Origin: a bacterium
GTDB taxonomy: Bacteria > Bdellovibrionota_C > UBA2361 > RFPC01
Length of the DNA: 64,000 nt
Reading direction: 5' to 3'
NCBI GenBank assembly: GCA_009926305.1
Contig: RFPC01000004.1
Location: 1 to 64,000, forward strand
Positions 1 through 64,000 of the stretch are shown in pieces. Each line of letters starts with the position of its first letter. Position 1 is the first letter of the stretch. The notes under the pieces were generated by a model, which did not search any database, was not told the origin of the DNA, and worked only from the letters and a program-made list of their open reading frames with translations. The position numbers and the translations under genes were made by a program.

Positions 1-586
1 CGGTAATAGGACCCGCCGCAATTTCTGGGATACCATCGCCATTCAGATCCGGGATTGTGGCAGCTCCATCTCCAAAGTCAGACTGATTTCCAAAAATCGA
101 GTACAGCTCACCTGATGAGAGAGATACTACATGAATTCGTCCATTTCTTACTGGGTATGAGTTTTTTTGGCTGACGAAGAAAAACTCATCTTTGCCATCT
201 AAATTGATATCTCCAACTGTCCCGCCGCGCTCTCCGAGCCTTTCAGTGAGCGTTGCATCTCCAAAAGAATATTGTACCAATAAGGAGAGATCCTCGCCGG
301 AATAGAAGGCAATACGCCTCTCTCCTGAAAATGATGACGTGCCTACCCCCCGATACTTTGTGGCGGCGACATCAACGAATCCATCTCCATTAATATCACC
401 AGCAAACCAAGTATAAAATCCGAGCTCTTCGGCAGTATTCGTATCCGGAGAGGAGAAGCCTCGCCCGTATCCAGCAGTTGAGGCGCTGGGATAACATTGT
501 TGAGCGTTAACGCTAGAGGGTGCTCGCAATGCCGAGAGGAATATCAGGATAAAAAGGACAAGAGTATGAGGAGCGGAGTATTTCAT
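1..586 (-). CDS. Secreted FG-GAP repeat protein, N-terminal part (cut by window edge)
   Basis: Reading the minus strand from the ATG at 586 gives an open frame that runs off the left edge (about 195 residues visible). It opens with a signal peptide: a charged start, a hydrophobic stretch LVLFILIFLSAL, and a probable cleavage after SVNA. The mature part contains calcium-binding FG-GAP/VCBS motifs of the D-x-N-x-D-G-x-x-D type: DINGDGFVDVA, a weaker DINLDGKDEFF, and DLNGDGIPEIA. Such repeats form beta-propellers in secreted or surface proteins. Cysteine is rare. The partner or ligand cannot be inferred. The nearby flagellin at 3837-5801 carries the same repeat type, so the two may share an origin for this module, but that is only a suggestion. 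The C-terminus and full length are unknown. Confidence 0.8.
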   Translation of the reverse strand, partial: MKYSAPHTLVLFILIFLSALRAPSSVNAQQCYPSASTAGYGRGFSSPDTNTAEELGFYTWFAGDINGDGFVDVAATKYRGVGTSSFSGERRIAFYSGEDLSLLVQYSFGDATLTERLGERGGTVGDINLDGKDEFFFVSQKNSYPVRNGRIHVVSLSSGELYSIFGNQSDFGDGAATIPDLNGDGIPEIAAGPIT

Positions 587-738
587 GCGGCGATCCTTTG
601 CTGGTAACAACGTCTCCGAGGTCTCTATTCAAATTTTTAGTGCGCAGTGCGCAAACGAAGACACTAATACATTCGAAAAAACCGACCATTTGTTTCCAAA
701 AAGTATGCAGATTATTTTCAGAGAGTTAGGCCAACTGC

Positions 739-760
739 TCATGAGCTCTCAAGCTCATGA
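739..760. other. Perfect 9-bp inverted repeat between two minus-strand genes
   Basis: TCATGAGCT, a CTCA spacer, then AGCTCATGA form a perfect 9-bp stem. It lies 41 bases past the stop of the ACT-domain gene and about 150 bases upstream of the FG-GAP gene start, on the minus strand. No T-run follows on either strand, so a simple intrinsic terminator is not supported. An operator or an RNA stem is equally possible. Confidence 0.4.
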
Positions 761-800
761 ATCCCCATCTCACCACTGATAGCGTGTTTTTCAGGAGGAG

Positions 801-1190
801 CTATCCGACTATCGTATGGCCACTTGCCACTAAAATCTCTTTCGCCCTTGAAAAGGTATCTTTTCCGATCAGCAAATAGTCCGTATCAAAGGTGGAAAGA
901 GCAAAAATCGATATTTCCTTTTCGCCGAGGGGCGAAACGAGTGAGGCCAAGATGCCCGTTAGACTAAAGTCCAGCGGGCCAGCAACTTTCAAGCACCTCC
1001 AGCCATGCTCTGCCTTCACGCCTGACGGAACAAATCTTGAGTCACATACAATCGATAACTCATCAGCAGTTCGAGAAATCGTGAAAAAACTTCCTTTCGT
1101 CGCCCACAAGGGGATCTCCTCGGAACAGTCTAGCCGACAAACCGAAAATTCACCGGGAACCTCTCGAAGACTGAGACCTGTATTCCTCAT
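801..1190 (-). CDS. ACT domain-containing protein
   Basis: The 129-residue protein matches the small ACT-domain family found widely in bacteria. Seen in the sequence are the opening LREVPGEFSVCRL, a central FTISRTADELSIVC, the motif GWRCLKVAGPLDFSLTGILA (about residues 63-82), and FALSTFDTDYLL near the end. Two ACT-like halves are apparent, which resembles the CASTOR/ACT_7 architecture. ACT domains bind amino acids or other small ligands and usually act as regulators, but no ligand can be assigned here. The start is preceded by a G-rich stretch (GGGGGTAGGT) that can serve as ribosome binding site. The gene stands alone between the FG-GAP gene and a permease on the same strand. Confidence 0.85.
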   Translation of the reverse strand: MRNTGLSLREVPGEFSVCRLDCSEEIPLWATKGSFFTISRTADELSIVCDSRFVPSGVKAEHGWRCLKVAGPLDFSLTGILASLVSPLGEKEISIFALSTFDTDYLLIGKDTFSRAKEILVASGHTIVG

Positions 1191-1279
1191 TACCTACCCC
1201 CTGCCATCAAGAAGACCTGTAAACTGCTCACACTATTGATACGTGTAGCAGGCATTCGATTACACCATTTTTCTTGAAT

Positions 1280-3010
1280 TTAGGTATTTGCGGTTTCCCG
1301 ATGGCTGTCAGTGGGGAGGGAATGAGGATAGTCCATGGAGGAAAGCGCCTCTTTTTCTGTTTTTCTCGCTGCAATTCCAACAATCAGGAAGAAGAGCGCT
1401 GTTACCGTATAGCCCACTGCGCTTCGCCAGCCTGTACCAAACCCAATATCGTAAGCTGCACCCGACGGGGTCATATACCCTGCATGCATAAATCCAAAGA
1501 AGGAAAAGACGGCACCGAGCACCATCCAGAACGCAGCCTTCTGAAAACAACGCTCGATAAGATGAACACTTGTTGCTGCCCACACCATACACGTCAACAT
1601 GAAGCCCTGTGCTAGTGCTACCATCCCGTCGAGGTTAATGCCTGCCGATAAGAAAGCCGCTTTGTCTTGTAATACTTTGTTCGCAAGTTCCATATCGCCA
1701 GATGCAATTCCTGCTGCACCTAAAGCGCCTCCAAGTATTAATAGCCCCCACGCGCCTATGGAGGGGAATAGACCTACCGCAACTGCTGGTGCATGGCGAG
1801 ATTCTGTGGCCTGGAATGCTTGTGCAGTTATAATAATCCCTATCCAGAGTACTATCGCCATGCCTGCTTCCATCGGCACAACAGCATTAATCACGAAGGT
1901 TAATCCAAGAAATGACAGTAAAGCGAAAAAGAGCGCATTCAGTACGCTATACCCAGAGCGCGCGCCGAGCCCCTTCCACCCAGGGTGTCCAATGTAAATC
2001 GTCGTTGGAAAGCAAGAGCCGAGCCCTGCTGCTAGCAAGGTTCCAGCACCATTCACCGCGAGTGATGGCATTGTGGAGTATTTATCACCTGCTGCCTCTG
2101 CCGACTCAATGTTCTGAAGAGAACCAAGAATATTGAAAAGTCCCATGGGCAGCATGACGGGAACAAAAAAGTTATACGCCATGGGATGAGTGAGGCCCGT
2201 TATGAGATCTCCTAGTACGGGTACGGGGAGATAGAAACCAACCGTATCAGCAGCTTCAGCGATTCTGGCGGAAGACACAGGGGTGGATTCCCCGAGCGCA
2301 TAAAGAATCCAAGCAGAGGCGCTTCCAAGGAGTAGTGCCCAAGCCCCGCCTGGTAGCCTCAGCGGTAAGCGAACCTTGGCAAAATATGTCGTGAGGATCA
2401 CCCCCAGCGGTAAAATCGCAACCAGCGGATTCGCAAAGGTCTTTACTGCGAAGTCAATAGCAATAAAGCTAATGGCTATCCCTGCCAGAGTTGATAGTAA
2501 TGCTGCCCGTGGGGTGTGACGACGTATCGTTTCTGCTACAAGTGAGCCCCCGAGCTCTATTATGCCAGAGATAAAACACGCAGCTAAACCGATCTGCCAA
2601 GCAAGTTGCCCTGCTGCTTGAGCTTCCAACCCATTTTCAATCGCTGTGAGCTTAACAGGGAGCATTACAAAAAACACGAACGCAAAGAGTGAGACAGTAT
2701 TAATTCCGTACGGCAGCGCGGTGACATCGTTTCGGCCCGTTTGTGCAGAGAGACGTTGTGCTTGCCAGGCATAAAAGAGGTTGCCGATGATAATTGATAA
2801 CGCTGCCCCTGGTAGAATGGTTGCTAAGACGAGCTCTACTGAAAATCCCAGCACCGACGTACACAGCCCAAGGATGAGAATGAACTGTATGAGGTTATCA
2901 ATTGCAAGACCGAAGAATCCATCGATATCCCCTGGAACGAACCATGGTTGCGAATGAAATGGTCGCGAATGAAATGGTTGGGAGTGGGTAGTTGTATTCC
3001 TATTTTTCAT
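1280..3010 (-). CDS. NCS2-like xanthine/uracil permease family membrane protein
   Basis: This 576-residue protein has about a dozen hydrophobic segments. It fits the uncharacterised branch of the nucleobase-ascorbate (NCS2) permease superfamily: GDIDGFFGLAIDNLIQF (residues 27-43), LPGAALSIIIGNLFYAWQAQ, and the motif RNDVTALPYGINT (93-105). It probably moves a nucleobase-like or organic anion substrate across the inner membrane, but the substrate is not predictable. GAGG seven bases before the ATG supports the start. The first 23 residues include an odd duplication (HSQPF, HSRPF, HSQPW) encoded by three copies of a 15-bp unit, just before the conserved WFVPGD. A shorter start inside this segment is not offered by any internal Met. 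No nucleobase catabolism genes are adjacent. Confidence 0.85.
   Translation of the reverse strand: MKNRNTTTHSQPFHSRPFHSQPWFVPGDIDGFFGLAIDNLIQFILILGLCTSVLGFSVELVLATILPGAALSIIIGNLFYAWQAQRLSAQTGRNDVTALPYGINTVSLFAFVFFVMLPVKLTAIENGLEAQAAGQLAWQIGLAACFISGIIELGGSLVAETIRRHTPRAALLSTLAGIAISFIAIDFAVKTFANPLVAILPLGVILTTYFAKVRLPLRLPGGAWALLLGSASAWILYALGESTPVSSARIAEAADTVGFYLPVPVLGDLITGLTHPMAYNFFVPVMLPMGLFNILGSLQNIESAEAAGDKYSTMPSLAVNGAGTLLAAGLGSCFPTTIYIGHPGWKGLGARSGYSVLNALFFALLSFLGLTFVINAVVPMEAGMAIVLWIGIIITAQAFQATESRHAPAVAVGLFPSIGAWGLLILGGALGAAGIASGDMELANKVLQDKAAFLSAGINLDGMVALAQGFMLTCMVWAATSVHLIERCFQKAAFWMVLGAVFSFFGFMHAGYMTPSGAAYDIGFGTGWRSAVGYTVTALFFLIVGIAARKTEKEALSSMDYPHSLPTDSHRETANT
2944..2988. repeat. 15-bp tandem repeat, 3 copies, in permease N-terminus
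   Basis: Three consecutive 15-bp units start with atggttgcgaatgaa, then atggtcgcgaatgaa, then a diverged third copy. They are in frame and encode the HSQPF/HSRPF/HSQPW run at the permease N-terminus. This belongs to the set of short tandem duplications seen at several other places in the window. Confidence 0.9.
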
Positions 3011-3230
3011 CGAGCGCCCTCAAAGGAGTTGGTATGGTGTCTTATTCTTTTCGGAGTCACATGTTGAGAAGACCCTTGCAGCGATAGAAAACCGTTATAT
3101 TATCTCTAGCATCATACCCGTTTAGTTCGCACCAGTCACCACGGAGAGACGCAATGAGCTGAAGAGGTTCTCAGATGAAAGGACGAATATCGGTTTTCGG
3201 GATGTGTGCGACCGTTAGGCGTTTGTTGGA

Positions 3231-3461
3231 TTACGATAACAACGAAAGGGCCACTGTCGGTTGGGTGTTTGCCTGAGCACGGATAGCGATGCCAGATTGT
3301 TGAAGGAATTGGCCTCTTACGCAGTTGGCACTATCAGAAGCCTTATTAACTCTTAATTCTGAAGAAAGTCGTTCAAAGATTTTTCCAGTCGCATCGCTTG
3401 CTTGACGAAGCTGCCGAATACCTCTTAAGGAGGAAATATTACTTCGAAGACTTACTGCCAT
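3231..3461 (-). CDS. Miniature flagellin: N- and C-terminal ends joined (probable internal-deletion remnant)
   Basis: The 76 residues begin like a flagellin D0/D1 start (SLRSNISSLRGIRQL, then ERLSSELRVNKASDSA at about 29-44). They then pass directly into a flagellin C-terminus (FLQQSGIAIRAQANTQP, then VALSLL at the end). The roughly 200 or more residues that normally separate these parts are missing. The usual SSG-x-RIN-x-ASDDA motif is altered (SSELRVNKASDSA). No convincing Shine-Dalgarno precedes the ATG. The most economical view is a flagellin gene that lost its centre in frame and is decaying. A functional short D0-only protein cannot be excluded, because the frame and both termini are intact. 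It is divergent from the large flagellin at 3837, and its ends differ from that protein's, so it is not a simple copy of it. Confidence 0.75.
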   Translation of the reverse strand: MAVSLRSNISSLRGIRQLRQASDATGKIFERLSSELRVNKASDSANCVRGQFLQQSGIAIRAQANTQPTVALSLLS

Positions 3462-3836
3462 CTCTGTGTTTCAGTGGATTTCTGGTAAACACAAACACAC
3501 ACGTGTGCGGCCGACGGTTGGAGCACAAAACCTTAATAAAAAGAATATGTTATAGCAATATGGTATTATAAATTCTCACTCAGTAATTTTCGATCTCGCG
3601 GAGTATTGAATTTTCTGAGTTTCGGTTCGGGAAACCCCAACGGAGGAATTCCGATAGCAGTACAAAACTATAGTTATTGCAATGCCTTATCCTGCTACGA
3701 TTTTTCTGCACCGTGTAGGGATTTTACGGGGAAGATGACTCCTTACTATACGTATTCATTAATTAATTGGATCCACCGATACGTAATACGTGTAGTACTC
3801 AAATGACTGAGAGAGTAAAGTTGTAAGGACGCAAGA
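3462..3836. other. Divergent intergenic region between two flagellin genes
   Basis: About 375 bases without a convincing gene. The section 3530-3590 is AT-rich. A 10-bp palindrome CACACGTGTG lies at 3498-3507. GTAAGGA lies about 10 bases before the large flagellin ATG and probably serves as its ribosome binding site. I found no clear sigma-28 or sigma-54 promoter by eye. Confidence 0.5.
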
Positions 3837-5801
3837 ATGGCGTCTCCAGTCACATTCAGGACGAATATTTTTTCTTTGCGCGCCGCGCAACAGCTCACCC
3901 GTGCGCGCGGAGAACAGGATTCAATAGCAACTCGACTCTCTTCAGGTCAAAGAATCAATCGTGCTAGTGATGATGCAAGTAGTTTGGCAATCGCTTCCTC
4001 GCTTGGAGTGAAGGAGAGGATCTACTCTCGAGCAATTCTCAACATTAATGATGGGCTAAGTCTTCTCAATATAGCAGACGCAACCGTCCAAGAGCTTACT
4101 GGGATCGTCACCCGGATTAAGGAGCTCGCACAACAATCGGCGAATGGTGTATATACTACCAGCCAGCGTTCCGCTCTGCACAAGGAAGCGCAAGAGTTGC
4201 AATCTGAATATTCCCGTCTTACCGATTCTGCAAAGTTCAATGGCACTCAAGTTTTTAATTCCGCAAGCACAGGTCTTAGTCTTCAAGCTGGATTTGGAGT
4301 TATTGGTGATATTGGGGCTTCGCTGTCTGTTGAGCAGGTATCTTCTGGTCCCACGGGGGATGGCACCTTTGGAACAGATACGAACATCGGCGTTCTCGTG
4401 CCGACTGACAGATATTCGTTCGGAGACCTTACCGGAGATGGTGCCCCCGACACCGTGTATTTCAGCACCAGCGGATGGGTTGTCTATGAGAATGATGGTG
4501 CTGGCTCGTTCAGCGCAAGCTCTACAGTGACACTCCCCACTCCTGCTTCGAGCGGCGTGGGTCTGCCGAGCATAGTTGACTTAAACAATGATGGGCATTT
4601 GGACTTGGTCGGTGAAATGACAATAGAAAATGGTGCTCTTGATGACCGAGTATTTGCCAGTGCCCTTGGAAATGGAGATGGCACGTTCCAGTCCGTTACC
4701 ACCGTATTCCTTGATACTACCTCCACCCCATATGCGAGTAGCGTTTACGCCGAAGATTTTAATGGGGATGGATATCTAGACGCAGCTATAGTGGGCTTAG
4801 GGTTTCTTGCCTATGGGAATGGTGATGGGACCTTTTCGAGTCCTGTGAACACTACAATGTTCACTTTGCAGCAAGACTATATTGGAGATGTTTCTGGCGA
4901 TGGGAAAGCAGATCTTATTAACATTCAGGGAACGACCTCCCCGCGACTTTCAGTGTCACTTGGAAATGGAGATGGCACTTTCTCTGTGTCCTACTACAAT
5001 CTTTCAGGACTTACTGCTCACACCTATGGGGCTGGGTATGTTGTTGGAGACTTTGATGGTGATGGAAATGAAGATGTTGTAAGCCAGATGTATAATGGTG
5101 GTGTATCGAGTTTAGCTACGCAACTCGGAAACGGAGATGGAACATTTCAAAGTCACTTTATCAGTTCCTCCTCAGTCCAAGATGTTCGACACTGGAACAG
5201 TGAAGCCGCTGATTTTAATGGTGATGGAAATCTTGATATTGTGTTTAATACGTGGGATAGCCCCGGCTCGGGAGCTATCACCATGGATATTCACTTTGGG
5301 AATGGAGATGGAACATTCACGACAGGCGGTTCCTATTCCACTAGTATTCGCCCATCTCTGAAGGGGCAGAATTTGGCTGTTTCAGACCTTAATGGAGACG
5401 GTGCACTTGATATAGCAGGTGGAGGATATAATGCGCTCTTTGGAGCAGTCAGCAGCGATATTCCAACAATTACCACAGACTACACTGACATGCCTAGCTT
5501 GTCCCTTCTCTCTCGGTCCGATGCTCTTACCGCGATTGAAACTGCAGATTCAACGCTAGAGGCGCTGAATTCCTCTGCAGGGAGAATAGGTTCTTCCATG
5601 AGTAGGCTCTTTGCAGCCTCTGAGAATTTGAGGTCACAGGCTGTCGAGTTTAAAGCCGCAGAAAGCCGTATTATGGATGTAGATGTTGCGGAAGCAGCAG
5701 ACCTCCTCAAGATTCAGATACTTGAAAACGTTGGGGCTGCAGTACTTGCACAGGCAAATCAGCTGCCAGAGCTTCTGTTAAAGCTTTTATCGAGTAGCTA
5801 A
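3837..5801 (+). CDS. Flagellin with a seven-repeat FG-GAP (beta-propeller) central domain
   Basis: The 654-residue protein has canonical flagellin ends. Residues 1-165 contain TNIFSLRAAQQL, RLSSGQRINRASDDASSLAI (33-52) and the D1 helix ending LTDSAKFNG. Residues 555-654 contain the returning D1 helix and ILENVGAAVLAQANQLPELL. Between them, where variable D2/D3 domains normally sit, are seven D-x-[ND]-x-D-G-x-x-D motifs starting near residues 197, 248, 307, 351, 405, 459 and 517. They alternate with GNGDGTF-type loops (174, 221, 278, 327, 376, 431, 488). Seven such repeats are the number expected for a closed integrin-alpha-like propeller. The flagellin ends should polymerise in the filament with the propeller exposed and binding calcium; that is inference. 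The start has GTAAGGA upstream. No other flagellar structural gene is nearby. Confidence 0.93.
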   Translation: MASPVTFRTNIFSLRAAQQLTRARGEQDSIATRLSSGQRINRASDDASSLAIASSLGVKERIYSRAILNINDGLSLLNIADATVQELTGIVTRIKELAQQSANGVYTTSQRSALHKEAQELQSEYSRLTDSAKFNGTQVFNSASTGLSLQAGFGVIGDIGASLSVEQVSSGPTGDGTFGTDTNIGVLVPTDRYSFGDLTGDGAPDTVYFSTSGWVVYENDGAGSFSASSTVTLPTPASSGVGLPSIVDLNNDGHLDLVGEMTIENGALDDRVFASALGNGDGTFQSVTTVFLDTTSTPYASSVYAEDFNGDGYLDAAIVGLGFLAYGNGDGTFSSPVNTTMFTLQQDYIGDVSGDGKADLINIQGTTSPRLSVSLGNGDGTFSVSYYNLSGLTAHTYGAGYVVGDFDGDGNEDVVSQMYNGGVSSLATQLGNGDGTFQSHFISSSSVQDVRHWNSEAADFNGDGNLDIVFNTWDSPGSGAITMDIHFGNGDGTFTTGGSYSTSIRPSLKGQNLAVSDLNGDGALDIAGGGYNALFGAVSSDIPTITTDYTDMPSLSLLSRSDALTAIETADSTLEALNSSAGRIGSSMSRLFAASENLRSQAVEFKAAESRIMDVDVAEAADLLKIQILENVGAAVLAQANQLPELLLKLLSSS

Positions 5802-5964
5802 CAAATCGCCCTCCACGCTCTTTTTTTTCATTTCGTATTGAATCAACCAATATCAGTCAGAAATATCAGTTCTTTATTACCGGGGCAGACGTTATGGTAA
5901 AGTCGGTTCTCTATTCAATCGTCTGCTTGAGTGAGAATGATTAAGAAGACTCAGGAGCAAGTTG

Positions 5965-6192
5965 ATGTCCCCATTCCAGTTTATGTTCGATGAAAAACTT
6001 ATCGTAAACGAGCAAGAAGCAAGCAGCGCGTTACAGATTGCTCCCGCAAAACTGAAACATCTCGTGCAGACAGGTGTTATTCCTAACGGTTTTGTTCTTG
6101 GAAATACTATTCGGATCAGACGCTCTACGGTGATTGAGCTGATGAGAGATGGCGCGCACACCTTGCAGAGTGCAGAACGTATTGAGGAGTAA
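5965..6192 (+). CDS. Small helix-turn-helix protein (excisionase/MerR-like DNA-binding)
   Basis: The 75-residue protein contains a winged-helix-like pattern: QEASSALQIAPAKLKHLVQT, then PNGFVLGNTIRIRRSTVIEL. This resembles the helix-turn-helix domains of excisionases and MerR-type proteins, in which a short helix pair is followed by a wing with basic residues. AGGAG at 5953-5957 sits seven bases before the ATG at 5965; a TTG three bases earlier is too close to it. It probably binds DNA as a small regulator. No integrase or phage gene is adjacent, so a true excisionase role is not indicated. Its target is unknown. Confidence 0.65.
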   Translation: MSPFQFMFDEKLIVNEQEASSALQIAPAKLKHLVQTGVIPNGFVLGNTIRIRRSTVIELMRDGAHTLQSAERIEE

Positions 6193-6272
6193 CAGAGCTG
6201 GTGTTCTTTGGAGCACTGTAGCTCGTAGTCGCCAAGAAGTATTCGAGCAATAAGCACTCATAGGCAGGGCAT

Positions 6273-7373
6273 TCATAGTCCATTTCGCATATGAACCACT
6301 CTTTGCGGGAAGGGGATCTCAATTCCTTGTTCGTTGAATGCCTTATATATTCTCGAAAGTAGACTATGTATTGCCATGCCTCGAAGCTCCGGGGTCTCAA
6401 CCCAGAAAAGGAGCTGAAAATCGAGAGAGGAGTTCCCAAGGGCTCGAAATCGAGTACGTGGTTCGGGATGAGCAACAACAAGCGTATCTTTCTCTGCCTC
6501 TGAGAGAACAATCTCTTGGACCTTGTCGATATCACTTCCGTATGCAACACCGAAGTCAAGTCGAACACGAAACTTTTCATACGGCCCGCCGCTTTCATTC
6601 ACTACGGTCGAATTCCCAATGATGGCGTTGGGAACGATCACCTCCACATCATCACGCGTAAGAATTCTTGTGCTACGAATCCCAATGCTCGTGACCCGTC
6701 CTCTGAGGTTGCTCGACTCAAGTACTATGTAATCACCTAATTTATACGGCCCATCAGCGATAATGAATATGCCAGAAAAAAAGTTTGCTAATGTGTCTTT
6801 TGCGGCAAAACCAACTGCGATTCCTAAAATACCTGCAGACGCCAGCCATGCCGTAACATTAATATTCCACACGAGTGATAAGAAATAGAGTCCAAGAAAA
6901 ATAACGAGCGCCTTTGAAAGCATCGACATGAGCGGTTTCGTCTGGGGTTGAACAAATGCATAGCGCTCCCTTTGGCTTTCAAGCAGATCAATAAACACTG
7001 CAACCAGCCGCAAACTAGCCGTTGTCCAAATAAGGAATCCAATTGTTTTGAGGATTCGAATCGAGAAGGTCGTTATAAGTGCTGAAAGGGGGCTAATACT
7101 AAGCGCGTATCCGATACCTAAAAGCACTACGGTCCACGTGATGGGGCCTCTTAAAATAGCAACGAGCTTATCATCAAGTTGTCCATGGGTTTTCCCTGCT
7201 AGCTGCATGATGAGTCTTGTGAAAATCCAGCGAGTAATGAGCCCAGCAACTCCAGAGCCGATAACAATTGCTGGAAGATACAGATAGGGTTCCTGAAAGT
7301 TTGCATGGAGAGATTGGGCGATAGATTGTAGGGGACCAGTCATAAATAATCTCACGTAGAAGTCATCTGGCAT
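6273..7373 (-). CDS. MscS-family mechanosensitive ion channel
   Basis: The 366-residue protein has hydrophobic segments at about 32-60, 78-100, 108-130 and 153-170. The signature pore helix follows at 177-205 (SAGILGIAVGFAAKDTLANF). Next comes the cytoplasmic beta domain with GPYKLGDYI, a RGRVTSIGIRSTRI motif and VPNAIIGN, and an alpha-beta C-terminal domain ending VETPELRG. Length and order fit the small-conductance channel family, which opens under membrane tension to release solutes during hypo-osmotic shock. The ATG at 7373 lacks a good ribosome binding site, so a start at the Met near 7343 is possible. It is transcribed alone on the minus strand and converges with the small helix-turn-helix gene. 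Confidence 0.93.
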   Translation of the reverse strand: MPDDFYVRLFMTGPLQSIAQSLHANFQEPYLYLPAIVIGSGVAGLITRWIFTRLIMQLAGKTHGQLDDKLVAILRGPITWTVVLLGIGYALSISPLSALITTFSIRILKTIGFLIWTTASLRLVAVFIDLLESQRERYAFVQPQTKPLMSMLSKALVIFLGLYFLSLVWNINVTAWLASAGILGIAVGFAAKDTLANFFSGIFIIADGPYKLGDYIVLESSNLRGRVTSIGIRSTRILTRDDVEVIVPNAIIGNSTVVNESGGPYEKFRVRLDFGVAYGSDIDKVQEIVLSEAEKDTLVVAHPEPRTRFRALGNSSLDFQLLFWVETPELRGMAIHSLLSRIYKAFNEQGIEIPFPQRVVHMRNGL

Positions 7374-7561
7374 GGCGTTTCGCCAATAAAACCGCTGTTG
7401 ATATTCTTTCAGACTCCCCTTGCGTCGTCACTACTATTTCATGGGCCTCTGCAGATAAGGTGTCTTTGGGGCCTATCCCCATTTATTTTGTTTAGCGCTT
7501 TGTAAGGTGCTAGACTTTTAGCAAGACTACGAAGGGCAGGGGCAACGGAGAGCACAAGCGT

Positions 7562-8047
7562 ATGGGTCCAGATTTTCCAGACAGACAGGATTTTGAAGAG
7601 AGGCGGGCACCAGCAAGGGAAGATTTGAGTGAAGCTTCTATTGCTAGGTACGACCAGCGTGGCCTCAGAAATCGGGTTCTCTCCAGTAAGGCGGGAGAGG
7701 TTTTAGAATTTCGCCAAGATGTTTACTCCTTACCCGTTCTTAGTCGCCAACATTATGTTTTGGTTCCAGAGGGAGACATGGAGTTGATTTACTCCTATCC
7801 AGAGCCTCCTTCCTTTCATCAAGTGTTCAGCGAGCTTGGTGCCAAGGGCTTTCTCAAAGTCGTAGATACAGAACAGTATAAGGTGCTAAAGGAGATTAGC
7901 GCAGAGGATTACACCGCGGCGGTTGATCGGGCATGCCAGAAATATTGTTCACCAATTCACCCCCCTGCTGTTCGTCTTCAAAATGGGCAAGTCATAGAAA
8001 TACACGGCGAGCCGCCAGAGGCAGGTCCAAAGAGGAAAGGTGCCTAA
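7562..8047 (+). CDS. Hypothetical protein, 161 aa
   Basis: I do not recognise this protein. It is soluble and charged, with a polar N-terminus (PDRQDFEERRAPAREDLSE) and a central part rich in aromatic residues (VYSLPVLSRQHYVLVPEGD, ELIYSYPEPPSFHQVF). The lysine/arginine-rich end is GPKRKGA. It has two cysteines (CQKYC). There is no signal peptide or membrane segment. GGAG lies 11 bases before the ATG. It converges with a secreted protein gene that ends 31 bases away. The intact frame and a plausible ribosome binding site support a real gene, but no role can be inferred. Confidence 0.6.
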   Translation: MGPDFPDRQDFEERRAPAREDLSEASIARYDQRGLRNRVLSSKAGEVLEFRQDVYSLPVLSRQHYVLVPEGDMELIYSYPEPPSFHQVFSELGAKGFLKVVDTEQYKVLKEISAEDYTAAVDRACQKYCSPIHPPAVRLQNGQVIEIHGEPPEAGPKRKGA

Positions 8048-8078
8048 GTCTTCAGGTGGCCACTGGAGGGATACGAAG

Positions 8079-8663
8079 TCATTTCGGTATTGCTATGTAT
8101 TGGAGGCGAGTGTCTCCATGAATAAACCCCTGAGTGCGAGGGTTGGTAAATAGCCACTCAGCATCATCTATCGTGAGCTCATAGTGCGTGCCAAAGGTGA
8201 CGGGGATTGAGAACGTCCCGTATTCAGCATCGATTGTGACAGTCTGTGAGCCATTGAAAAGTAATATGGGACTTGAAACAGGAGCTCCAGACGCAGTTTT
8301 CACCGTTCCAGATAGTGTCATTGGGATTTCCGTTCCTGTCATTTCATGAAGAGCCGTGGAGCCAGCCGAGAGATTGCCAGTGGCCGAGGCTATCGTGTAA
8401 CCAGGGCTTTCAGCATTTATGGCGTATGAGCCAGTGCGCACTGTCGAAAATACAGCAACCCCATCAGGCCCAGTCGCCTTCGTTTCGCTTTCTTCACCAA
8501 TTGTGAATTGAATAGAGATATTCGATAAAAGCGTCCCCGAAAGATCTCTGACGGTAGCTGTTACTGTTGAGGATGATTGAGCGAAAGTCTGGAAGCTCCC
8601 CATAGAAATGATACAAAAAAGATAGCCGATAGTTCTAAACGTGCTTTTTAGATTGATCATCAT
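8079..8663 (-). CDS. Secreted protein with carboxypeptidase-regulatory-like domains
   Basis: Starting at the ATG at 8663, the protein is 194 residues. GGGGAG lies eight bases upstream, and the start is four bases after the stop of the giant repeat gene, indicating a two-gene operon. A signal peptide is clear (TFRTIGYLFCIISMGSF, cleavage near FAQS). The mature part holds two beta-sandwich modules of the carboxypeptidase-regulatory-like or CNA-B type: VTATVRDLSGTLLSNISIQF, and LSGTVKTASGAPVSSPILLF. The same module type occurs in the N-terminal half of the upstream gene, so the two products may act together outside the cytoplasm. A longer frame reaching 8711 would overlap the upstream gene and is less likely. 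Confidence 0.75.
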   Translation of the reverse strand: MMINLKSTFRTIGYLFCIISMGSFQTFAQSSSTVTATVRDLSGTLLSNISIQFTIGEESETKATGPDGVAVFSTVRTGSYAINAESPGYTIASATGNLSAGSTALHEMTGTEIPMTLSGTVKTASGAPVSSPILLFNGSQTVTIDAEYGTFSIPVTFGTHYELTIDDAEWLFTNPRTQGFIHGDTRLQYIAIPK

Positions 8664-8667
8664 TCGA

Positions 8668-11600
8668 CTATCTCCCCGCATCACTATTACGGAACATTTT
8701 GCCCCATCCACGGATGGCCCATCGAAGTTCTACAGAGTCATTCAGTTCTTTAAAGCGAAATAGTCGCGGTCTTGAGGTGATCGAAGCGCCTTTCCCTGTC
8801 AGCTTGAAACGCCAGCTGCCTTGTTTCACGGAGAATGTCCCGTAGTAGGGGTCTTCGATTTGCCAATTATATCGCTCCGAAGTCTTGAGCTCTCGCGCCT
8901 TCACAAGAAGCTCTGCTCGTTCGAGTCTTCGAATTTGTCTTGGAGTGAGCGGTTTTCCATTTCTTCCGTATAACTCAATGGTGACCGAAACTTCAGAAGG
9001 CGTTGCGCCACACGTTACGAGTGGATGCGAATTTTCGTTGATAACTAGCCCATCTTCCATGAGTTGAAGTGTTGAGTGAGGACTTATTTGTCGACAAATG
9101 ATCTCTTCATGGAGTGGAGCAAGAACCAGAGGAACTGGAGAGGATTCCCATACGAGTTTTGTTGCTAAAGTCGTGTAAGAGATCGGGTTTGGATTTGTTA
9201 CTTTCCAGCAGATATCAGAGATGACCTCCATCGTTGAGAGCGAAGCGTCTCCATCTGGGGTAGTGCCAACACACAGCGCCTCAATGGAGATAGGCTCTTC
9301 GACACAATCCATCAAGCCATTGTTATTCTCATCTGTATCTTCAGCGCCGCAGCCACAGATGCCCGGTTCTATTTTCGCGTTATCGAGTGGACATTGGTCG
9401 ATGCAGTTTGCCACTCCATCTCCGTCAAAGTCTGTATCTACTACTCCGCATCCGCAAACTCCCGGCTCTTGTTTTCTGGGGTCAAAGGGACACGCTTCCT
9501 GACAATCATACAAACCATCTCTGTCACTATCGGTATCTTGTACTCCACATCCACATATTCCAGGAAGCGTTTTTGCTGGATCATCCGTGCAGAGGTCTAA
9601 ACAGTTTGGTGTATCATCTCCATCATTGTCGAGATCTGGAGTGCCGCATCCACAAATCCCTGGCGAATCTTTCGCTGGATCTGCGATACATAGGTCGTTG
9701 CAGTCAGCCACTCCATCACCATCAGTATCACTATCACTTACTCCGCATCCACATTGACCAGGCTCTCCCTTGGTCGGATCACTACTACAGAGGTCCTGAC
9801 AGTCGGGAATACCGTCGCTATCACTGTCGGTGTCAGACGTGCCACAGCCACATAGACCCGGGAAGAGCTTCTGTGGATCGGCTGGACATTGCTCCTGACA
9901 GTCAGGGATCCCATCCCCGTCTGAGTCGCCATCAGGAATTCCACAACCACAGATCCCAGGAGACGTTTTTAGCGGATCATACGGACACTGCTCCTGGCAG
10001 TCTACCGTCCCGTCCTGGTCCTGATCGGAATCAAGAACTCCACATCCACAAATCCCAGGCGCTTGCTTCGTTCGATCATTCGGGCACTGATCAATGCAAT
10101 CCGCCACGTTATCATTATCAGAATCTGTCTCAGGTGCACCGCATCCACACTGTCCTGGGGAGCTCTTCTCAGGGTCGGTAATGCATTGGTCGATACAATC
10201 CGCCACTCCATCGCCATCGGAGTCCATCTCAGACGAGCCGCATCCACACTGTCCTGGAGAGGTTTTATCTGGATCGCTTACGCATTGGTCATTGCAGTCT
10301 GGAGTCCCATCTCCATCGGAATCAGTGTCTAGCACTCCACAGCCACAAATGCCTGGTGTTGTTTTGAGTGCATCGCTGGGACATTCTTCCTGACAATCAA
10401 GAAATCCATCACCATCAGTATCAATATCCGCCGAACCGCAGCCACAGATGCCAGGCAAGAGTTTAAGCGGATCGAAAGGACACTCCTCTCGACAGTCAAG
10501 GGTTCCGTCTCGGTCGGTGTCTCTATCCGGTATTCCACAGCCACACTCCCCAGGAGCCAGCTTTGAAGCATCATTCGGACACTCATCAAGGCAATCTGCA
10601 GTTTGATCATTGTCGCTGTCGGTATCAGCGGTTCCGCATCCACACTGCCCTGGAGCAACTTTCCCGACGTCATTTACGCACTGGTCGACACAATCTGATA
10701 CCCCATCACCATCGGTATCAGTATCAGGAATTCCACATCCACACTGCCCAGGGGAGGCTTTTTCAGGATCCTCAACACACTGGTCATAACAATCGGGAGT
10801 GCCATCTCCATCGGTATCGGTATCAACCCTCAGACATCCGCACTGGCCAGGTGTGGTTTTGTTGGGATCGGTCGCACAGAGGTCATTGCAATCTGGTGTT
10901 CCATCACTATCAGTGTCTGTATCGAAAAAGCCACATCCACATAGCCCCGGTGTTAATTTTAACGGATCACTTGGACACTCTTCTTGACAGTCAAGCACTC
11001 CATCTCCATCTATATCAGTGTCACGCGTATCGCATCCACAAATACCAGGTGTTATTTTGTATGGATTATCAGAGCACTGATCGTTGCAATCAGGAGTTCC
11101 GTCACCATCACGATCGGTATCTGGAATTCCACAACCACACTGTTCGGGTTCGCTTTTTCTTGGATCATTGACACACTGATCAATACAATCCGCGACGCCA
11201 TCCCCATCGGTATCTGTGTCGCTTGAACCACAGCCACATTGCCCTGCCGCGCTTTTATTGGGATCTTGAGCACATTGGTCCGTACAATCTGGCGTGCCGT
11301 CATTATCACTATCGGTATCTGCCTCTCCGCAGCCACATAAGCCAGGTTCGTTCTTTAATGGATCCTCTTTGCACCGATCATTACAATCAAGAATGCCATC
11401 GTTGTCAGTGTCGGTATCTAAAATTCCACATCCACATATTCCGGGTTCGCTCTTGTTACTATCCGTAGGACAGCTATCGTTGCAATCAAGAATGCCATCA
11501 CCGTCAGTATCCTTGTCTGCAACCCCACAACCACATTCCCCAGGCGAGCTTTTCCCAGGGTCATTTACGCATCCATCGTTACAATCTGGGATTCCATCTT

Positions 11601-13782
11601 GGTCGCTATCGTCCTCTGAGATTCCACAACCACATTCTCCAGGGAGTGCTTTTTCAGGATCATTCGGGCACTGATCGAATACACACGTGAAATCAAGATC
11701 GGTAAAGTTCCGGTCTACGGTGCCCGAACGAGTTTGAGGTGAATCACAGATATAATTTGCCTGGTCTGGTGTTATGCTCCACTGGTCACCATCGCTAAAA
11801 AAGACATATATTCCTTCTTCATTGGTGGTAGTCGATTCCTGCGCGCCGTCTACGATGAGTGTTATGGGCATATCTGCTAGAGGAACGTTTGTGTCTCGAT
11901 TGGTAACCTTTCCCGTGAGAAGAAAGCTGTAGTCGTTTGTTATCTGAAAGTTGAAGTCATCTTTGTTACAACTCAGCACGGGATCGGCAATTGCTGCAGG
12001 GGTGAAGGTGACCTCTGAGCCATCTCGAATGTACTCTGCGCGGATCCAGAGAGATTCTCCTTGGGGAATCGAGAAAGAGTAGGTTCCATCTTCTCTAGTG
12101 GTCGTCAGTGCGCTTTCTCCATTATAAAGAGTTGCGCCAGAGACTCGATTTCCAGCCTCATCCATAACAATTCCACTGACTGAGAACGCCCCATTGTGAG
12201 GGGAGCAGGAGGGGGGAGTTTCTTCAAATGGTTTCCCCGCTTTTGTAGCAACCATTCGAAAATGTAAACCTGTTATCTCTTCTACCGAGGGAGGAATATC
12301 GACTTCCTTATCGAAGATAACACCATCATACTGTGCAGAAATTGTTGATGGCGTATTGTGCGGTAAGGTCACGGTGTACGTGCCATCTTCTCTCGAAATG
12401 GCCTGGGCAACGCCATTTACATAAATCAAGACCCGAGAGAAAGGAGCGGAAAGTGAATTCAACACGGTGCCACGTACGATCCGTTCGGAAGCGGGGGGTT
12501 TAGCAAGAGCAGTGACTTCTTCTCGATATCCCGATATTTGGGGGCATAACGAGAAGCTATTCTGATTGGTAAATGAATAGCGAGTATCTTGGGGCAAGAA
12601 TCGAATAGCATTGTCAGGAGTAGAGCAGTCTCTGGGACTGAGACTCAAATGAACTTCTCCATCCTTATTGGTTGTTCGATAGGTGCGTTCTTCACACCGA
12701 TATGGATCCTGAATCGAGATTCTAATTCCAGAGACAGGGGATTGATTCGTATCGAGGATTTGAATGGTGGTCCGTAAAGATGGTGTTCCAAGGGTCCGTG
12801 CTGAGAAATCACAGTAGCCATTCGGACAGGTGGTTTTGCTGAGAATGAGGTCTGAGGGAGTTAAAACATAACGACTGGATTCGGGGATAGCGCTCAGGGG
12901 CTGCTGAGGGCTTAAGCCATAAGAAGAGAGTTCAAATGTTGTCCCGGCGTTTATGACACGGGCAATTTGTGGGAGCCAAAAACCGATTAGCATAGGGTCT
13001 CCCTCTCGATCGTGGGCATTGAGTCGATAAGTTCCTTCGGGAAGGGGTTCTCTTGGCGGAGTGTTCCGTCCTGTGAAGGCTCGTACTACAACATCTCGCG
13101 GAAGATGCCCAGGGCTTCCACTCTGTATGCAAAGCGCGCTTTGTGACGCACCCAGCCGCTCAAGCCTGAGATCTGCTCCGGTAGGTGAGGCAAGAAATGC
13201 ATGATAAAAGTCGTTTGCGGTTTCCTGGTCTATATCGCTGCAATAAGCAATTGCTCTCTGGGGGATCGAAAATACTGCCGTTCCTGTCTCGTCTGTATGT
13301 CTTTCACACCCATGCGGTGTTCCAAGGAGCCAAACAGGGGCAGCCTGCACCCCGTCTCCCTGCTCGTCTAATACGATCACTCTTACGAGTTGGTTTTGGT
13401 TCTCAGTGTTTCTGGTGGCAGAGATGGTGCAAATTCCATCGGGACAATCAGAGAGTTCTATTGAGGCTGGTGAAAAGCTGTAGCCTTCTTTGAAGAAGAA
13501 AACCGTCGCATCAAGAAGAGAGTCCAACTCAAAAATATTAAAGGAGAAGGTGCCTGAGGGGTCGGTAAATGAGCCTCCAGCCGGAAATCCACGAGTGCCA
13601 TACATGGTGACCCCAGAAACTCCCACGGTTTCTCCATTCACCTCCTCTGTGACTGAGATTGAAAAAGTGTATGAATCAGCCTGAGCGAACACGAATGATG
13701 GGCACAGTGCTGAAGCACTAAGAAGAATAAGACCTATAACGGTCTTCTGAAGAAAACGGAATTCTCTCAACTGATACAACAA
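8668..13782 (-). CDS. Giant secreted protein: Ig-like domains plus 24 thrombospondin-type-3-like repeats
   Basis: The 1704-residue protein starts with a signal peptide (VIGLILLSASALCPSFVFAQ). Residues about 40-700 hold several beta-sandwich modules of the carboxypeptidase-regulatory or SdrD/CNA-B type, for example VRGTVLNSLSAPFSRVLIYV and LTGKVTNRDTNVPLADMPI. Residues 705-1496 are an uninterrupted array of 24 repeats, each exactly 33 residues, with consensus C-x-x-D-P-x-K-x-x-PG-x-CGCG-x-x-D-x-D-x-DGDG-x-x-DC. The D-x-D-x-DG core is the calcium-binding pattern of thrombospondin type 3 repeats; the paired Cys suggest disulfides. A beta-rich C-terminal domain of about 200 residues follows. It is probably a calcium-stabilised extracellular or surface stalk protein. 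No LPXTG, PEP-CTERM or Type IX sorting tail is evident. It is followed in operon by a smaller secreted protein. Confidence 0.88.
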   Translation of the reverse strand: MLYQLREFRFLQKTVIGLILLSASALCPSFVFAQADSYTFSISVTEEVNGETVGVSGVTMYGTRGFPAGGSFTDPSGTFSFNIFELDSLLDATVFFFKEGYSFSPASIELSDCPDGICTISATRNTENQNQLVRVIVLDEQGDGVQAAPVWLLGTPHGCERHTDETGTAVFSIPQRAIAYCSDIDQETANDFYHAFLASPTGADLRLERLGASQSALCIQSGSPGHLPRDVVVRAFTGRNTPPREPLPEGTYRLNAHDREGDPMLIGFWLPQIARVINAGTTFELSSYGLSPQQPLSAIPESSRYVLTPSDLILSKTTCPNGYCDFSARTLGTPSLRTTIQILDTNQSPVSGIRISIQDPYRCEERTYRTTNKDGEVHLSLSPRDCSTPDNAIRFLPQDTRYSFTNQNSFSLCPQISGYREEVTALAKPPASERIVRGTVLNSLSAPFSRVLIYVNGVAQAISREDGTYTVTLPHNTPSTISAQYDGVIFDKEVDIPPSVEEITGLHFRMVATKAGKPFEETPPSCSPHNGAFSVSGIVMDEAGNRVSGATLYNGESALTTTREDGTYSFSIPQGESLWIRAEYIRDGSEVTFTPAAIADPVLSCNKDDFNFQITNDYSFLLTGKVTNRDTNVPLADMPITLIVDGAQESTTTNEEGIYVFFSDGDQWSITPDQANYICDSPQTRSGTVDRNFTDLDFTCVFDQCPNDPEKALPGECGCGISEDDSDQDGIPDCNDGCVNDPGKSSPGECGCGVADKDTDGDGILDCNDSCPTDSNKSEPGICGCGILDTDTDNDGILDCNDRCKEDPLKNEPGLCGCGEADTDSDNDGTPDCTDQCAQDPNKSAAGQCGCGSSDTDTDGDGVADCIDQCVNDPRKSEPEQCGCGIPDTDRDGDGTPDCNDQCSDNPYKITPGICGCDTRDTDIDGDGVLDCQEECPSDPLKLTPGLCGCGFFDTDTDSDGTPDCNDLCATDPNKTTPGQCGCLRVDTDTDGDGTPDCYDQCVEDPEKASPGQCGCGIPDTDTDGDGVSDCVDQCVNDVGKVAPGQCGCGTADTDSDNDQTADCLDECPNDASKLAPGECGCGIPDRDTDRDGTLDCREECPFDPLKLLPGICGCGSADIDTDGDGFLDCQEECPSDALKTTPGICGCGVLDTDSDGDGTPDCNDQCVSDPDKTSPGQCGCGSSEMDSDGDGVADCIDQCITDPEKSSPGQCGCGAPETDSDNDNVADCIDQCPNDRTKQAPGICGCGVLDSDQDQDGTVDCQEQCPYDPLKTSPGICGCGIPDGDSDGDGIPDCQEQCPADPQKLFPGLCGCGTSDTDSDSDGIPDCQDLCSSDPTKGEPGQCGCGVSDSDTDGDGVADCNDLCIADPAKDSPGICGCGTPDLDNDGDDTPNCLDLCTDDPAKTLPGICGCGVQDTDSDRDGLYDCQEACPFDPRKQEPGVCGCGVVDTDFDGDGVANCIDQCPLDNAKIEPGICGCGAEDTDENNNGLMDCVEEPISIEALCVGTTPDGDASLSTMEVISDICWKVTNPNPISYTTLATKLVWESSPVPLVLAPLHEEIICRQISPHSTLQLMEDGLVINENSHPLVTCGATPSEVSVTIELYGRNGKPLTPRQIRRLERAELLVKARELKTSERYNWQIEDPYYGTFSVKQGSWRFKLTGKGASITSRPRLFRFKELNDSVELRWAIRGWGKMFRNSDAGR
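9295..11670 (-). repeat. 24 tandem 99-bp units encoding 33-residue Cys/Asp repeats
   Basis: The array is exactly 24 x 99 bp with no indels; every unit begins at the conserved Cys codon. Unit ends vary (NDQ, IDQ, QEE and so on). Every fifth unit shares features. Units 8, 13, 18 and 23 begin CPxDPxK. Units 7, 12, 17 and 22 end with a QEE/REE/QEQ/QEA type. Units 5, 10, 15 and 20 carry DGDGV[AS]DC. Units 4, 9, 14 and 19 carry DG[TI]PDC. This indicates growth by copying of five-unit (495-bp) blocks followed by divergence. Confidence 0.95.
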
Positions 13783-14331
13783 ATCTGTGCCGCCAATTTT
13801 GCCCCAGTAGGGAGTCGACAGGAGAGAGATATTGTTTAAGATTCTGACTCTCTTTCCTGTGAGTTCTTTTAGAAATAATGAATCTTATTAGGCATCTTTC
13901 TGATGAGTGAGGGTTTTACAGAGTGAGCTGGCAGTAATTTTCGGAGATAATGCGTGGTAATTTTTCGGGAAAGGGAGGAAAAGTAAGAAAAGCTCGCATT
14001 TTTCTCATTCTCGCGCCTTACTTTTATAGTTCCTCGGTTCTCATGCTTATAACCCCTCTGATTCATCGAGAAGGCTGTCAGGCATCTCAGGGCTAGAGGT
14101 TCAAATTCCGAGAGATTGCTTAGTATCGATGTGAATGATAGTCTTACGGCACAACGTATGTCACTCTTTCCTCAGAACTCTCCATGTTCTTAGCTAGATG
14201 TCAGTTCGAATAGAGTACGCGCTCTTATATTTGCACTAGCATATGTTTATAGTTCGAGAGAAAAGAGAGCGCGCATAAGTCGAGGGCATATCGCAAGTGA
14301 TAGGCGCTCCAAAGAAAACATAGGAAGAGGA
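13783..14331. other. Long divergent intergenic region upstream of the cold-shock gene
   Basis: About 550 bases between the giant secreted protein (minus) and the cold-shock gene (plus). No convincing frame is present. It should contain the promoters of both genes and a long 5' leader of the cold-shock mRNA, as is typical for that family. I could not identify -35/-10 pairs with confidence. AGGAAGAGGA directly precedes the cold-shock ATG. Confidence 0.5.
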
Positions 14332-14526
14332 ATGAGCAAAGGAAAAGTGAAGTGGTTTAATTCTGAGAAAGGGTTCGGCTTTATTGAGCAAGAAAACGGA
14401 GACGACCTTTTTGTTCATATCAACGAAGTTCAAGGAGACTCACTTCAAGAGGGTGACATTGTTGAATTTGAAATTGGTGAGGGACGCAAAGGTCCTTGTG
14501 CCACGCAGGTAACGGTTTCTCAGTAG
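14332..14526 (+). CDS. csp: Cold-shock protein, CspA family
   Basis: The 64-residue single-domain OB-fold protein begins [19 protein letters not shown], with RNP1 (KGFGFIE, 14-20) and RNP2 (LFVHI, 26-30) intact. It binds single-stranded RNA or DNA and acts as an RNA chaperone. The start has an extended purine-rich ribosome binding site. The next gene downstream is a DEAD-box helicase 210 bases away, a functional pairing often linked to RNA unfolding at low temperature. Members of this family may also be constitutive, so cold induction is not certain. Confidence 0.95.
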
Positions 14527-14528
14527 TC

Positions 14529-14597
14529 ATACGAGATAAGCCTAGAAGGTATCCGTTGCGTTGTTGTTACTGACCAATCGTCAGTAATCTCTCGTAT
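14529..14597 (+). other. Predicted RNA stem structure between csp and the DEAD-box helicase
   Basis: ATACGAGA at 14529-14536 can pair perfectly with TCTCGTAT at 14590-14597. Inside this, TTACTGA (14567-14573) pairs with TCAGTAA (14581-14587) across a seven-base loop. The element begins two bases after the cold-shock stop codon. There is no U-run, so it does not look like an intrinsic terminator. An mRNA stability element, attenuator or RNA thermosensor controlling the helicase is conceivable. Confidence 0.4.
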
Positions 14598-14735
14598 TCT
14601 CATAGTCGAGATGACTGCCGCTTGCGATCTCGGGAGCGGTCGGCCGTTATTGATACCGTAATTACTATTTATTTTTGGGGAGTATCGCTCGTTACAGAAT
14701 ACGAAGCGAACGTTTTTCCTCGCGTAAGGACTATT

Positions 14736-16019
14736 ATGACCTTTGCCAGTTACGGGTTGAATAAACTGCTCGTGGATAACACCGGAGAGCTGAACTACAC
14801 GGAGCCCACTCCGATACAAGAGCAAGCAATTCCATTAATAATGGAAGGCTCAGATGTTATTGGGCTTGCACAAACAGGAACGGGAAAGACCGCAGCGTTT
14901 GCACTCCCAATGATCGACAGGCTCATGCTTTCTGAGCGATCTCGTGCGCCGCGAGCTCTTATTGTTGCACCTACCCGCGAATTAGCAGAGCAGATCTTTC
15001 AAGCGTGTCGGCAGCTTGGAAAAGGCTCTGGAATTTCTGGTGTGACGATGTATGGGGGAACAGCAATGCGGCCTCAGCTTCGTGCGCTGGAAAGAGGAGT
15101 GGATGTAGTTATTGGGTGTCCAGGGAGAATCCTTGACCATTTAGAGCGAGGCACTTTCGACCCAACAAACCTAGAGATGGTAGTCTTTGATGAAGCGGAC
15201 CAGATGTTTGATATGGGATTTTTTCCGGTCATAAGGCGCATTAAGGAGTTTCTCCCGACACAGCGACAGACCCTCTTATTCACAGCAACGATGCCAAAGG
15301 AGATTAAGAGTCTGGCAGAAGAGATCGTTACGAATGCAAAGACAATAAAAATTGGAAAAACTGGATTATCAAAGACAGTCTCGCACAACATGTACTCTGT
15401 GGCGGATAGTCAAAAGAGGGAATTGCTTCTCGAGCTTATCAAAGATTCTTCTGTCGGGAGTGCAATCGTATTTACACGAACGAAAAGAAGGGCAAAGGCG
15501 ATAGATGATCTTATGAGTAGTTCCGGAGTTGCTGTTACCTCTCTTCAGGGAAATCTCTCGCAAGCCAAAAGGCAAAGAGCTATTGATGGCTTTCGCTCTG
15601 GAAAATTCAAAGTCCTGATCGCAACAGATATCGCTGCTCGAGGGATAGATATATCTCAGGTATCACATGTAATTAATTTCGACATGCCAGATACTGTAGA
15701 AGCCTATACGCATCGCACGGGTAGAACTGGTCGGGCAGAAAGGCTGGGTGATGCTATTTCATTCGTAACCTCCGGGGACAGACGAATGTTGAAAAGGATT
15801 CAAGGCAATCTGCGAATTTCAATGAAAGAAATTCAAATGCCAGTAAGTATTCAGGGGGCAAAAAAGCGAAAGCCAAATTCTGCATCAGGGAGAGCAAGTC
15901 ACCTTCCATCGAGTGGACGCAGTGCTCAGAGGCGCCCAAGTGCTTCAAGCAAAAGGCGCCCGCAGAGCGCTCGAAGAAGAAATGTAAAGGGTGGAGCTGG
16001 TCGCCGCCGAGCTTCATAG
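14736..16019 (+). CDS. DEAD-box ATP-dependent RNA helicase (RhlE-like)
   Basis: The ATG at 14736 (AAGGA five bases upstream) gives 427 residues and starts just before the Q motif. All helicase motifs are visible: PTPIQEQAIP (Q), AQTGTGKTAAF (I), PTRELAEQI (Ia), DEAD in VFDEADQMFDMGF (II), FTATMP (III), VFTRTKRRA (IV), ATDIAARGIDIS (V) and HRTGRTGRAE (VI). The tail from about residue 375 is highly basic (RRPSASSKRRPQSARRR), as in RhlE-type helicases, and probably adds non-specific RNA binding. It unwinds short RNA duplexes using ATP in the cytoplasm, in ribosome assembly or mRNA decay. A longer frame back to 14622 lacks a ribosome binding site and conserved residues. Location after a cold-shock gene suggests coordinated use. 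Confidence 0.95.
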   Translation: MTFASYGLNKLLVDNTGELNYTEPTPIQEQAIPLIMEGSDVIGLAQTGTGKTAAFALPMIDRLMLSERSRAPRALIVAPTRELAEQIFQACRQLGKGSGISGVTMYGGTAMRPQLRALERGVDVVIGCPGRILDHLERGTFDPTNLEMVVFDEADQMFDMGFFPVIRRIKEFLPTQRQTLLFTATMPKEIKSLAEEIVTNAKTIKIGKTGLSKTVSHNMYSVADSQKRELLLELIKDSSVGSAIVFTRTKRRAKAIDDLMSSSGVAVTSLQGNLSQAKRQRAIDGFRSGKFKVLIATDIAARGIDISQVSHVINFDMPDTVEAYTHRTGRTGRAERLGDAISFVTSGDRRMLKRIQGNLRISMKEIQMPVSIQGAKKRKPNSASGRASHLPSSGRSAQRRPSASSKRRPQSARRRNVKGGAGRRRAS

Positions 16020-16079
16020 CCCCGTCAGCAAGCTCCCGCTTGTTTGGAATCGAGTAAGAGAGAGATGCGATCAATGCCC

Positions 16080-16514
16080 TTATGGTGATGACTGTTGCTC
16101 TAGATGTTCAAGAAGTCTTGGAGTAATCCTTTCTCCTACAATCTGTTCCGGAGAGCTTTTCATCCGGCGACCTGGATCGGAGCGCTGAGCTTTATATCGA
16201 ACATAAGCATCATAATTGGAAATCATAAGGTGATGTTCCTCTTCTTCAGAGAGTTCAACCGAGTTTGGCTCAGTAAGAGAACGGAGCAACTCTGAAGTCG
16301 GAGCTAAATGAGAGCTTTGTTCCTCTGGAAATGCCTCTTGAGTTTTCTGGATATCTGAAGGAATCGGCTCGTCTAGAAATATGTTGCTCTCATTATTTCT
16401 TGCCGGCTCTCTTAACGGAGCTCCTACTACCATGAGGATCAAGAGCAGGCATAGCATGCCAAAGAAAACTTTCCGCTTGTGATCGCGGCTTGGCTCGTTA
16501 CCACCTTCTTTCAT
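16080..16514 (-). CDS. Hypothetical single-pass membrane protein, 144 aa
   Basis: I do not recognise a family. Residues 1-15 are charged and cytoplasmic-like (MKEGGNEPSRDHKRK). A hydrophobic segment FFGMLCLLLILMVVGAPL follows (about 17-34), and then an acidic polar region (SVELSEEEEHHLM) and a mixed-charge tail. This looks like an N-in, C-out anchored periplasmic protein or an uncleaved signal anchor. It converges with the helicase and is divergent from the subtilase. A perfect inverted repeat lies 30 bases upstream of its start. Confidence 0.6.
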   Translation of the reverse strand: MKEGGNEPSRDHKRKVFFGMLCLLLILMVVGAPLREPARNNESNIFLDEPIPSDIQKTQEAFPEEQSSHLAPTSELLRSLTEPNSVELSEEEEHHLMISNYDAYVRYKAQRSDPGRRMKSSPEQIVGERITPRLLEHLEQQSSP

Positions 16515-16544
16515 GAGATTTCTACCTCCGAATTAGTCGTTTTT

Positions 16545-16565
16545 GTTCAAACGCAAGGTTTGAAC
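16545..16565. promoter_or_regulatory. Perfect 8-bp inverted repeat in divergent promoter region (possible operator)
   Basis: GTTCAAAC, spacer GCAAG, GTTTGAAC: a symmetric 21-bp element 30 bases upstream of the minus-strand membrane protein and about 320 bases upstream of the subtilase. Its symmetry and position fit a dimeric repressor site. An RNA hairpin is the alternative. No regulator gene is adjacent. Confidence 0.4.
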
Positions 16566-16885
16566 TCGAACGATTCAGAGAATTTCTTAATTATTGGACG
16601 GCAAGAAGCTGATAGGGATCGTAAAAACATGGATTCTCGTAGTAGGAATCTATGAATAATCATCACGCTTTCCTAAGAGATTCTATGTTTTCTACTCTCA
16701 TATTTTTTTTGGGATTCTATATGTAAAGAATTCTTAGAAGGTTTCGATGAAGAACAATGCGGTCTGTCAATCAGGAAGATTCTGCTGCACCAACACTTCG
16801 GGCGTGGGGTGAAGGTCTCTATATAAACCTTTTTGGAGAGAGCTTGCGGAGGCTTTCCCCCGTGTCCGAATTTTCTTGGAGTTGT

Positions 16886-19800
16886 ATGAGGATGATTCAA
16901 AGAATCTTTCGGTCTCTCGTCGCGCTATCTCTGTTTTTCTCCTTTTCTCTTCTCATTGGAAGTAATCAACTCTTCGCTCAGCCAGAGAGTGAGCAGATGG
17001 TTGCGGTTTCTCAGCCCATTTCATGGGAGGAGGGCACGTGTTTATTTACCCATCAAAAAGAATGGATCGAGGGACTGAGACGCATCTCTCCAGAGCTGAG
17101 CTCCTATACCAATGAGCAGATAACAGATGCGATATTTTCGATTCTTGGAGTAGAGGCAAGATCACAAGATTCGCTGGTCTCAGGCCAAGAGCTTATAGCA
17201 GCTGATTGTGATCGATTTGACTTTTCCTTTGCAGCTGACCTTCTCGATGCGCAGCTCGTCGAGCACTTTGACCTGAATTACGATATTCAACCAGCACAGT
17301 TTAATGATGAGCATCTTTTAAAGTTATGGGGAATGCGCACCAATCCAGGGGCGAACGCCGAGAATGCCTGGGCGGAAAATGGTGATGGAGAAGGAGTTGT
17401 CGTTACTGTCATTGATACTGGGATTGATTATACACACCCAGATCTCGTTGATCGGATGTGGGTAAATCCTGGTGAAATCGCGGGAAATGGTATCGATGAC
17501 GATGGCAATGGGGTGATCGATGATGTTTATGGTGCAAATTATTATGAAAATAACGGCGATCCGAATGAAGCGAATGGCACGACTCATGGCACTCACTGTG
17601 CTGGAACTATAGGAGCTACTGGCAATAATGGAATTGGAGTTTCCGGAGTTGCTCCTCTAGTGAAGTTAATGGCTATCCGATTCCTTGGGCCGTATGGCAG
17701 TACGCTTGGAGCTATTCGCTCTGTGAATTACATGAACAGAATGAAGTCTGTTTACGGCGTGAATATCGTTGCTTCAAGCAACTCCTGGGGTGGTGGTGGT
17801 TACAACAGCACGCTCAAAGATGCCATTGATACCGCTGGTAGTCTTGGGATTGTATTCATAGCAGCTGCTGGAAACGACAATCGAGATAATGATACCTATG
17901 CACAATATCCAGCAAGCTATGCCTCTGACAATATAATAGCCGTTGCCTCTCATACCTCGAGTGGTTCCAGGTCATATTTTTCAAACTATGGCGCAACAAC
18001 AGTCGATATTTCAGCGCCTGGCTCATCGATTTATAGTACATATCCAAACAACTCTTATCGCTATCTGAGTGGAACCTCGATGGCAACGCCTCATGTTTCA
18101 GGGGCAGTAGCAGTTTTACGGGCGGCAAAGCCTGATCTCTCCGTTTCAGAAACTATTGCACTTCTCTACCAACACAGTACAAATTTACCAAACTTCTCGG
18201 GAGGATTAACAAATCCACAGTCGGGACTTGATGTGGCGACAGCCCTATCAAATCTCACCGTGAATCAGCCACCACTTTTAGGCGCCATCTCCAATCAAAG
18301 CTTCTCAGCCTCGGCAGGGGAGGCGACTATTGTGGTCAGTGCATCAGATCCAGATCGGTATGGTGAAGGAGCCCCTGGTGCAGTGAGTAGCTGCGCTGTG
18401 GCAGTGCAGGGAACAACATCTCCTGAGGGCTATGCATTCTTTGAGAGTTTTAGTCCTTTTTGTGCCTCTGCAAATTGTGAAAGAGATGTCTATGGACAAG
18501 ATCAAAAGCGTCTCTACGGAATGCACGGAGAAATATTTGAGCTCTCGGATGATGACACGATTCGACGAGTAGACGGAGGGCTGTCAGTAGAAATTGGTGA
18601 GTTTCCAGGCGCATTCTCCGACCCGAGTATTTTGACGGATCCAGTTGGTCCCGTCGCTCCAGCTTCCGCTGATTTTTCAGCAGAGTGTCTTGTTCGTGAT
18701 GCAAATACTATTGAAATAACCTTCTCATGGAGCCAAATGTTTTGGGGCAGTGCTGCTATTCAGGCATCCGTCACCGATATCGAGGGTCTTGATGCTACGA
18801 GAAGTTTTGAGGTGACCGTCACATCACAGCCTCCTGTCATCTCTGAAATTTCTCATCAGAGTGTTTCTCTGGCAACAGGCGCGACTACGGTTCCATTTCA
18901 GGTAACCGATCCCGATGGAGATGCTGTAACATGCTCAGCTTCTGCTGCACCAGTTGTGACGTCACCACCACATAGTTCGTTCTACTCCACTTATTTGCCT
19001 CGGTGTGTTGCCTCGGATTGTTCTGGTCCCAATGGAACCAAGCTGTTGCTTGGGCAAGCGGGTGAATATCTTTTGGTTTCTTCGAATGATGAAGTGGTTC
19101 GACATGCAAATGAACAACGCACTTCACTCGGAAGTTTTTTAGGTGCGTACAATGATATTACTCTGCTTACCGCGCCCGTGTTCCCTTTAGAAACTGGGGC
19201 TATCACTGCTAGTATTTCTAACATTGGAGAGATCGGAGTTTCGTTTTCTACAGACCGAACCGGAGAGGCGACGGTTACAGTAACGTGTTCGTCACGTGGG
19301 GGAGTGGCAACTGAGAATTTCAATGTGATACTTACCGCGACACCTCCCGTAGTATCTTCACTCCCGAACTCTAAGACGTATCCTGGAGCCCGACTATCGA
19401 TACCCGTTCAGATTGATAACGGAGAAGGAATTACACAGCTCTCGCTTAGAAAAGGAGCAGACCCATCCATGCGAGCCGCTCAGCTGGCAAGTGGTTTGTT
19501 TCTATCGCAATATGAGCCTCAGTATGATGACCTGCTCTATGCGGGCGCAAAATGGGTTCGAGGAGGCGTGAGTTATCTTCGCTTACAACCGTTTATTGAT
19601 AGCTCTGGAGAGCTTCATGCCCTGGTTTATGCCGACCCAGAGCCGATCCTGCTTGCTCTGCTGCCAGGAGAGTACTACGAAGATCCGTGGCGCTTAGTAA
19701 ACGCGTTGCCATCGCCTGTGGTAACCCCGAGTTTTCGGTTGACTGAAAGTACTGTATCCATCGATATTCCAAGCACGTATTCTTTCGGCACCATGGCCTT

Positions 19801-22423
19801 CGATCTGAGTGCACAGAAGGGCAACTATCGCTTGTCACAACGGTTTTATGTGGATGTTTCAAATACTCCGCCCACAGCAGAATTCACCTCAATTCATACT
19901 CTCGGGGGAGCTACTCAAAGCCTCGCGGTTCCACTTACTGTTCGCGATCCAGATGGTCAGCCAGTTCGTATAGCCCTTCAATCAGTGAAAGATATTGCAC
20001 AAGAACTTGCGAAATTGGTGGAGACAAAAAGCCTCATCGCACGGAATTCTGATTATGATGGTCCGGGTTATGCTGTCTGGTCTCAGCGAGAGGCACGTTG
20101 GTATTTTGCGATTCCATCGACAGAGTCTCAAAATGAAGTCTGTGAGCTTCGAGGCGGAAGCAGTGATGGAACGCTCTATGAGATAATGCCATCCTCCTTT
20201 TGTGATGATCAAAATGTACTGCTCGATATTGCATCGTCTTCCGGTAATCCAAATGCGACACTCTCTTCAACGGGACAGGATGCATATTCGATAGAAATTT
20301 CTCCCAATGGCTCACGTATCATGCGTGTGACACTGACTCTCTTTGACGGAGCTTCTTATGCGTTCGCTCATATCTTCGTGATGAATAACAACCGTTCTCC
20401 GCAGATCGTAAAGCCAGATCAAGCGCTTGTCGCTCCAGGGACGGAAGTTGAACAGAGCATCTCAGTGCGTGATCCAGACGGTGATACGCTCTCGTACTCT
20501 CTTTCCGCAAAATCATGTAATCAGAAAGCTTATGAGCTTCAGCGAGAATACGGCCTCAGCTTTCATCGAAACTGCTCGCTTGCTTCTTCTGATTGTGAAC
20601 AGGTGGGCGCCCGAAAGATGTTATATTCGTCGCGGTATTTTCGAGCTGTCTTTCTTTTTCTACGAGATGATATTGTAGAATTAAGCTTCGAGAGTGACGG
20701 GAGCAGTCCATTTGCGGAACTCCCCGTACTCTATTATCACTACATTCCCGCACTCTTGGCTCCGACGGCGACATCATCCTCTGTCCAGTCCTCACTTGTA
20801 GCAAACAGTAGTGATAGCGTAATGATAGCAATTCGCGCCGAATCAAATGCCTGTATCACGCTCTCCGCGAGTGACGGCGACTTGGAGAGTACTGAGAGCT
20901 GGATGATAGCAGTTTCGCAAGCGGTAAATAGTAGTGGCATTGTGATGAGAGATACTGATGGAGATGGGCTCTCAGATCAATACGAGACGAGAAATGGCGG
21001 AGATCCGTTTAATCCACAGATTGTGCAACGTGGGTTTACTGGAACAGCTATTGTGCCTTTCTCTCAAAGAGAGAAATCAGAAGTACTGTTTGTGGCGAAG
21101 AACTCTGGTAATGAGCCTGCCAGTGGTATGTTGACCGTATTTGACTCTTCTGGGAATACGATCAAGGAAATGGATATTTCTTTTGATCCCCAAGCAGAAC
21201 AAAGAACAGTTGTATTTGAAGAACGAGCACAAGGAGATGGCCCATTCCAAGGGTGGTTGAAGTTTGTATCATCCAGTCAAACTCTGCGACCAGAGCTGAT
21301 GCTTATTGGAGATAGTGCAGATAGCGAAGTGAGAATGATTCATTCACGAACTGCTTTTGCTAGTTTGAGCAATGCTCCTCTCTATACTTCGTATTATCGG
21401 CAGCACTTACTCCTAACAGACGGACACCTCTCATCTGTGCCTGCAGTTTGTAACGGCACCTGTAGTGCTCGTTTGCGTCTTGTGAATGTGGGCAGTGTGG
21501 CGGCAGAGGCACAAATCTCGGTCTACGATGAGAATGGGAGACGAGTTCTTGAGCGATATGAAATAGTCGAATCAGGTCAATTGCGAGATATATCGTTGAC
21601 AGAGGAACTTCCTCTTTCATTTAGCGGTAGTATCACGATCGAGACAGAAACGAGAGATGTGATTGCATTTGCTGAAGAGAGTGCCCTGAGTTCTGGTGCT
21701 TTCGTATATATCCAGCAGTTTGCTGCGCTTTTAGGGGATTTGATGAATGGCATTGGAGTGTATGAAGAGATAGGAGAACGAGAGAGTGGAACGATATCTC
21801 TTCTGAATACGAGAGTTCTTCGCTCTCTTTCTGTTACGGTATTCATTGCCGATGAAAATGGGTTTCCTCTGATTCAAGATGAATATGTCTTGGGTGCAAA
21901 AGAACGAAGAGATATTGATCTCCAGAAGCTCTTCCAGGGTGAACATCAAGCTCTCACGGTCACGATCACTACCGATGCACCCCAATCTTTACTGGCATTC
22001 CAACATAGAGCGTTAAGGGATCAATACGGACTTATTACATTCTTCAGTTCAGCGATGGCTGATGGAGCAGATGTCGAGCAGGTACTGGCACACTGGGCTA
22101 CTCTCAAGAAGTTGGCACTCCAGGAGAAAAAGACTGGAGATATCAAAGATGCAAGGATCGAGCTACTGAAGATAAAAAGGATACCCAATAAGAACCGAAA
22201 GAGGAGATTTTTCGTCCGCATTGAAGATTCAGCAGAGCGACCAATTGCTAAAATACCATTCAAAGTATGCTTTACCAAAAAGTCAGGAGGAGAGAGGTGT
22301 AGAAGACGTAGGGTGTTCTCTGATGAGGCAGGAAGAGTGGGATTCAAGCTTCATCCTAGGAAACTAGAGAGTCTTTTCTTGAGAGCAGTAGATGGAGGCC
22401 GGGTAGTTCGCTTTGCGAGATAG
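16886..22423 (+). CDS. Giant secreted subtilisin-like (S8) serine protease with repeated beta domains
   Basis: From the ATG at 16886 (TTGGAG upstream) the product is 1845 residues. It starts with a signal peptide (FRSLVALSLFFSFSLLIG, cleavage near LFAQ). The S8 catalytic triad is intact: Asp177 in VIDTGIDYTHPD, His234 in THGTHCAGT, Ser398 in LSGTSMATPHVSG; the AAAGND oxyanion region is also present. From about 440 to 1350 comes a series of cadherin/Ig-like modules with DPDGD-type motifs. Three of them contain a related two-Cys insert (near 525, 706 and 1230). A thrombospondin-3-like DTDGDGLSDQYE lies near 1355, followed by beta-rich C-terminal domains and a basic end (GGERCRRRR). It probably digests proteins outside the cell or at the surface. 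A longer frame starting at 16757 has no ribosome binding site. No dedicated propeptide or inhibitor gene is next to it. Confidence 0.93.
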   Translation: MRMIQRIFRSLVALSLFFSFSLLIGSNQLFAQPESEQMVAVSQPISWEEGTCLFTHQKEWIEGLRRISPELSSYTNEQITDAIFSILGVEARSQDSLVSGQELIAADCDRFDFSFAADLLDAQLVEHFDLNYDIQPAQFNDEHLLKLWGMRTNPGANAENAWAENGDGEGVVVTVIDTGIDYTHPDLVDRMWVNPGEIAGNGIDDDGNGVIDDVYGANYYENNGDPNEANGTTHGTHCAGTIGATGNNGIGVSGVAPLVKLMAIRFLGPYGSTLGAIRSVNYMNRMKSVYGVNIVASSNSWGGGGYNSTLKDAIDTAGSLGIVFIAAAGNDNRDNDTYAQYPASYASDNIIAVASHTSSGSRSYFSNYGATTVDISAPGSSIYSTYPNNSYRYLSGTSMATPHVSGAVAVLRAAKPDLSVSETIALLYQHSTNLPNFSGGLTNPQSGLDVATALSNLTVNQPPLLGAISNQSFSASAGEATIVVSASDPDRYGEGAPGAVSSCAVAVQGTTSPEGYAFFESFSPFCASANCERDVYGQDQKRLYGMHGEIFELSDDDTIRRVDGGLSVEIGEFPGAFSDPSILTDPVGPVAPASADFSAECLVRDANTIEITFSWSQMFWGSAAIQASVTDIEGLDATRSFEVTVTSQPPVISEISHQSVSLATGATTVPFQVTDPDGDAVTCSASAAPVVTSPPHSSFYSTYLPRCVASDCSGPNGTKLLLGQAGEYLLVSSNDEVVRHANEQRTSLGSFLGAYNDITLLTAPVFPLETGAITASISNIGEIGVSFSTDRTGEATVTVTCSSRGGVATENFNVILTATPPVVSSLPNSKTYPGARLSIPVQIDNGEGITQLSLRKGADPSMRAAQLASGLFLSQYEPQYDDLLYAGAKWVRGGVSYLRLQPFIDSSGELHALVYADPEPILLALLPGEYYEDPWRLVNALPSPVVTPSFRLTESTVSIDIPSTYSFGTMAFDLSAQKGNYRLSQRFYVDVSNTPPTAEFTSIHTLGGATQSLAVPLTVRDPDGQPVRIALQSVKDIAQELAKLVETKSLIARNSDYDGPGYAVWSQREARWYFAIPSTESQNEVCELRGGSSDGTLYEIMPSSFCDDQNVLLDIASSSGNPNATLSSTGQDAYSIEISPNGSRIMRVTLTLFDGASYAFAHIFVMNNNRSPQIVKPDQALVAPGTEVEQSISVRDPDGDTLSYSLSAKSCNQKAYELQREYGLSFHRNCSLASSDCEQVGARKMLYSSRYFRAVFLFLRDDIVELSFESDGSSPFAELPVLYYHYIPALLAPTATSSSVQSSLVANSSDSVMIAIRAESNACITLSASDGDLESTESWMIAVSQAVNSSGIVMRDTDGDGLSDQYETRNGGDPFNPQIVQRGFTGTAIVPFSQREKSEVLFVAKNSGNEPASGMLTVFDSSGNTIKEMDISFDPQAEQRTVVFEERAQGDGPFQGWLKFVSSSQTLRPELMLIGDSADSEVRMIHSRTAFASLSNAPLYTSYYRQHLLLTDGHLSSVPAVCNGTCSARLRLVNVGSVAAEAQISVYDENGRRVLERYEIVESGQLRDISLTEELPLSFSGSITIETETRDVIAFAEESALSSGAFVYIQQFAALLGDLMNGIGVYEEIGERESGTISLLNTRVLRSLSVTVFIADENGFPLIQDEYVLGAKERRDIDLQKLFQGEHQALTVTITTDAPQSLLAFQHRALRDQYGLITFFSSAMADGADVEQVLAHWATLKKLALQEKKTGDIKDARIELLKIKRIPNKNRKRRFFVRIEDSAERPIAKIPFKVCFTKKSGGERCRRRRVFSDEAGRVGFKLHPRKLESLFLRAVDGGRVVRFAR

Positions 22424-22428
22424 AGGTA

Positions 22429-23229
22429 TCACTCGATATCATAGAGAGCTCTTACCTCTACTCGTACATCAACTGGCCGCGACTCAATCTCTGGAGCGGC
22501 CTGACTTTCAAGAGCCAAGACTCTCTTTGATTGAGAAAAACTGTCGTACATCGGTGCATATTCCTGAGGCACATCGTGTTCACTCATCGAAATCATTTCT
22601 CCAAGTGATACGCCCGCACCGTATGCTATTTTCTTCGCTTTCTCCTGAGCATTTCTAGCCGCGGTCACCAGACACTTTTCACGCTCTTTTTGCATACGTT
22701 CAGGTGAGACACTCAGTCTGAGTCCTGATACCGCATAGACATTTTCTTTTGAAGCAACTCCAATAACTTCCCCAAGTCGATCAATTTCAGCACTTTCAAA
22801 ACGTGTTGTCATTGTTGCTTTAAATCCCTGACATTCCTTTTTGCCGTTGTGATAAGTACACTGCTCCCCAATGTGAAAGTTCTCAGTCTCACTGAAAAAG
22901 TCCTTAAGTCGTAACGCTTTGATCTGCTCTTTTAGTCGCCGGTGATCCTGCACAGTCCGTTCAGATGCTTTGCTTGGCTCGTTGGCTGTAGAAGCAGAGC
23001 TTACTTGAATACTTCCTCTATCTGGTTCAACTTTTGTAAGACATTGACCGCTTACTTCAATGTGTCTGTGTCGCTGAGTATTCAGGTGCCCAGTATTTAA
23101 GGGGGGCTCGGAAAGGACCGTAACTGGGCTAAAGAGAGTGCTCACTGAAATTACGCAACAAGCGAAGATGGTGAGAGCAGGTGTTGTGACATTACTTATT
23201 AACGTCGCAAAGGCAGTTTTTTCTGTCAT
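22429..23229 (-). CDS. SIMPL (DUF541) domain protein, periplasmic
   Basis: The 266-residue protein has a long hydrophobic N-terminal segment (LTIFACCVISVSTLF), a signal peptide or anchor. It then carries the SIMPL domain: IEVSGQCLTKVEPDRGSIQV near 57-76, a helical region with QIKAL, and the late motif AARNAQEKAKKIAYGAGVSLGE (about 188-209) followed by VDVRVEVRALYDIE. SIMPL proteins are widespread periplasmic or membrane-associated proteins of unclear function, sometimes linked to oxidative stress. Two Cys (in CTYHNGKKEC) may form a disulfide. It converges with the subtilase, with five bases between stops. Confidence 0.88.
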   Translation of the reverse strand: MTEKTAFATLISNVTTPALTIFACCVISVSTLFSPVTVLSEPPLNTGHLNTQRHRHIEVSGQCLTKVEPDRGSIQVSSASTANEPSKASERTVQDHRRLKEQIKALRLKDFFSETENFHIGEQCTYHNGKKECQGFKATMTTRFESAEIDRLGEVIGVASKENVYAVSGLRLSVSPERMQKEREKCLVTAARNAQEKAKKIAYGAGVSLGEMISMSEHDVPQEYAPMYDSFSQSKRVLALESQAAPEIESRPVDVRVEVRALYDIE

Positions 23230-23302
23230 TACTTCCCTTTTTTTGAGAAAAGTTCATTTTCTACAGTTGTACGAGGATTCGTCTTAAAGCGAAAGGGAAT
23301 AC

Positions 23303-24181
23303 TCACGCGCTCTCTAGCGCTTTCTTTTCTCGCGAGCCTCGAGCAATGGTAATCCCTGAGATGATTGTGAGCATCGCCCCAAGAACGGTGAGCAGGTCGG
23401 GAAACTCCTGAAAATAGAGAGCTCCAAAGAGAGCGGCAAAGAGAGTTTCTGAATAGAGGAAAGGAGAGACTTCACTGGCAGCGCCGTATTTATATGCAAG
23501 GGTAAACAGGAGCTGAGCGATTGTTCCCACAACTCCTGCTCCAAGGACATAAAAGAGCTCTGCATGATCGAGTTTCGTGAATGAAGAGCCAAAGAATAAT
23601 CCATATCCAACGGTTGCTGTCGCAGTATAAACAAACACGATCATGTAAGAATGCTCTGTCTGTTGTAGTTTTCGTATCACGACTCCTATTAATCCAATTA
23701 CGACAGCTGCACCCAGTGCCGCAAGTCCTCCCAGTGCAAGCACGTTGCCAGTTGGTTTGATAATCAGTGCGATGCCAATAAAGCCAAGGAGACTATAGAG
23801 CAGTAAGTTTCTTGTAGGGCGCTCTTGTAGCCAGAGAGCTGCAAAAATAGCGGTGAACAGTACAGAGGTTTTTATAATAACAGACATATCAACAAGGGGA
23901 ATAACAGAAGTCGAATAGAAAGAAAGCCCCATCGCAATACTTCCAAGGAGGGCGCGCAGGAAGAGCAGTGGAGTGTTCTGGCCCCGGAAAGGGATTCCTT
24001 GGAAGAGCATCAATAGAGACACGGTGAGCGCGGTTACTGCAGAGCGGATACATACAATTTGTGGGACAGGAACGCTTGTAGCAGCGGCCTTTACAAATGC
24101 GACCATCATGGCAAAGCCAAGGCCTGCACCCAACATGCACAGGATGCCAAGGGAGCTTGAATGGCGGGATAACGACCTCAT
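23303..24181 (-). CDS. EamA/RhaT-type drug/metabolite transporter
   Basis: The 292-residue protein has ten hydrophobic segments in two similar halves. The first half is GILCMLGAGLGFAMMVAFVK to about 150; the second is ALGAAVVIGLIGVVIRKLQ to the end. This is the usual 10-TM EamA duplication. Typical motifs include PLVDMSVIIKTSVLFTAIFA and the C-terminal SPFLYSETLFAALFGALYFQ. It probably exports a small metabolite across the inner membrane; the substrate is unknown. It ends in a short polar tail (RGSREKKALESA). No partner gene adjoins it. Confidence 0.9.
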   Translation of the reverse strand: MRSLSRHSSSLGILCMLGAGLGFAMMVAFVKAAATSVPVPQIVCIRSAVTALTVSLLMLFQGIPFRGQNTPLLFLRALLGSIAMGLSFYSTSVIPLVDMSVIIKTSVLFTAIFAALWLQERPTRNLLLYSLLGFIGIALIIKPTGNVLALGGLAALGAAVVIGLIGVVIRKLQQTEHSYMIVFVYTATATVGYGLFFGSSFTKLDHAELFYVLGAGVVGTIAQLLFTLAYKYGAASEVSPFLYSETLFAALFGALYFQEFPDLLTVLGAMLTIISGITIARGSREKKALESA

Positions 24182-24334
24182 AATCCTCTAAAAAGTGAGT
24201 TAAGAGAGCATGTTCTCATCTCCTCGTCAAATTCATGGAAATAACAGCACATGTTACGTAAAAAGTGTCATATCAAAGATAAGACCGGTGGAGTATGCAT
24301 GTTACTCCGCAGTGAGTACACTGGAAGAGTTTGT

Positions 24335-24583
24335 ATGGAGCACCAGAGAAAAAACAAAACGCAGCTTGCTCTCTTGGGTGTTGTTGCTACGTTGGTTATC
24401 TTCATGACACCACTTTCGTTTGCTGAAGCAGCTCCTTCTTGCGCTGTGAATAATCCGATGCCTGAGCTTTCTTCTTTTCAAGATATACTCGATTTCATCA
24501 TTCAGATTTCTCTTTATATGCTGCAAGTAGTAGTGAAGTTCATCTGCGGAGGATTGCAAGTTTTTGGGATCTCCTGTTCATAG
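24335..24583 (+). CDS. Small exported or membrane hypothetical protein, 82 aa
   Basis: The ATG at 24335, with GGAAGAG six bases upstream, gives a protein with a basic N-terminus (MEHQRKNK). A hydrophobic signal-like stretch follows (LALLGVVATLVIFMTPLSF, cleavage near AEAA), and then a second hydrophobic stretch (ISLYMLQVVVKFICGGLQVF). Three Cys lie in the mature part. Family unknown. A longer frame from 24251 is possible but lacks a ribosome binding site. Confidence 0.5.
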   Translation: MEHQRKNKTQLALLGVVATLVIFMTPLSFAEAAPSCAVNNPMPELSSFQDILDFIIQISLYMLQVVVKFICGGLQVFGISCS

Positions 24584-24619
24584 CGTTTCGCTTGAAAAAG
24601 TCTACAGCGAGGAAATCAC

Positions 24620-25105
24620 TTAATTCTCAAGCATGAGGGTAACGGGACCATCATTCACCAGTGAAACTTCCATATCTGCCCCGAATTCCCCTGTTTGCGT
24701 TGGAATGCCTGAGTGTTGAAAGGCCTCTACGAAGGTATGGTAGAGTTTTTCAGCTCTTTCAGGCTCCATTGCTCTAAAGAAATCTGGTCTTCGTCCTTTT
24801 CGGCAATCTCCAAAGAGAGTGAATTGTGAAACGATAAGGATTTCTCCCCCACGAATATCAAGCACTGACCGATCAAACTTGCCTTCTTCATTCGGGAAGA
24901 CCCGCAGTCCGAGAAGCTTGTCTCGCATCGGTATTATCTTGGCATCGGAATCTTCTTTAGAGAAACCGACAAACAGAAGAAGACCTTGTCCTATCGAGCC
25001 GCTCGTATATTTTCTTGATGAAAGAGCTTTTGACTCTTCTCCTTCATGAGATGCAGGAAGGATCTCTACTTTTGCTTGCAATACTCTTTGTAGTAGGACT
25101 CTCAT
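24620..25105 (-). CDS. dtd: D-aminoacyl-tRNA deacylase
   Basis: The 161-residue protein matches Dtd. It begins RVLLQRVLQAKVEI and carries GSIGQGLLLFVGF, the catalytic-pocket motif SQFTLFGDCRKGRRPDF (about 93-109) and the cross-subunit motif NDGPVTLML near the end. The enzyme hydrolyses D-amino acids from tRNA, protecting translation; it acts as a cytoplasmic dimer. Most Dtd proteins are about 145-150 residues. Here a charged stretch between the first two strands (PASHEGEESKALSSRKYT) is longer than usual by about 15 residues. That position is a surface loop in known structures, so activity should be retained. Confidence 0.95.
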   Translation of the reverse strand: MRVLLQRVLQAKVEILPASHEGEESKALSSRKYTSGSIGQGLLLFVGFSKEDSDAKIIPMRDKLLGLRVFPNEEGKFDRSVLDIRGGEILIVSQFTLFGDCRKGRRPDFFRAMEPERAEKLYHTFVEAFQHSGIPTQTGEFGADMEVSLVNDGPVTLMLEN

Positions 25106-25197
25106 AGCGCCTTAGGATAATCAGTCTGGATCTCTGGAAACCCTATAACTGAATCCGCAGTTAGACAAGAATCATTAATCATGATTGATGCAGTGAT

Positions 25198-25524
25198 TTA
25201 CTGATCGATATTCACGCCGAGAAAATCTTGGAGAGCGGTATGTACTTTAGCAGGTGTAAGTGGTTGCCGTATGACAGGACAGCGAAACGCTTCAGGTGTA
25301 GAGCAGTTTCCAACGAGAAGACACCGCTCTTTTTGGGGAGTGGAGAGCGAATCGTAGAACAGGGGCTCGGTCACCACTCGCTCTGCGGATAAGAGTTCTT
25401 GTAGTGAGTGAAGCGTCTCAGTTTGAAATCCAAGCGAATGAAGAAGCTCGCTAAATGCAGCTGAAATATTTCCATCAAGAAAATAGAGGCTGATAGGACC
25501 CTGTTCTGAAAGGGGCTGGCGCAT
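25198..25524 (-). CDS. Receiver-like domain protein, degenerate (108 aa)
   Basis: The ATG at 25524 has AGAAGG six bases upstream, which decides this start. A longer frame back to 25875 would overlap the divergent gene at 25805. The protein resembles a response-regulator receiver: ISLYFLDGN at the start aligns with the beta-1 acidic patch, HSLGFQTETLHSLQELL follows, and VIRQPLTPAKVHTALQDFL at the end matches the beta-5/alpha-5 K-P-x-x-x-x-x-L pattern with the conserved Lys replaced by Gln. A phosphorylatable Asp is not evident. It may therefore be a phosphorylation-independent interaction domain. This is an inference from pattern, not from a firm family match. Confidence 0.5.
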   Translation of the reverse strand: MRQPLSEQGPISLYFLDGNISAAFSELLHSLGFQTETLHSLQELLSAERVVTEPLFYDSLSTPQKERCLLVGNCSTPEAFRCPVIRQPLTPAKVHTALQDFLGVNIDQ

Positions 25525-25804
25525 AGAAAACCTTCTTAAAAGTGACGAGAACCTCTGGCAGTTATTATTTCCTGCTTTCATTAAGATGATGTGTGAGTTG
25601 AAGGGGCTGCGGAAATTTAACCGAGTATTTTCAGGTAGGTACGTTCCCACTTTCGATTGAAATCTGTGACGTAAAGGAGGAATTGGTGAATCCCAATTAT
25701 TTTTGTTTAATCTTTTTAAAAGTGTACTGTATTCCCAGAATGGGGGAGACAACGGCCACCGGCGAGAGAACAAAGATTGAGACACTGCATCAATTAGAGG
25801 GGAC

Positions 25805-26284
25805 ATGTTTGAAAGACTGAAACAGCTTGGAAGAGAGCTTATCGATCCAGTAGGAAGTGAGCGGGAACGCCTCACACCAGATCAGCGTGATGCAGTTTCG
25901 GTTGTTGAAGAATCGATTACGAACAATCCATCCAGTTGGATGTTTGAACTTCAAGACGTGAGTAAGAATCTCCCCAGTTTTTTTGTTCCCTACGGAGCCA
26001 CTCAGAAGAGGCATACCATTCTGCAGCAGGATGGAACTGACTATCAGTTGAGAGAGTTTAGAGCAGTTCCAACGGTTCATAGTGCGTGCACTCCCGCGAT
26101 TCCCATACAGTATAATTCTCTGTACTCTCGTGAGAATGATTCGCAAGGTGATTGGCAGTTAGTGATTGGAGATCCGCACTCCTTTCTCGCTCAAGAGCTG
26201 TTAGACAAGTTGAGATATGCACAAAATTCTGCCCTGGGAGATACGTCTTTTCCCGATGCTTGTCGGGAGAACCGCCCTGAGTGA
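25805..26284 (+). CDS. Hypothetical protein, 159 aa
   Basis: Not recognised. It is soluble, with a charged N-terminus (MFERLKQLGRELIDPVGSER). The middle part PSFFVPYGATQKRHTILQQD suggests a small beta domain, and an Arg-rich segment reads REFRAVPTVHSACTP. It ends with DACRENRPE. There is no signal peptide. It is divergent from the receiver-like gene and lies 168 bases upstream of an exopolysaccharide transferase on the same strand. A role with either neighbour is possible but unsupported. Confidence 0.55.
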   Translation: MFERLKQLGRELIDPVGSERERLTPDQRDAVSVVEESITNNPSSWMFELQDVSKNLPSFFVPYGATQKRHTILQQDGTDYQLREFRAVPTVHSACTPAIPIQYNSLYSRENDSQGDWQLVIGDPHSFLAQELLDKLRYAQNSALGDTSFPDACRENRPE

Positions 26285-26452
26285 GTAGGGGGTATGAGGC
26301 CGGACAGAGTTATGATTGAAGAAGGCGGTAGCTTGAGCGAAGCCGAGCCCTTTGGACGAATCCAACATCTCCGTGGAGATACGAGAAGCATTTGAACAAT
26401 TCGGGCAAAAACTCTATCCTTCATCCGACGATAAAGTACTGAGGTAAGCTGC

Positions 26453-27949
26453 ATGTTAAAAGAGAACTGGCGCACTATTTCTCGAATTGAGCGTGTAGGC
26501 GACTTTCTAATCATCATCGCTTCATTTTTTATCGCTTATCATGGGCGAGAATCGCTTCTTTTCTGGAACTCTCTCTTTGGATTTGGAATCCCTTTTGAAG
26601 GTGAGCATTTAGCACCGATGAAAGACTATGCTTTCATCCTCGTGCTAGCACTGATGTTGTATGGATTTCTCCTTCAGATACTTGGTGCATATACCAGTAT
26701 GCGATTTCGTACTTCGCTGGAGCTGTTTGGCATATCTCTCGTAAGTTCCATTCTCGTATTTTTTGGATTAGCAGCTACCTTGTTTCTTTTGAAACTCGAT
26801 CTGAGTAGAAGTTTTATCCTGCTTTTCTGTACGTTAGTTGGGATGAGCCTTGCTGCGCAGCGGGCCGTCGTGCTTGAGATTTTACGATACTGGCGCAAGC
26901 GAGGAATGAATTTTCGAAGTGTCATTATTGCTGGATTAGGCGAACAGGCGATTCAACTTGCTCATGAAATATCAAATCGTCCGGAGCTTGGTGTAAGAAT
27001 CCGTGGATTTGCGGATTTAGAGGATGACATCGCGAGGAGCACTGCCAGAGCTCAATTTTTTAAGGATGCCCTCACTGCGAGTGGTTATAAGACTACGGTG
27101 GGAAGAATCCTCCAGGGGAGTGATGCAGTAAAAAAAGCGCTTAAGGATTACGCAATTGACGAAGTAATATTTACTGATCTGTTGCGGGTCATGAATGAGG
27201 TAAGAGATTTAATCGATATTTGTGCTGAACAAGGAATTAGAACGACCATTGCCGCTGATCTTTTTAGTGTAGGCATTGCGAAGTCACGCCTGAGCTATTT
27301 TGGAAGTATGCCACTTATACATTTTGAGACTCCGCCTGGTGATCGCTGGGAGCTTTCATTAAAGCGCGGTCTCGATGTCTGTATCTCACTTATACTCATG
27401 GTGCTGCTTGCTCCAATCTTTCTCGTGATCGCGCTAGCAGTTCGTTTTTCATCACGAGGTCCAATATTCTTCATACAACGTCGTGTTGGGCGAAGCGGAA
27501 GATTTTTTAACCTCTATAAATTTCGTTCTATGGTTGAAGATGCAGAGTCTCAATTAGCTGGGCTACAACATCAGAACGAGATGGAGGGGCCAGTGTTTAA
27601 AATAGCAGCTGATCCACGTATCACAAAATTCGGTCAGTTGCTCCGTCGGTATAGCCTTGATGAGTTGCCACAGCTTTTCAATGTCCTGAAAGGCGACATG
27701 AGCCTGGTAGGTCCCCGACCTCCGGTGCCAGGAGAAGTAAATCTGTATGAAAGGCGAGATCGTCGGAGACTTTCAATGCGACCTGGATTGACGTGTACCT
27801 GGCAGGTGAATGGTAGAAATACAATCACAGATTTTGAAGATTGGGTAAAAATGGATCTCGCTTATATTGATAACTGGTCCCTTGCTCTGGACTTCGCTCT
27901 TCTCTTAAAGACGATACCCGCCGTCTTAAGTGGGCACGGAGCTCGGTAG
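26453..27949 (+). CDS. Polyprenyl-phosphate sugar-1-phosphate transferase (exopolysaccharide initiation)
   Basis: The 498-residue protein has the WcaJ/CpsE architecture. Residues 1-140 contain four to five membrane segments. A nucleotide-binding-like domain follows (SVIIAGLGEQAIQLAHEI, about 160-177, to about 290). From 300 on comes the bacterial sugar transferase domain, with RGLDVCISLILMVLLAPIF, YKFRSMVEDAE, DPRITKFGQLLRRYSLDELP, KGDMSLVGPRPP and RPGLTCTWQVNGRN. The enzyme moves a sugar-1-phosphate from a nucleotide sugar onto undecaprenyl phosphate at the inner membrane, the first step of exopolysaccharide or O-antigen building. It ends with typical IDNWSLALDFALLLKTIPAV. No other glycan genes are next to it, so the glycan cannot be named. 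Confidence 0.95.
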   Translation: MLKENWRTISRIERVGDFLIIIASFFIAYHGRESLLFWNSLFGFGIPFEGEHLAPMKDYAFILVLALMLYGFLLQILGAYTSMRFRTSLELFGISLVSSILVFFGLAATLFLLKLDLSRSFILLFCTLVGMSLAAQRAVVLEILRYWRKRGMNFRSVIIAGLGEQAIQLAHEISNRPELGVRIRGFADLEDDIARSTARAQFFKDALTASGYKTTVGRILQGSDAVKKALKDYAIDEVIFTDLLRVMNEVRDLIDICAEQGIRTTIAADLFSVGIAKSRLSYFGSMPLIHFETPPGDRWELSLKRGLDVCISLILMVLLAPIFLVIALAVRFSSRGPIFFIQRRVGRSGRFFNLYKFRSMVEDAESQLAGLQHQNEMEGPVFKIAADPRITKFGQLLRRYSLDELPQLFNVLKGDMSLVGPRPPVPGEVNLYERRDRRRLSMRPGLTCTWQVNGRNTITDFEDWVKMDLAYIDNWSLALDFALLLKTIPAVLSGHGAR

Positions 27950-28134
27950 GCATCCGCTGGAGTTTTTCGTCGGTGCTTTTTTGAAGTCCTTTCCCCTGAT
28001 GATTTTGAATACGAGATTCTCGTAGGAGTGCTCAACCCTCTTGAAGTAAATTCTCACCTAAGTGTCAGGGAACAGAGAGCCTCCGAGTGGAAGGAAATGG
28101 GTTGCCCAGAAAGCGCTTAAGGCATTACTGAAAA

Positions 28135-28461
28135 GTGTCGATCTCTTTAAATAGCTGGAGAATGGAGGTTGTTTTTTGCCTCATATTTTTCATCTCAGTT
28201 GTAGTTTGTAGTCTGTTGTTGGTTGTTATGGTAGTAAAAATCATCTTTCGCTCTTCATCGAGCGACTCCTCTTTTTCTTATTCTCCCGAAACGAAATATG
28301 ACGAAGTGCTGAAGTCGGCTTCAGAGAAGCGTATGCGGCTTTTGGAAGAGATCGAACTTATAGGCGGTGAAATCCTTGAAAACGTAAAGAGAGCGATTTC
28401 GAGGGATAGTGAGAAAGCGATTGAGGCAAGTGGGGAATTCTACCGGCTGGATCAGGTGTAA
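28135..28461 (+). CDS. Hypothetical single-pass membrane protein with helical tail, 108 aa
   Basis: Not recognised. The first 45 residues hold one strong membrane segment (VVFCLIFFISVVVCSLLLVV). A Ser-rich linker (FRSSSSDSSFSYS) and a charged helical C-terminal half (SASEKRMRLLEEIELIGGEI) follow. The GTG at 28135 has no ribosome binding site. An ATG at 28162 has GGAG only one base upstream, so neither start is well supported. It may be an inner-membrane protein with a cytoplasmic coiled tail. Confidence 0.45.
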   Translation: MSISLNSWRMEVVFCLIFFISVVVCSLLLVVMVVKIIFRSSSSDSSFSYSPETKYDEVLKSASEKRMRLLEEIELIGGEILENVKRAISRDSEKAIEASGEFYRLDQV

Positions 28462-28665
28462 GTTCGAATAACTGAGGGTAGCCTAATAAAACCAAGTTAA
28501 TACAGGTAGTTAGCTAGGCATGACTCGAGCTTGTCTCTTGAGATGGAGAGAGCGAGCCTCAGTTTCAGAGACTTCATCCCGCTTTCTCCACGAATCTTGG
28601 CCGAAGAGTTGATAAGTATCCCAAAAATGGTAATCTTTTGGGCCTAGCTCGCGTAAACAGTTTTG

Positions 28666-28705
28666 GCTCTTTGTGTCGTAGAACTGCTCTTTGTGTCCTG
28701 GAAGA
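28666..28705. repeat. 20-bp tandem duplication, 2 copies
   Basis: Two adjacent 20-bp units both begin gctctttgtgtc; the first 12 bases are identical and the rest diverges. Intergenic, upstream of rplM. Confidence 0.7.
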
Positions 28706-28720
28706 ACTTCTGCCAAGAAG

Positions 28721-28765
28721 GTTTGGCTGTGAAACTTTTGGCTGTGAAACTTTTGGCTGTGAAGA
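28721..28765. repeat. 15-bp tandem repeat, 3 copies
   Basis: Unit ttttggctgtgaaac is repeated three times with changes only at the edges (gtttggctgtgaaac, ttttggctgtgaaac, ttttggctgtgaaga). Intergenic, upstream of rplM. Confidence 0.9.
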
Positions 28766-28852
28766 GGGGACGTGAAGAAAGCGTAATCGAGTGCGCCAGA
28801 TACGGGGTGAACCTGTGCTAAAGAATTGCGTGTGCGCTTTTTGATGAAGTGA

Positions 28853-28896
28853 ATTAGCTGAGCCAGAAGGCAGGATTAGCTGAGCCAAAGGTATTT
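28853..28896. repeat. 22-bp tandem duplication, 2 copies
   Basis: Two adjacent units both begin attagctgagcca; the 13 leading bases are identical and aagg recurs in each. Intergenic, about 50 bases upstream of rplM. Confidence 0.75.
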
Positions 28897-28940
28897 GTTG
28901 AGAGAGTACGCGGAGAGAGAGAGCAAAGAGGAAATAAAAA

Positions 28941-29381
28941 ATGGAATCAACATTTCAGCTTTCAAAAGAAGCAGCGGTAACAGACAGAAAATGGCACGTG
29001 ATAGATGCAACTGGTGTTCCATTGGGGCGCTTAGCGACTCAAGTAGCGCATCTCATTCGCGGAAAGCATAAGCCGACGTTTACTCCCCACGTAGACTGTG
29101 GAGATTTTGTTGTCGTGATTAATGCCTCTAAGGTAGTTTTGAAAGGGAAGAAACTTCAAGACAAGCAGTATCATTCACACTCTGGATATATCGGTGGAAT
29201 CAAATCGGTGTCCGCCGCAGAAATGCTTGAAAAGCACCCTGAGCGAATGATTCGGCTCGCTGTGAAGCGAATGGTGAAGCGAGGAGCGCTCGGGCATCAG
29301 ATTATTAAGAAGCTCAAGGTGTATCCAGGTGCTGAGCACCCACATTCGGCGCAACAGCCGCAGCAAGTTGTCTTGCACTGA
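28941..29381 (+). CDS. rplM: Large ribosomal subunit protein uL13
   Basis: The 146-residue protein matches uL13: [20 protein letters not shown] (15-34), [48 protein letters not shown] and [20 protein letters not shown]. It binds 23S rRNA domain II early in 50S assembly. It is followed after about 150 bases by rpsI, the almost universal bacterial pairing. The C-terminus ([14 protein letters not shown]) is slightly longer than usual. rplM leaders are often autoregulated, but no such structure is evident here. Confidence 0.97.
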
Positions 29382-29530
29382 AGGCGTTTGGAGCTGAGCG
29401 AGAAGAGGTTTAGGAAACGGGCTTCATCCGAACAAGAGCGATAGATGGTCTATTGGCTCAGTACAAGGTGAAGCGAGTTGAATGAAGTTACAACGAGAGA
29501 TAAGGAAAGTAGATAAAGGACTGTAGAGAG

Positions 29531-29938
29531 ATGGTTGGTACGAATTCAAAGAGAGGCATCCACACTATTGGAAGAAGAAAGAGCGCAGTTGCAAGAGTCT
29601 ACCTCCGAGAGGGGAAGGGACAAATTACGGTCAACTCAAAACCGATGGACCAGTATTTTGCGCGAAAGACATTGCAGATGGTTGTGAACCAGCCGTTCGA
29701 ACTTCTTGAGAACCGAGAAAATTTTGACGTCCTCGTCACCGTGCAGGGCGGTGGAACATCTGGTCAGGCGGGTGCTGTTAGGCACGCTTTGTCCAGAGCG
29801 CTCGACGAGTCGAACACAGAGGAATTTCACACTCCATTGAAGGAGAAGGGATTCTTGACCCGTGATTCGCGAGCAGTTGAGAGGAAGAAGTACGGTCGTC
29901 ATAAGGCAAGAAAGCGGCCTCAGTTCTCGAAGCGTTAA
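29531..29938 (+). CDS. rpsI: Small ribosomal subunit protein uS9
   Basis: The 135-residue protein shows the uS9 hallmarks: [20 protein letters not shown] (11-30), [31 protein letters not shown] (73-93) and the C-terminal [20 protein letters not shown] ending in FSKR. That basic tail reaches the P-site tRNA in the 30S subunit. Second gene of the rplM-rpsI pair. A strong intrinsic terminator follows 65 bases after its stop. Confidence 0.97.
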
Positions 29939-30003
29939 GAGACAAATCAGATTTTTCTGTGGTTTGCCCAGGGCGATGGGCTTATCACACTGCGATTGGA
30001 GGA

Positions 30004-30038
30004 AGCGGCTCGTTGAATGAAACGAGCCGCTTTTTTTT
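30004..30038 (+). terminator. Intrinsic terminator of rplM-rpsI
   Basis: AGCGGCTCGTT, loop GAATGA, AACGAGCCGCT form a perfect 11-bp stem, followed by a run of eight T. This is a textbook rho-independent terminator for the upstream ribosomal operon. Confidence 0.95.
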
Positions 30039-30141
30039 GTGCTATTCTTTGCGCAGCTCCCTCTAAAAAGCATCTCTTCCGCCACCTTCATGCGTGCGTT
30101 ACCGTGCATGTGTCACTATTATTTGAGCTCTAGAGGTAGTC

Positions 30142-30603
30142 ATGAAGCAGCATCCAACTCTTTTCCTTGTGCATTTTGTAGCAACCGCTGCCATGACTGG
30201 ACTTATCTGGTTTGTTCAGGTTGTTCACTATCCAATGTTTAGTGATATTCCTGCTGAGGCGTTTCTTACATACGAGATAGAGCATCAGCTCCGTACTTCA
30301 TCTGTTGTTATTCCCTTCATGATGACGGAGTTTTTGACAGGCTGCTATCTTGCCCTTCGGAGTAGACCTCTGTTGAGCGGAAGAGATCTTATGCTTTTCA
30401 GGGGTTCGATGTTCTTGCTCGCTATCGTATGGGGTTCTACCTTTCTCATCCAGGTGCCTCTTCATGAAGAACTCTCTCAAACTGCAGATCCATATCTCAT
30501 TGACTCTCTCGTATGCTCGAATTGGATTCGCACTATTTGTTGGAGCATGCGGAGCCTGATATTAGGCGCTCTTATGGTTCAGTGGTTGATTATAAAAGAA
30601 TGA
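30142..30603 (+). CDS. Small four-helix membrane protein, function unknown
   Basis: The 153-residue protein has four hydrophobic segments (about 7-27, 58-76, 89-107 and 131-150). Near the start is GLIWFVQVVHYPMF, a W-x-VQ-x-x-HYP motif seen in a widespread family of small uncharacterised membrane proteins. It also has YEIEHQLRTSSVVIPFMMTE, with acidic and His residues between helices 1 and 2. These conserved polar residues in the membrane might bind a cofactor or metal, but no function is known to me. It is transcribed alone and converges with the Pmp3 operon, with two bases between the stops. Confidence 0.7.
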   Translation: MKQHPTLFLVHFVATAAMTGLIWFVQVVHYPMFSDIPAEAFLTYEIEHQLRTSSVVIPFMMTEFLTGCYLALRSRPLLSGRDLMLFRGSMFLLAIVWGSTFLIQVPLHEELSQTADPYLIDSLVCSNWIRTICWSMRSLILGALMVQWLIIKE

Positions 30604-30605
30604 GT

Positions 30606-30776
30606 TCAACCGAGGAGGATGGTAAGAATAATAGCCAATCCCATGATAACGGCGAGCGCTGAGCCGAATAATAGGAATGACTCACGGCGGGTAGTAATAC
30701 GCGCCTCGATGGGGAAATGAGTTCTTTGAGTATTCAAAGCACTGATAAGTGAACGAAGGAAAGAAGATACCGACAT
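30606..30776 (-). CDS. Small membrane protein, 56 aa
   Basis: The minus strand from the ATG at 30776 encodes a 56-residue protein. It has a polar N-terminal half (MSVSSFLRSLISALNTQR) and one C-terminal membrane segment (FGSALAVIMGLAIILTILLG). AAGGAG lies six bases before the ATG and overlaps the TAA of the Pmp3 gene, a clear sign of translational coupling. Family unknown. It probably sits in the inner membrane with its upstream partner. Such short genes are easily missed by automatic callers. Confidence 0.65.
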   Translation of the reverse strand: MSVSSFLRSLISALNTQRTHFPIEARITTRRESFLLFGSALAVIMGLAIILTILLG

Positions 30777-30785
30777 TGATGCTCC

Positions 30786-31031
30786 TTACTCTGGTGTCGA
30801 GGTTGGGGTGTTGTGGCCTTTCCGCTGGGGTTGCGAGCTTAAAAACCAGATCGCATGAATAGCCCCGGGGATAAATCCGAAGCAGGTAAGCAGGAGATTA
30901 ATCCAGAAGGCTCTGCGCAATCCAACCTCCAGAAACATCCCAAGCGGCGGGACTATCGCACCAAGCAGGAGTGGCCATATTTCTGCGGGTGACGCATCAT
31001 CGTGAGCCTTGGCGCTGTCTTCTAAAGTCAT
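30786..31031 (-). CDS. Pmp3/YqaE (UPF0057) family membrane protein
   Basis: The ATG at 31031 gives 81 residues; a TTG at 31067 would add 12. After a polar start comes the two-helix core of the family: LLLGAIVPPLGMFLEVGL, and INLLLTCFGFIPGAIHAIWF. The PPLG and IPG-x-IHA motifs are diagnostic. Members in bacteria, fungi and plants are stress-related membrane proteins affecting membrane potential. The N-terminal extension (SMTLEDSAKAHDDASPAEI) is longer than in the shortest members. Its stop overlaps the ribosome binding site of the next small gene. Confidence 0.88.
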   Translation of the reverse strand: MTLEDSAKAHDDASPAEIWPLLLGAIVPPLGMFLEVGLRRAFWINLLLTCFGFIPGAIHAIWFLSSQPQRKGHNTPTSTPE

Positions 31032-31373
31032 ACTCTCAGGAGTCTTTGTTTGTTTTGTGGTTCTCAATTACAGAGAGAAAGCTATCAAAGACCGTGTGGT
31101 GAATGAGATGATCAGAATTCTTTTCCGTATTCATTGTCGTGACCATCGTCATACGCACGGTCTACTGATTCCATTAAGGTGTGTTCAGTACAGGGGGTTA
31201 CCTCCGAAATGAGGGCAGGGAAGGAATTTCTAGCCGGAAAGAGCATAGAGAGATTCACGATAGATTCGAGATTTTCTTTCTCTTTCATAATCGGCTCTTT
31301 GCAAGGTCTCTGTTTTTCGAAGGTGCCTCTTGTACGCTTTTTCGATTTATATGACTAAGCGAGGAGGGGGTGG
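31032..31373. other. Intergenic region, no gene seen
   Basis: About 340 bases between the Pmp3 gene start and the end of lptF, all on the minus strand. It probably holds the Pmp3 promoter. No repeat, hairpin or convincing frame was found. Confidence 0.5.
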
Positions 31374-32654
31374 TTACTGCTCAAGTTTGTAGCGCTTGAG
31401 AGTAAGCACGCCCTTGAGACCCTGGAGGATAGCTGAAAGTCCATCAGAGATAGTTTGCCACCGCTCAGTTGACATTTGTTTTAGAAAAATCGCTGCAAGT
31501 ATTCCTGTGATAATCGTTGGAGCCCATGCCCCAATCAGGAGGGGGACCGCTCCATTTTCAGCGATAGATCGAGTAATTGAATAGAGAGCAAAGTAGGTAA
31601 GAAAGGCGATAAAGCCGATCAGAGCCGAAAGTCCTACTCCCCAGGTTCGCTGACTTCTTGGAGATTGAATACCAAGTGGCATTCCGATGAGGGCGAGTAA
31701 AAGGGTCGCAAAGGGCAAACTAAAACGAGCATATATCTCGAACAATACCTTCCTGATTCGATCTGTTAACTCCTCTCTTGTTGCCACAGGCGGCTGGACT
31801 TCCGCTGTGGTGGTGTCAGGTTCTACTCGCTGCTCTTGCTGTTGCGAGTCTAGTTGTTGCTTTAAGACCTGATACTCTTGCTGGAGTTCGCCCCAGTAAA
31901 GTTCCCGAACCCGTCTTTCTTGTGGCACTCCACCCGAGCCGTCAAGCTTGTTTGCATCAAGCACTATCTGATTCGATACATATCGAGTGAGGATATATCT
32001 GCCGTCTGATTCTTCGTGTATCTCTCCGTCTCGCAGATTAAAGTTAATAGCTCTGTTCTCTCTGTCTGGTTGGATGGTCCCTTCTTTTGCAAGAATGACG
32101 CGAGTAGAGCCTGTGGCAGTCAGTTCATCAATTAAAACGTTTTTCATCTCACCCGTTTTTGGCTCGATCTCTTCTGCATAAAGAATAATCTCCCCCAAAT
32201 CGTTAAAGACACCAGGTTCAAGGCCAGCAGTGCTCTTTGTTCGGGCTATCTCAAAGAGCGTATTGGAGAGAGTTTTAAAACCCCATGGCTTAAACGAATG
32301 ACTGATAAACAGTGCGAGCAGAGTTACGCATGCACCGAATATCATTACCGAGCGTAAGAGTTGAAAGAGGCTAATTCCGCTCGCTCGGATAACGATCACT
32401 TCAGAGTCACCAGAGAGACGGGCAAAGGTAAGGATGGGAGCAAGTAGGGCTGCAAGCGGCACCGCGATTTCTAAAAAGGCAGGGACTACGGCCAGGAAGA
32501 CCATGCCGACCTGAGAGAGTAACACCCCTTTATTTACGATAAGAGAAGTGAGCTTGAGGACACGAATAGTGAACAGTACGCCAGTGAAAATAAATAGCGT
32601 AATGGAGAAGTATGTGAAGAGCTCTCGCAGGATATATCTAGAAAGGATTCTCAC
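31374..32654 (-). CDS. lptF: LptF/LptG-type LPS export permease
   Basis: The 426-residue protein belongs to the YjgP/YjgQ family. It starts RILSRYILRELFTYFSITLF, with three N-terminal membrane helices (including VFLAVVPAFLEIAVPLAALL and a coupling segment RLSGDSEVIVIRASGIS). A periplasmic beta-jellyroll region follows at about 130-300, then three C-terminal helices (FSLPFATLLLALIGMPLGIQ and on). The LptB2FG complex extracts lipopolysaccharide from the inner membrane and feeds it to the periplasmic bridge. The periplasmic part contains a Gln-rich stretch (QQEYQVLKQQLDSQQQEQR) that looks like a lineage-specific insertion. A second permease is normally needed; none is adjacent, so this one could be either F or G. 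Confidence 0.92.
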   Translation of the reverse strand: MRILSRYILRELFTYFSITLFIFTGVLFTIRVLKLTSLIVNKGVLLSQVGMVFLAVVPAFLEIAVPLAALLAPILTFARLSGDSEVIVIRASGISLFQLLRSVMIFGACVTLLALFISHSFKPWGFKTLSNTLFEIARTKSTAGLEPGVFNDLGEIILYAEEIEPKTGEMKNVLIDELTATGSTRVILAKEGTIQPDRENRAINFNLRDGEIHEESDGRYILTRYVSNQIVLDANKLDGSGGVPQERRVRELYWGELQQEYQVLKQQLDSQQQEQRVEPDTTTAEVQPPVATREELTDRIRKVLFEIYARFSLPFATLLLALIGMPLGIQSPRSQRTWGVGLSALIGFIAFLTYFALYSITRSIAENGAVPLLIGAWAPTIITGILAAIFLKQMSTERWQTISDGLSAILQGLKGVLTLKRYKLEQ

Positions 32655-32752
32655 CTATGGTACCTATTCGCTATACGTTTCGATGCTCCACTATTAAATG
32701 GTTTTTAACAGCCTGTGACAAGAGAGCGTATAGTCTTGATTGCTGTAGGTAC

Positions 32753-32782
32753 AAAAAAAGCCCCGTAATAGGAGCTTTTTCT
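32753..32782 (-). terminator. Intrinsic terminator of rpsU (roughly bidirectional)
   Basis: Read on the minus strand: AAAAAGCTCC, loop TATTAC, GGGGCTTTTT, followed by more T. It is located about 20 bases after the rpsU stop. A-T pairs at its base allow function on either strand; it would separate rpsU from lptF. Confidence 0.85.
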
Positions 32783-32801
32783 TTACCTTAATGATGCGTT
32801 C

Positions 32802-33050
32802 TTAGAACATCATCTGAGACTTTTGTCTTCGCGACTCTTCTTTACGAATCTTCTTAAGCGATTCTTTCAATTTTCTTTTTTTCTCTTCGCTTGGCTTAGA
32901 ATAATAACGACGGGCTTTGAGCTCCTTGAATAAGCCTTCTTTGATCAGTTTTCTCTTGAGCACTTTAATCGCTTTCTCTACGCCGTGATCGACCACTACT
33001 TCCATTGCAGCGAGCTTTGCTCGTTCTGATGACTGAGGCTTTACACTCAT
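32802..33050 (-). CDS. rpsU: Small ribosomal subunit protein bS21
   Basis: The ATG at 33050 has AAGGA seven bases upstream, giving 82 residues. The core EKAIKVLKRKLIKEGLFKEL followed by KARRYYSKPSEEKKRKLKES matches bS21, and the tail is Lys/Arg-rich. bS21 sits at the 30S platform next to the anti-Shine-Dalgarno region. It is somewhat longer than the 58-71 residues typical of many species. A longer frame starting at 33197 runs through a short tandem repeat and has no ribosome binding site, so I reject that start. A strong terminator follows. Confidence 0.92.
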   Translation of the reverse strand: MSVKPQSSERAKLAAMEVVVDHGVEKAIKVLKRKLIKEGLFKELKARRYYSKPSEEKKRKLKESLKKIRKEESRRQKSQMMF

Positions 33051-33601
33051 GTATTTTTCCTTCGACATACCGTTTAACAACTCTTTTTCTTTACTATCGT
33101 TTTCCAATTTCGTTTTCCATCCTGCTGACAACACCGTTGATTTCGCAGAGGTAAGCGCTTTGGGCCACGCAAGCCACTGATACTCAGCAACTGACACTAA
33201 GCAACTGATACTCTTTTGGCACCTCTCTCATTACAATGTTCCCACTATACATGAGCGAACCGTTCTCACTTCCTGCCTCATTTCTGCGAGTAGGAGTAGT
33301 TCTGAAACAAGGTGCGACCTTCACCGCTTTTTAAGCCCGTTCATACAATTGCCAGAACGAATCATGGCTCTTTTTATAAACGACTCTCATTACAGCCGGT
33401 CTCAAAAAGGAAGAGGCAAATCCAGCAAACAGCTGAATAAACTCTTATTTATCCTCTTCGTTCGTCGTAGGAGAGTATGCTTCTGTGAGAAACAATGCAA
33501 GTCTGGGAGCGTTTTAGAGCGGCTTCACGAGGTGGCTCTGAGGGAGAATAGAGCAGGGGAATACGGAAGTTTCCCGTAAACACCTGAAATGGCTAGAGAA
33601 A
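33051..33601. other. Intergenic region upstream of rpsU with a 14-bp tandem repeat
   Basis: About 550 bases between rpsU and a phosphoesterase gene, both on the minus strand. It contains the repeat at 33173-33214 and probably the rpsU promoter. The frame at 33349-33579 on the plus strand has no ribosome binding site or protein-like composition, and I do not call it. Confidence 0.5.
33173..33214. repeat. 14-bp tandem repeat, 3 copies
   Basis: Units gccactgatactca, gcaactgacactaa and gcaactgatactct follow one another without gaps, about 120-160 bases upstream of the rpsU start. Confidence 0.9.
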
Positions 33602-34579
33602 CTAGATTTCTAATGCCCTCACCACGTGTTTTGAGCCGTTTGCTACAAATTTTATAAAGACCACCTCCTGTGGGCAGTTGTATCGGAAAGGGAGCTCAAC
33701 GACGCCAATTCCTCTTGAGGTGAATACGGTGAAATTATCGACGATGTTTAGCCCATAGCCGTACTCTTTTGACCGAATGTTGTAAGTGAGCACCCCAAGC
33801 GTGGGAAGTGATACTTGCCCACCGTGCGTATGTCCACACAGGACAAGTGCATCTTTTGGAATTGTCCCCTCACACTCTTCTACTAAATGATCAGGATTAT
33901 GGGTCAGAAAAATCTTTAAACTATTTTTGTTATCAGAGAACTTTGGCGGCTGAGGCATTCCTATCCAGTAGTCATCAGCACCAGCAAGTTCGATTGTGCC
34001 CATGCCGTCGAGCATAATATCGCTTCTTTGATTAACAAGGAGCTCGCCTGTGTATTTATGAAAGAGTAGGCTTGCTTGTTGCGGAGAGTGCCAGCAATCA
34101 TGATTGCCTCGTACTCCAAAGATTCCATAACGTGATTGGAACTCAGCGAGCGTTTGAAACAGATCGGTGTAGATAGAAGCGACAAGCTCTTCCCCTTTGA
34201 GTTCTCGAAAGAGAGAGTTTCGTCTTGGTGTGATTGCTTGAATGAGAGCTGAGTCCGGTGCCCAAATATAGTCTCCACCAAGAAGAATGATATCAACCTT
34301 ACGAGCATTCACGACCTCTTTTATTGTTGTTAACCATTTTGGATCCATCGCGGCACCGTGATGAATATCGGTTATAAATGCGAGTTGTAGATTATCAAAT
34401 CGTTCAAGGTGTTCTGGGAGCGGGATTGATACCTCAGTAATTTCCAGAATCCCTGTGGTAAATCCAGAGGAGGATGAGATGTATGGTGTCGCTTTTGATG
34501 GGGAGTTCGCAACCGAGAGGAGGCCTAGTCCAGTGGCACCACTAAAGAGTCCAAGTTTTAAAAAGTCTCGCCGTTTCAT
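33602..34579 (-). CDS. Tat-exported metallophosphoesterase (YkuE-like)
   Basis: The 325-residue protein starts with a twin-arginine signal (MKRRDFLKLGLFSGATGLGL), implying folded export to the periplasm or membrane. The calcineurin-like phosphoesterase motifs are complete: FITDIHHG, LLGGDYIW, GVRGNHDCW, LTHNPDH and LCGHTHGGQ. These residues bind a two-metal centre. YkuE-type enzymes of this family are exported through Tat and associate with the cell wall or membrane; some hydrolyse UDP-diacylglucosamine, but the substrate here is unknown. The start overlaps nothing, and the SprT-like gene ends 16 bases upstream on the same strand, so the two may be co-transcribed. Confidence 0.93.
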   Translation of the reverse strand: MKRRDFLKLGLFSGATGLGLLSVANSPSKATPYISSSSGFTTGILEITEVSIPLPEHLERFDNLQLAFITDIHHGAAMDPKWLTTIKEVVNARKVDIILLGGDYIWAPDSALIQAITPRRNSLFRELKGEELVASIYTDLFQTLAEFQSRYGIFGVRGNHDCWHSPQQASLLFHKYTGELLVNQRSDIMLDGMGTIELAGADDYWIGMPQPPKFSDNKNSLKIFLTHNPDHLVEECEGTIPKDALVLCGHTHGGQVSLPTLGVLTYNIRSKEYGYGLNIVDNFTVFTSRGIGVVELPFRYNCPQEVVFIKFVANGSKHVVRALEI

Positions 34580-34595
34580 TCACTGTACATCGTCA

Positions 34596-35216
34596 TTATT
34601 GAGCTTTTCTTTTCGCATGTGCTTCACGAGCGCGGTGGCTTCTAACGGCAGAGCTCCATCCTCCAGAGTGTATCCATTGATCGAAGCTTGATATCTGGGG
34701 ATGGCGCTTTTCCAGAGCTCGAAACTCGGGTCCGTGCCATCTGGTTCTTTCCCCCTTTTGTCTAATAGAGTCGCCCAGTACAGCATGACACATCTCATGA
34801 TAGAGCAGGGGAGAGAGCCAATGGAGGTGTTTGGGGTGATTCAGCTCTTGAGCTACGCGAACTCGAAGAGAATCAATATTGCACGATGCGAGGGTCCTGA
34901 GCTGCCGCCGTTTGCTCCAGACAACGCGGTATTCTCTGAGTTGAGTTTCCTCTGGGAAATATTCGCTAATGAGCGACTCCCAAATGCGAGCTAACTGAGG
35001 ATCACTTTTTATCCTTCTTGATGTCCGAGCGTGTTTTTTGTGCCTTTGCTGGGTGTCGACAGACGGGGCTTCAGAAGAAGGTAAGACGGTATGTTTTTTC
35101 CGTGAGGGGGTAGCCCTCACTGGAGACGGCGACGGGAACAGTCCAAGTTGTTCGCCTGCTTTATAGAGGTTTCGAGAGGTGCCTCTGACCACTTTCTCAA
35201 ACCAGTGAAGGGGCAT
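34596..35216 (-). CDS. SprT-like zinc metalloprotease domain protein
   Basis: The 206-residue protein has a basic, Ser/Pro-rich N-terminal half with low complexity (SPSPVRATPSRKKH). The SprT-like core follows: ISEYFPEE, VVWSKRRQLRTLASC, the zinc motif in YHEMCHAVLG (HExxH, about 142-146) and WHGPEFRALEKRHP supplying the third ligand. It ends with a basic tail. SprT-like proteins are related to the eukaryotic Spartan protease, which degrades DNA-protein crosslinks. In bacteria the role is mostly undefined. The basic regions could bind DNA, which would fit that idea. Confidence 0.8.
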   Translation of the reverse strand: MPLHWFEKVVRGTSRNLYKAGEQLGLFPSPSPVRATPSRKKHTVLPSSEAPSVDTQQRHKKHARTSRRIKSDPQLARIWESLISEYFPEETQLREYRVVWSKRRQLRTLASCNIDSLRVRVAQELNHPKHLHWLSPLLYHEMCHAVLGDSIRQKGERTRWHGPEFRALEKRHPQISSFDQWIHSGGWSSAVRSHRAREAHAKRKAQ

Positions 35217-35269
35217 ATAGGTATCCTCTCACGTCTGAATCTGTCTGGGCTCGGAGTTGCAGCTCTAAG

Positions 35270-35578
35270 CTATTTGCCAGAGAGTGTAGCAAAAAAATCT
35301 GCAATCAGATTCTTTCCTGATTCCGATTCTTGTTCTTTTACCGCTGAAAGAATCTGTTCAAGCTCGCCCGCATCCAGCCAAATGCCTTTTGAACTTGGGC
35401 ATTGGTCTACGATGACACCCATTATGGTGATTTGTTCTAGTGGTTCGCCTGTGATGGGGCTTTTTCGCTTCTCTTGATCCTCTTGTCGGTGAGCGATTCG
35501 CTCTAATGCTTCTTGGTTTTTTTTCTGGAAGTAATCATTTTCTAGTGCTTTTCGGCGTTCATCAAGGCTATCTGACAT
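35270..35578 (-). CDS. Zinc-ribbon (TFIIB-type) family protein with lost zinc ligands
   Basis: GAGGAGG just before the ATG at 35578 sets a 102-residue product. The central part SPITGEPLEQITIMG then VIVDQCPSSKGIWLDAGELE follows the small zinc-ribbon family pattern CPxC...VDxCPxCxGIWLDxGELE, but three of the four cysteines are replaced (SPIT for CPxC, CPSS for CPxC). The fold may survive without metal. The N-terminal part is a charged helix (DERRKALENDYFQKKNQEAL). Family members are small proteins of unclear function. Confidence 0.75.
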   Translation of the reverse strand: MSDSLDERRKALENDYFQKKNQEALERIAHRQEDQEKRKSPITGEPLEQITIMGVIVDQCPSSKGIWLDAGELEQILSAVKEQESESGKNLIADFFATLSGK

Positions 35579-35747
35579 GGCTCCTCCTCTCGGCGACCTT
35601 TCATGGCCACTATGACGGTACTCTACTGAAAGCAGAAGGGAAGGAAAAGGGGCTTGAGGATTTACCCGCCAAACGGCGATCATCTCTTCTTCAGTCTCGT
35701 GAGTTGACTTTTTTACCAACTCCTCGCTAATCTTGCGTCTGACCTCT

Positions 35748-35824
35748 GCGGGTGTAGCTCAGTTGGCTAGAGCGCCTCCTTGCCAAGGAGGAGGTCGAGG
35801 GTTCGAATCCCTTCACCCGCTCCA
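35748..35824 (+). tRNA. tRNA-Gly (GCC anticodon)
   Basis: A complete cloverleaf, with acceptor stem GCGGGTG/CACCCGC (35748-35754 and 35814-35820). The D arm is GCTC/GAGC and the anticodon stem is CCTCC/GGAGG with loop TTGCCAA. The anticodon GCC is at 35782-35784, and the T arm contains GTTCGAATC. The discriminator base is T, and CCA is encoded. It reads glycine codons GGC and GGU. Confidence 0.97.
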
Positions 35825-35837
35825 CATGATTCTCCCT

Positions 35838-35905
35838 GTTTCTCCCGTTTCAGAGTTTCTCCCGTTTCAGAGTTTCTCCCGTTTCAGAGTTTCTCCCGTT
35901 TCAGA
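35838..35905. repeat. 17-bp tandem repeat, 4 copies, after tRNA-Gly
   Basis: Unit gtttctcccgtttcaga is repeated four times without change, starting 14 bases after the tRNA. A partial fifth echo may be present further on. It is intergenic and is the most perfect of the short tandem repeats in the window. Confidence 0.97.
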
Positions 35906-36297
35906 TTGCTTTGCGCCCGTTTCATATCACCCCTTTACACCTATTAGGCTTTTGCAACTGTTAGGATTGATTCGTGCTCTGGTCAGTTTCAGTCGCTTTG
36001 CTGTCTGTCTCAAGCTACGGTGCTCATTTTTCCTTTAGTATCGAGTAAGAATTCCTCCTCTGAGCTTGGTGTTTGTAGGAGTAGGAATCAGCTAATATGA
36101 AATGGAGCCAGAAGGGTGGAAACTCAACACCCTATGTGCTTCATTATGCAGAGCTTCTTCGCTGTCCCGAATATGTGCTGCTCCCGCTATCCTGGATGTT
36201 GCACCAGACATGTACTGACTTTTTTTACTGTACGTCAGCAAAGAATATTTGAGACATTTGTTTGCGCGACTATGGGATTATCTCGTATCCTTAACGT
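35906..36297. other. Intergenic region after the tRNA repeat
   Basis: About 390 bases with no convincing gene. It contains pyrimidine-rich sequence near the repeat and presumably the promoter of the gene at 36298. No integrase or attachment-site duplication of the tRNA 3' end was seen. Confidence 0.5.
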
Positions 36298-36774
36298 ATG
36301 AAGAACAGAAAACTGATAAATGCACTTCAAGTCGCGATTCATCAGCTTCGAGCCGGTGCGCCGTATGAGTGGGGCCATGTTGGTCGGTGTAACTGCGGCC
36401 ACTTAGTGCAAGCACTCGTTGGTATTTCGGCCGGAGAGATTTATAGGAATTTTGGACAAGAGCTCGATGAATGGTCAGAGCACTCTAGAGACTATTGCGG
36501 AGTGAGTGGCAAACCAGTCGAGCAGATTTTTGAAGAGCTTCGTCATGTTGGTTTCTCAGCCGAGGATGTGCAGCATCTCGAGTATCTTTCAGATCCAGCG
36601 GTGCTTCGGGCTCTTCCGGGAGGATTTCGCCATTTAAGACGAAATAGTCGGCAAGACCTCCTTCTCTATATGGAAACCTTGGTGGGACTACGAGAAGAGC
36701 CCCTCTGTTCGCCGGTCTCAAAGCGAGAATTCCCCTTACGGTCTCAGAACGGCTCCAAGAAAAAAGCTGCGTAA
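36298..36774 (+). CDS. Conserved hypothetical protein, 158 aa
   Basis: It resembles a family of uncharacterised soluble proteins I know mainly from Bacteroidota. The landmarks are GAPYEWGHVGRCNCGHLVQA (about 20-39), EIYRNFGQELDEWSEHSRDY, CGVSGKPVEQIFEELRHVGF and LEYLSDPAVLRALPGGFRHL. The CNCGH motif with a nearby DYC suggests a metal or catalytic thiol site, but nothing is established. There is no signal peptide. The C-terminal 25 residues are polar and basic. The next gene, unrecognised, lies about 150 bases downstream on the same strand. Confidence 0.75.
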   Translation: MKNRKLINALQVAIHQLRAGAPYEWGHVGRCNCGHLVQALVGISAGEIYRNFGQELDEWSEHSRDYCGVSGKPVEQIFEELRHVGFSAEDVQHLEYLSDPAVLRALPGGFRHLRRNSRQDLLLYMETLVGLREEPLCSPVSKREFPLRSQNGSKKKAA

Positions 36775-36921
36775 GTCCCTTATTCAATTGTGGGTAAGCC
36801 CGCCCTCCTTCATGCCAACTCGAATCATGATTTGAAATTCTCTCGAGGATTACGTCACTCCAGCGCTTCAATCAGGCATAAAATACAGATACAGGGGGAG
36901 TGTAAGGAGGCGCGGCTAGAA

Positions 36922-38490
36922 ATGGCACTTGAACCTGTACCGAATCAACAATCGTACTCAATACCGACTCTTTCAGTCGCACATTCTCAATTTGAGCGAG
37001 ACACAAGTGGTTTTAACAGACGGGTCTACCACCTATCTGACGGGAGTGAAGTCTTCTTCCGAGGTCGGGAAGAATCAGTCACTCTTGAAGGGGGGAAAGG
37101 GATGCAGAATGTTCTGGTGGGCTCTGCGTCCAACTGGCTGCTGTCCCCAAATGAGCCTCAGAGCATTGCCCGCCATAGAGATGTAAGAGGAGTCGGAGGT
37201 CAGTCAACGGCCGTTCGAATCAGTGCGAGCAAAACACTCTCTGGAGTGCTAGAAGTTGCATGTTTCATGAGCCCCGAACACCAAGAAGCGCAAAAGCTCC
37301 GAGAAGAAGTGAGGCAGGGAATCTACTCCCAAAAATCTCATGACCTGCTTGAAGAACTTGTTGCATGTAATCTCTTTGGGAATTCAGGATTCTCCGCTGA
37401 TGAGTCCCATGCAGAAATGTTAGTAATAGAAGCTCTGTTAGGAGAGCAGCAAGCGAAAAACATGCTGGATTCCAGAGTGGACGCCTTTCGGAGACTCGTT
37501 ACGAATAAGCTCTCGACGTATACCCCAGAGATTGAGGCAGGACAAAAAGCACTATCTCCATCTGAGCTGGTGTGTGTCCACGCCACACGGTTTCTCCCTG
37601 AAATGAAAGGAGACGGAACAGTATGTATCGCTTCTACTGCAAGTGCCACCGATCATAAGTTTATTCGAAACACCGTTCACCTGAGTCTGAATCATGTTGT
37701 GCAATCTCACGTCTTTGGCAATTGGGAGGACTGTCCTTATGTAGTCATCTCTCCATTCGAAAAAGTGATTGAACAAAGTGGCAAGCCACATATGCTCAAT
37801 ACCGTTGATACATGGTGGACGTTAAATCCTGGGGAGCCGCTCATCATGCCAGAGGCACATGTCATACACTTTAATCCTGAGGCGCAAGGCACACTCTTCG
37901 ATGACTCAATGCCAGGAATTACTCGTGTCAAAAAGGGGCCCTATCTTCGGAGGGATCGAGACGAGCTTCTTGATGAAGTGTACGAGCATCGAGAGCTTAA
38001 TAGTTTACCTGTTGTTGAAAGACTCAAGAGAGAGTTTCGGAGTGTAGAGATGCACGATGCCAGAACTGGAGCAGAGGATGAGAAAATTACGTTGCAAGAG
38101 AATGAGTTAATCGGTAAGGCAATCCTTGAAGTTGCAACAGCTCGCACCTTATGCCGCGCAGGGCATGTCCCCCATAGCGGGGGAATGTGGGCTTGGGATG
38201 GAAACTCCATGGAAGCAACGGCAGAAACAACGCAGCTTGCAGCGCAGATGCAGGTCTTTTCAGGGAATCACTCAGACTCCTTTCAAGCACGTGCGGAAGG
38301 TCTGTTGGCATGGTCCATTGGTAAAGCCACGAAAAGGTGCGAGGACGATTCTTTGGTGGAGGATTCGGGGAAGATTCCGACTCCTCAGATTGAAGAGGAT
38401 TTCGTTCAGGTTTTGACCGTTGAGACTCTGCGCTCACTGTATGAAGCAGGCATTTTTTTCGGGAGATGTGGCCGAGGAGATGACTCGTAA
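36922..38490 (+). CDS. Hypothetical protein, 522 aa
   Basis: I do not recognise this protein. AAGGAGG lies 11 bases before the ATG at 36922; a GTG start at 36790 has none and would add 44 residues. It is soluble, with no signal or membrane segment. Notable stretches are SDGSEVFFRGREESVTLEGG, NTVHLSLNHVVQSHVFGNWE, WTLNPGEPLIMPEAHVIHFN and HSGGMWAWDGNSMEATAE. A charged loop follows at RRDRDELLDEVYEH. The acidic end reads RCGRGDDS. The regular conserved-looking core suggests an enzyme or a large binding protein. Its only same-strand neighbour is the 158-residue protein upstream. Confidence 0.65.
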   Translation: MALEPVPNQQSYSIPTLSVAHSQFERDTSGFNRRVYHLSDGSEVFFRGREESVTLEGGKGMQNVLVGSASNWLLSPNEPQSIARHRDVRGVGGQSTAVRISASKTLSGVLEVACFMSPEHQEAQKLREEVRQGIYSQKSHDLLEELVACNLFGNSGFSADESHAEMLVIEALLGEQQAKNMLDSRVDAFRRLVTNKLSTYTPEIEAGQKALSPSELVCVHATRFLPEMKGDGTVCIASTASATDHKFIRNTVHLSLNHVVQSHVFGNWEDCPYVVISPFEKVIEQSGKPHMLNTVDTWWTLNPGEPLIMPEAHVIHFNPEAQGTLFDDSMPGITRVKKGPYLRRDRDELLDEVYEHRELNSLPVVERLKREFRSVEMHDARTGAEDEKITLQENELIGKAILEVATARTLCRAGHVPHSGGMWAWDGNSMEATAETTQLAAQMQVFSGNHSDSFQARAEGLLAWSIGKATKRCEDDSLVEDSGKIPTPQIEEDFVQVLTVETLRSLYEAGIFFGRCGRGDDS

Positions 38491-38562
38491 GAGGGTATTC
38501 CCGTTGCCAGAATCACCATCAGCGATATTCAGTGCCGTTGTTAAAGAGAGAGAGAGAGTATC

Positions 38563-40299
38563 TTACTCGAATTGGAAAGAACATGAGCCATTAAACTGAA
38601 CTTGCGCTTGCGCAACTTTGGGGTCAGTTGAGCAGTAATTCATATTTTCTAGCCGTTCAACTTCGCAAAGCGCTTTCAATGGATCCAGCGAGGAGGAAGA
38701 AAAATCCATTTCAACAACGACATCGGCTTCGATGTCACAATTGAACTCTGAAGAGTCGAATGTTGGATTTGGCTCTACATAGAACTCATCTGTCAGGAGT
38801 TCAACATCGTCTAACTTGAATAAGTATTTATTTTCCGCTGCGGCTAAATATCGATCATCTCGAAACTCCAGCGCAACTTGAAAGCCCTCACCCGGCGCAC
38901 CATCCTTTTCATCTCGAAATGCCCCCTCCATGAATCGAGTCTCTGTTGTGCTATCGGCAAGAAACTTGACAACGGTGTATGCTCTTCGATTCGGCTCAAA
39001 TCCATTTGTCGAATAGGTTTTCATCTTAATCTCGGAATTGGGTTCTATTACCATCGAAGTTTTAAATGAGTCATTAAATGTTGTATTTTTAAACTCCAGA
39101 TCGAGAGTTCTTTGGAGCCTAGGATTAAAGACTACTTCTTTTGCACCAGAGCGGCGCGATGTGCCGAGGTATCCCGTCACACGTGATTGAAAGGCTTCCC
39201 CAAATTCATCACGCACAAATTGAAGTTCTATCTTCCCATCGCGACGAATATTCGCCATTTCTTTTCCAACTGGAGTGGAGCCAGTCGGGCCACAAAAGAA
39301 GATGTCATATCCATACTGCGATTTTCTCTCCTTGAGGGTGCTTTTGTTCGTCGGAGTGATAAAGATTCTCTGCTGATAATCTTCTTCTAACTGAGAAATA
39401 TTTTCTCCTGGTTGACCATTTTGCATTCCCTTTACCCGAACCTCTATGGTTCGAGTGTCGTCTCCGAGTGGTGCGTGAAAAAGTTTACGGGGATTCCCAT
39501 TCGGGATGCGTTCTAATCCTGATATTACGGTGATGCCAGAAGACCCGACGTAGTCAGGAACGTTTCGGAGATAACAGAGGCTAGCAGATGAGTGAAGGAG
39601 CTCCTCAAGAGCTCTTCCCACCCCTTCAGTCAGAAAGCATCCAGCTACGCCAGCAGAAGTACCGTCAGCCACACCCCCATAGAACTCATTGCAATCGTCC
39701 AAGGTGGCCTCATCGGAGATAATCCGATCAATAACACCATCACGCCAGAAAAGGGAGGAAATGTCTTGTGTTGGGATGTCTTTCAAAAAGGGAGGAGTGC
39801 CAGATACCGCTCTTGACCAAAGACCCTGAGCTCTCGACTTCTTTAGAGAGAATACGACCTTGTTCAGCGAGGGGGTGTTTTCAAGATTTTTTACGCTTCT
39901 TGCCGGGACAAGGCTCTCACAGCTCCGTTCGGCCTTTCTTCTCAGCTTAGGGGTAACGTTTCGGCCGGACTTTCCCTTGAACTGTCGAAGACGCCACCTT
40001 TTGTTCGATCCATATTCACATTGCGCTCTTAGGTTTTTCCCGTTCGGCTTGGGGACTCGAATAGTTGTCTTTGGTCCAGCCAGGGTAACGGAAGGGAGAA
40101 GGGTCAGCGCCAAAGCTAAAAGGAGTATCAGTGTAGCGTGTGTAGCATTATAGAAGGCGGAAGAAGGAGCGAGTTTCCGATGGATGAAAGAGAAATGGTA
40201 CTCGTGTTTGCTCTTCCAAGAACGATAATGCCCTTGTGGTGAGACCAGGGGGCTCTTTGTATTGCCAGCGCTATCCATCAGAGGGGCTAATCGACACAT
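38563..40299 (-). CDS. Secreted hypothetical protein, up to 578 aa
   Basis: No family is recognised. A strong hydrophobic segment (ATLILLLALALTLLPSVTLA, about 55-74) looks like a signal peptide, but it is preceded by about 54 residues in this frame. The true start may therefore be a non-ATG codon closer to it, or the N-region is simply long. A purine-rich AAGAAGAAGA lies upstream of the ATG at 40299. The mature part begins with a basic segment (RVPKPNGKNLRAQCEYGSNK) and contains scattered cysteines, for example DDCNEFYGGVADG. Acidic beta-rich sequence follows (EFNCDIEADVVVEMDFSSSS). It is likely periplasmic or extracellular. Confidence 0.65.
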   Translation of the reverse strand: MCRLAPLMDSAGNTKSPLVSPQGHYRSWKSKHEYHFSFIHRKLAPSSAFYNATHATLILLLALALTLLPSVTLAGPKTTIRVPKPNGKNLRAQCEYGSNKRWRLRQFKGKSGRNVTPKLRRKAERSCESLVPARSVKNLENTPSLNKVVFSLKKSRAQGLWSRAVSGTPPFLKDIPTQDISSLFWRDGVIDRIISDEATLDDCNEFYGGVADGTSAGVAGCFLTEGVGRALEELLHSSASLCYLRNVPDYVGSSGITVISGLERIPNGNPRKLFHAPLGDDTRTIEVRVKGMQNGQPGENISQLEEDYQQRIFITPTNKSTLKERKSQYGYDIFFCGPTGSTPVGKEMANIRRDGKIELQFVRDEFGEAFQSRVTGYLGTSRRSGAKEVVFNPRLQRTLDLEFKNTTFNDSFKTSMVIEPNSEIKMKTYSTNGFEPNRRAYTVVKFLADSTTETRFMEGAFRDEKDGAPGEGFQVALEFRDDRYLAAAENKYLFKLDDVELLTDEFYVEPNPTFDSSEFNCDIEADVVVEMDFSSSSLDPLKALCEVERLENMNYCSTDPKVAQAQVQFNGSCSFQFE

Positions 40300-40511
40300 T
40301 TTGTCTTCTTCTTGAATCGAAGTTGGCTCTACGTTTTTTTTGTAGAGTAGCCACGCAAATCTTAAGTTCGCGATATATCATAGTATACAGTGCTTCTTGG
40401 TAATCTGACATATATAATTTATCCTAACGGCGAGTTGCTATTCGTCAGAATGCCAACGTAAGCTATGAAGAGATGAGCCAGACAGATTAAGTAGTGAGAG
40501 GAGGTGTGAGG

Positions 40512-40772
40512 ATGCAGCCCGAAGTCTTGGAGTTTTTACAGTGCCCTGTAACGCAAGAGAAGCTCACGTTGGCAAATGAAAAGGTGCTCGCCAAACTTAA
40601 TGAATTGGTGAGAGCAGGTGACCTGATTGCCGTAGATGGAAAGCAAGCGGTCAGCGAATTAGAAGGCGCACTTCTCTGTAATGCAGGAAAAAGAGTTTAT
40701 CCGATCAGGGGTGGAATTCCGCTCCTATTGGCCTCAGAGGCGTTTGAGTTGGAGAGTGAAATCTCTGAATGA
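40512..40772 (+). CDS. Trm112-family zinc-binding-like small protein
   Basis: AGAGGAGGT lies six bases before the ATG at 40512, giving 86 residues. It opens EVLEFLQCPVTQEKLTLANE and has ALLCNAGKRVYPIRGGIPLL near the end, the Trm112/YcaR pattern. Of the usual cysteines, CPVT and LLCN keep one Cys each, so zinc binding may be weakened. In eukaryotes and archaea Trm112 activates methyltransferases; in bacteria the short proteins are mostly uncharacterised. It is followed after 52 bases by NAD synthetase. Confidence 0.85.
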   Translation: MQPEVLEFLQCPVTQEKLTLANEKVLAKLNELVRAGDLIAVDGKQAVSELEGALLCNAGKRVYPIRGGIPLLLASEAFELESEISE

Positions 40773-40824
40773 GACAGTTGTTTCAAGGGCATATCATTAG
40801 CAGTGTCCATAGAGAGGAAAGAGA

Positions 40825-42846
40825 ATGAAAGTTATCAGAGTTGCAGCCGTCAGTCTTAATCAAACTGCTGGGGACTGGAGCGGAAATGCCGCGAGGATAA
40901 AAGAGGCTCTCGATGAACTGAACAGGCGGGAGGTGTCAGTCGCGTGCCTACCTGAACTGTGCATTTCTGGATATGGCTGTGAAGACAGCTTCTCTCATCC
41001 AGTAACCTCGCATTTAGCTCAAAAAGCTCTTAAGGAGATACTGCCACACACGAAAGGTCTGGTTGTAAATCTAGGTTTGCCAATCTTTCTGCATCGAGCC
41101 CTTTATAACTGTACTGTTGTTTGCGCGGATGGCGAGATTCTCGGTGTTATTCCGAAGAAGTCTCTTGCTGGAGATGGGATTCACTATGAACCTCGATGGT
41201 TTAAGGCGTGGCCAGAGGGAATCACGGATCAGGTCCGTTTATTCGGAGCGGTGTATCCGATCGGAGACCTGATCTTTGATATTCAAGGAGTGCGAGTTGG
41301 TTACGAGATATGTGAAGAGGCGTGGACGACCGAGCGCCCAGCTCGGAAACATGCTGCATCTGAGGTTGATATTGAGTGTAATCCAAGTGCAAGTCACTTC
41401 GCATTCGGGAAGAAAAAGATTCGAGATCTGTTTGTGCTTGAGGGCTCCCGAGCTTTTTCTTGCGCGTATGTCTATGCAAATTTACTTGGATGTGAGTCGG
41501 GTCGGCAGATTTATGATGGGGGGAACCTGATTGCGCTTGATGGAGAGATGATTGCCCGTGGGGAGCGCTTCACGTACGGAGATCACCTCATTACAACAGC
41601 TGACATTGATATTGACTATTCACGAACGCTTGTCGCAAAGAAGCATTGGGCGGATCCAAAGCCTGGTCAAGATATTGAAGGGGTAACGTGCGTGGAAAGC
41701 TCGTTTGCAGTGAGAGAAATCAAAAAAGAAGGAACACTTCAGTACCAGTCGGTTGGTGAGGAGGGTTGGGAGTATTCAGATTCTCCAAATTTTGAGGAGT
41801 TTGTGCGAGCAGTGTCTTTGGCCCTCTTTGATTATATGCGGAAGAGCCGTTTAAGGGGGTTTGTTGTCTCGCTCAGTGGTGGGTGTGATTCGAGCTCCGT
41901 CTCATTGCTTGCGGGACTTGCTGTGGGTCGGGCTTTCAGAGCGCTTGGGGTTGAGGGGATGAGAGAACGACTTGGATATCTCAATGATTCAGAAGTGCCA
42001 GCCTCTGAAGAAGAGCTGCGAACCAAATTTCTCACTACGGTGTGGCAGCAGACGAAGAATAATTCCCTAGAGACGAAAGAGGCAGCGCAAGCCGTGGCCA
42101 AGAGCGTTGGAAGCCTGCATCACGAAGTTGAGATCGATGAATGGGTGGCGAGCTACCAACAAGAGATCGAAAGGTGTTTGGGAGGAGAGGGGTTGACCTA
42201 TGAAAAAGATGGTCTCGTGCTCCAGAATCTTCAGGCACGCCTTCGCAATCCTCTTCCGTGGGCGCTTGCGAATGCCGAAGGAAAGCTGCTGTTAACCACG
42301 AGTAACCGGAGCGAATCCGCTCTCGGATATTGTACCATGGATGGTGACACTGCTGGTGGGCTCAATCCAATTGGTGGGGTCGACAAAGCATTTTTGCGTC
42401 GATGGCTTGTATGGATGGAAAAGGTCGGTCCTTCAGGGGATGCACCAGTTGAGGGTTTGCATAAGGTGAATACTCTCACCCCAAGTGCAGAGCTACTGCC
42501 ATTGGAAGCGCATCAATCAGATGAGGGAGAACTTGGACCTTACGAAGTTTGCGCTTTCATCGAAGAGCATTTTATGAGGAGAGCGCAATCTCCTGTGGAG
42601 ATTTACCCGGAGCTTCTCGCAACGTTTGGAAAGGAGTATTCCTCTGCTGAACTCATGCAATGGCTCAGGAAGTTCTTTATCTTGTTTGCTCGTAATCAGT
42701 GGAAGCGGGAGCGGCTTGCGCCTTGCTTTCACGTCGACCACATGAATTTAGATCCGCGAACATGGTGTCGTTGGCCAATTCTCAATGGCGGATTCGCCGA
42801 AGAGTTGGAAGAGCTGGAGGCAAAATACGGAGTGACGTATCACTAG
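40825..42846 (+). CDS. nadE: Glutamine-dependent NAD+ synthetase
   Basis: The 673-residue protein has two domains. The N-terminal nitrilase-type glutaminase (about 1-290) carries the Glu-Lys-Cys triad in CLPELCISGYG (E46), VIPKKSL and GYEICEEAW (C near 160). The C-terminal ATP-pyrophosphatase domain has LSGGCDSSSVS (about 349-359) and TTSNRSESALGYCTMDGD, followed by GLNPIGGVDKAFLRR. The enzyme adenylates deamido-NAD and transfers ammonia made from glutamine, the last step of NAD synthesis. Its length fits the bacterial two-domain class. AGAGAGGAAAGAGA precedes the start. The upstream Trm112-like gene is close and may be co-transcribed. Confidence 0.95.
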   Translation: MKVIRVAAVSLNQTAGDWSGNAARIKEALDELNRREVSVACLPELCISGYGCEDSFSHPVTSHLAQKALKEILPHTKGLVVNLGLPIFLHRALYNCTVVCADGEILGVIPKKSLAGDGIHYEPRWFKAWPEGITDQVRLFGAVYPIGDLIFDIQGVRVGYEICEEAWTTERPARKHAASEVDIECNPSASHFAFGKKKIRDLFVLEGSRAFSCAYVYANLLGCESGRQIYDGGNLIALDGEMIARGERFTYGDHLITTADIDIDYSRTLVAKKHWADPKPGQDIEGVTCVESSFAVREIKKEGTLQYQSVGEEGWEYSDSPNFEEFVRAVSLALFDYMRKSRLRGFVVSLSGGCDSSSVSLLAGLAVGRAFRALGVEGMRERLGYLNDSEVPASEEELRTKFLTTVWQQTKNNSLETKEAAQAVAKSVGSLHHEVEIDEWVASYQQEIERCLGGEGLTYEKDGLVLQNLQARLRNPLPWALANAEGKLLLTTSNRSESALGYCTMDGDTAGGLNPIGGVDKAFLRRWLVWMEKVGPSGDAPVEGLHKVNTLTPSAELLPLEAHQSDEGELGPYEVCAFIEEHFMRRAQSPVEIYPELLATFGKEYSSAELMQWLRKFFILFARNQWKRERLAPCFHVDHMNLDPRTWCRWPILNGGFAEELEELEAKYGVTYH

Positions 42847-42941
42847 GAGTTTATATGCTCCTGGTAACGCTCATACGAGTTTTGAAGTCCCATCCAATAC
42901 TTCTCGTGTTTCCCAAGCACACGCGAGAGTTGTGTAGCAAG

Positions 42942-43754
42942 TTAAGGCGTTAAGCCCTCCTGTTGTTCTAGAACTCGTTTTATCTGCTCCTCATCAGAGG
43001 ACAACATTTCGCATAGTCTCGCTTGAGTGAGATTTCGCGATTCAATAATCCGTGTGATGACTTTACCTGGATGCTCGGCGAATCGTACCTTCTCTTCTCT
43101 CCGTTCAAAAAGTGAGACATCAAGATGCTCAGACTGGATTTCAATTTCTAAATCGAGAATTCTCAAGACCTGTTCATTCGTCGCCTCAAGATTGAAAATA
43201 TCTAATTTTTCTTTTAATAGCCGCATTTTTTTTTGATTAAAACCTCGCCCCTTTGCCTTCTCCTGCAAGCGCTCCAACGCTGCTCCATCAACAAGGGTGA
43301 GCGCATCTTTGACCAAGAATTGCAGGATGCGTACTGATGAAATCTCCTTTTGAAGGTTGGTTTCACGATTCTCTAAGACAATATCAATGATGTTATTGAC
43401 TTCTTCAGCAGAAAACGGTTCCCGAATAAATCCCTCAAAGCCATCGAACAATTGCTGTGAAATGTAAAATCGCTCTAGGTGTCCAGGATGAAGTGCCATG
43501 ATGAAAATGGGTGGAGAGTCAAGTTCAAGGTCTTTCACGGCATTCTGGAGCAGTTGGATGTCTGATGGAGCAATCAGGGAGTAGATAAAAATAACATCCA
43601 CATTTCTTTCAAACTTGATGGTATTCAGAGCTGCTTTCCAGCCCCTTTTGTCATAGACGAGTGTTTTGTGCCTAGAGAACTGAAGACACTCCTTTAACCC
43701 TTTTCTTACGAAGGATGTAGGTGACAAGACAAGCGTTTTAACAGTCCGCTGCAT
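42942..43754 (-). CDS. Degenerate receiver-domain protein with C-terminal helical/HTH-like region
   Basis: The 270-residue protein has a receiver-like N-terminal domain (KTLVLSPTSFVRKGLKECL at the start; VDVIFIYSLIAPSDIQLLQN; GFIREPFSAEEVNNIIDIVL ending the fold). The acidic pair at beta-1 is absent, and the phosphoacceptor position appears to be Tyr, so it is unlikely to be phosphorylated. A long helical linker follows. The end PGKVITRIIESRNLTQARLC resembles a helix-turn-helix, which suggests DNA binding. It may be a phosphorylation-independent transcription regulator. It ends next to nadE with converging orientation. Confidence 0.65.
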   Translation of the reverse strand: MQRTVKTLVLSPTSFVRKGLKECLQFSRHKTLVYDKRGWKAALNTIKFERNVDVIFIYSLIAPSDIQLLQNAVKDLELDSPPIFIMALHPGHLERFYISQQLFDGFEGFIREPFSAEEVNNIIDIVLENRETNLQKEISSVRILQFLVKDALTLVDGAALERLQEKAKGRGFNQKKMRLLKEKLDIFNLEATNEQVLRILDLEIEIQSEHLDVSLFERREEKVRFAEHPGKVITRIIESRNLTQARLCEMLSSDEEQIKRVLEQQEGLTP

Positions 43755-43939
43755 AGAACACTCCTTTTGCTGATGTCGTCAAAGTAAGCAGAATAATTAA
43801 TAAAAAAACGGTGAACGACGTGGAGTTGCAATTAAATTACGAAAGACTCGTAGAGCGAGCTGCACTTTTCTGAAGAGGTATGTTCTAAGCGGATATTTCG
43901 TACCGTCTTTCAGGAAGAGGGTCGTTCAGGCTGCTTCGA

Positions 43940-46105
43940 TTAGCTCTCAAGTAAATCAAGATAGTTATAGCCCCTGACGAACTTTGAATCTATTGGCGGA
44001 AGGAGTTTGGAGTACCTTCCGTAAGAGACAAGTGCCAGATTTTCTTCTGCTCTCGTTATAGCCACATATAGTCGGTTGCTTGCCAGCGTATCGTTTTGAG
44101 GAAATGCTTTCGATGACGGATTCCAGATTAAGACGTTCGTGAATTCGAGTCCCTTTGCGTAGTCGATGGCGGTGACGATCAGCCCTTGATCGAATGAGAA
44201 ATTCCCTGGTTTGCCCATGCGAACTTGAGGACCAAAGCGGGGCTTAAGAAGTGAGTACGCCTGCGTTGCCTCGTCAAGAGTGCTGCACAGGACAGCTGAC
44301 AAACTCGTAGGATAGCGTTCGAGGGCTTTCATCAGCCAATCAAGAGCTGCCTCGGTAGCACGCTCTTCGTTCTCACAGTGGAACCAGATGGGGACCCTTC
44401 CGCTGCGCCCTTCTTTCGGTGATGAGCGTCTTGAAACGTATGATGCCAATCGCATGATCGGAAGTGTTGAGCGGTAGCTTACCTCTAAGGTGAAGAATGT
44501 TGCACTGCTTCCTAGCTCAATTTGCCATACTTCTTTTAGGCGGTCCCAGCCAATAAAATTTTCATCGGCTGAAAGCGCTTGTCCAACGTCTCCTACAAGC
44601 GTGAGGTCTCTGGTGCTCTCTACAGAATTCATGAGTGATGCGAGGCTTATGAATGAATAGTCTTGAAGTTCATCTACCACGAGATGCCGGAATCGAACGG
44701 GTGAAGAGAGGTCCTCTTTTGAAGTCTTCAAGAGGTGAGAATGAAGTAGGAATCGGAGCAAGCTATTCGAGAGAACGTGTGGCACTGAATTATGTATTTG
44801 TATGTTTTCTAGATACTCAATTATCTCATTAGTGCTACCACCAGTGACTTCAAGAAGTTTTGGATGTCGTGATGAAAACGACAGAAGAGTTTGAGTAAGC
44901 AAACTACCATACTGTTGAGAATGCGTTTGAGCTTTTGTGGACGAGCTGTCGAGCAGTTTGAGCTGTGCTTCATATTCTTCAAAAAACTCTTCAGAATAGA
45001 GGACGGTGGTGAAGCCTCTCGGAAATTTTGAATGGGAATCCAGGTCAGTCGAAAGACTGAGTTCAGGTGCAATGTTTTGAATGACCTTACTCTTCCACTG
45101 TTCAAAGGTATAGACGGGTACATCAGCGATCTCAATCGCATCAAGGGTCATTTTAATGAACTCAGCAAGCACTTCATTTCGGACTATAACTGCGCACTCC
45201 TCCGAGCTTATATCAGAGTTGCTTTCGTGGAGAAGCCAAGCCAGACGGTGCAGTGCAACCGTAGTTTTTCCTGAGCCAGCAATCCCTTGGATGAGCACAG
45301 CTGTTCTTGCATCTTCGGTAATTGTCTTGAATTGTTCGGCGGTAATGAGAGGAAGGATGCTTTTGATTCCACCATTGCCCGCGGGGTGCGCGTTGTTGGT
45401 TCGCAACCAGGCGCCATCTGTTAATGAAAAGGTGCCATATCGAGTGGTAACGCTTTTCAGCGCCCCGTTCTCGATTCGAACTGGATGTTTGAGCAGTAGC
45501 CGTCCCTCGCGCTCACGTCCCTGAACGTCTTCGCAGTACTCATCTCCTTCCTGGTACTCGTAGTAGATTTTTGCGAGGGGAGATTTCCGCCAATCAATAA
45601 TCCTGCATTCAGGGTTGGCTGAGTAGCCAAGTCGGTAGTCATACTGAGTTGGAGCCCCGGAATTTCCATTTCGGCTCAGGTCGGAGCTCTCTTCTTCGAT
45701 TACGAAACGCGCAAAGTAGGGACGTTTGAGAAGCTTGGAAAGCGCCTTCACTTCATCAGAATGGTTGTGTTTTAGTGCATGGGATACTGCTTCATCTGAA
45801 GCGAGCATTTGTTTGTCTTCATCTCGCTGGGCAGCAACCAGCTCCGCCGTAAGTAAACGGGATCGTTGATCTTCTTCCGTCAGACGACGAGCCTTAGCCT
45901 CGCACTGCGTTTGTAACGACTCAAGCGTTGAAGCAAGGATACGCGCTTCCTCTTCAAGGAGCGCTAACTCAGCTCCTGAAACAGCGTTTGATTCTTTATT
46001 CTCTTCCATGGCTCTACTGATAAGAGGAAAGAAGCTACGCAGTTCTTTCCCATAAATCAACTCGTCAGCAGGTGGAGTCTCTCGCATGATTTTCGTGGTC
46101 CTCAT
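43940..46105 (-). CDS. UvrD/HelD-like superfamily 1 helicase
   Basis: The 721-residue protein has an N-terminal coiled-coil (LLEEEARILASTLESLQTQC, about 48-67). A HelD-like domain follows (YFARFVIEEES; CRIIDWRKSPLAKIYYEYQE), then the UvrD-type motor: Walker A GIAGSGKTTVALH (about 270), VVDELQDYSF (about 475), TLVGDVGQALS, and the C-terminal YAKGLEFTNVLIWNP and RLYVAITRAEENLAL. The architecture matches HelD, which removes stalled RNA polymerase from DNA. The N-terminal helices would insert into the polymerase channels, but that is by family analogy only. A role in DNA repair as a helicase IV-type enzyme is the alternative. It lies just upstream of the complex I operon and is divergent from it. 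Confidence 0.88.
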   Translation of the reverse strand: MRTTKIMRETPPADELIYGKELRSFFPLISRAMEENKESNAVSGAELALLEEEARILASTLESLQTQCEAKARRLTEEDQRSRLLTAELVAAQRDEDKQMLASDEAVSHALKHNHSDEVKALSKLLKRPYFARFVIEEESSDLSRNGNSGAPTQYDYRLGYSANPECRIIDWRKSPLAKIYYEYQEGDEYCEDVQGREREGRLLLKHPVRIENGALKSVTTRYGTFSLTDGAWLRTNNAHPAGNGGIKSILPLITAEQFKTITEDARTAVLIQGIAGSGKTTVALHRLAWLLHESNSDISSEECAVIVRNEVLAEFIKMTLDAIEIADVPVYTFEQWKSKVIQNIAPELSLSTDLDSHSKFPRGFTTVLYSEEFFEEYEAQLKLLDSSSTKAQTHSQQYGSLLTQTLLSFSSRHPKLLEVTGGSTNEIIEYLENIQIHNSVPHVLSNSLLRFLLHSHLLKTSKEDLSSPVRFRHLVVDELQDYSFISLASLMNSVESTRDLTLVGDVGQALSADENFIGWDRLKEVWQIELGSSATFFTLEVSYRSTLPIMRLASYVSRRSSPKEGRSGRVPIWFHCENEERATEAALDWLMKALERYPTSLSAVLCSTLDEATQAYSLLKPRFGPQVRMGKPGNFSFDQGLIVTAIDYAKGLEFTNVLIWNPSSKAFPQNDTLASNRLYVAITRAEENLALVSYGRYSKLLPPIDSKFVRGYNYLDLLES

Positions 46106-46398
46106 CGTTCATCGCCGGGGTGAAGCGAGCGGTGTAAGGTTTTCGGTAATTCGTGAGTCCATCCCCTGTGTTTCCGGTGCGTTTTAATGGAGTTGCCCCG
46201 CGGTACTGCGTGTATTACCGTGCTTGAGGCCGTGAGGAATTGGCGAGTTTTGCGTCGAAATAGCTCCTGAGGGGGTGATTTTTTCTTCAGATCTGACTAG
46301 CGTTAAGAGACGAGTTGGCTCGGGGAATCTGTGCGGCTCAAGTGGTGGTGAGAAAGGCGATTCTGCTGCCGTTGAAAATGAGAGAATGGGTGAAGTGT

Positions 46399-46974
46399 AT
46401 GCCAGTGAGCGATGAAGAGAGAGGTCAAAAAAGCGAGGAGCTCCTCGGGAAGCTTCAGGAGAAGTTGGGCGACTATATTCTAGAGTCTGGAGTTTCTCTG
46501 GGGGATGCCGAGGTAAGAATTCGCGCAGAGGGGGTGTCTGACTTTTTCCGTCTACTGAAACTTGATAGTGAACTTGCTTTTAACATGTTCCTGGACGTTA
46601 CCGCTGTCGATTGGATGGATGAGCGCGAAGATAGGTTTGAGGTTGTATATCATATGCTCAGCCTTTCTACTCATCACCGATTACGGGTGAAAGTAGATCT
46701 CCCAGAGCAGTCACCGAGAATTGCCTCAGTGTCGCAACTGTGGGCTGGAGCGAACTTTCTTGAAAGGGAAGTCTTCGACATGTACGGCATTGAGTTTGAG
46801 GGCCATCCCGATCTCCGGAGAATTCTTATGTACGACGAGTTTAAGGGGTACCCACTCAGGAAGGACTACCCAGTTCAAGGGAAGCAGCCTCGCATTCCTT
46901 TACGGGCACCAGAGGTTGAAAACACAGCCCGACATATGCACCGCAGTGAGCTCGTACAAATCGGTAGGGGATAG
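46399..46974 (+). CDS. nuoC: NADH-quinone oxidoreductase subunit C
   Basis: From the ATG at 46399 the protein has 191 residues; upstream starts at 46378 or 46315 are not excluded, since no ribosome binding site is strong. The family signature is present: NMFLDVTAVDW (about 56-66), YHMLSLSTHHRLRVKVDL, LWAGANFLEREVFDMYGIEF (about 113-132) and LRKDYPVQGKQP at the end. NuoC forms the hydrophilic arm with NuoD and helps hold the N-cluster chain. It is first in a long operon whose upstream members nuoA and nuoB are missing here. The next gene starts 63 bases on. Confidence 0.94.
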   Translation: MPVSDEERGQKSEELLGKLQEKLGDYILESGVSLGDAEVRIRAEGVSDFFRLLKLDSELAFNMFLDVTAVDWMDEREDRFEVVYHMLSLSTHHRLRVKVDLPEQSPRIASVSQLWAGANFLEREVFDMYGIEFEGHPDLRRILMYDEFKGYPLRKDYPVQGKQPRIPLRAPEVENTARHMHRSELVQIGRG

Positions 46975-47037
46975 TTGATCATAACGAAGGGATAAAAACG
47001 GCGGACAGCATCGAGTGAAACGGCGAGAGAAGGGAAG

Positions 47038-48285
47038 ATGAAAGAACTCTTAAATGTAGATTACGGAATAGGTGGTGTAACAACCCATATGCGCCCTCGG
47101 AAAGAGGGGGATGACCTTCATTCTGAAACCATGATTTTGAACCTGGGACCCGCTCACCCTGCAACACACGGAACCGTTCGTATTGTTGCCGAGCTTTCGG
47201 GCGAGAAGATACTCGACGCAGATGTTGAGCTTGGATATTTACACAGAGGTTTTGAGAAGATGTGTGAGACGGTTGATTACAACAAGGTAATGCCCTATGC
47301 GGATCGATTGAATTACGTTTCACCGATCATCAATAACGTCGGCTGGTGTTTAACGGTCGAAAAGCTTTTGGGAGTAGAAGTTCCAAAGCGGGCACAGTAC
47401 ATACGAGTGGTCATGTCAGAGTTGTCGCGTATGTGTGACCACTTAACGTGCCTTGGTGCTTCCGCGATGGAGCTCGGAGCGTTCACCGTGATGCTCTATT
47501 TGATGCAAGCTCGAGAGTATTTGTGGGAGCTGATTGAGGAGGTGACGGGAGCGCGTCTCACCATTTCGTACGGAAGGGTGGGAGGACTCAAGGACGACCT
47601 TCCCGAGGGATTCGGCGATCGTATGGCGGAGGCATTTACGGGAATCCGAAGGCATTTAGATAACAGCGACCGTCTTCTGACGCGGAACAGAATTTTTATT
47701 GATCGGATGTGCGATGTCGGGGCGTTGAGTGCAGAACAGGCGGCAGACTTCAGTTTGACTGGACCACTTGCTCGCGCCTCGGGGCTTGATTACGACGTTC
47801 GACGAGATTTCCCTTACTCTAGCTACGAGGACTTTGACTTTGAGGTCCCGCTTGGAACAAAGGGAGATAATTACGATCGATTCTTGGTGCGATTTCAAGA
47901 ACTCATTGAATCAATGCGTATTTGTGAGCAGGCGATGGAGAACTTGCCTGACGGTGAGATTTCACTTGAAGACCCACGAATCGTTCTCAATCCAAAGGAC
48001 GAGGTGTACAGCTCTATCGACGGAATGATTAATCACTTTGAGATGGTGATTTTTGGTGTTCAGCCTCCGAAGGGAGATGTCTACATCCCGGTAGAAGGTG
48101 GAAACGGGGAACTTGGATTCTACACGGTTTCTGACGGTACGGGTCGACCGTACAAGGTTCATGTGAGAGCCCCTTCTTTTATACACATGGGAGCAGTTCG
48201 TGAAATGTTATTAGGAGAGACCATAGCAGACGTGGTGCCAACCTTTGGGATGGTGAACATGATCGGTGGAGAGTGTGATCGATAA
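47038..48285 (+). CDS. nuoD: NADH-quinone oxidoreductase subunit D
   Basis: The 415-residue protein begins with a short leader and then the NuoD motif NLGPAHPATHGTVRIV (about 36-51). It carries ELGYLHRGFEKMCE, AQYIRVVMSELSRMCDHL and RVGGLKDDLPEGF (about 181-193). The end reads FIHMGAVREMLLGETIADVV plus PTFGMVN. NuoD shapes the quinone site with NuoB; the His of the quinone pocket is in HPATH. It is separate from nuoC rather than fused as in E. coli. A tail with GGECDR closes the protein as usual. Confidence 0.97.
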   Translation: MKELLNVDYGIGGVTTHMRPRKEGDDLHSETMILNLGPAHPATHGTVRIVAELSGEKILDADVELGYLHRGFEKMCETVDYNKVMPYADRLNYVSPIINNVGWCLTVEKLLGVEVPKRAQYIRVVMSELSRMCDHLTCLGASAMELGAFTVMLYLMQAREYLWELIEEVTGARLTISYGRVGGLKDDLPEGFGDRMAEAFTGIRRHLDNSDRLLTRNRIFIDRMCDVGALSAEQAADFSLTGPLARASGLDYDVRRDFPYSSYEDFDFEVPLGTKGDNYDRFLVRFQELIESMRICEQAMENLPDGEISLEDPRIVLNPKDEVYSSIDGMINHFEMVIFGVQPPKGDVYIPVEGGNGELGFYTVSDGTGRPYKVHVRAPSFIHMGAVREMLLGETIADVVPTFGMVNMIGGECDR

Positions 48286-48374
48286 AAACAGGAATGGACA
48301 GATGCTCGGGTACAGTAACGGTTGGTGCGGAAGTCGAGTGGTTCGGATGAGAAAGGAATAAGAGGAAAGAAGTA

Positions 48375-48932
48375 ATGAGTTTTTCAATGTCTCCGGAGAG
48401 CGAGCAGAAAGTCAACGAGCTCAAGGCGAAGTACCCCCAACCCGAGTCGGCTGTCATGCCGATTCTCTATTTGGTTCAAGAGGAGCATGGCCATATCTCT
48501 GATGCGGCTGTGGATTGGATTAGTGAACAGGTTGGCATTTCTCCAGCTCATGTAATGGAGTTAGTTACATTTTATACGATGTATCGGAAGGAGCCGCTCG
48601 GGAAGTACCACATTCAGGTGTGCCGCACCTTGTCGTGTGGTCTGTGTGGAGCAAAGAAATTGATGGAGTATCTTCACGAAAGACTTGGGGTCGAGCCGAA
48701 GCAAGTAACAGAAGACGGGATGTTCAGTTATGAACATGTCGAGTGCCTTGGTTCGTGTGGGACGGCGCCGATGTGTGAAATTAATGATACGTACTTCGAG
48801 AATTTGACACCGGAGAAGTTAAAGACGGTGTTAGACAGTATCGAGAAGTCTAGGCCCGATCTCACGTACTCGCAAAAGCGCGATGAGCTTGGCAGTGGGC
48901 TTGATGGGTATTCAAAGTCTGAGGTGATTTAG
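48375..48932 (+). CDS. nuoE: NADH-quinone oxidoreductase subunit E
   Basis: The 185-residue thioredoxin-like subunit binds the [2Fe-2S] cluster N1a. The Cys pattern is intact: CRTLSC (C-x4-C) and ECLGSC (C-x3-C). Also present are LYLVQEEHGHISDAAVDWIS and VTFYTMYRKEPLGKYHIQVC. With NuoF it makes the NADH-oxidising module. The C-terminal 30 residues are polar and longer than the family core. AGAGGAAAGAAGTA precedes the ATG. An 89-base gap separates it from nuoD. Confidence 0.97.
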   Translation: MSFSMSPESEQKVNELKAKYPQPESAVMPILYLVQEEHGHISDAAVDWISEQVGISPAHVMELVTFYTMYRKEPLGKYHIQVCRTLSCGLCGAKKLMEYLHERLGVEPKQVTEDGMFSYEHVECLGSCGTAPMCEINDTYFENLTPEKLKTVLDSIEKSRPDLTYSQKRDELGSGLDGYSKSEVI

Positions 48933-49012
48933 AGAAGGACAGACCCGCTGGACATCTCATTTGGTAGGTGCACGGGGGCGGGCTGCTCCGGAGATTGAGT
49001 AGGAAGAAGGGA

Positions 49013-50323
49013 ATGGCAGAGCACAAGCAAATTTTGTTGAAGAATGTGCGAGAGAAAGACCAGCACAAAATTGATACAGCGATTCAGCGCGGTGCGTACG
49101 AGATTCTGAAGAAAACGCTAGAGATGGATCCTCTGAAGATTATTGAAGAGGTAAAAACATCGAAGTTGCGAGGTAGAGGCGGGGCGGGCTTTCCCACTGG
49201 CATGAAATGGGGGTTTGTCCCACGCGATTCGGGGAAGCCAGTATACCTCATTAACAATGCAGATGAGAGTGAGCCAGGCACTTTTAAAGACAGAGTGTTA
49301 CTAGAGCGCGATCCGCATCTCGTGATTGAAGGGATGCTTTGCTCCGCTTGGGCACTGCAAAGTGAGTGGTCATGCATCTATATTCGGGGCGAGTATGCGT
49401 ACCCGTATGTGCAAATTCAACGCGCTATCGATGAAGCGTATGAACGTGGGTTTTTAGGAGATAATGTTTGTGGGAGTGGTTGGAAACACCACATGGTCGT
49501 GCACCGCGGTGCTGGTGCGTATATTTGCGGTGAAGAAACTGCTTTACTCGAATCTCTTGAAGGGAAGAAGGGACAACCCCGTCTTAAACCACCGTTCCCC
49601 GCTGTGTCAGGGCTTTATGGGTGTCCGACCGTCATCAATAATGTTGAAACACTCGCGAATATTCCTTGGATTATAGAAAACGGCGGAGAAGCCTTTGCTG
49701 CTATTGGGGTTGAGAACTCCACAGGGACGAAGCTTGTTTCGGCCTCTGGTCATTTGAACCAGCCCGGGGTGTATGAAGTTGAGATGGGTTACTCGCTCCT
49801 CCAGTTCATAGAAGAGGAGTGTGGTGGGGTGCGTGATGGAAATGCGCTGATGGGGGTCATTCCTGGGGGCTCTTCGGTGAACGTGCTTACTGCAGAAGAG
49901 TGTGCGGGGGTAAATCTTGATTACGACTCACTGGCGAATGCAGGTTCTAGTCTCGGTTGTGCAGGCTTTATGGTGATGGATGAAACGACAGATCCGATCG
50001 AGGCGGTACTGAGCCTGTCCCGGTTCTATGCGCATGAATCGTGCGGTCAGTGCACGCCGTGTCGCGAGGGAGCGCACTGGATAGAAAAAATCTTTGCACG
50101 CATAGCAAAAGGGCATGGGCAGCCAGGTGACATAGAGCTTGTTGAAAGTCTCTGCGATCAAATTGGGGGACATACCATCTGTGCATTCGGAGATACCATG
50201 GTGTTGCCTTACAGAAGCTTCTTGAAAAAATTCAGGAATCAATTCAGAACACGGATTGCTGAGGTCATGAAGGGAGTGGAGCCTCGCAGAGAATCGATAG
50301 ACTTTGAGGCAGGGATGCACTGA
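49013..50323 (+). CDS. nuoF: NADH-quinone oxidoreductase subunit F
   Basis: The ATG at 49013, with GAAGG just upstream, gives 436 residues; a longer frame at 48968 is not needed. The FMN/NADH site motif is KLRGRGGAGFPTGMKWGF (about 48-65), with INNADESEPGTFKDR and GAYICGEETALLESLEGK. Cluster N3 ligands are SCGQCTPCREG plus the later Cys in GGHTICAFGD. This subunit takes the hydride from NADH onto FMN and passes electrons to the iron-sulfur chain. The order nuoE-nuoF-nuoG is the canonical NADH module. Confidence 0.97.
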   Translation: MAEHKQILLKNVREKDQHKIDTAIQRGAYEILKKTLEMDPLKIIEEVKTSKLRGRGGAGFPTGMKWGFVPRDSGKPVYLINNADESEPGTFKDRVLLERDPHLVIEGMLCSAWALQSEWSCIYIRGEYAYPYVQIQRAIDEAYERGFLGDNVCGSGWKHHMVVHRGAGAYICGEETALLESLEGKKGQPRLKPPFPAVSGLYGCPTVINNVETLANIPWIIENGGEAFAAIGVENSTGTKLVSASGHLNQPGVYEVEMGYSLLQFIEEECGGVRDGNALMGVIPGGSSVNVLTAEECAGVNLDYDSLANAGSSLGCAGFMVMDETTDPIEAVLSLSRFYAHESCGQCTPCREGAHWIEKIFARIAKGHGQPGDIELVESLCDQIGGHTICAFGDTMVLPYRSFLKKFRNQFRTRIAEVMKGVEPRRESIDFEAGMH

Positions 50324-50330
50324 GTGGAAC

Positions 50331-50360
50331 AAGGCTGGATTGAGGAAGGCTGGGTGAAGG
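50331..50360. repeat. 15-bp tandem duplication, 2 copies, between nuoF and nuoG
   Basis: aaggctggattgagg is followed directly by aaggctgggtgaagg, in the 62-base gap between nuoF and nuoG. The sequence AAGAACAAGAGGGCTAGGAAGG continues the purine-rich run up to the nuoG ribosome binding site. Confidence 0.8.
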
Positions 50361-50385
50361 AAGAACAAGAGGGCTAGGAAGGTAA

Positions 50386-51588
50386 ATGGCTGATACACCG
50401 CAAACTGAGATGGTAACACTGACAATAGATGGCAAAGAAGTCTCGGTTCCGAAGGGAACGAACATTATCGAGGCAGCCAAATCGCTTGAGATAGAAATTC
50501 CGTTTTATTGTTATCATCCGCACCTGAGCGTACCAGGTAACTGTCGAATCTGTCAGGTGGAGGTTGAGGGTGCACCGAAGCTTATGATTGGATGCCATAC
50601 CCAGGTGGCCGAAGGGATGGTGGTAAGAACGCATCAAACGAGCGAAAAAGTTCGGGAGACCCAGGCTTCTACCATGGAGCTGTTATTGATCAATCATCCG
50701 TTGGATTGCACCGTTTGTGACCAGGCCGGACACTGTAAACTCCAGGACTATCATTACGAGTACAATGCGAAGCCGAGCCGATTTCTTGAAGTAAAGGAGA
50801 ATAAACCGAAAGCGGTGCCACTTGGTTCAACCGTGATGCTTGATGCTGAGAGGTGTATTGCTTGTACTCGATGTGTCAGATTTTGTGATGAGGTTACCGA
50901 AACTGGAGAGATCGGTTTACTGAATCGAGGTGACCGGTATCAGATAGCAGTCAAAGAGGGGCGAGAGCTCGATAATCCGCTTTCAGGGACTGTTGTGGAT
51001 CTCTGCCCAGTGGGTGCGCTCACCCACCGCCACTGGCGTTTTAATACTCGGATTTGGTATGCCAATCCCAAGGACTCCATCTGTCCAGGATGTTCTACGG
51101 GCTGCAATGTCAAGGTTTACGAGCGGGATGGCCAAGTTGTGCAAGTCAAAGCTCGGCTCAACGCTGATGTGAATAAGGAGTGGTTGTGCGATGAGGGGCG
51201 CTATGGTTTTGAGCGATTCCTCCCAGCTTCGCGAGTAGCGAGCGCATATGTAGCAGGAGAGCCGGCGTCACTTGATGGGGTGTTAGAGACTGTCGGAGAG
51301 TTAAAGAAAGGAAAGACCCTTCTTTTGTGCGCCCCAGACCTGACGCTGGAAGACTATTCTGTTGTCGATCTCTTTACGAAGAAGTGTCTCGCTGACGCTC
51401 AGTGGGTAACGGCTGTCAGGCAGCGCGAGCTAACACAACTCGAGCAGATACTGATTAGCCCAGACTATGGAGCAAATCTCTGTGGTGCGGCTTATATCAG
51501 CGGAGTAGCAGCAAGCGGCTTTGTAGAGTCGGGAGCGGCAGCGCAGGATTACGTGATGTTCTTGAGGAAGGGTATGTGGCCGCCTTAA
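50386..51588 (+). CDS. nuoG: NADH-quinone oxidoreductase subunit G, N-terminal part (frameshifted)
   Basis: The frame encodes 400 residues. A plant-type [2Fe-2S] ferredoxin domain comes first (FYCYHPHLSVPGNCRICQVE). It is followed by the His-ligated [4Fe-4S] (HPLDCTVCDQAGHC), the N4 cluster (CIACTRCVRFC with DLCPVGAL), and then a molybdopterin-type domain with CPGCSTGC and WLCDEGR, which keep the ligands for cluster N7. The last residues RKGMWPP are read out of the natural frame. The sequence continues in the frame of 51576-52106, so a one-base indel between about 51535 and 51575 splits the gene. It could be a real mutation, a programmed shift or a sequencing error. Confidence 0.92.
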   Translation: MADTPQTEMVTLTIDGKEVSVPKGTNIIEAAKSLEIEIPFYCYHPHLSVPGNCRICQVEVEGAPKLMIGCHTQVAEGMVVRTHQTSEKVRETQASTMELLLINHPLDCTVCDQAGHCKLQDYHYEYNAKPSRFLEVKENKPKAVPLGSTVMLDAERCIACTRCVRFCDEVTETGEIGLLNRGDRYQIAVKEGRELDNPLSGTVVDLCPVGALTHRHWRFNTRIWYANPKDSICPGCSTGCNVKVYERDGQVVQVKARLNADVNKEWLCDEGRYGFERFLPASRVASAYVAGEPASLDGVLETVGELKKGKTLLLCAPDLTLEDYSVVDLFTKKCLADAQWVTAVRQRELTQLEQILISPDYGANLCGAAYISGVAASGFVESGAAAQDYVMFLRKGMWPP

Positions 51589-52106
51589 AGCTTCTGAAGT
51601 CGGATTACTTCGATAACGTGATTTTTGTGGGGGATCGGGCGCTTGACGAGAGAGATCTGGGGGATATTGAACTCTTGCAGGCTCTTACCAGAACTCCTTT
51701 TACTCTTGGCATTCTGTCAGACAAAGAGGGGGCCCTATTCGAAAATTCAAGAGTCGTGATTCCAGGGAGAAGTATCTTGGAGAAAAGCGGCATGTTGATT
51801 AATAGAGATTATCGATTGCAGTACGCGCAACAGGTGGTGCCTCTGCGCGATGGAACGTACCAAGACTGGAAAGCACTCAATCTGCTCGCCCAAGGTTTAG
51901 GGAAGAAGCTAGTTGAGTGTGAGAGCGATAGAGAGCTGACAAACATAGTCCTCTCGACGGTGGATGACTTGTCGGGACTCTCAATCCGAGCCATCAAGCA
52001 GGGAGGAATCAATCTTGTGAGCTATGCATCGCAGCTTCGGCAATCTGCTGTGGTGAGCGAGAATGGCAATAATACAGTTACAGAGAGAGAGAGTGAGAGA
52101 GCATGA
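51576..52106 (+). CDS. nuoG: NADH-quinone oxidoreductase subunit G, C-terminal fragment
   Basis: A GTG at 51576 opens a 176-residue frame overlapping the previous one by 13 bases in the other phase. No Shine-Dalgarno precedes it. The protein is the end of the NuoG molybdopterin-like domain: KSDYFDNVIFVGDRALDERD, then EKSGMLINRDYRLQYAQQVV, which matches the late family motif. Frame 3 read upstream (DVLEEGYVAALKLL) also fits NuoG. Together with the previous entry it makes a NuoG of about 570 residues, a short form. Its stop overlaps the nuoH start (ATGA). Confidence 0.85.
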   Translation: MAALKLLKSDYFDNVIFVGDRALDERDLGDIELLQALTRTPFTLGILSDKEGALFENSRVVIPGRSILEKSGMLINRDYRLQYAQQVVPLRDGTYQDWKALNLLAQGLGKKLVECESDRELTNIVLSTVDDLSGLSIRAIKQGGINLVSYASQLRQSAVVSENGNNTVTERESERA

Positions 52107-53254
52107 ATGCGGTAATTGGAATTTTTATCAAAGGATTTATTGTTCAACAGGTCACACTGGGACTAGCGTCTTTCTGTACCTGGGTAGAACGGAAAGGTTC
52201 AGCCCTGATTCAGGACCGAGTCGGAGCGAATCGGGCAGGTACAAACCTTGTGGTTGGAGACCTGCTGAAGACCAATAATCTTTTTCTAAAGCCATTCTCG
52301 CTAGCTATTCGTCTGCTTGTGCTGGCCCCTGTTTTTGCTGTCATCCGATTTTTGGGCTCTATCGGAGTAATCAATACCTTGCTGAATGATGCTCTCAAGG
52401 CATTGTTAAAAGAAGATTTTGTGCCCGCTGGCACGAATGTATTTTTACATGCGCTTGGTCCTTTCATGGCAGTGTTTCCGGTGTTTCTTGCTTTCGCTGT
52501 CATTCCGCTTGCACCAGACGCAGTGATCTTTGGAGTCCCGATTCGGTTTCAGGTGGCGGAAATCTCTACGGGGGTGCTCTTTCTTCTCGCGATGGGTTCG
52601 ATCGCAGTGTATGGTGTAGTGCTTGCAGGCTGGACAGGAAATAATAAGTTCTCCCTTCTGGGAGCATTGAGAGCTGCTGCTCAAATGATTTCGTACGAAC
52701 TGGCAATGGGAATTGCGTTTGCCACTATCGTCCTTCACTTTTCGACTTTCGATCTCTACCAGATTATTGACGCCCAAGGAGGTTCTCTTTTCAACTGGGG
52801 CGTGTGGTTCATGTTCCCGACGGGGTTCATTGCCTTCATAATCCTATTTATTGTCGGAATGGCTGAAACAAAACGAGGCCCTTTTGATTTGCCTGAGAGC
52901 GAGTCGGAACTCGTTGCAGGGTACTTCACTGAATATTCTGGAATGAAGTTTCTTCTTTTTTGGCTTGGTGAATTCGCAGAGATCGCCCTCTTTTCAATAG
53001 TGCTTACGACTTTCTTTTTTGGAGGCTGGCACGTTCCATTCGTGACTCTTCCGGAAGGTGCATGGTGGGCAGCGCTCATTGGACATGGTGTATTTATGGG
53101 GAAAGTGCTCTTTTTCTGCGTGCTACAGATCACAATCCGATGGACACTCCCACGCTTTCGCTATGATCAGTTGATGAACATTGGATGGAAGATGCTTCTT
53201 CCATTGAGCATTATTAACCTGTTGGCAGCTGCCGTATTTAAACTACTTTCGTAA
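52103..53254 (+). CDS. nuoH: NADH-quinone oxidoreductase subunit H
   Basis: The 383-residue membrane protein has eight or more hydrophobic segments. Family motifs are WVERKGSALIQDRVGANRAG (about 28-47), LRAAAQMISYELAMG, AETKRGPFDLPESESELVAG (about 254-273) and TEYSGMKFLLFWLGEFAE. NuoH links the quinone pocket to the proton-pumping arm. It overlaps the previous gene by four bases. A purine-rich ribosome binding site (GAGAGAGAGTGAGAGAGC) is provided by the end of nuoG. The nuoI gene that usually follows is not here. Confidence 0.97.
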   Translation: MNAVIGIFIKGFIVQQVTLGLASFCTWVERKGSALIQDRVGANRAGTNLVVGDLLKTNNLFLKPFSLAIRLLVLAPVFAVIRFLGSIGVINTLLNDALKALLKEDFVPAGTNVFLHALGPFMAVFPVFLAFAVIPLAPDAVIFGVPIRFQVAEISTGVLFLLAMGSIAVYGVVLAGWTGNNKFSLLGALRAAAQMISYELAMGIAFATIVLHFSTFDLYQIIDAQGGSLFNWGVWFMFPTGFIAFIILFIVGMAETKRGPFDLPESESELVAGYFTEYSGMKFLLFWLGEFAEIALFSIVLTTFFFGGWHVPFVTLPEGAWWAALIGHGVFMGKVLFFCVLQITIRWTLPRFRYDQLMNIGWKMLLPLSIINLLAAAVFKLLS

Positions 53255-53264
53255 AGGATCAGAG

Positions 53265-53768
53265 ATGTCGATTGTTGTCGTTTGTCTTGGGGCATTACTG
53301 ATTGGGTCAGCACTGGGTGTCGTGTTGTCAAAGAATCCAATTCATTCAGCGCTCTTTCTCGTGGCGAATCTCGTCGGAGTGGCATGTGTCTTTGGGGCAC
53401 TTGGCGCACACTTTCTCGCAATGGTGCAAATCATTGTCTATGCCGGTGCGATCATGGTGCTTGTGATCTTCGTTTTGATGTTACTCAATGCAAAAAGTGA
53501 GCAGAGGACGCTCGGAACATACTTCCAGCTTATCGGTGCGGGTGTTGCGAGTCTGATTTTTATTGGGGTGGTGGGACAAGAAGTGCTTGTTCAGTGGCCA
53601 GTACAAGTAGGTCCTGCTGAGGCGCTTGTCGGTTCGGTAGAGGCTGTCGGACAGCTTTTGTATACAGAATATTTGCTGCCGTTTGAAGCAGCTGGAGTTC
53701 TTTTAATGGCAGCACTGGTAGGGGCCGCGATGCTCGCGAAAACGAACTATGGAAAGGGAGGGCGTTAG
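53265..53768 (+). CDS. nuoJ: NADH-quinone oxidoreductase subunit J
   Basis: The 167-residue membrane protein has five hydrophobic segments. The family motif [19 protein letters not shown] (about 57-75) is preceded by FLAMVQ. It also carries [20 protein letters not shown] near the start and [20 protein letters not shown] near the end. NuoJ helps couple electron transfer to proton translocation in the membrane arm. It begins 10 bases after nuoH, and nuoK starts two bases after its stop. Confidence 0.95.
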
Positions 53769-53770
53769 AG

Positions 53771-54079
53771 ATGAATATGGATTACTCGGGGCACTATGTC
53801 CTGCTCTCTCTCGTCATGTTTGCAATCGGGGCTACTGGGTTTGTAGTGAGGAGAAATGCAATTGTTGCTTTCATGTGTCTAGAGCTCATGTTAAACGCGG
53901 CTAATATTGCTTTTGTCGCTCTTTCTCGACGGGTGGGAAATCTTGATGGAGAGATTGTTGTTTTTTTCGTGATGGTGGTTGCAGCAGCGGAAGCGGCTGT
54001 AGGTCTTGCCATTATCCTTGCGATGTTTCGCAACCTTGAGTCAACAGAAACCAGTGAAGCCTCACAGCTACGGCTGTAG
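53771..54079 (+). CDS. nuoK: NADH-quinone oxidoreductase subunit K
   Basis: The 102-residue protein has three membrane helices. The second holds the conserved [16 protein letters not shown] (about 36-51) with the membrane Glu, and the third contains [18 protein letters not shown] (about 73-90) with a second Glu. Both acidic residues belong to the proton pathway. It starts two bases after nuoJ; a second Met at residue 3 is a possible alternative start. Confidence 0.96.
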
Positions 54080-54102
54080 CGCTGAAGTTTGGCAAAGTAT
54101 GA

Positions 54103-56100
54103 GTGAGTTATTCGTTTAAGTCGGGAGTGAGTGTGAGTACAGTTGAACAGGAAAGTCTTTTAGGATTGATTCCATTATTCCCACTTCTTGGTGCAGTGCT
54201 GGCGTTTCTTGTCGGCCTCCGTACGAGAAGTCTTGCTGGCTGGATTGCGACAGGTGCAAGTGTCTGCTCATTTGTTGTCAGCGTTCTTTGTTTTCAACAC
54301 CTGCGAGACATGAGTAGTCAGCATGAGCTTCATCGAGTTGCTGCCGCTGGGGCACACGGTGCTCATTCTGTGGTAGAAAGTGGGTATTTGGCTTTGGAGT
54401 CATCGCTGTTTCAGTGGTTTGCCGCTGGAGGATTTGCTGTCGACTTTGTGTTCCGATTCGACACCCTTACCGCAGTGATGTGTCTGGTGGTTACTGGCAT
54501 TGGATCCCTTATCCACCTCTACTCTATCGGCTACATGGCAGAGGACAACTCAAGCCCTCGATTTTTTTCTTATCTGAATCTCTTCATGTTTTCCATGTTG
54601 CTTCTGGTTCTCGGGGGTAACCTGCTTGTTCTCTTCGTGGGATGGGAAGGAGTAGGGCTCTGTTCGTATTTATTGATTGGATTTTGGCATAAAAACATTG
54701 CCTTCGCTGGGGCTGGTCGTAAGGCATTTGTGGTCAATCGAATTGGTGATGCGGCCTTCCTTGTTGCTCTTTTTCTCCTTATTCAACACTTTGGCACATT
54801 AGATTTTAGAGAGCTTGAAAGTGTGATTTCTCTAATGGACGGAGGTGTTGCTTTACTCACAGTCGTTGCGTTGTGTTTATTTATCGGTGCCACGGGGAAA
54901 TCTGCTCAGATTCCACTCTTTGTTTGGTTGCCAGATGCGATGGCAGGGCCAACTCCCGTTTCGGCTCTCATCCATGCGGCAACGATGGTAACCGCGGGTG
55001 TCTATTTGACTGCTCGTATGCACTTTCTTTTCGATTTGGCTCCGTATGCGCTTTGCATTGTTGTCTGCATCGCGGTACTGACGGCTTTTGTTGCTGCAAC
55101 GATAGCACTTGTACAGAATGATATTAAAAAGGTGCTTGCATACTCAACGGTAAGTCAGCTTGGTTTCATGTTTGTTGCCGCTGGAAGTGGGGCATATTGG
55201 GTTGCTGTATTTCATCTCGTAACGCACGCATTTTTTAAGGCATGTTTGTTCTTGGGCGCAGGGTCAGTGATTCACGGCTGTCATCACGAACAAGACATGC
55301 GGAAAATGGGCGGACTCATAAAATATATGCCGTGGACCGCTGCCACCTATGCTATTTCAACGCTGGCAATAGCGGGAATCTTTCCCCTGTCAGGATATTT
55401 TTCGAAACATCACATTATCGAGGCTTTATCCCATGCCGGGGCCAATAATGAGTATTTAGTCGATTACATCGGCGTGTTTTCGACAATGATGAAACTTGCT
55501 GCAATCATGACCGCTTTCTACGTCACTCGAAGTTTTGCCATGACATTTCTCGGTAAGTATCGAGGTCATGCGCATCCGCACGAATCGCCAGCCTCTATGG
55601 TTTTTCCGCTCGTAGTGCTCGCTTCCCTTGCGATGACTGGGGGTGTGTTCAATGGTTGGATTTCTCTTCAGGATTGGTTGGGACACACCATCCCAGTTGG
55701 TGAAAGTCACGGAGGAGGGGAATCAATTCTTGCAGCTCTGAGCCATTCTTGGCCAGGGTTCCTTGGTGTCGGACTGGCTCTGATTTTTTACACATCGTTA
55801 CAGGAGGCGCCCGCGAGAATTTCGAGAATGATTCCTCCGTTTACCAAGCTTTTGGAAGGGAAGTACTTCTTTGATGAGATTTATCGAGTGCTTTTTGTAA
55901 GGCCTTTAGAGGTGATTGCTCGAACGCTGTGGAAGTTTGTCGATCAAGGAGTAATTGATGGATCAGTCAACGGGACAGCTGCGGTTGTTGACGTTAGTGG
56001 GGAAGTCGTCAGAAACACTGAATCGGGACAGTTGAGATTCTATGGCTTACTCATGCTGGTTGGAACGGTTTTTCTCATTTGTTTCTATTTTGCTTTGTAA
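54103..56100 (+). CDS. nuoL: NADH-quinone oxidoreductase subunit L
   Basis: The 665-residue antiporter-like subunit has about 16 helices. The GTG at 54103 is the annotated start; an alternative lies 30 bases on. Conserved motifs are YSIGYMAEDNSSPRFFSYLN, LFVGWEGVGLCSYLLIGFW (about 178-196), GKSAQIPLFVWLPDAMAGPT (about 265-284) and VSALIHAATMVTAGVYL. It ends with a long lateral helix region (FDEIYRVLFVRPLEVIART) and a final membrane anchor. A His-rich loop (HRVAAAGAHGAHSVVE) near 77-92 is unusual. NuoL pumps protons at the distal end of the arm. Confidence 0.96.
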   Translation: MSYSFKSGVSVSTVEQESLLGLIPLFPLLGAVLAFLVGLRTRSLAGWIATGASVCSFVVSVLCFQHLRDMSSQHELHRVAAAGAHGAHSVVESGYLALESSLFQWFAAGGFAVDFVFRFDTLTAVMCLVVTGIGSLIHLYSIGYMAEDNSSPRFFSYLNLFMFSMLLLVLGGNLLVLFVGWEGVGLCSYLLIGFWHKNIAFAGAGRKAFVVNRIGDAAFLVALFLLIQHFGTLDFRELESVISLMDGGVALLTVVALCLFIGATGKSAQIPLFVWLPDAMAGPTPVSALIHAATMVTAGVYLTARMHFLFDLAPYALCIVVCIAVLTAFVAATIALVQNDIKKVLAYSTVSQLGFMFVAAGSGAYWVAVFHLVTHAFFKACLFLGAGSVIHGCHHEQDMRKMGGLIKYMPWTAATYAISTLAIAGIFPLSGYFSKHHIIEALSHAGANNEYLVDYIGVFSTMMKLAAIMTAFYVTRSFAMTFLGKYRGHAHPHESPASMVFPLVVLASLAMTGGVFNGWISLQDWLGHTIPVGESHGGGESILAALSHSWPGFLGVGLALIFYTSLQEAPARISRMIPPFTKLLEGKYFFDEIYRVLFVRPLEVIARTLWKFVDQGVIDGSVNGTAAVVDVSGEVVRNTESGQLRFYGLLMLVGTVFLICFYFAL

Positions 56101-56181
56101 GGTGATGTTTGGCGACCCAAGACGGGATCATAAACGGTGTCTCCGAGTTGCGGGGAGAACGAGGATTAAGAGAGAGAGGAT

Positions 56182-57912
56182 ATGACCGATAGTTTTTTAC
56201 TGATAGACGGAAAAGTATTTGGAATCCTTCCGTTGCTAACAACCATAATATTTCTCCCCTTCATTGGGGGACTTTTCATGCTACTCGTCCCTGCAGCAGG
56301 TAGGGAGGCAGGCTCTTCTGCGGGACGCAAGAATCTCGACCTTGGAACTCAAATTGCACTGGCATTTTCTGTTGTTACATTTTTCATATCGTTACTGTTG
56401 ATGAACGGATTTAATCCGTCTAACACCGATATGCAATTCGTTGAGCAATTCAATTGGATTCCTGCTCTGGGTGTTGATTACTTACTCGGGGTAGACGGAA
56501 TCAGTATTCTTCTTGTTTTGCTGACAACCTTTCTTATGCCGATTGTCCTCATCGCATCAGGAAGTATTCATTCTAAAAAGCGGGGCTATCTGTTTCACAT
56601 GCTTGCGCTTGAGACTGCAATGCTTGGAACGTTGCTGTCGCTCGACATCTTTCTATTTTATGTTTTCTGGGAGCTGATGTTAGCTCCAATGTATTTCATT
56701 ATCGGAATCTGGGGCGGAAAGAGAAGAATTTATGCAACGATAAAATTTGTCCTGTATACGGTCTTTGGCAGCTTGCTGATGTTAGTTGCCATCTTTTATG
56801 TGGTGTGGACCTTTGCAGAGCAAACTGGGACAACAACTTTTGTTCTGAGTGAGATTGTAGATAAAGTCGTGTTGTCTCCAGGAGAACAGTTCTGGCTCTT
56901 TGCGGCATTTGCTCTTGCTTTCGGTATTAAGGTGCCTATTTTCCCTTTTCATACGTGGCTTCCTGATGCGCATGTTGAGGCTCCAACCGGTGGATCGGTG
57001 GTGCTGGCCGGGGTTTTGTTGAAGATGGGACTCTATGGCTTTATTCGATTTGCCTACCCGCTTTTCCCCGAAGGAGCACTTCAGTTTGCTCCCTACCTGG
57101 CAACGTTAGCGACGATCGGGATTGTGTATGGTGCTTTAGTCGCGTGGGCGCAGCATGATATAAAGAAATTAGTTGCGTACTCCTCTGTTTCGCACCTTGG
57201 GTATTGCGTTCTCGGTTTTGTTGCCCTGAACACCTTAGCCGCGACAGGCTCTGTATATCAGATGTTAAACCATGGAATATCAACTGGAGCGCTCTTTTTG
57301 CTTGTTGGAGTTCTCTACGATCGGAAGCACACGAGGGAGATTTCTGCTTACGGTGGCCTCGCAGGAAAGGTTCCAGTTTTTGCATTCCTTTTTCTTGTGT
57401 TCACTCTGAGCTCAATCGCACTGCCGCTTACGAATGGATTTATTGGGGAGTTCATGATCTTGGCGGGGGCGTACCAAATATATCCAACTCTAACGCTCAT
57501 CTCGATTAGTGGTGTGATTCTCGGTGCCGTCTATATGTTGACGCTCTACATGAAGACAATGTTTGGAGAGTTCAATGAAGAGAGAAACGGAGATTTGACC
57601 GATGTTAATGGCCGTGAGCTGGCAACGCTAATCCCACTTTTCATTTTAGTTTTTGTTATGGGTGTCTATCCGAAACCATTCCTCCAGTTTATTGAGCCAA
57701 CGATGAAGCGATATGTTTCCGCACATGAACATCGTATCGCAAACCCTCCAGGTGCTTGGAGCTCGACACAATATGCCCACCACAATGCCCCCGATGATGT
57801 ATCGGAAGCTTTAAAGAGTGAAGTTGATATGGAAGAGAAGGTGCGTATTTCGAAAAATATGTTGCAGATGAATCCAACAGATAGAGTGGAGAAGCAGGGA
57901 GTAGTGCAATGA
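56182..57912 (+). CDS. nuoM: NADH-quinone oxidoreductase subunit M
   Basis: The 576-residue protein has about 14 helices and the NuoM motifs LGVDGISILLVLLTTFLMPI (about 97-116), FYVFWELMLAPMYFIIGIWG (about 154-173) with the conserved Glu, KVPIFPFHTWLPDAHVEAPT and HDIKKLVAYSSVSHLGYCVL. It forms one of three antiporter-like channels. The C-terminal 70 residues after FLQFIEPTMKRY are polar and not part of the usual fold, extending the protein beyond the typical 490-510. The gap of 81 bases from nuoL is the largest in the last part of the operon. Confidence 0.96.
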   Translation: MTDSFLLIDGKVFGILPLLTTIIFLPFIGGLFMLLVPAAGREAGSSAGRKNLDLGTQIALAFSVVTFFISLLLMNGFNPSNTDMQFVEQFNWIPALGVDYLLGVDGISILLVLLTTFLMPIVLIASGSIHSKKRGYLFHMLALETAMLGTLLSLDIFLFYVFWELMLAPMYFIIGIWGGKRRIYATIKFVLYTVFGSLLMLVAIFYVVWTFAEQTGTTTFVLSEIVDKVVLSPGEQFWLFAAFALAFGIKVPIFPFHTWLPDAHVEAPTGGSVVLAGVLLKMGLYGFIRFAYPLFPEGALQFAPYLATLATIGIVYGALVAWAQHDIKKLVAYSSVSHLGYCVLGFVALNTLAATGSVYQMLNHGISTGALFLLVGVLYDRKHTREISAYGGLAGKVPVFAFLFLVFTLSSIALPLTNGFIGEFMILAGAYQIYPTLTLISISGVILGAVYMLTLYMKTMFGEFNEERNGDLTDVNGRELATLIPLFILVFVMGVYPKPFLQFIEPTMKRYVSAHEHRIANPPGAWSSTQYAHHNAPDDVSEALKSEVDMEEKVRISKNMLQMNPTDRVEKQGVVQ

Positions 57913-59366
57913 TAAATGAACTTTTCTATATCTTACCGCTTCTTGTGATTGCAGGGGGTTCTTTGGCGGTGCTGCTCGTTGATGTGTTTATGAAGGGCCG
58001 TTCTCCTAGTGGTGTATTTACTCTTCTTATATTGCTTGCGGGGTTAGTCGCAGCGCTAGTTGTCTCGCCAGATTATAGTAGTGAGCGCTTAGCATTTAGT
58101 GGCACTATCTACATTGATCCGTTTACCAGTTTCATCACTGTAATTTTAATTGCTGGAGCGATGCTGTGTTTGCTCATGGGTCGTGAGTATCTCTCGGGTG
58201 AAGGTGTTACCGAAGCGAAAGGTGAATTTGCCTCGCTCTATTTGATGGCCACTGCAGGAGCTATCCTATTCGTATCAGCGGCAGAAATGGTGACTCTGTT
58301 TGTTGGTCTTGAGCTAATGTCTATGGCGTTGTACGTGCTGTGTGGTTCAGCACTGCGCAGTAGTGCATCCTCTGAATCAGCTCTGAAGTATTTCTTTCTT
58401 GGCTCTTTCAGTTCCGCATTCCTCCTCTTGGGAATTGCGTTTGTGTATGGTGCAACTGGAGCTCTATCGTTGGTAGAGATAGCTGCAGCCTTGCCGGAAG
58501 CCCCGACTGGACTTCTTGCTATAGGTGTGGGGCTTATTCTCATGGGGGTGCTATTTAAGATTGGTGCGGTGCCACTCCATTTCTGGACTCCAGATGTCTA
58601 TCAAGGTGCCCCGACGCCCATTACCATCTTCATGGCATCGGTAGTTAAGATTGCGGGTGTCTGCGTTGGTTTACGACTCTTTTGGTTGTCGTTTGGTTCG
58701 GGTGAGTACTACGAACTTTGGTCACGGGCTGTTTGGTTTGTGGCGGTGTTGACAATCATTGTTGGCAATATTGTAGCGCTTCGACAGAGGAGTATGAAAC
58801 GCATGTTAGCCTATTCAAGCATTGCTCATGCGGGCTATATGCTTATGGGACTTTTAGCACCGGCTGAGTTCGGGGGTGGACCTGCTATCTTGTTTTACCT
58901 CGTGGCATACTCGGTGATGACCCTGGGAGCTTTCGGAGTGGTGATGGCTATTTCAAGTAGGTATCGCGACTGTGCAGATAGTGATGACATCACCCGTTTT
59001 CACCAGTTATCCAAACAGCGACCACTTTTAGCGGCGTTGATGACACTCTTCCTTCTGTCCCTTGCCGGTCTTCCTCCAGGAATGGCGGGACTTCTTGGTA
59101 AGTTCTATGTATTTAACGCGGCTGTGAAAGCAGATTTCATAGGGCTTGCGATTGTTGGTGTACTTGGGAGTGCCGTTTCATGCTCGTATTATCTGAGGGT
59201 GATTGTAGCGATGTATTTTGTCCCGTCGGAAGCATCTCAATCAGAATCGGGTGAAGCCATAGTAACTCCTTCCTTGGCAGGAACGCTTGCCGTGTGTGGA
59301 GTGCTAACAGTCTGGTTGGGAGTTCAGCCTTCGCTGCTCTACGATATAGTCGAGAAGCTCTTCTAG
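57909..59366 (+). CDS. nuoN: NADH-quinone oxidoreductase subunit N
   Basis: The 485-residue protein overlaps nuoM by four bases (ATGA). It carries the antiporter-like motifs LFVGLELMSMALYVLCGSAL (about 132-151), ALKYFFLGSFSSAFLLLGIA and FKIGAVPLHFWTPDVYQGAP (about 216-235) with Lys and His in the proton path. RSMKRMLAYSSIAHAGYMLM and GLPPGMAGLLGKFYVF follow. It is last in the operon and is followed by a GC-rich hairpin. All three antiporter subunits L, M and N are present and intact. Confidence 0.96.
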   Translation: MINELFYILPLLVIAGGSLAVLLVDVFMKGRSPSGVFTLLILLAGLVAALVVSPDYSSERLAFSGTIYIDPFTSFITVILIAGAMLCLLMGREYLSGEGVTEAKGEFASLYLMATAGAILFVSAAEMVTLFVGLELMSMALYVLCGSALRSSASSESALKYFFLGSFSSAFLLLGIAFVYGATGALSLVEIAAALPEAPTGLLAIGVGLILMGVLFKIGAVPLHFWTPDVYQGAPTPITIFMASVVKIAGVCVGLRLFWLSFGSGEYYELWSRAVWFVAVLTIIVGNIVALRQRSMKRMLAYSSIAHAGYMLMGLLAPAEFGGGPAILFYLVAYSVMTLGAFGVVMAISSRYRDCADSDDITRFHQLSKQRPLLAALMTLFLLSLAGLPPGMAGLLGKFYVFNAAVKADFIGLAIVGVLGSAVSCSYYLRVIVAMYFVPSEASQSESGEAIVTPSLAGTLAVCGVLTVWLGVQPSLLYDIVEKLF

Positions 59367-59387
59367 TAGACAGCATCTCAGGAAAGA

Positions 59388-59418
59388 TGGCCCCCCCTCC
59401 CGCGGGAGGGTGTTGCCA
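59388..59418 (+). terminator. GC-rich palindromic hairpin after nuoN
   Basis: CCCTCCCG/CGGGAGGG (59395-59410) is a perfect 16-base palindrome with an extra outer pairing TGGC/GCCA. It lies 22 bases after the nuoN stop. No T-run follows, so termination might depend on other factors, or the hairpin may protect the 3' end of the long nuo mRNA. Confidence 0.55.
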
Positions 59419-59635
59419 GTAATGAAATGATGGGCCATGTCGTGAAGAGGCACTGACCGTATTTCTAGTAGATTCCACCAGATCCTTAGAGATATTCTTA
59501 GCTGCCCGTGAGTTAGTTTTTGAATTTTCAAAACATTTTATTATCTTTCGAGTTTCTCTCATCTTTGACCGAAAAACCGCCGATGCCCCTAAAGTCCACT
59601 TAAGAGTGTAGTCTACCTATAATCGAGGAGCGAAT

Positions 59636-60043
59636 ATGATCGTAGCAGATGAGAACATGAATATTTTAGTAGTAGATGATATGTTGGCGTTTCGTAAGAT
59701 TGTACGGTCGCAACTTGCTGCACTTGGACTTAAGAATGTAACAGAAAAAGAAGATGGTGACGACGCATGGTCTGCACTTGAAAATGCAATCAATGAAGGC
59801 AACCCGTTCTCACTCATTATTTGTGATTGGAATATGCCTCGACTTCCCGGAATTGATCTACTAGAGCGAATTAGAAGTGATGAGAGAACGAAAGAGCTGC
59901 CTTTCATTATGTTGACGGCAGAAGGGGAAGTTCAGAATGTGATGAGAGCTATTAAGCTTGGTGTGAATGAATATATTGTAAAGCCTTTTAACGGCGATCA
60001 GTTGCAGGCCAAACTCAGCACAGTGCTAAAAACCGCAGGTTAG
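59636..60043 (+). CDS. CheY-like single-domain response regulator
   Basis: The 135-residue protein is a stand-alone receiver. ILVVDDMLAFRKIVRSQL contains the beta-1 acidic pair; IICDWNMPRLPGIDLLERI has the phosphoacceptor Asp; LTAEG and YIVKPFNGDQLQ supply the conserved Thr and Lys. The DWNMP motif is typical of chemotaxis CheY. GAGGAG lies five to six bases before the ATG. With flagellin genes elsewhere in the window, a role in motor switching is likely. It is not next to a histidine kinase, so its partner is unknown. It sits between the nuo operon and a phosphate uptake pair. Confidence 0.9.
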   Translation: MIVADENMNILVVDDMLAFRKIVRSQLAALGLKNVTEKEDGDDAWSALENAINEGNPFSLIICDWNMPRLPGIDLLERIRSDERTKELPFIMLTAEGEVQNVMRAIKLGVNEYIVKPFNGDQLQAKLSTVLKTAG

Positions 60044-60065
60044 AACACAAGAGCTGATCCGCTGA

Positions 60066-60110
60066 GACCTGGTTGATCAGGACCTAGCTGATCAGGACCT
60101 GGCTGACCAG
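60066..60110. repeat. 15-bp tandem repeat, 3 copies
   Basis: Units gacctggttgatcag, gacctagctgatcag and gacctggctgaccag follow directly on each other, 23 bases after the CheY-like stop. Confidence 0.95.
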
Positions 60111-60142
60111 AGAATTACAAAAAATACCTTCACGGCTCGCCT

Positions 60143-60180
60143 CATTGCTTACATGAGCCCACATTGCTTACCTGAGCATG
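60143..60180. repeat. 19-bp tandem duplication, 2 copies
   Basis: cattgcttacatgagccca is followed by cattgcttacctgagcatg, with 15 or more matching bases. Intergenic, upstream of the porin. Confidence 0.8.
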
Positions 60181-60391
60181 GTGTCGTGGGCCGCCTCTGT
60201 CCTCCCTTCACGTAATCATCGATTGAGAGCCCTTGAGTCTTTCTCCCTCCCCTAATAGCGGGAAAAGTCCGAGATTGTTGTTAATTCCCGTCTAATTGAA
60301 CTAGACTGCCGTGGCTTCGCATTTACGGTAATGTTCCTGGGCCATCTCGCGTGGATTTGGATCGGTGGAAATAGTCGAAAGGGATTAATTC

Positions 60392-61831
60392 ATGAGAGTC
60401 TTCTTCAGGCGTTTGATGTATCTCAGCCATTCAATTTTAGTATCAACGTTTTCTCTTTTACTCATTGTCTCAGGTGAAGTAGCGAGGGCAGAACCTTCAG
60501 TTCAAGAATTACAGAAGCAGTTGGAACAGCAAGAGGCTCGCATTCGTCAGTTAGAAAGCGCTCTTAACGTTCACTCCTCTGGCAGCACGAAAGATGCGAG
60601 CAGACAGTTATCGCCGTCAGACAAGAGAGTCGCTGGTTCGCAGCAAGCCATGTCTTCTGATGCAGGATATAATCGGGGGTTTTATATTTCTGATAAAGAT
60701 CAAGAAGAGTCATTTTCCCTTAAGATGAACGGGAGAATGCAGTTTCGATATACTGGATTCTCGCCGAAGGAATCTCTCTTTCGATTTGATAATGGAAAAA
60801 CGGGCTCTCAGGCTGCTGTAAATGACTTTGAGATAGAGCGTGGCCGACTAGAATTTTCGGGCCATATTCTTAAACCGCAACTCAAGTTCTATCTGAATCT
60901 CGATTTTGATACGGATGACAATCATGACGCAAAGGCCCATGATTTTTGGTTTCAATACCAATTCAACAGCGCTTTTTCCCTCTATGCCGGGAAAGCCTTT
61001 GTTCCAGGGAGCAGGGAGTGGATAGATGGTTCTACCACAACTCATCTCGTGGACCGTTCGATGGCAACTTCATTTTTTAGACCAGATAGATCATTAGGCA
61101 TTTGGGCAATAGGTGAGGCGTTTGATGGCGCCTATTACCGAGCTATGATTAGTAATGGCTTTAAGACGACAGATCTTGAGCGAGCAGATGTAGATGAAAA
61201 ATTCACGTATGCACTCTCGGTTTGGGGAGAGCCAATCGGCGAGTATGGGAAAGGGCGAGCAGACCTTACATGGCATGACAATCTCGCATTGCGTCTTGGA
61301 GCAAGTTTCACATATTCACCAGTAGATGTGTTCAAGATCGGCGAGCCGATTGGTGAAGCCAGTGCAGTACGACTGAGTGATGGAACAAAAATAAATGCAG
61401 ATGATGCCTTGGGTCTCGGAGTAAGTCTTCGCTCTTACGATATCTTCTTGTATGCACTTGACCTTGCAACAAAATATCGTGGTTGGAGTATAAACTCAGA
61501 ATTTTACTTCCGTTCGTTACGCAATCTCCAAATAGTAGGTGGTGGCAACATGGATTCCGTCGATGATGTGGGAGTTTCCATAGACATGGGCTACTTCATT
61601 ATACCGTCCTTCTTGGAGGGTGTGGCGCGTTTTTCATATGTAGATGGGGATCGCGCAGATGCTTCAGAATATGCGGCAGGGCTAAACTACTACGTGAATG
61701 GCTCCCATAAAAACAAGTTCGCTTTGGATGTGACTCTTCTCGAAGACTCACCAATTAGCAGCTCAGGACCGAACCTATTTGTTGGGGCGACAGGCCTGCT
61801 CTACAGGCTTCAATGGCAGATAGCGTTTTAA
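60392..61831 (+). CDS. Phosphate-selective-type outer membrane porin (OprP/OprO-like)
   Basis: The 479-residue protein has a signal peptide (LVSTFSLLLIVSG, cleavage near ARAE). A short coiled coil follows (QELQKQLEQQEARIRQLESA, about 37-56), then a beta-barrel: LKMNGRMQFRYTGF, FEIERGRLEFSGHILKPQLK, YLNLDFDTDDN and FWFQYQFNSAFSLYAGKAFV. It ends with an aromatic residue (LLYRLQWQIAF), the usual outer-membrane assembly signal. The family forms trimeric anion channels favouring phosphate or polyphosphate. The N-terminal coiled coil is typical of the periplasmic extension seen in these porins. It is 31 bases upstream of a PiT transporter, so the pair probably serves phosphate uptake. Confidence 0.92.
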   Translation: MRVFFRRLMYLSHSILVSTFSLLLIVSGEVARAEPSVQELQKQLEQQEARIRQLESALNVHSSGSTKDASRQLSPSDKRVAGSQQAMSSDAGYNRGFYISDKDQEESFSLKMNGRMQFRYTGFSPKESLFRFDNGKTGSQAAVNDFEIERGRLEFSGHILKPQLKFYLNLDFDTDDNHDAKAHDFWFQYQFNSAFSLYAGKAFVPGSREWIDGSTTTHLVDRSMATSFFRPDRSLGIWAIGEAFDGAYYRAMISNGFKTTDLERADVDEKFTYALSVWGEPIGEYGKGRADLTWHDNLALRLGASFTYSPVDVFKIGEPIGEASAVRLSDGTKINADDALGLGVSLRSYDIFLYALDLATKYRGWSINSEFYFRSLRNLQIVGGGNMDSVDDVGVSIDMGYFIIPSFLEGVARFSYVDGDRADASEYAAGLNYYVNGSHKNKFALDVTLLEDSPISSSGPNLFVGATGLLYRLQWQIAF

Positions 61832-61862
61832 TGGTTTGTATTTAACATATAAGGCGTGACTG

Positions 61863-64000
61863 ATGAGTGCAGAGTGGTATTTCTGGTTAGTTCTTTTTCT
61901 GATTCTCATCGCGGTTCTTGATCTGGTTGTAGGGGTTAGTAATGATGCAGTTAATTTCCTTAACTCAGCTATTGGCTCGAATGTAGCAAGCAGAAAGACT
62001 ATTTTTATTATTGCAAGCGCTGGGCTCTTCGTCGGGGTTCTCTTCTCTAGTGGCATGATGGAAGTAGCCCGAAAAGGCATATTCAATCCACAGTTTCTCA
62101 CGATGCCCGATCTGATGATGATCTTTTTTGCAGTGATGATCGCTGATCTTATCATATTAGATCTTTTTAATACCTATGGTCTTCCAACTTCAACGACTGT
62201 TTCTATCGTTTTCGAGTTGTTGGGAGCTGCGGTATGTATTTCGCTCTTGAAGGTATTGTCGGATGGAAAAGATATTGCTTCGATAGGACAATATATTAAT
62301 TCGGCAAAAGCGTTAGGGATTATTTCTGGGATACTACTCTCAGTCGTTGTTGCATTTTTCTTTGGAGCCGTCGCTCAGTTTCTCGCTCGACTCTTATTTA
62401 CCTTCCACTATGAGAGATATTTAGGCATGTTTGGCGGGCTATGGGGTGGCCTCTGTCTTTCTGCAGTCTCAATCTTTATCCTTCTCAAGGGTGCTAAGGG
62501 TGCTACCTTCATCACTCCAGAGCTGGCTCTTTTTATCAAAGAAAATCTCTTGTTCATCGCTTTAGCAATCTTTTTTGTTACAGGTGTTGTTTTTCAGATG
62601 CTTGTTACATTTCTAAAGATCAATATTTTTAAGCCGATTGTTTTAATCGGAACATTTTCACTCGCTCTTGCTTTTGCCGCCAATGATCTCGTTAATTTCA
62701 TTGGAGTTCCAATTGCGAGCTTGCATACATACGATGCCGCGATGATGTCATCGAATCCTTTGACGGTGCCGATGGATATGCTTGCTGGAAAAGTTCCTTC
62801 ATCGACATTCATCTTGCTCGTGAGTGGCGTAGTTATGGTGTTAGCGCTTTGGTTTTCGCGGAAGGCTCGAAGTGTGACAGAAACAGAGATTCGATTGAGT
62901 AGTCATCAAGAGGTTGATGAACGCTTTGAATCTTTGGCGCTTTCTCGAGTGATTGTAAGAATGTTCATGCGTGTTTTTGAGGGCTCACGAGTCCTTATTC
63001 CTCGTTCAGCTCGAAAATTTGCTCGAAAGCGATTTGCGCGACATGAAATTGAGCAGAAAGGCGAAGTGGAATATCTGCCATCTTTTGATCTCGTGCGGGC
63101 CTCAACCAATCTTCTGATGGCGAGCATAGTAGTCTCTTTTGCTACGTCCTTGAAGCTCCCGCTTTCTACGACCTATGTGACATTCATGGTGGCGATGGGG
63201 ACTTCGTTTGCTGACCAGGCATGGGGCCGTGATTCTGCGGTCTATCGAGTTACTGGAGTCTTAACCGTAATTGGTGGCTGGTTTATCACTGCTTTAATGG
63301 CGTTCGTTACTGCAGGAGCATTCGTCTCTGTCTTATATTTGGGGGGATGGCTTTGGGCAGTTGTGCTTGTTGCTGTTGCCGGCTTTATGCTGTGGAGGGC
63401 TCATGGAACTCATGTCAAGCGTCAGGAACGGAAGGAACAAGAAGAAGTATTCAATCTAAAGAAGATTAGTGATGCGGAATACTCAGCACAAGTGACGCTT
63501 CACCAAGTAGCGGTCTTCTTGAAGCTGATACACGAACATTTACAAATGGGTCTGCAGGCATTTTTTGAATCAGATCGAATAGAGCTCCGTCGTCACTTTC
63601 TGGCTCGAAAACAGGTACAGCGTTGGTCCAGCATCATTTCTGCTAATGTCTTTAAGGTGATGCGATTGGGATATGGACAGAGTACGACGCAGGATACGAG
63701 CTACTCCCAGACCGTCCTTTCTCTTCAGTCTATTGCCGAGGGGTATCGTGATATTGTGAGCAGATCGTACCTCCATATTCGGGAGAATCATAAGGGACTC
63801 CTAAAGGCACAAAAGGGGGAGTTGAACCAGGTTCTCGGACAACTCCTTGCTCTTATTCAACGAGTTGAGAAAGACCTCTCGGGCGTTGAGTCATCCTCTG
63901 AAACAGAGCTGAAGAGCGACAATGAGGCTTTAGCGCGAGAGATAGACCAGTTTTTACATATACAGGCAGAGCGCATCCACAATCGGTCATCAAAAACGAG
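61863..64000 (+). CDS. PiT-family inorganic phosphate transporter with PhoU-like C-terminal region (cut by window edge)
   Basis: From the ATG at 61863 the frame is open to the right edge (712 residues visible). The two PiT signatures are GVSNDAVNFLNSAIGS (about 24-39) and FAANDLVNFIGVPIAS (about 272-287). About ten or more membrane segments follow the inverted-repeat fold, with a cytoplasmic loop around 340-400 (ALSRVIVRMFMRVFEGSRVL). After the last helix (about 500-515) the protein continues with a helical charged region (YSAQVTLHQVAVFLKLIHEH and on) resembling PhoU-like domains, as in several long PiT proteins. It imports phosphate using a cation gradient. The true end is outside the window. 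Confidence 0.9.
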   Translation, partial: MSAEWYFWLVLFLILIAVLDLVVGVSNDAVNFLNSAIGSNVASRKTIFIIASAGLFVGVLFSSGMMEVARKGIFNPQFLTMPDLMMIFFAVMIADLIILDLFNTYGLPTSTTVSIVFELLGAAVCISLLKVLSDGKDIASIGQYINSAKALGIISGILLSVVVAFFFGAVAQFLARLLFTFHYERYLGMFGGLWGGLCLSAVSIFILLKGAKGATFITPELALFIKENLLFIALAIFFVTGVVFQMLVTFLKINIFKPIVLIGTFSLALAFAANDLVNFIGVPIASLHTYDAAMMSSNPLTVPMDMLAGKVPSSTFILLVSGVVMVLALWFSRKARSVTETEIRLSSHQEVDERFESLALSRVIVRMFMRVFEGSRVLIPRSARKFARKRFARHEIEQKGEVEYLPSFDLVRASTNLLMASIVVSFATSLKLPLSTTYVTFMVAMGTSFADQAWGRDSAVYRVTGVLTVIGGWFITALMAFVTAGAFVSVLYLGGWLWAVVLVAVAGFMLWRAHGTHVKRQERKEQEEVFNLKKISDAEYSAQVTLHQVAVFLKLIHEHLQMGLQAFFESDRIELRRHFLARKQVQRWSSIISANVFKVMRLGYGQSTTQDTSYSQTVLSLQSIAEGYRDIVSRSYLHIRENHKGLLKAQKGELNQVLGQLLALIQRVEKDLSGVESSSETELKSDNEALAREIDQFLHIQAERIHNRSSKT

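Follow-up and report, generated by a model that had tools for sequence, protein, structure and literature searches.

A paralogous family of flagellins with a predicted seven-bladed FG-GAP propeller insert in one bacterial lineage

We identified in the 64,000-nucleotide stretch of DNA analyzed here (the window) a gene for a flagellin, P0001, whose middle region is an FG-GAP/VCBS insert predicted to fold as a closed seven-bladed propeller and whose relatives form a large paralogous family in the lineage. The gene (3837..5801, + strand, as are all of its features below) is one intact open reading frame of 654 amino acids, with a probable ribosome-binding site read from the sequence (AAGGA, 3825..3829) ~8 nt upstream of the ATG. 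The N-terminal end has the Flagellin_N (D0/D1) domain (PF00669, 3.6e-24; residues 8–143, 3858..4265), matched at the same place by a genome search, and the C-terminal end has the Flagellin_C (D1/D0) domain (PF00700, 3.3e-15; residues 568–651, 5538..5789). The propeller lies between them, from residue 174 to ~546 (4356..5474), as located by Pfam FG-GAP_3, AlphaFold2 (AF2) and Foldseek. Pfam matched FG-GAP_3 in six stretches of the insert (2.5e-38) and FG-GAP at 2.4e-11. All of these matches are above the curated cut-offs and far beyond chance, in agreement with the canonical flagellin ends and FG-GAP insert of the preliminary description. Furthermore, the best PDB matches to the ends are polymerized flagellins, both in sequence and in fold. 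The HExxH motif of metallopeptidases is absent from the whole P0001 sequence, which rules out a metallopeptidase insert. Also ruled out is an assembly artefact joining two genes, a concern raised in the preliminary description, because this domain arrangement is found again in at least 18 genomes of the phylum, as well as in named MAGs that were assembled independently, and base composition is smooth through the gene.

The insert contains seven calcium loops of the D-x3-D-x3-D form, one per blade: DLTGDGAPD in blade 1 (from residue 197, 4425..4451), DLNNDGHLD in blade 2 (from residue 248, 4578..4604), DFNGDGYLD in blade 3 (from residue 307, 4755..4781), DVSGDGKAD in blade 4 (from residue 351, 4887..4913), DFDGDGNED in blade 5 (from residue 405, 5049..5075), DFNGDGNLD in blade 6 (from residue 459, 5211..5237) and DLNGDGALD in blade 7 (from residue 517, 5385..5411). 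All seven had been described as D-x-[ND]-x-D-G-x-x-D motifs, but this strict pattern is found in five, with deviations in blades 1 and 4. Similarly, the seven GDGTF-type loops described with them are all GxGxF motifs, of which six read GDGTF and one GAGSF. The first GDGTF (residues 174–178) comes ahead of the blade 1 calcium loop, and there is no such motif after that of blade 7, as in a 1+3 ‘velcro’ closure. The N-terminal GDGTF strand (4356..4385), conserved in the family, supplies the outer strand of the last blade in the propeller model (DSSP strand 5–14). The fungal lectin AAL2 has a comparable ‘end to end’ ring closure (PMC4483166).

Structural models support this arrangement. AlphaFold2 modeled the whole protein with a pLDDT of 70.8 (using 18 relatives) and the propeller on its own with a pLDDT of 80.7 and a pTM of 0.81. 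Foldseek matched the ends of the whole-protein model to flagellin filaments and its insert, over 357–359 columns, to PAL and PVL, both seven-bladed lectins. The propeller-only model matched the UmbA4 adaptor, PAL, PVL, AAL2, CRTAC1 and integrin alphaV, with query-normalized TM scores of ~0.54–0.63 (lower for a few integrin entries) at which the detailed geometry is uncertain. In sequence comparisons, fungal lectins and CRTAC1 were the best relatives of the insert with a solved structure. The pTM, the full-length matches to seven-bladed folds and the velcro strand thus predict the closed ring that had been proposed for the insert, and its conserved loop residues suggest that the ring could bind calcium.

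The fungal lectins PVL, PAL and AAL2 (2bwm, 5mb4 and 4tqj), the best matches of the insert in both sequence and fold, also have seven blades and calcium loops. However, they are free lectins with an Asn/Asp-Trp-His pocket for GlcNAc in six blades (PMC4483166), whereas the P0001 family lacks the pocket motif. The Trp-His (W-H) motif of the AAL2 type was found in none of 721 blades, which rules out a PVL-like GlcNAc lectin and indicates that the ligand, if any, differs from that of AAL2. Furthermore, only two metal sites are occupied in AAL2 (PMC4483166), whereas all seven calcium loops are conserved in the FG-GAP flagellins. The propeller of integrin alpha subunits is also similar in having seven FG-GAP-type blades with DxDxDG loops (TM ~0.6), but it shares only ~12% identity with that of P0001, which lacks an integrin beta partner or signaling context.

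The search across genomes for flagellin ends combined with FG-GAP repeats, suggested as a check in the preliminary description, revealed a lineage-wide family. A profile built from 16 members and run against all 46 genomes of the phylum recovered full-length relatives with both flagellin ends and the propeller in at least 18 of them, and 22 genomes had a match at E ≤ 1e-60. The number of propeller flagellin genes in a related genome reaches a dozen or more, in some cases in tandem with up to four adjacent copies. For example, the genome with the highest flagellin count (G005) has 36 Flagellin_N genes and 26 matches at E ≤ 1e-60, some of which are non-flagellin FG-GAP proteins or fragments. Named relatives among the matches listed from a scan of 84,980 species, which give a lower bound on the spread of the family, include the MAGs Bdellovibrionales HKST-UBA19/20/25, Deltaproteobacteria UBA2409 and similar. 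The same profile found no flagellin-ended propellers in 80 genomes of another phylum, where it matched only free FG-GAP proteins, and returned free FG-GAP proteins only, or nothing, in two tiny phyla. We also noted a class of flagellins of ~470 amino acids (L182, L183, L184 and L203) whose FG-GAP inserts are short and degenerate and may represent propellers that have shrunk, and two adjoining flagellins of ~440–460 amino acids (L062:4938-7498), one of which has, by eye, a dockerin/EF-hand-like motif in its middle (DYNGDGRVSPGDLG). An open frame of 4585 amino acids with several FG-GAP stretches (G035:C60) is a possible source of the propeller.

The 104 rows that we compared for conservation represent 103 distinct full-length proteins, one row being a shortened copy of the window gene. 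Insert length is almost always 361–416 residues (median ~381) and the 21 calcium-loop aspartates are 97–100% conserved, bearing out the proposed calcium loops, in propellers with a mean pairwise identity of 31%. Recently amplified VCBS propellers elsewhere differ in blade number (PMC9218822). Paralogues with 90–95% identical flagellin ends have propellers that are only 31–51% identical (median 38%), against the background of 31%. Among these pairs, the closest have ends (~94% identical) with dN ~0.04 and dS ~1, compared to dN 0.4–0.8 and dS ~1.2 or more in the propellers, all rough values because synonymous sites are near saturation. The dS of ~1 indicates that the ends are not simply recent copies and leaves gene conversion unsupported as the cause of their conservation. 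Simple swapping of whole propellers among the sampled genes was also rejected, as no donor was seen and the best propeller match anywhere had a median identity of only 38%.

Sequence turnover is concentrated on one face of the propeller. Mean entropy is low in the calcium loops (1.20 bits) and CD loops (1.49 bits) and high in the DA (3.34 bits) and BC (3.23 bits) loops of the opposite, top face, which is hypervariable. The DA and BC loops make up the sugar pocket of AAL2 (PMC4483166), and variation is thus highest in the loops that correspond to the ligand-binding loops of related lectins. Blades of different proteins are hardly more similar at the same index (35.5% identity) than at different indices (34.6%), for which either blade re-amplification or deep saturation would account. 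Mean identity among a protein’s own blades is 36% in P0001; some members have near-identical blades, such as another propeller flagellin (L022:208-2061; 72%), where this suggests recent amplification or homogenization from a single blade.

We propose that the propeller flagellins form an exported, filament-displayed coat for recognition or adhesion with the calcium loops as its fixed scaffold, a reading to which we give an even chance. P0001 would leave the cell by way of the flagellar channel and join the filament through its conserved D0/D1 ends, with the closed FG-GAP/VCBS propeller displayed on the filament surface. The seven calcium loops would then serve as a fixed scaffold on one face of the propeller and the fast-changing loops of the opposite face as the recognition surface. 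We infer from this arrangement that the filaments, either pure or mixed with short flagellins, could bind polysaccharide, particles or other cells. Because the conserved parts lie in calcium-side loops whereas the opposite, top face varies and its loops turn over fast, recognition is favored over pure stiffening. The flagellar channel is narrow and passes only unfolded protein, and RTX proteins are known to fold after export in response to extracellular calcium. Passage through the channel in the unfolded state, together with the strict calcium loops, suggests by analogy with RTX proteins that scarce cytosolic calcium keeps the propeller head unfolded for export and that extracellular calcium triggers its folding at the tip. 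More tentatively, the flagella of this lineage may carry a genome-encoded repertoire of recognition heads, built from constant polymerizing ends, calcium-locked propellers that fold only after export by extracellular calcium, and hypervariable top loops, providing many binding specificities per cell. Filaments are reported to contain up to 20,000 subunits (PMC7643111); if propeller flagellins assemble, such a filament would display some 140,000 calcium loops on a dense multivalent surface. This makes testable the concepts of flagella as diversified recognition organelles and of calcium as a post-export folding switch.

Flagellins usually have variable middle regions, whose role may be evasion and not binding. 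A serious rival to recognition, though in our view an unlikely one, is that the variable propeller has no specific ligand and shields the filament from flagellotropic phages, predators or grazers, avoidance being what selects for the variation. This would explain why propellers are near background identity even between paralogues with ~94% identical ends, why genomes carry many paralogues and why the top loops change most. However, the strict retention of the seven calcium loops and of the closed-ring length is more than a mere shield needs. Retroelement-driven diversification is also excluded in the genome that carries the window and in four of the eight related genomes screened, in which no reverse transcriptase was detected; diversity-generating retroelements are thus rejected for the genome of the window. 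Also weighed against a recognition surface, and quite unlikely, is a mechanical sheath in which calcium-tightened propellers packed round the core would make the filament stiffer or thicker, as an aid to swimming in floc or biofilm. In other flagellins, outer domains do form sheaths that alter motility (PMC8931119), and propellers of the AAL2 type (~51 x 27 angstrom; PMC4483166) fit the space per subunit that we estimate from standard filament geometry. But packing interfaces should be conserved in a sheath, whereas conservation is confined to the calcium and CD loops, with free divergence of the strands and top loops; the many diverged paralogues per genome also suit a regular lattice poorly. 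Finally, we consider it very doubtful that P0001 is a flagellin-like protein that uses flagellar export but functions as a free monomer or at the hook-filament junction: the gene is solitary, apart from other flagellar genes, its relatives have unrelated neighbors in which no recurrent flagellar genes were found, and NCBIfam gave a sub-threshold match to FlgL, but at 75 bits this match falls short of the cut-off of 127, the best matches in sequence and structure are polymerized flagellins, and dozens of copies in one genome are unlike a junction protein.

Most of the accessory domains known in flagellins are enzymes, together with a few adhesive outer domains, and sialidases have a propeller fold. 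The propeller heads described here belong to a large paralogous family whose members share a constant polymerizing part, while their heads turn over almost independently of it. A 2017 survey of 26,587 flagellins counted 61 domain types inside hypervariable regions, and its table of the ten commonest insert domains lists ‘Sialidase’ (ten sequences) but not FG-GAP (PMC5595980, Table 1). In a largely open literature, with the survey represented by this top-ten table, we found no description of FG-GAP flagellins; publications that combine flagellin with FG-GAP or VCBS wording concern other subjects. Inserted domains in flagellins are thus a known kind, and the proposal that a propeller insert is an undescribed class narrows to the FG-GAP/VCBS insert, Sialidase inserts having already been surveyed. 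As had been pointed out, enzyme inserts are known from flagellinolysins, which, like P0001 and other domain-insert flagellins, place a functional domain in the surface-exposed middle and keep the ends for polymerization (PMC5595980). Proteolytic filaments have been demonstrated experimentally for flagellinolysins (PMC5595980). However, the flagellinolysin insert is a metallopeptidase and that of P0001 an FG-GAP/VCBS propeller without HExxH, and flagellinolysins are scattered by lateral transfer, whereas the FG-GAP flagellins, as far as searched, are a large paralogous family in one lineage. Giant flagellins also have an enlarged middle with repeats and have been shown to form thick filaments (PMC6248924). 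Yet their repeats are not propellers and have no similarity to enzyme domains, and each of the two species studied has one flagellin gene (PMC6248924).

The genome that carries the window (2.99-Mb assembly, 281 contigs, 95.9% complete) encodes one FliS, FlhA-family genes and ten flagellin-like genes. Six of the ten are short (open frames of ~290–310 amino acids), two are large (619 and 660 amino acids) and the remaining two are weaker matches that may be hook-associated. The FlhA-family genes number three (G000:C3, C8 and C107, one matched as two pieces of one frame), which suggests that the genome encodes at least two export systems of the flagellar or type III kind. A search for sigma-28 promoters gave no clear candidate, with scores barely above those of shuffled sequences. 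The second large flagellin, P0002 (616 amino acids; G000:C20, locus L007:61-1911, - strand), has a PD40/TolB-like insert. Of six aligned homologues of P0002, four have detectable PD40 (WD40-like propeller) repeats (best E 7.5e-5), which were not significant in P0002 itself; strong homologues are present in G001, G002, G004 and G037 only. In a quick tree of flagellin ends with a weak backbone, the short flagellins group together (SH-aLRT 100), as do the PD40 flagellins (92), and the FG-GAP flagellins, which may share one origin, fall outside both clades. Propeller inserts therefore probably arose at least twice in the lineage.

Other genes in the window also encode candidate surface or secreted proteins. 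The start of a secreted FG-GAP protein lies at 2-610 (- strand), its remainder cut off by the edge of the contig, which begins at window base 1. A 1704-amino acid protein (8668-13782, - strand) has, by eye, a long run of thrombospondin type 3-like D-x-D-x-D-G-x-x-D-C-x-D-x-C repeats and is probably another calcium-binding surface protein. Lastly, a protein of 1888 amino acids (16757-22423, + strand) combines a subtilisin-like protease region, also recognized by eye, with a long extracellular part.
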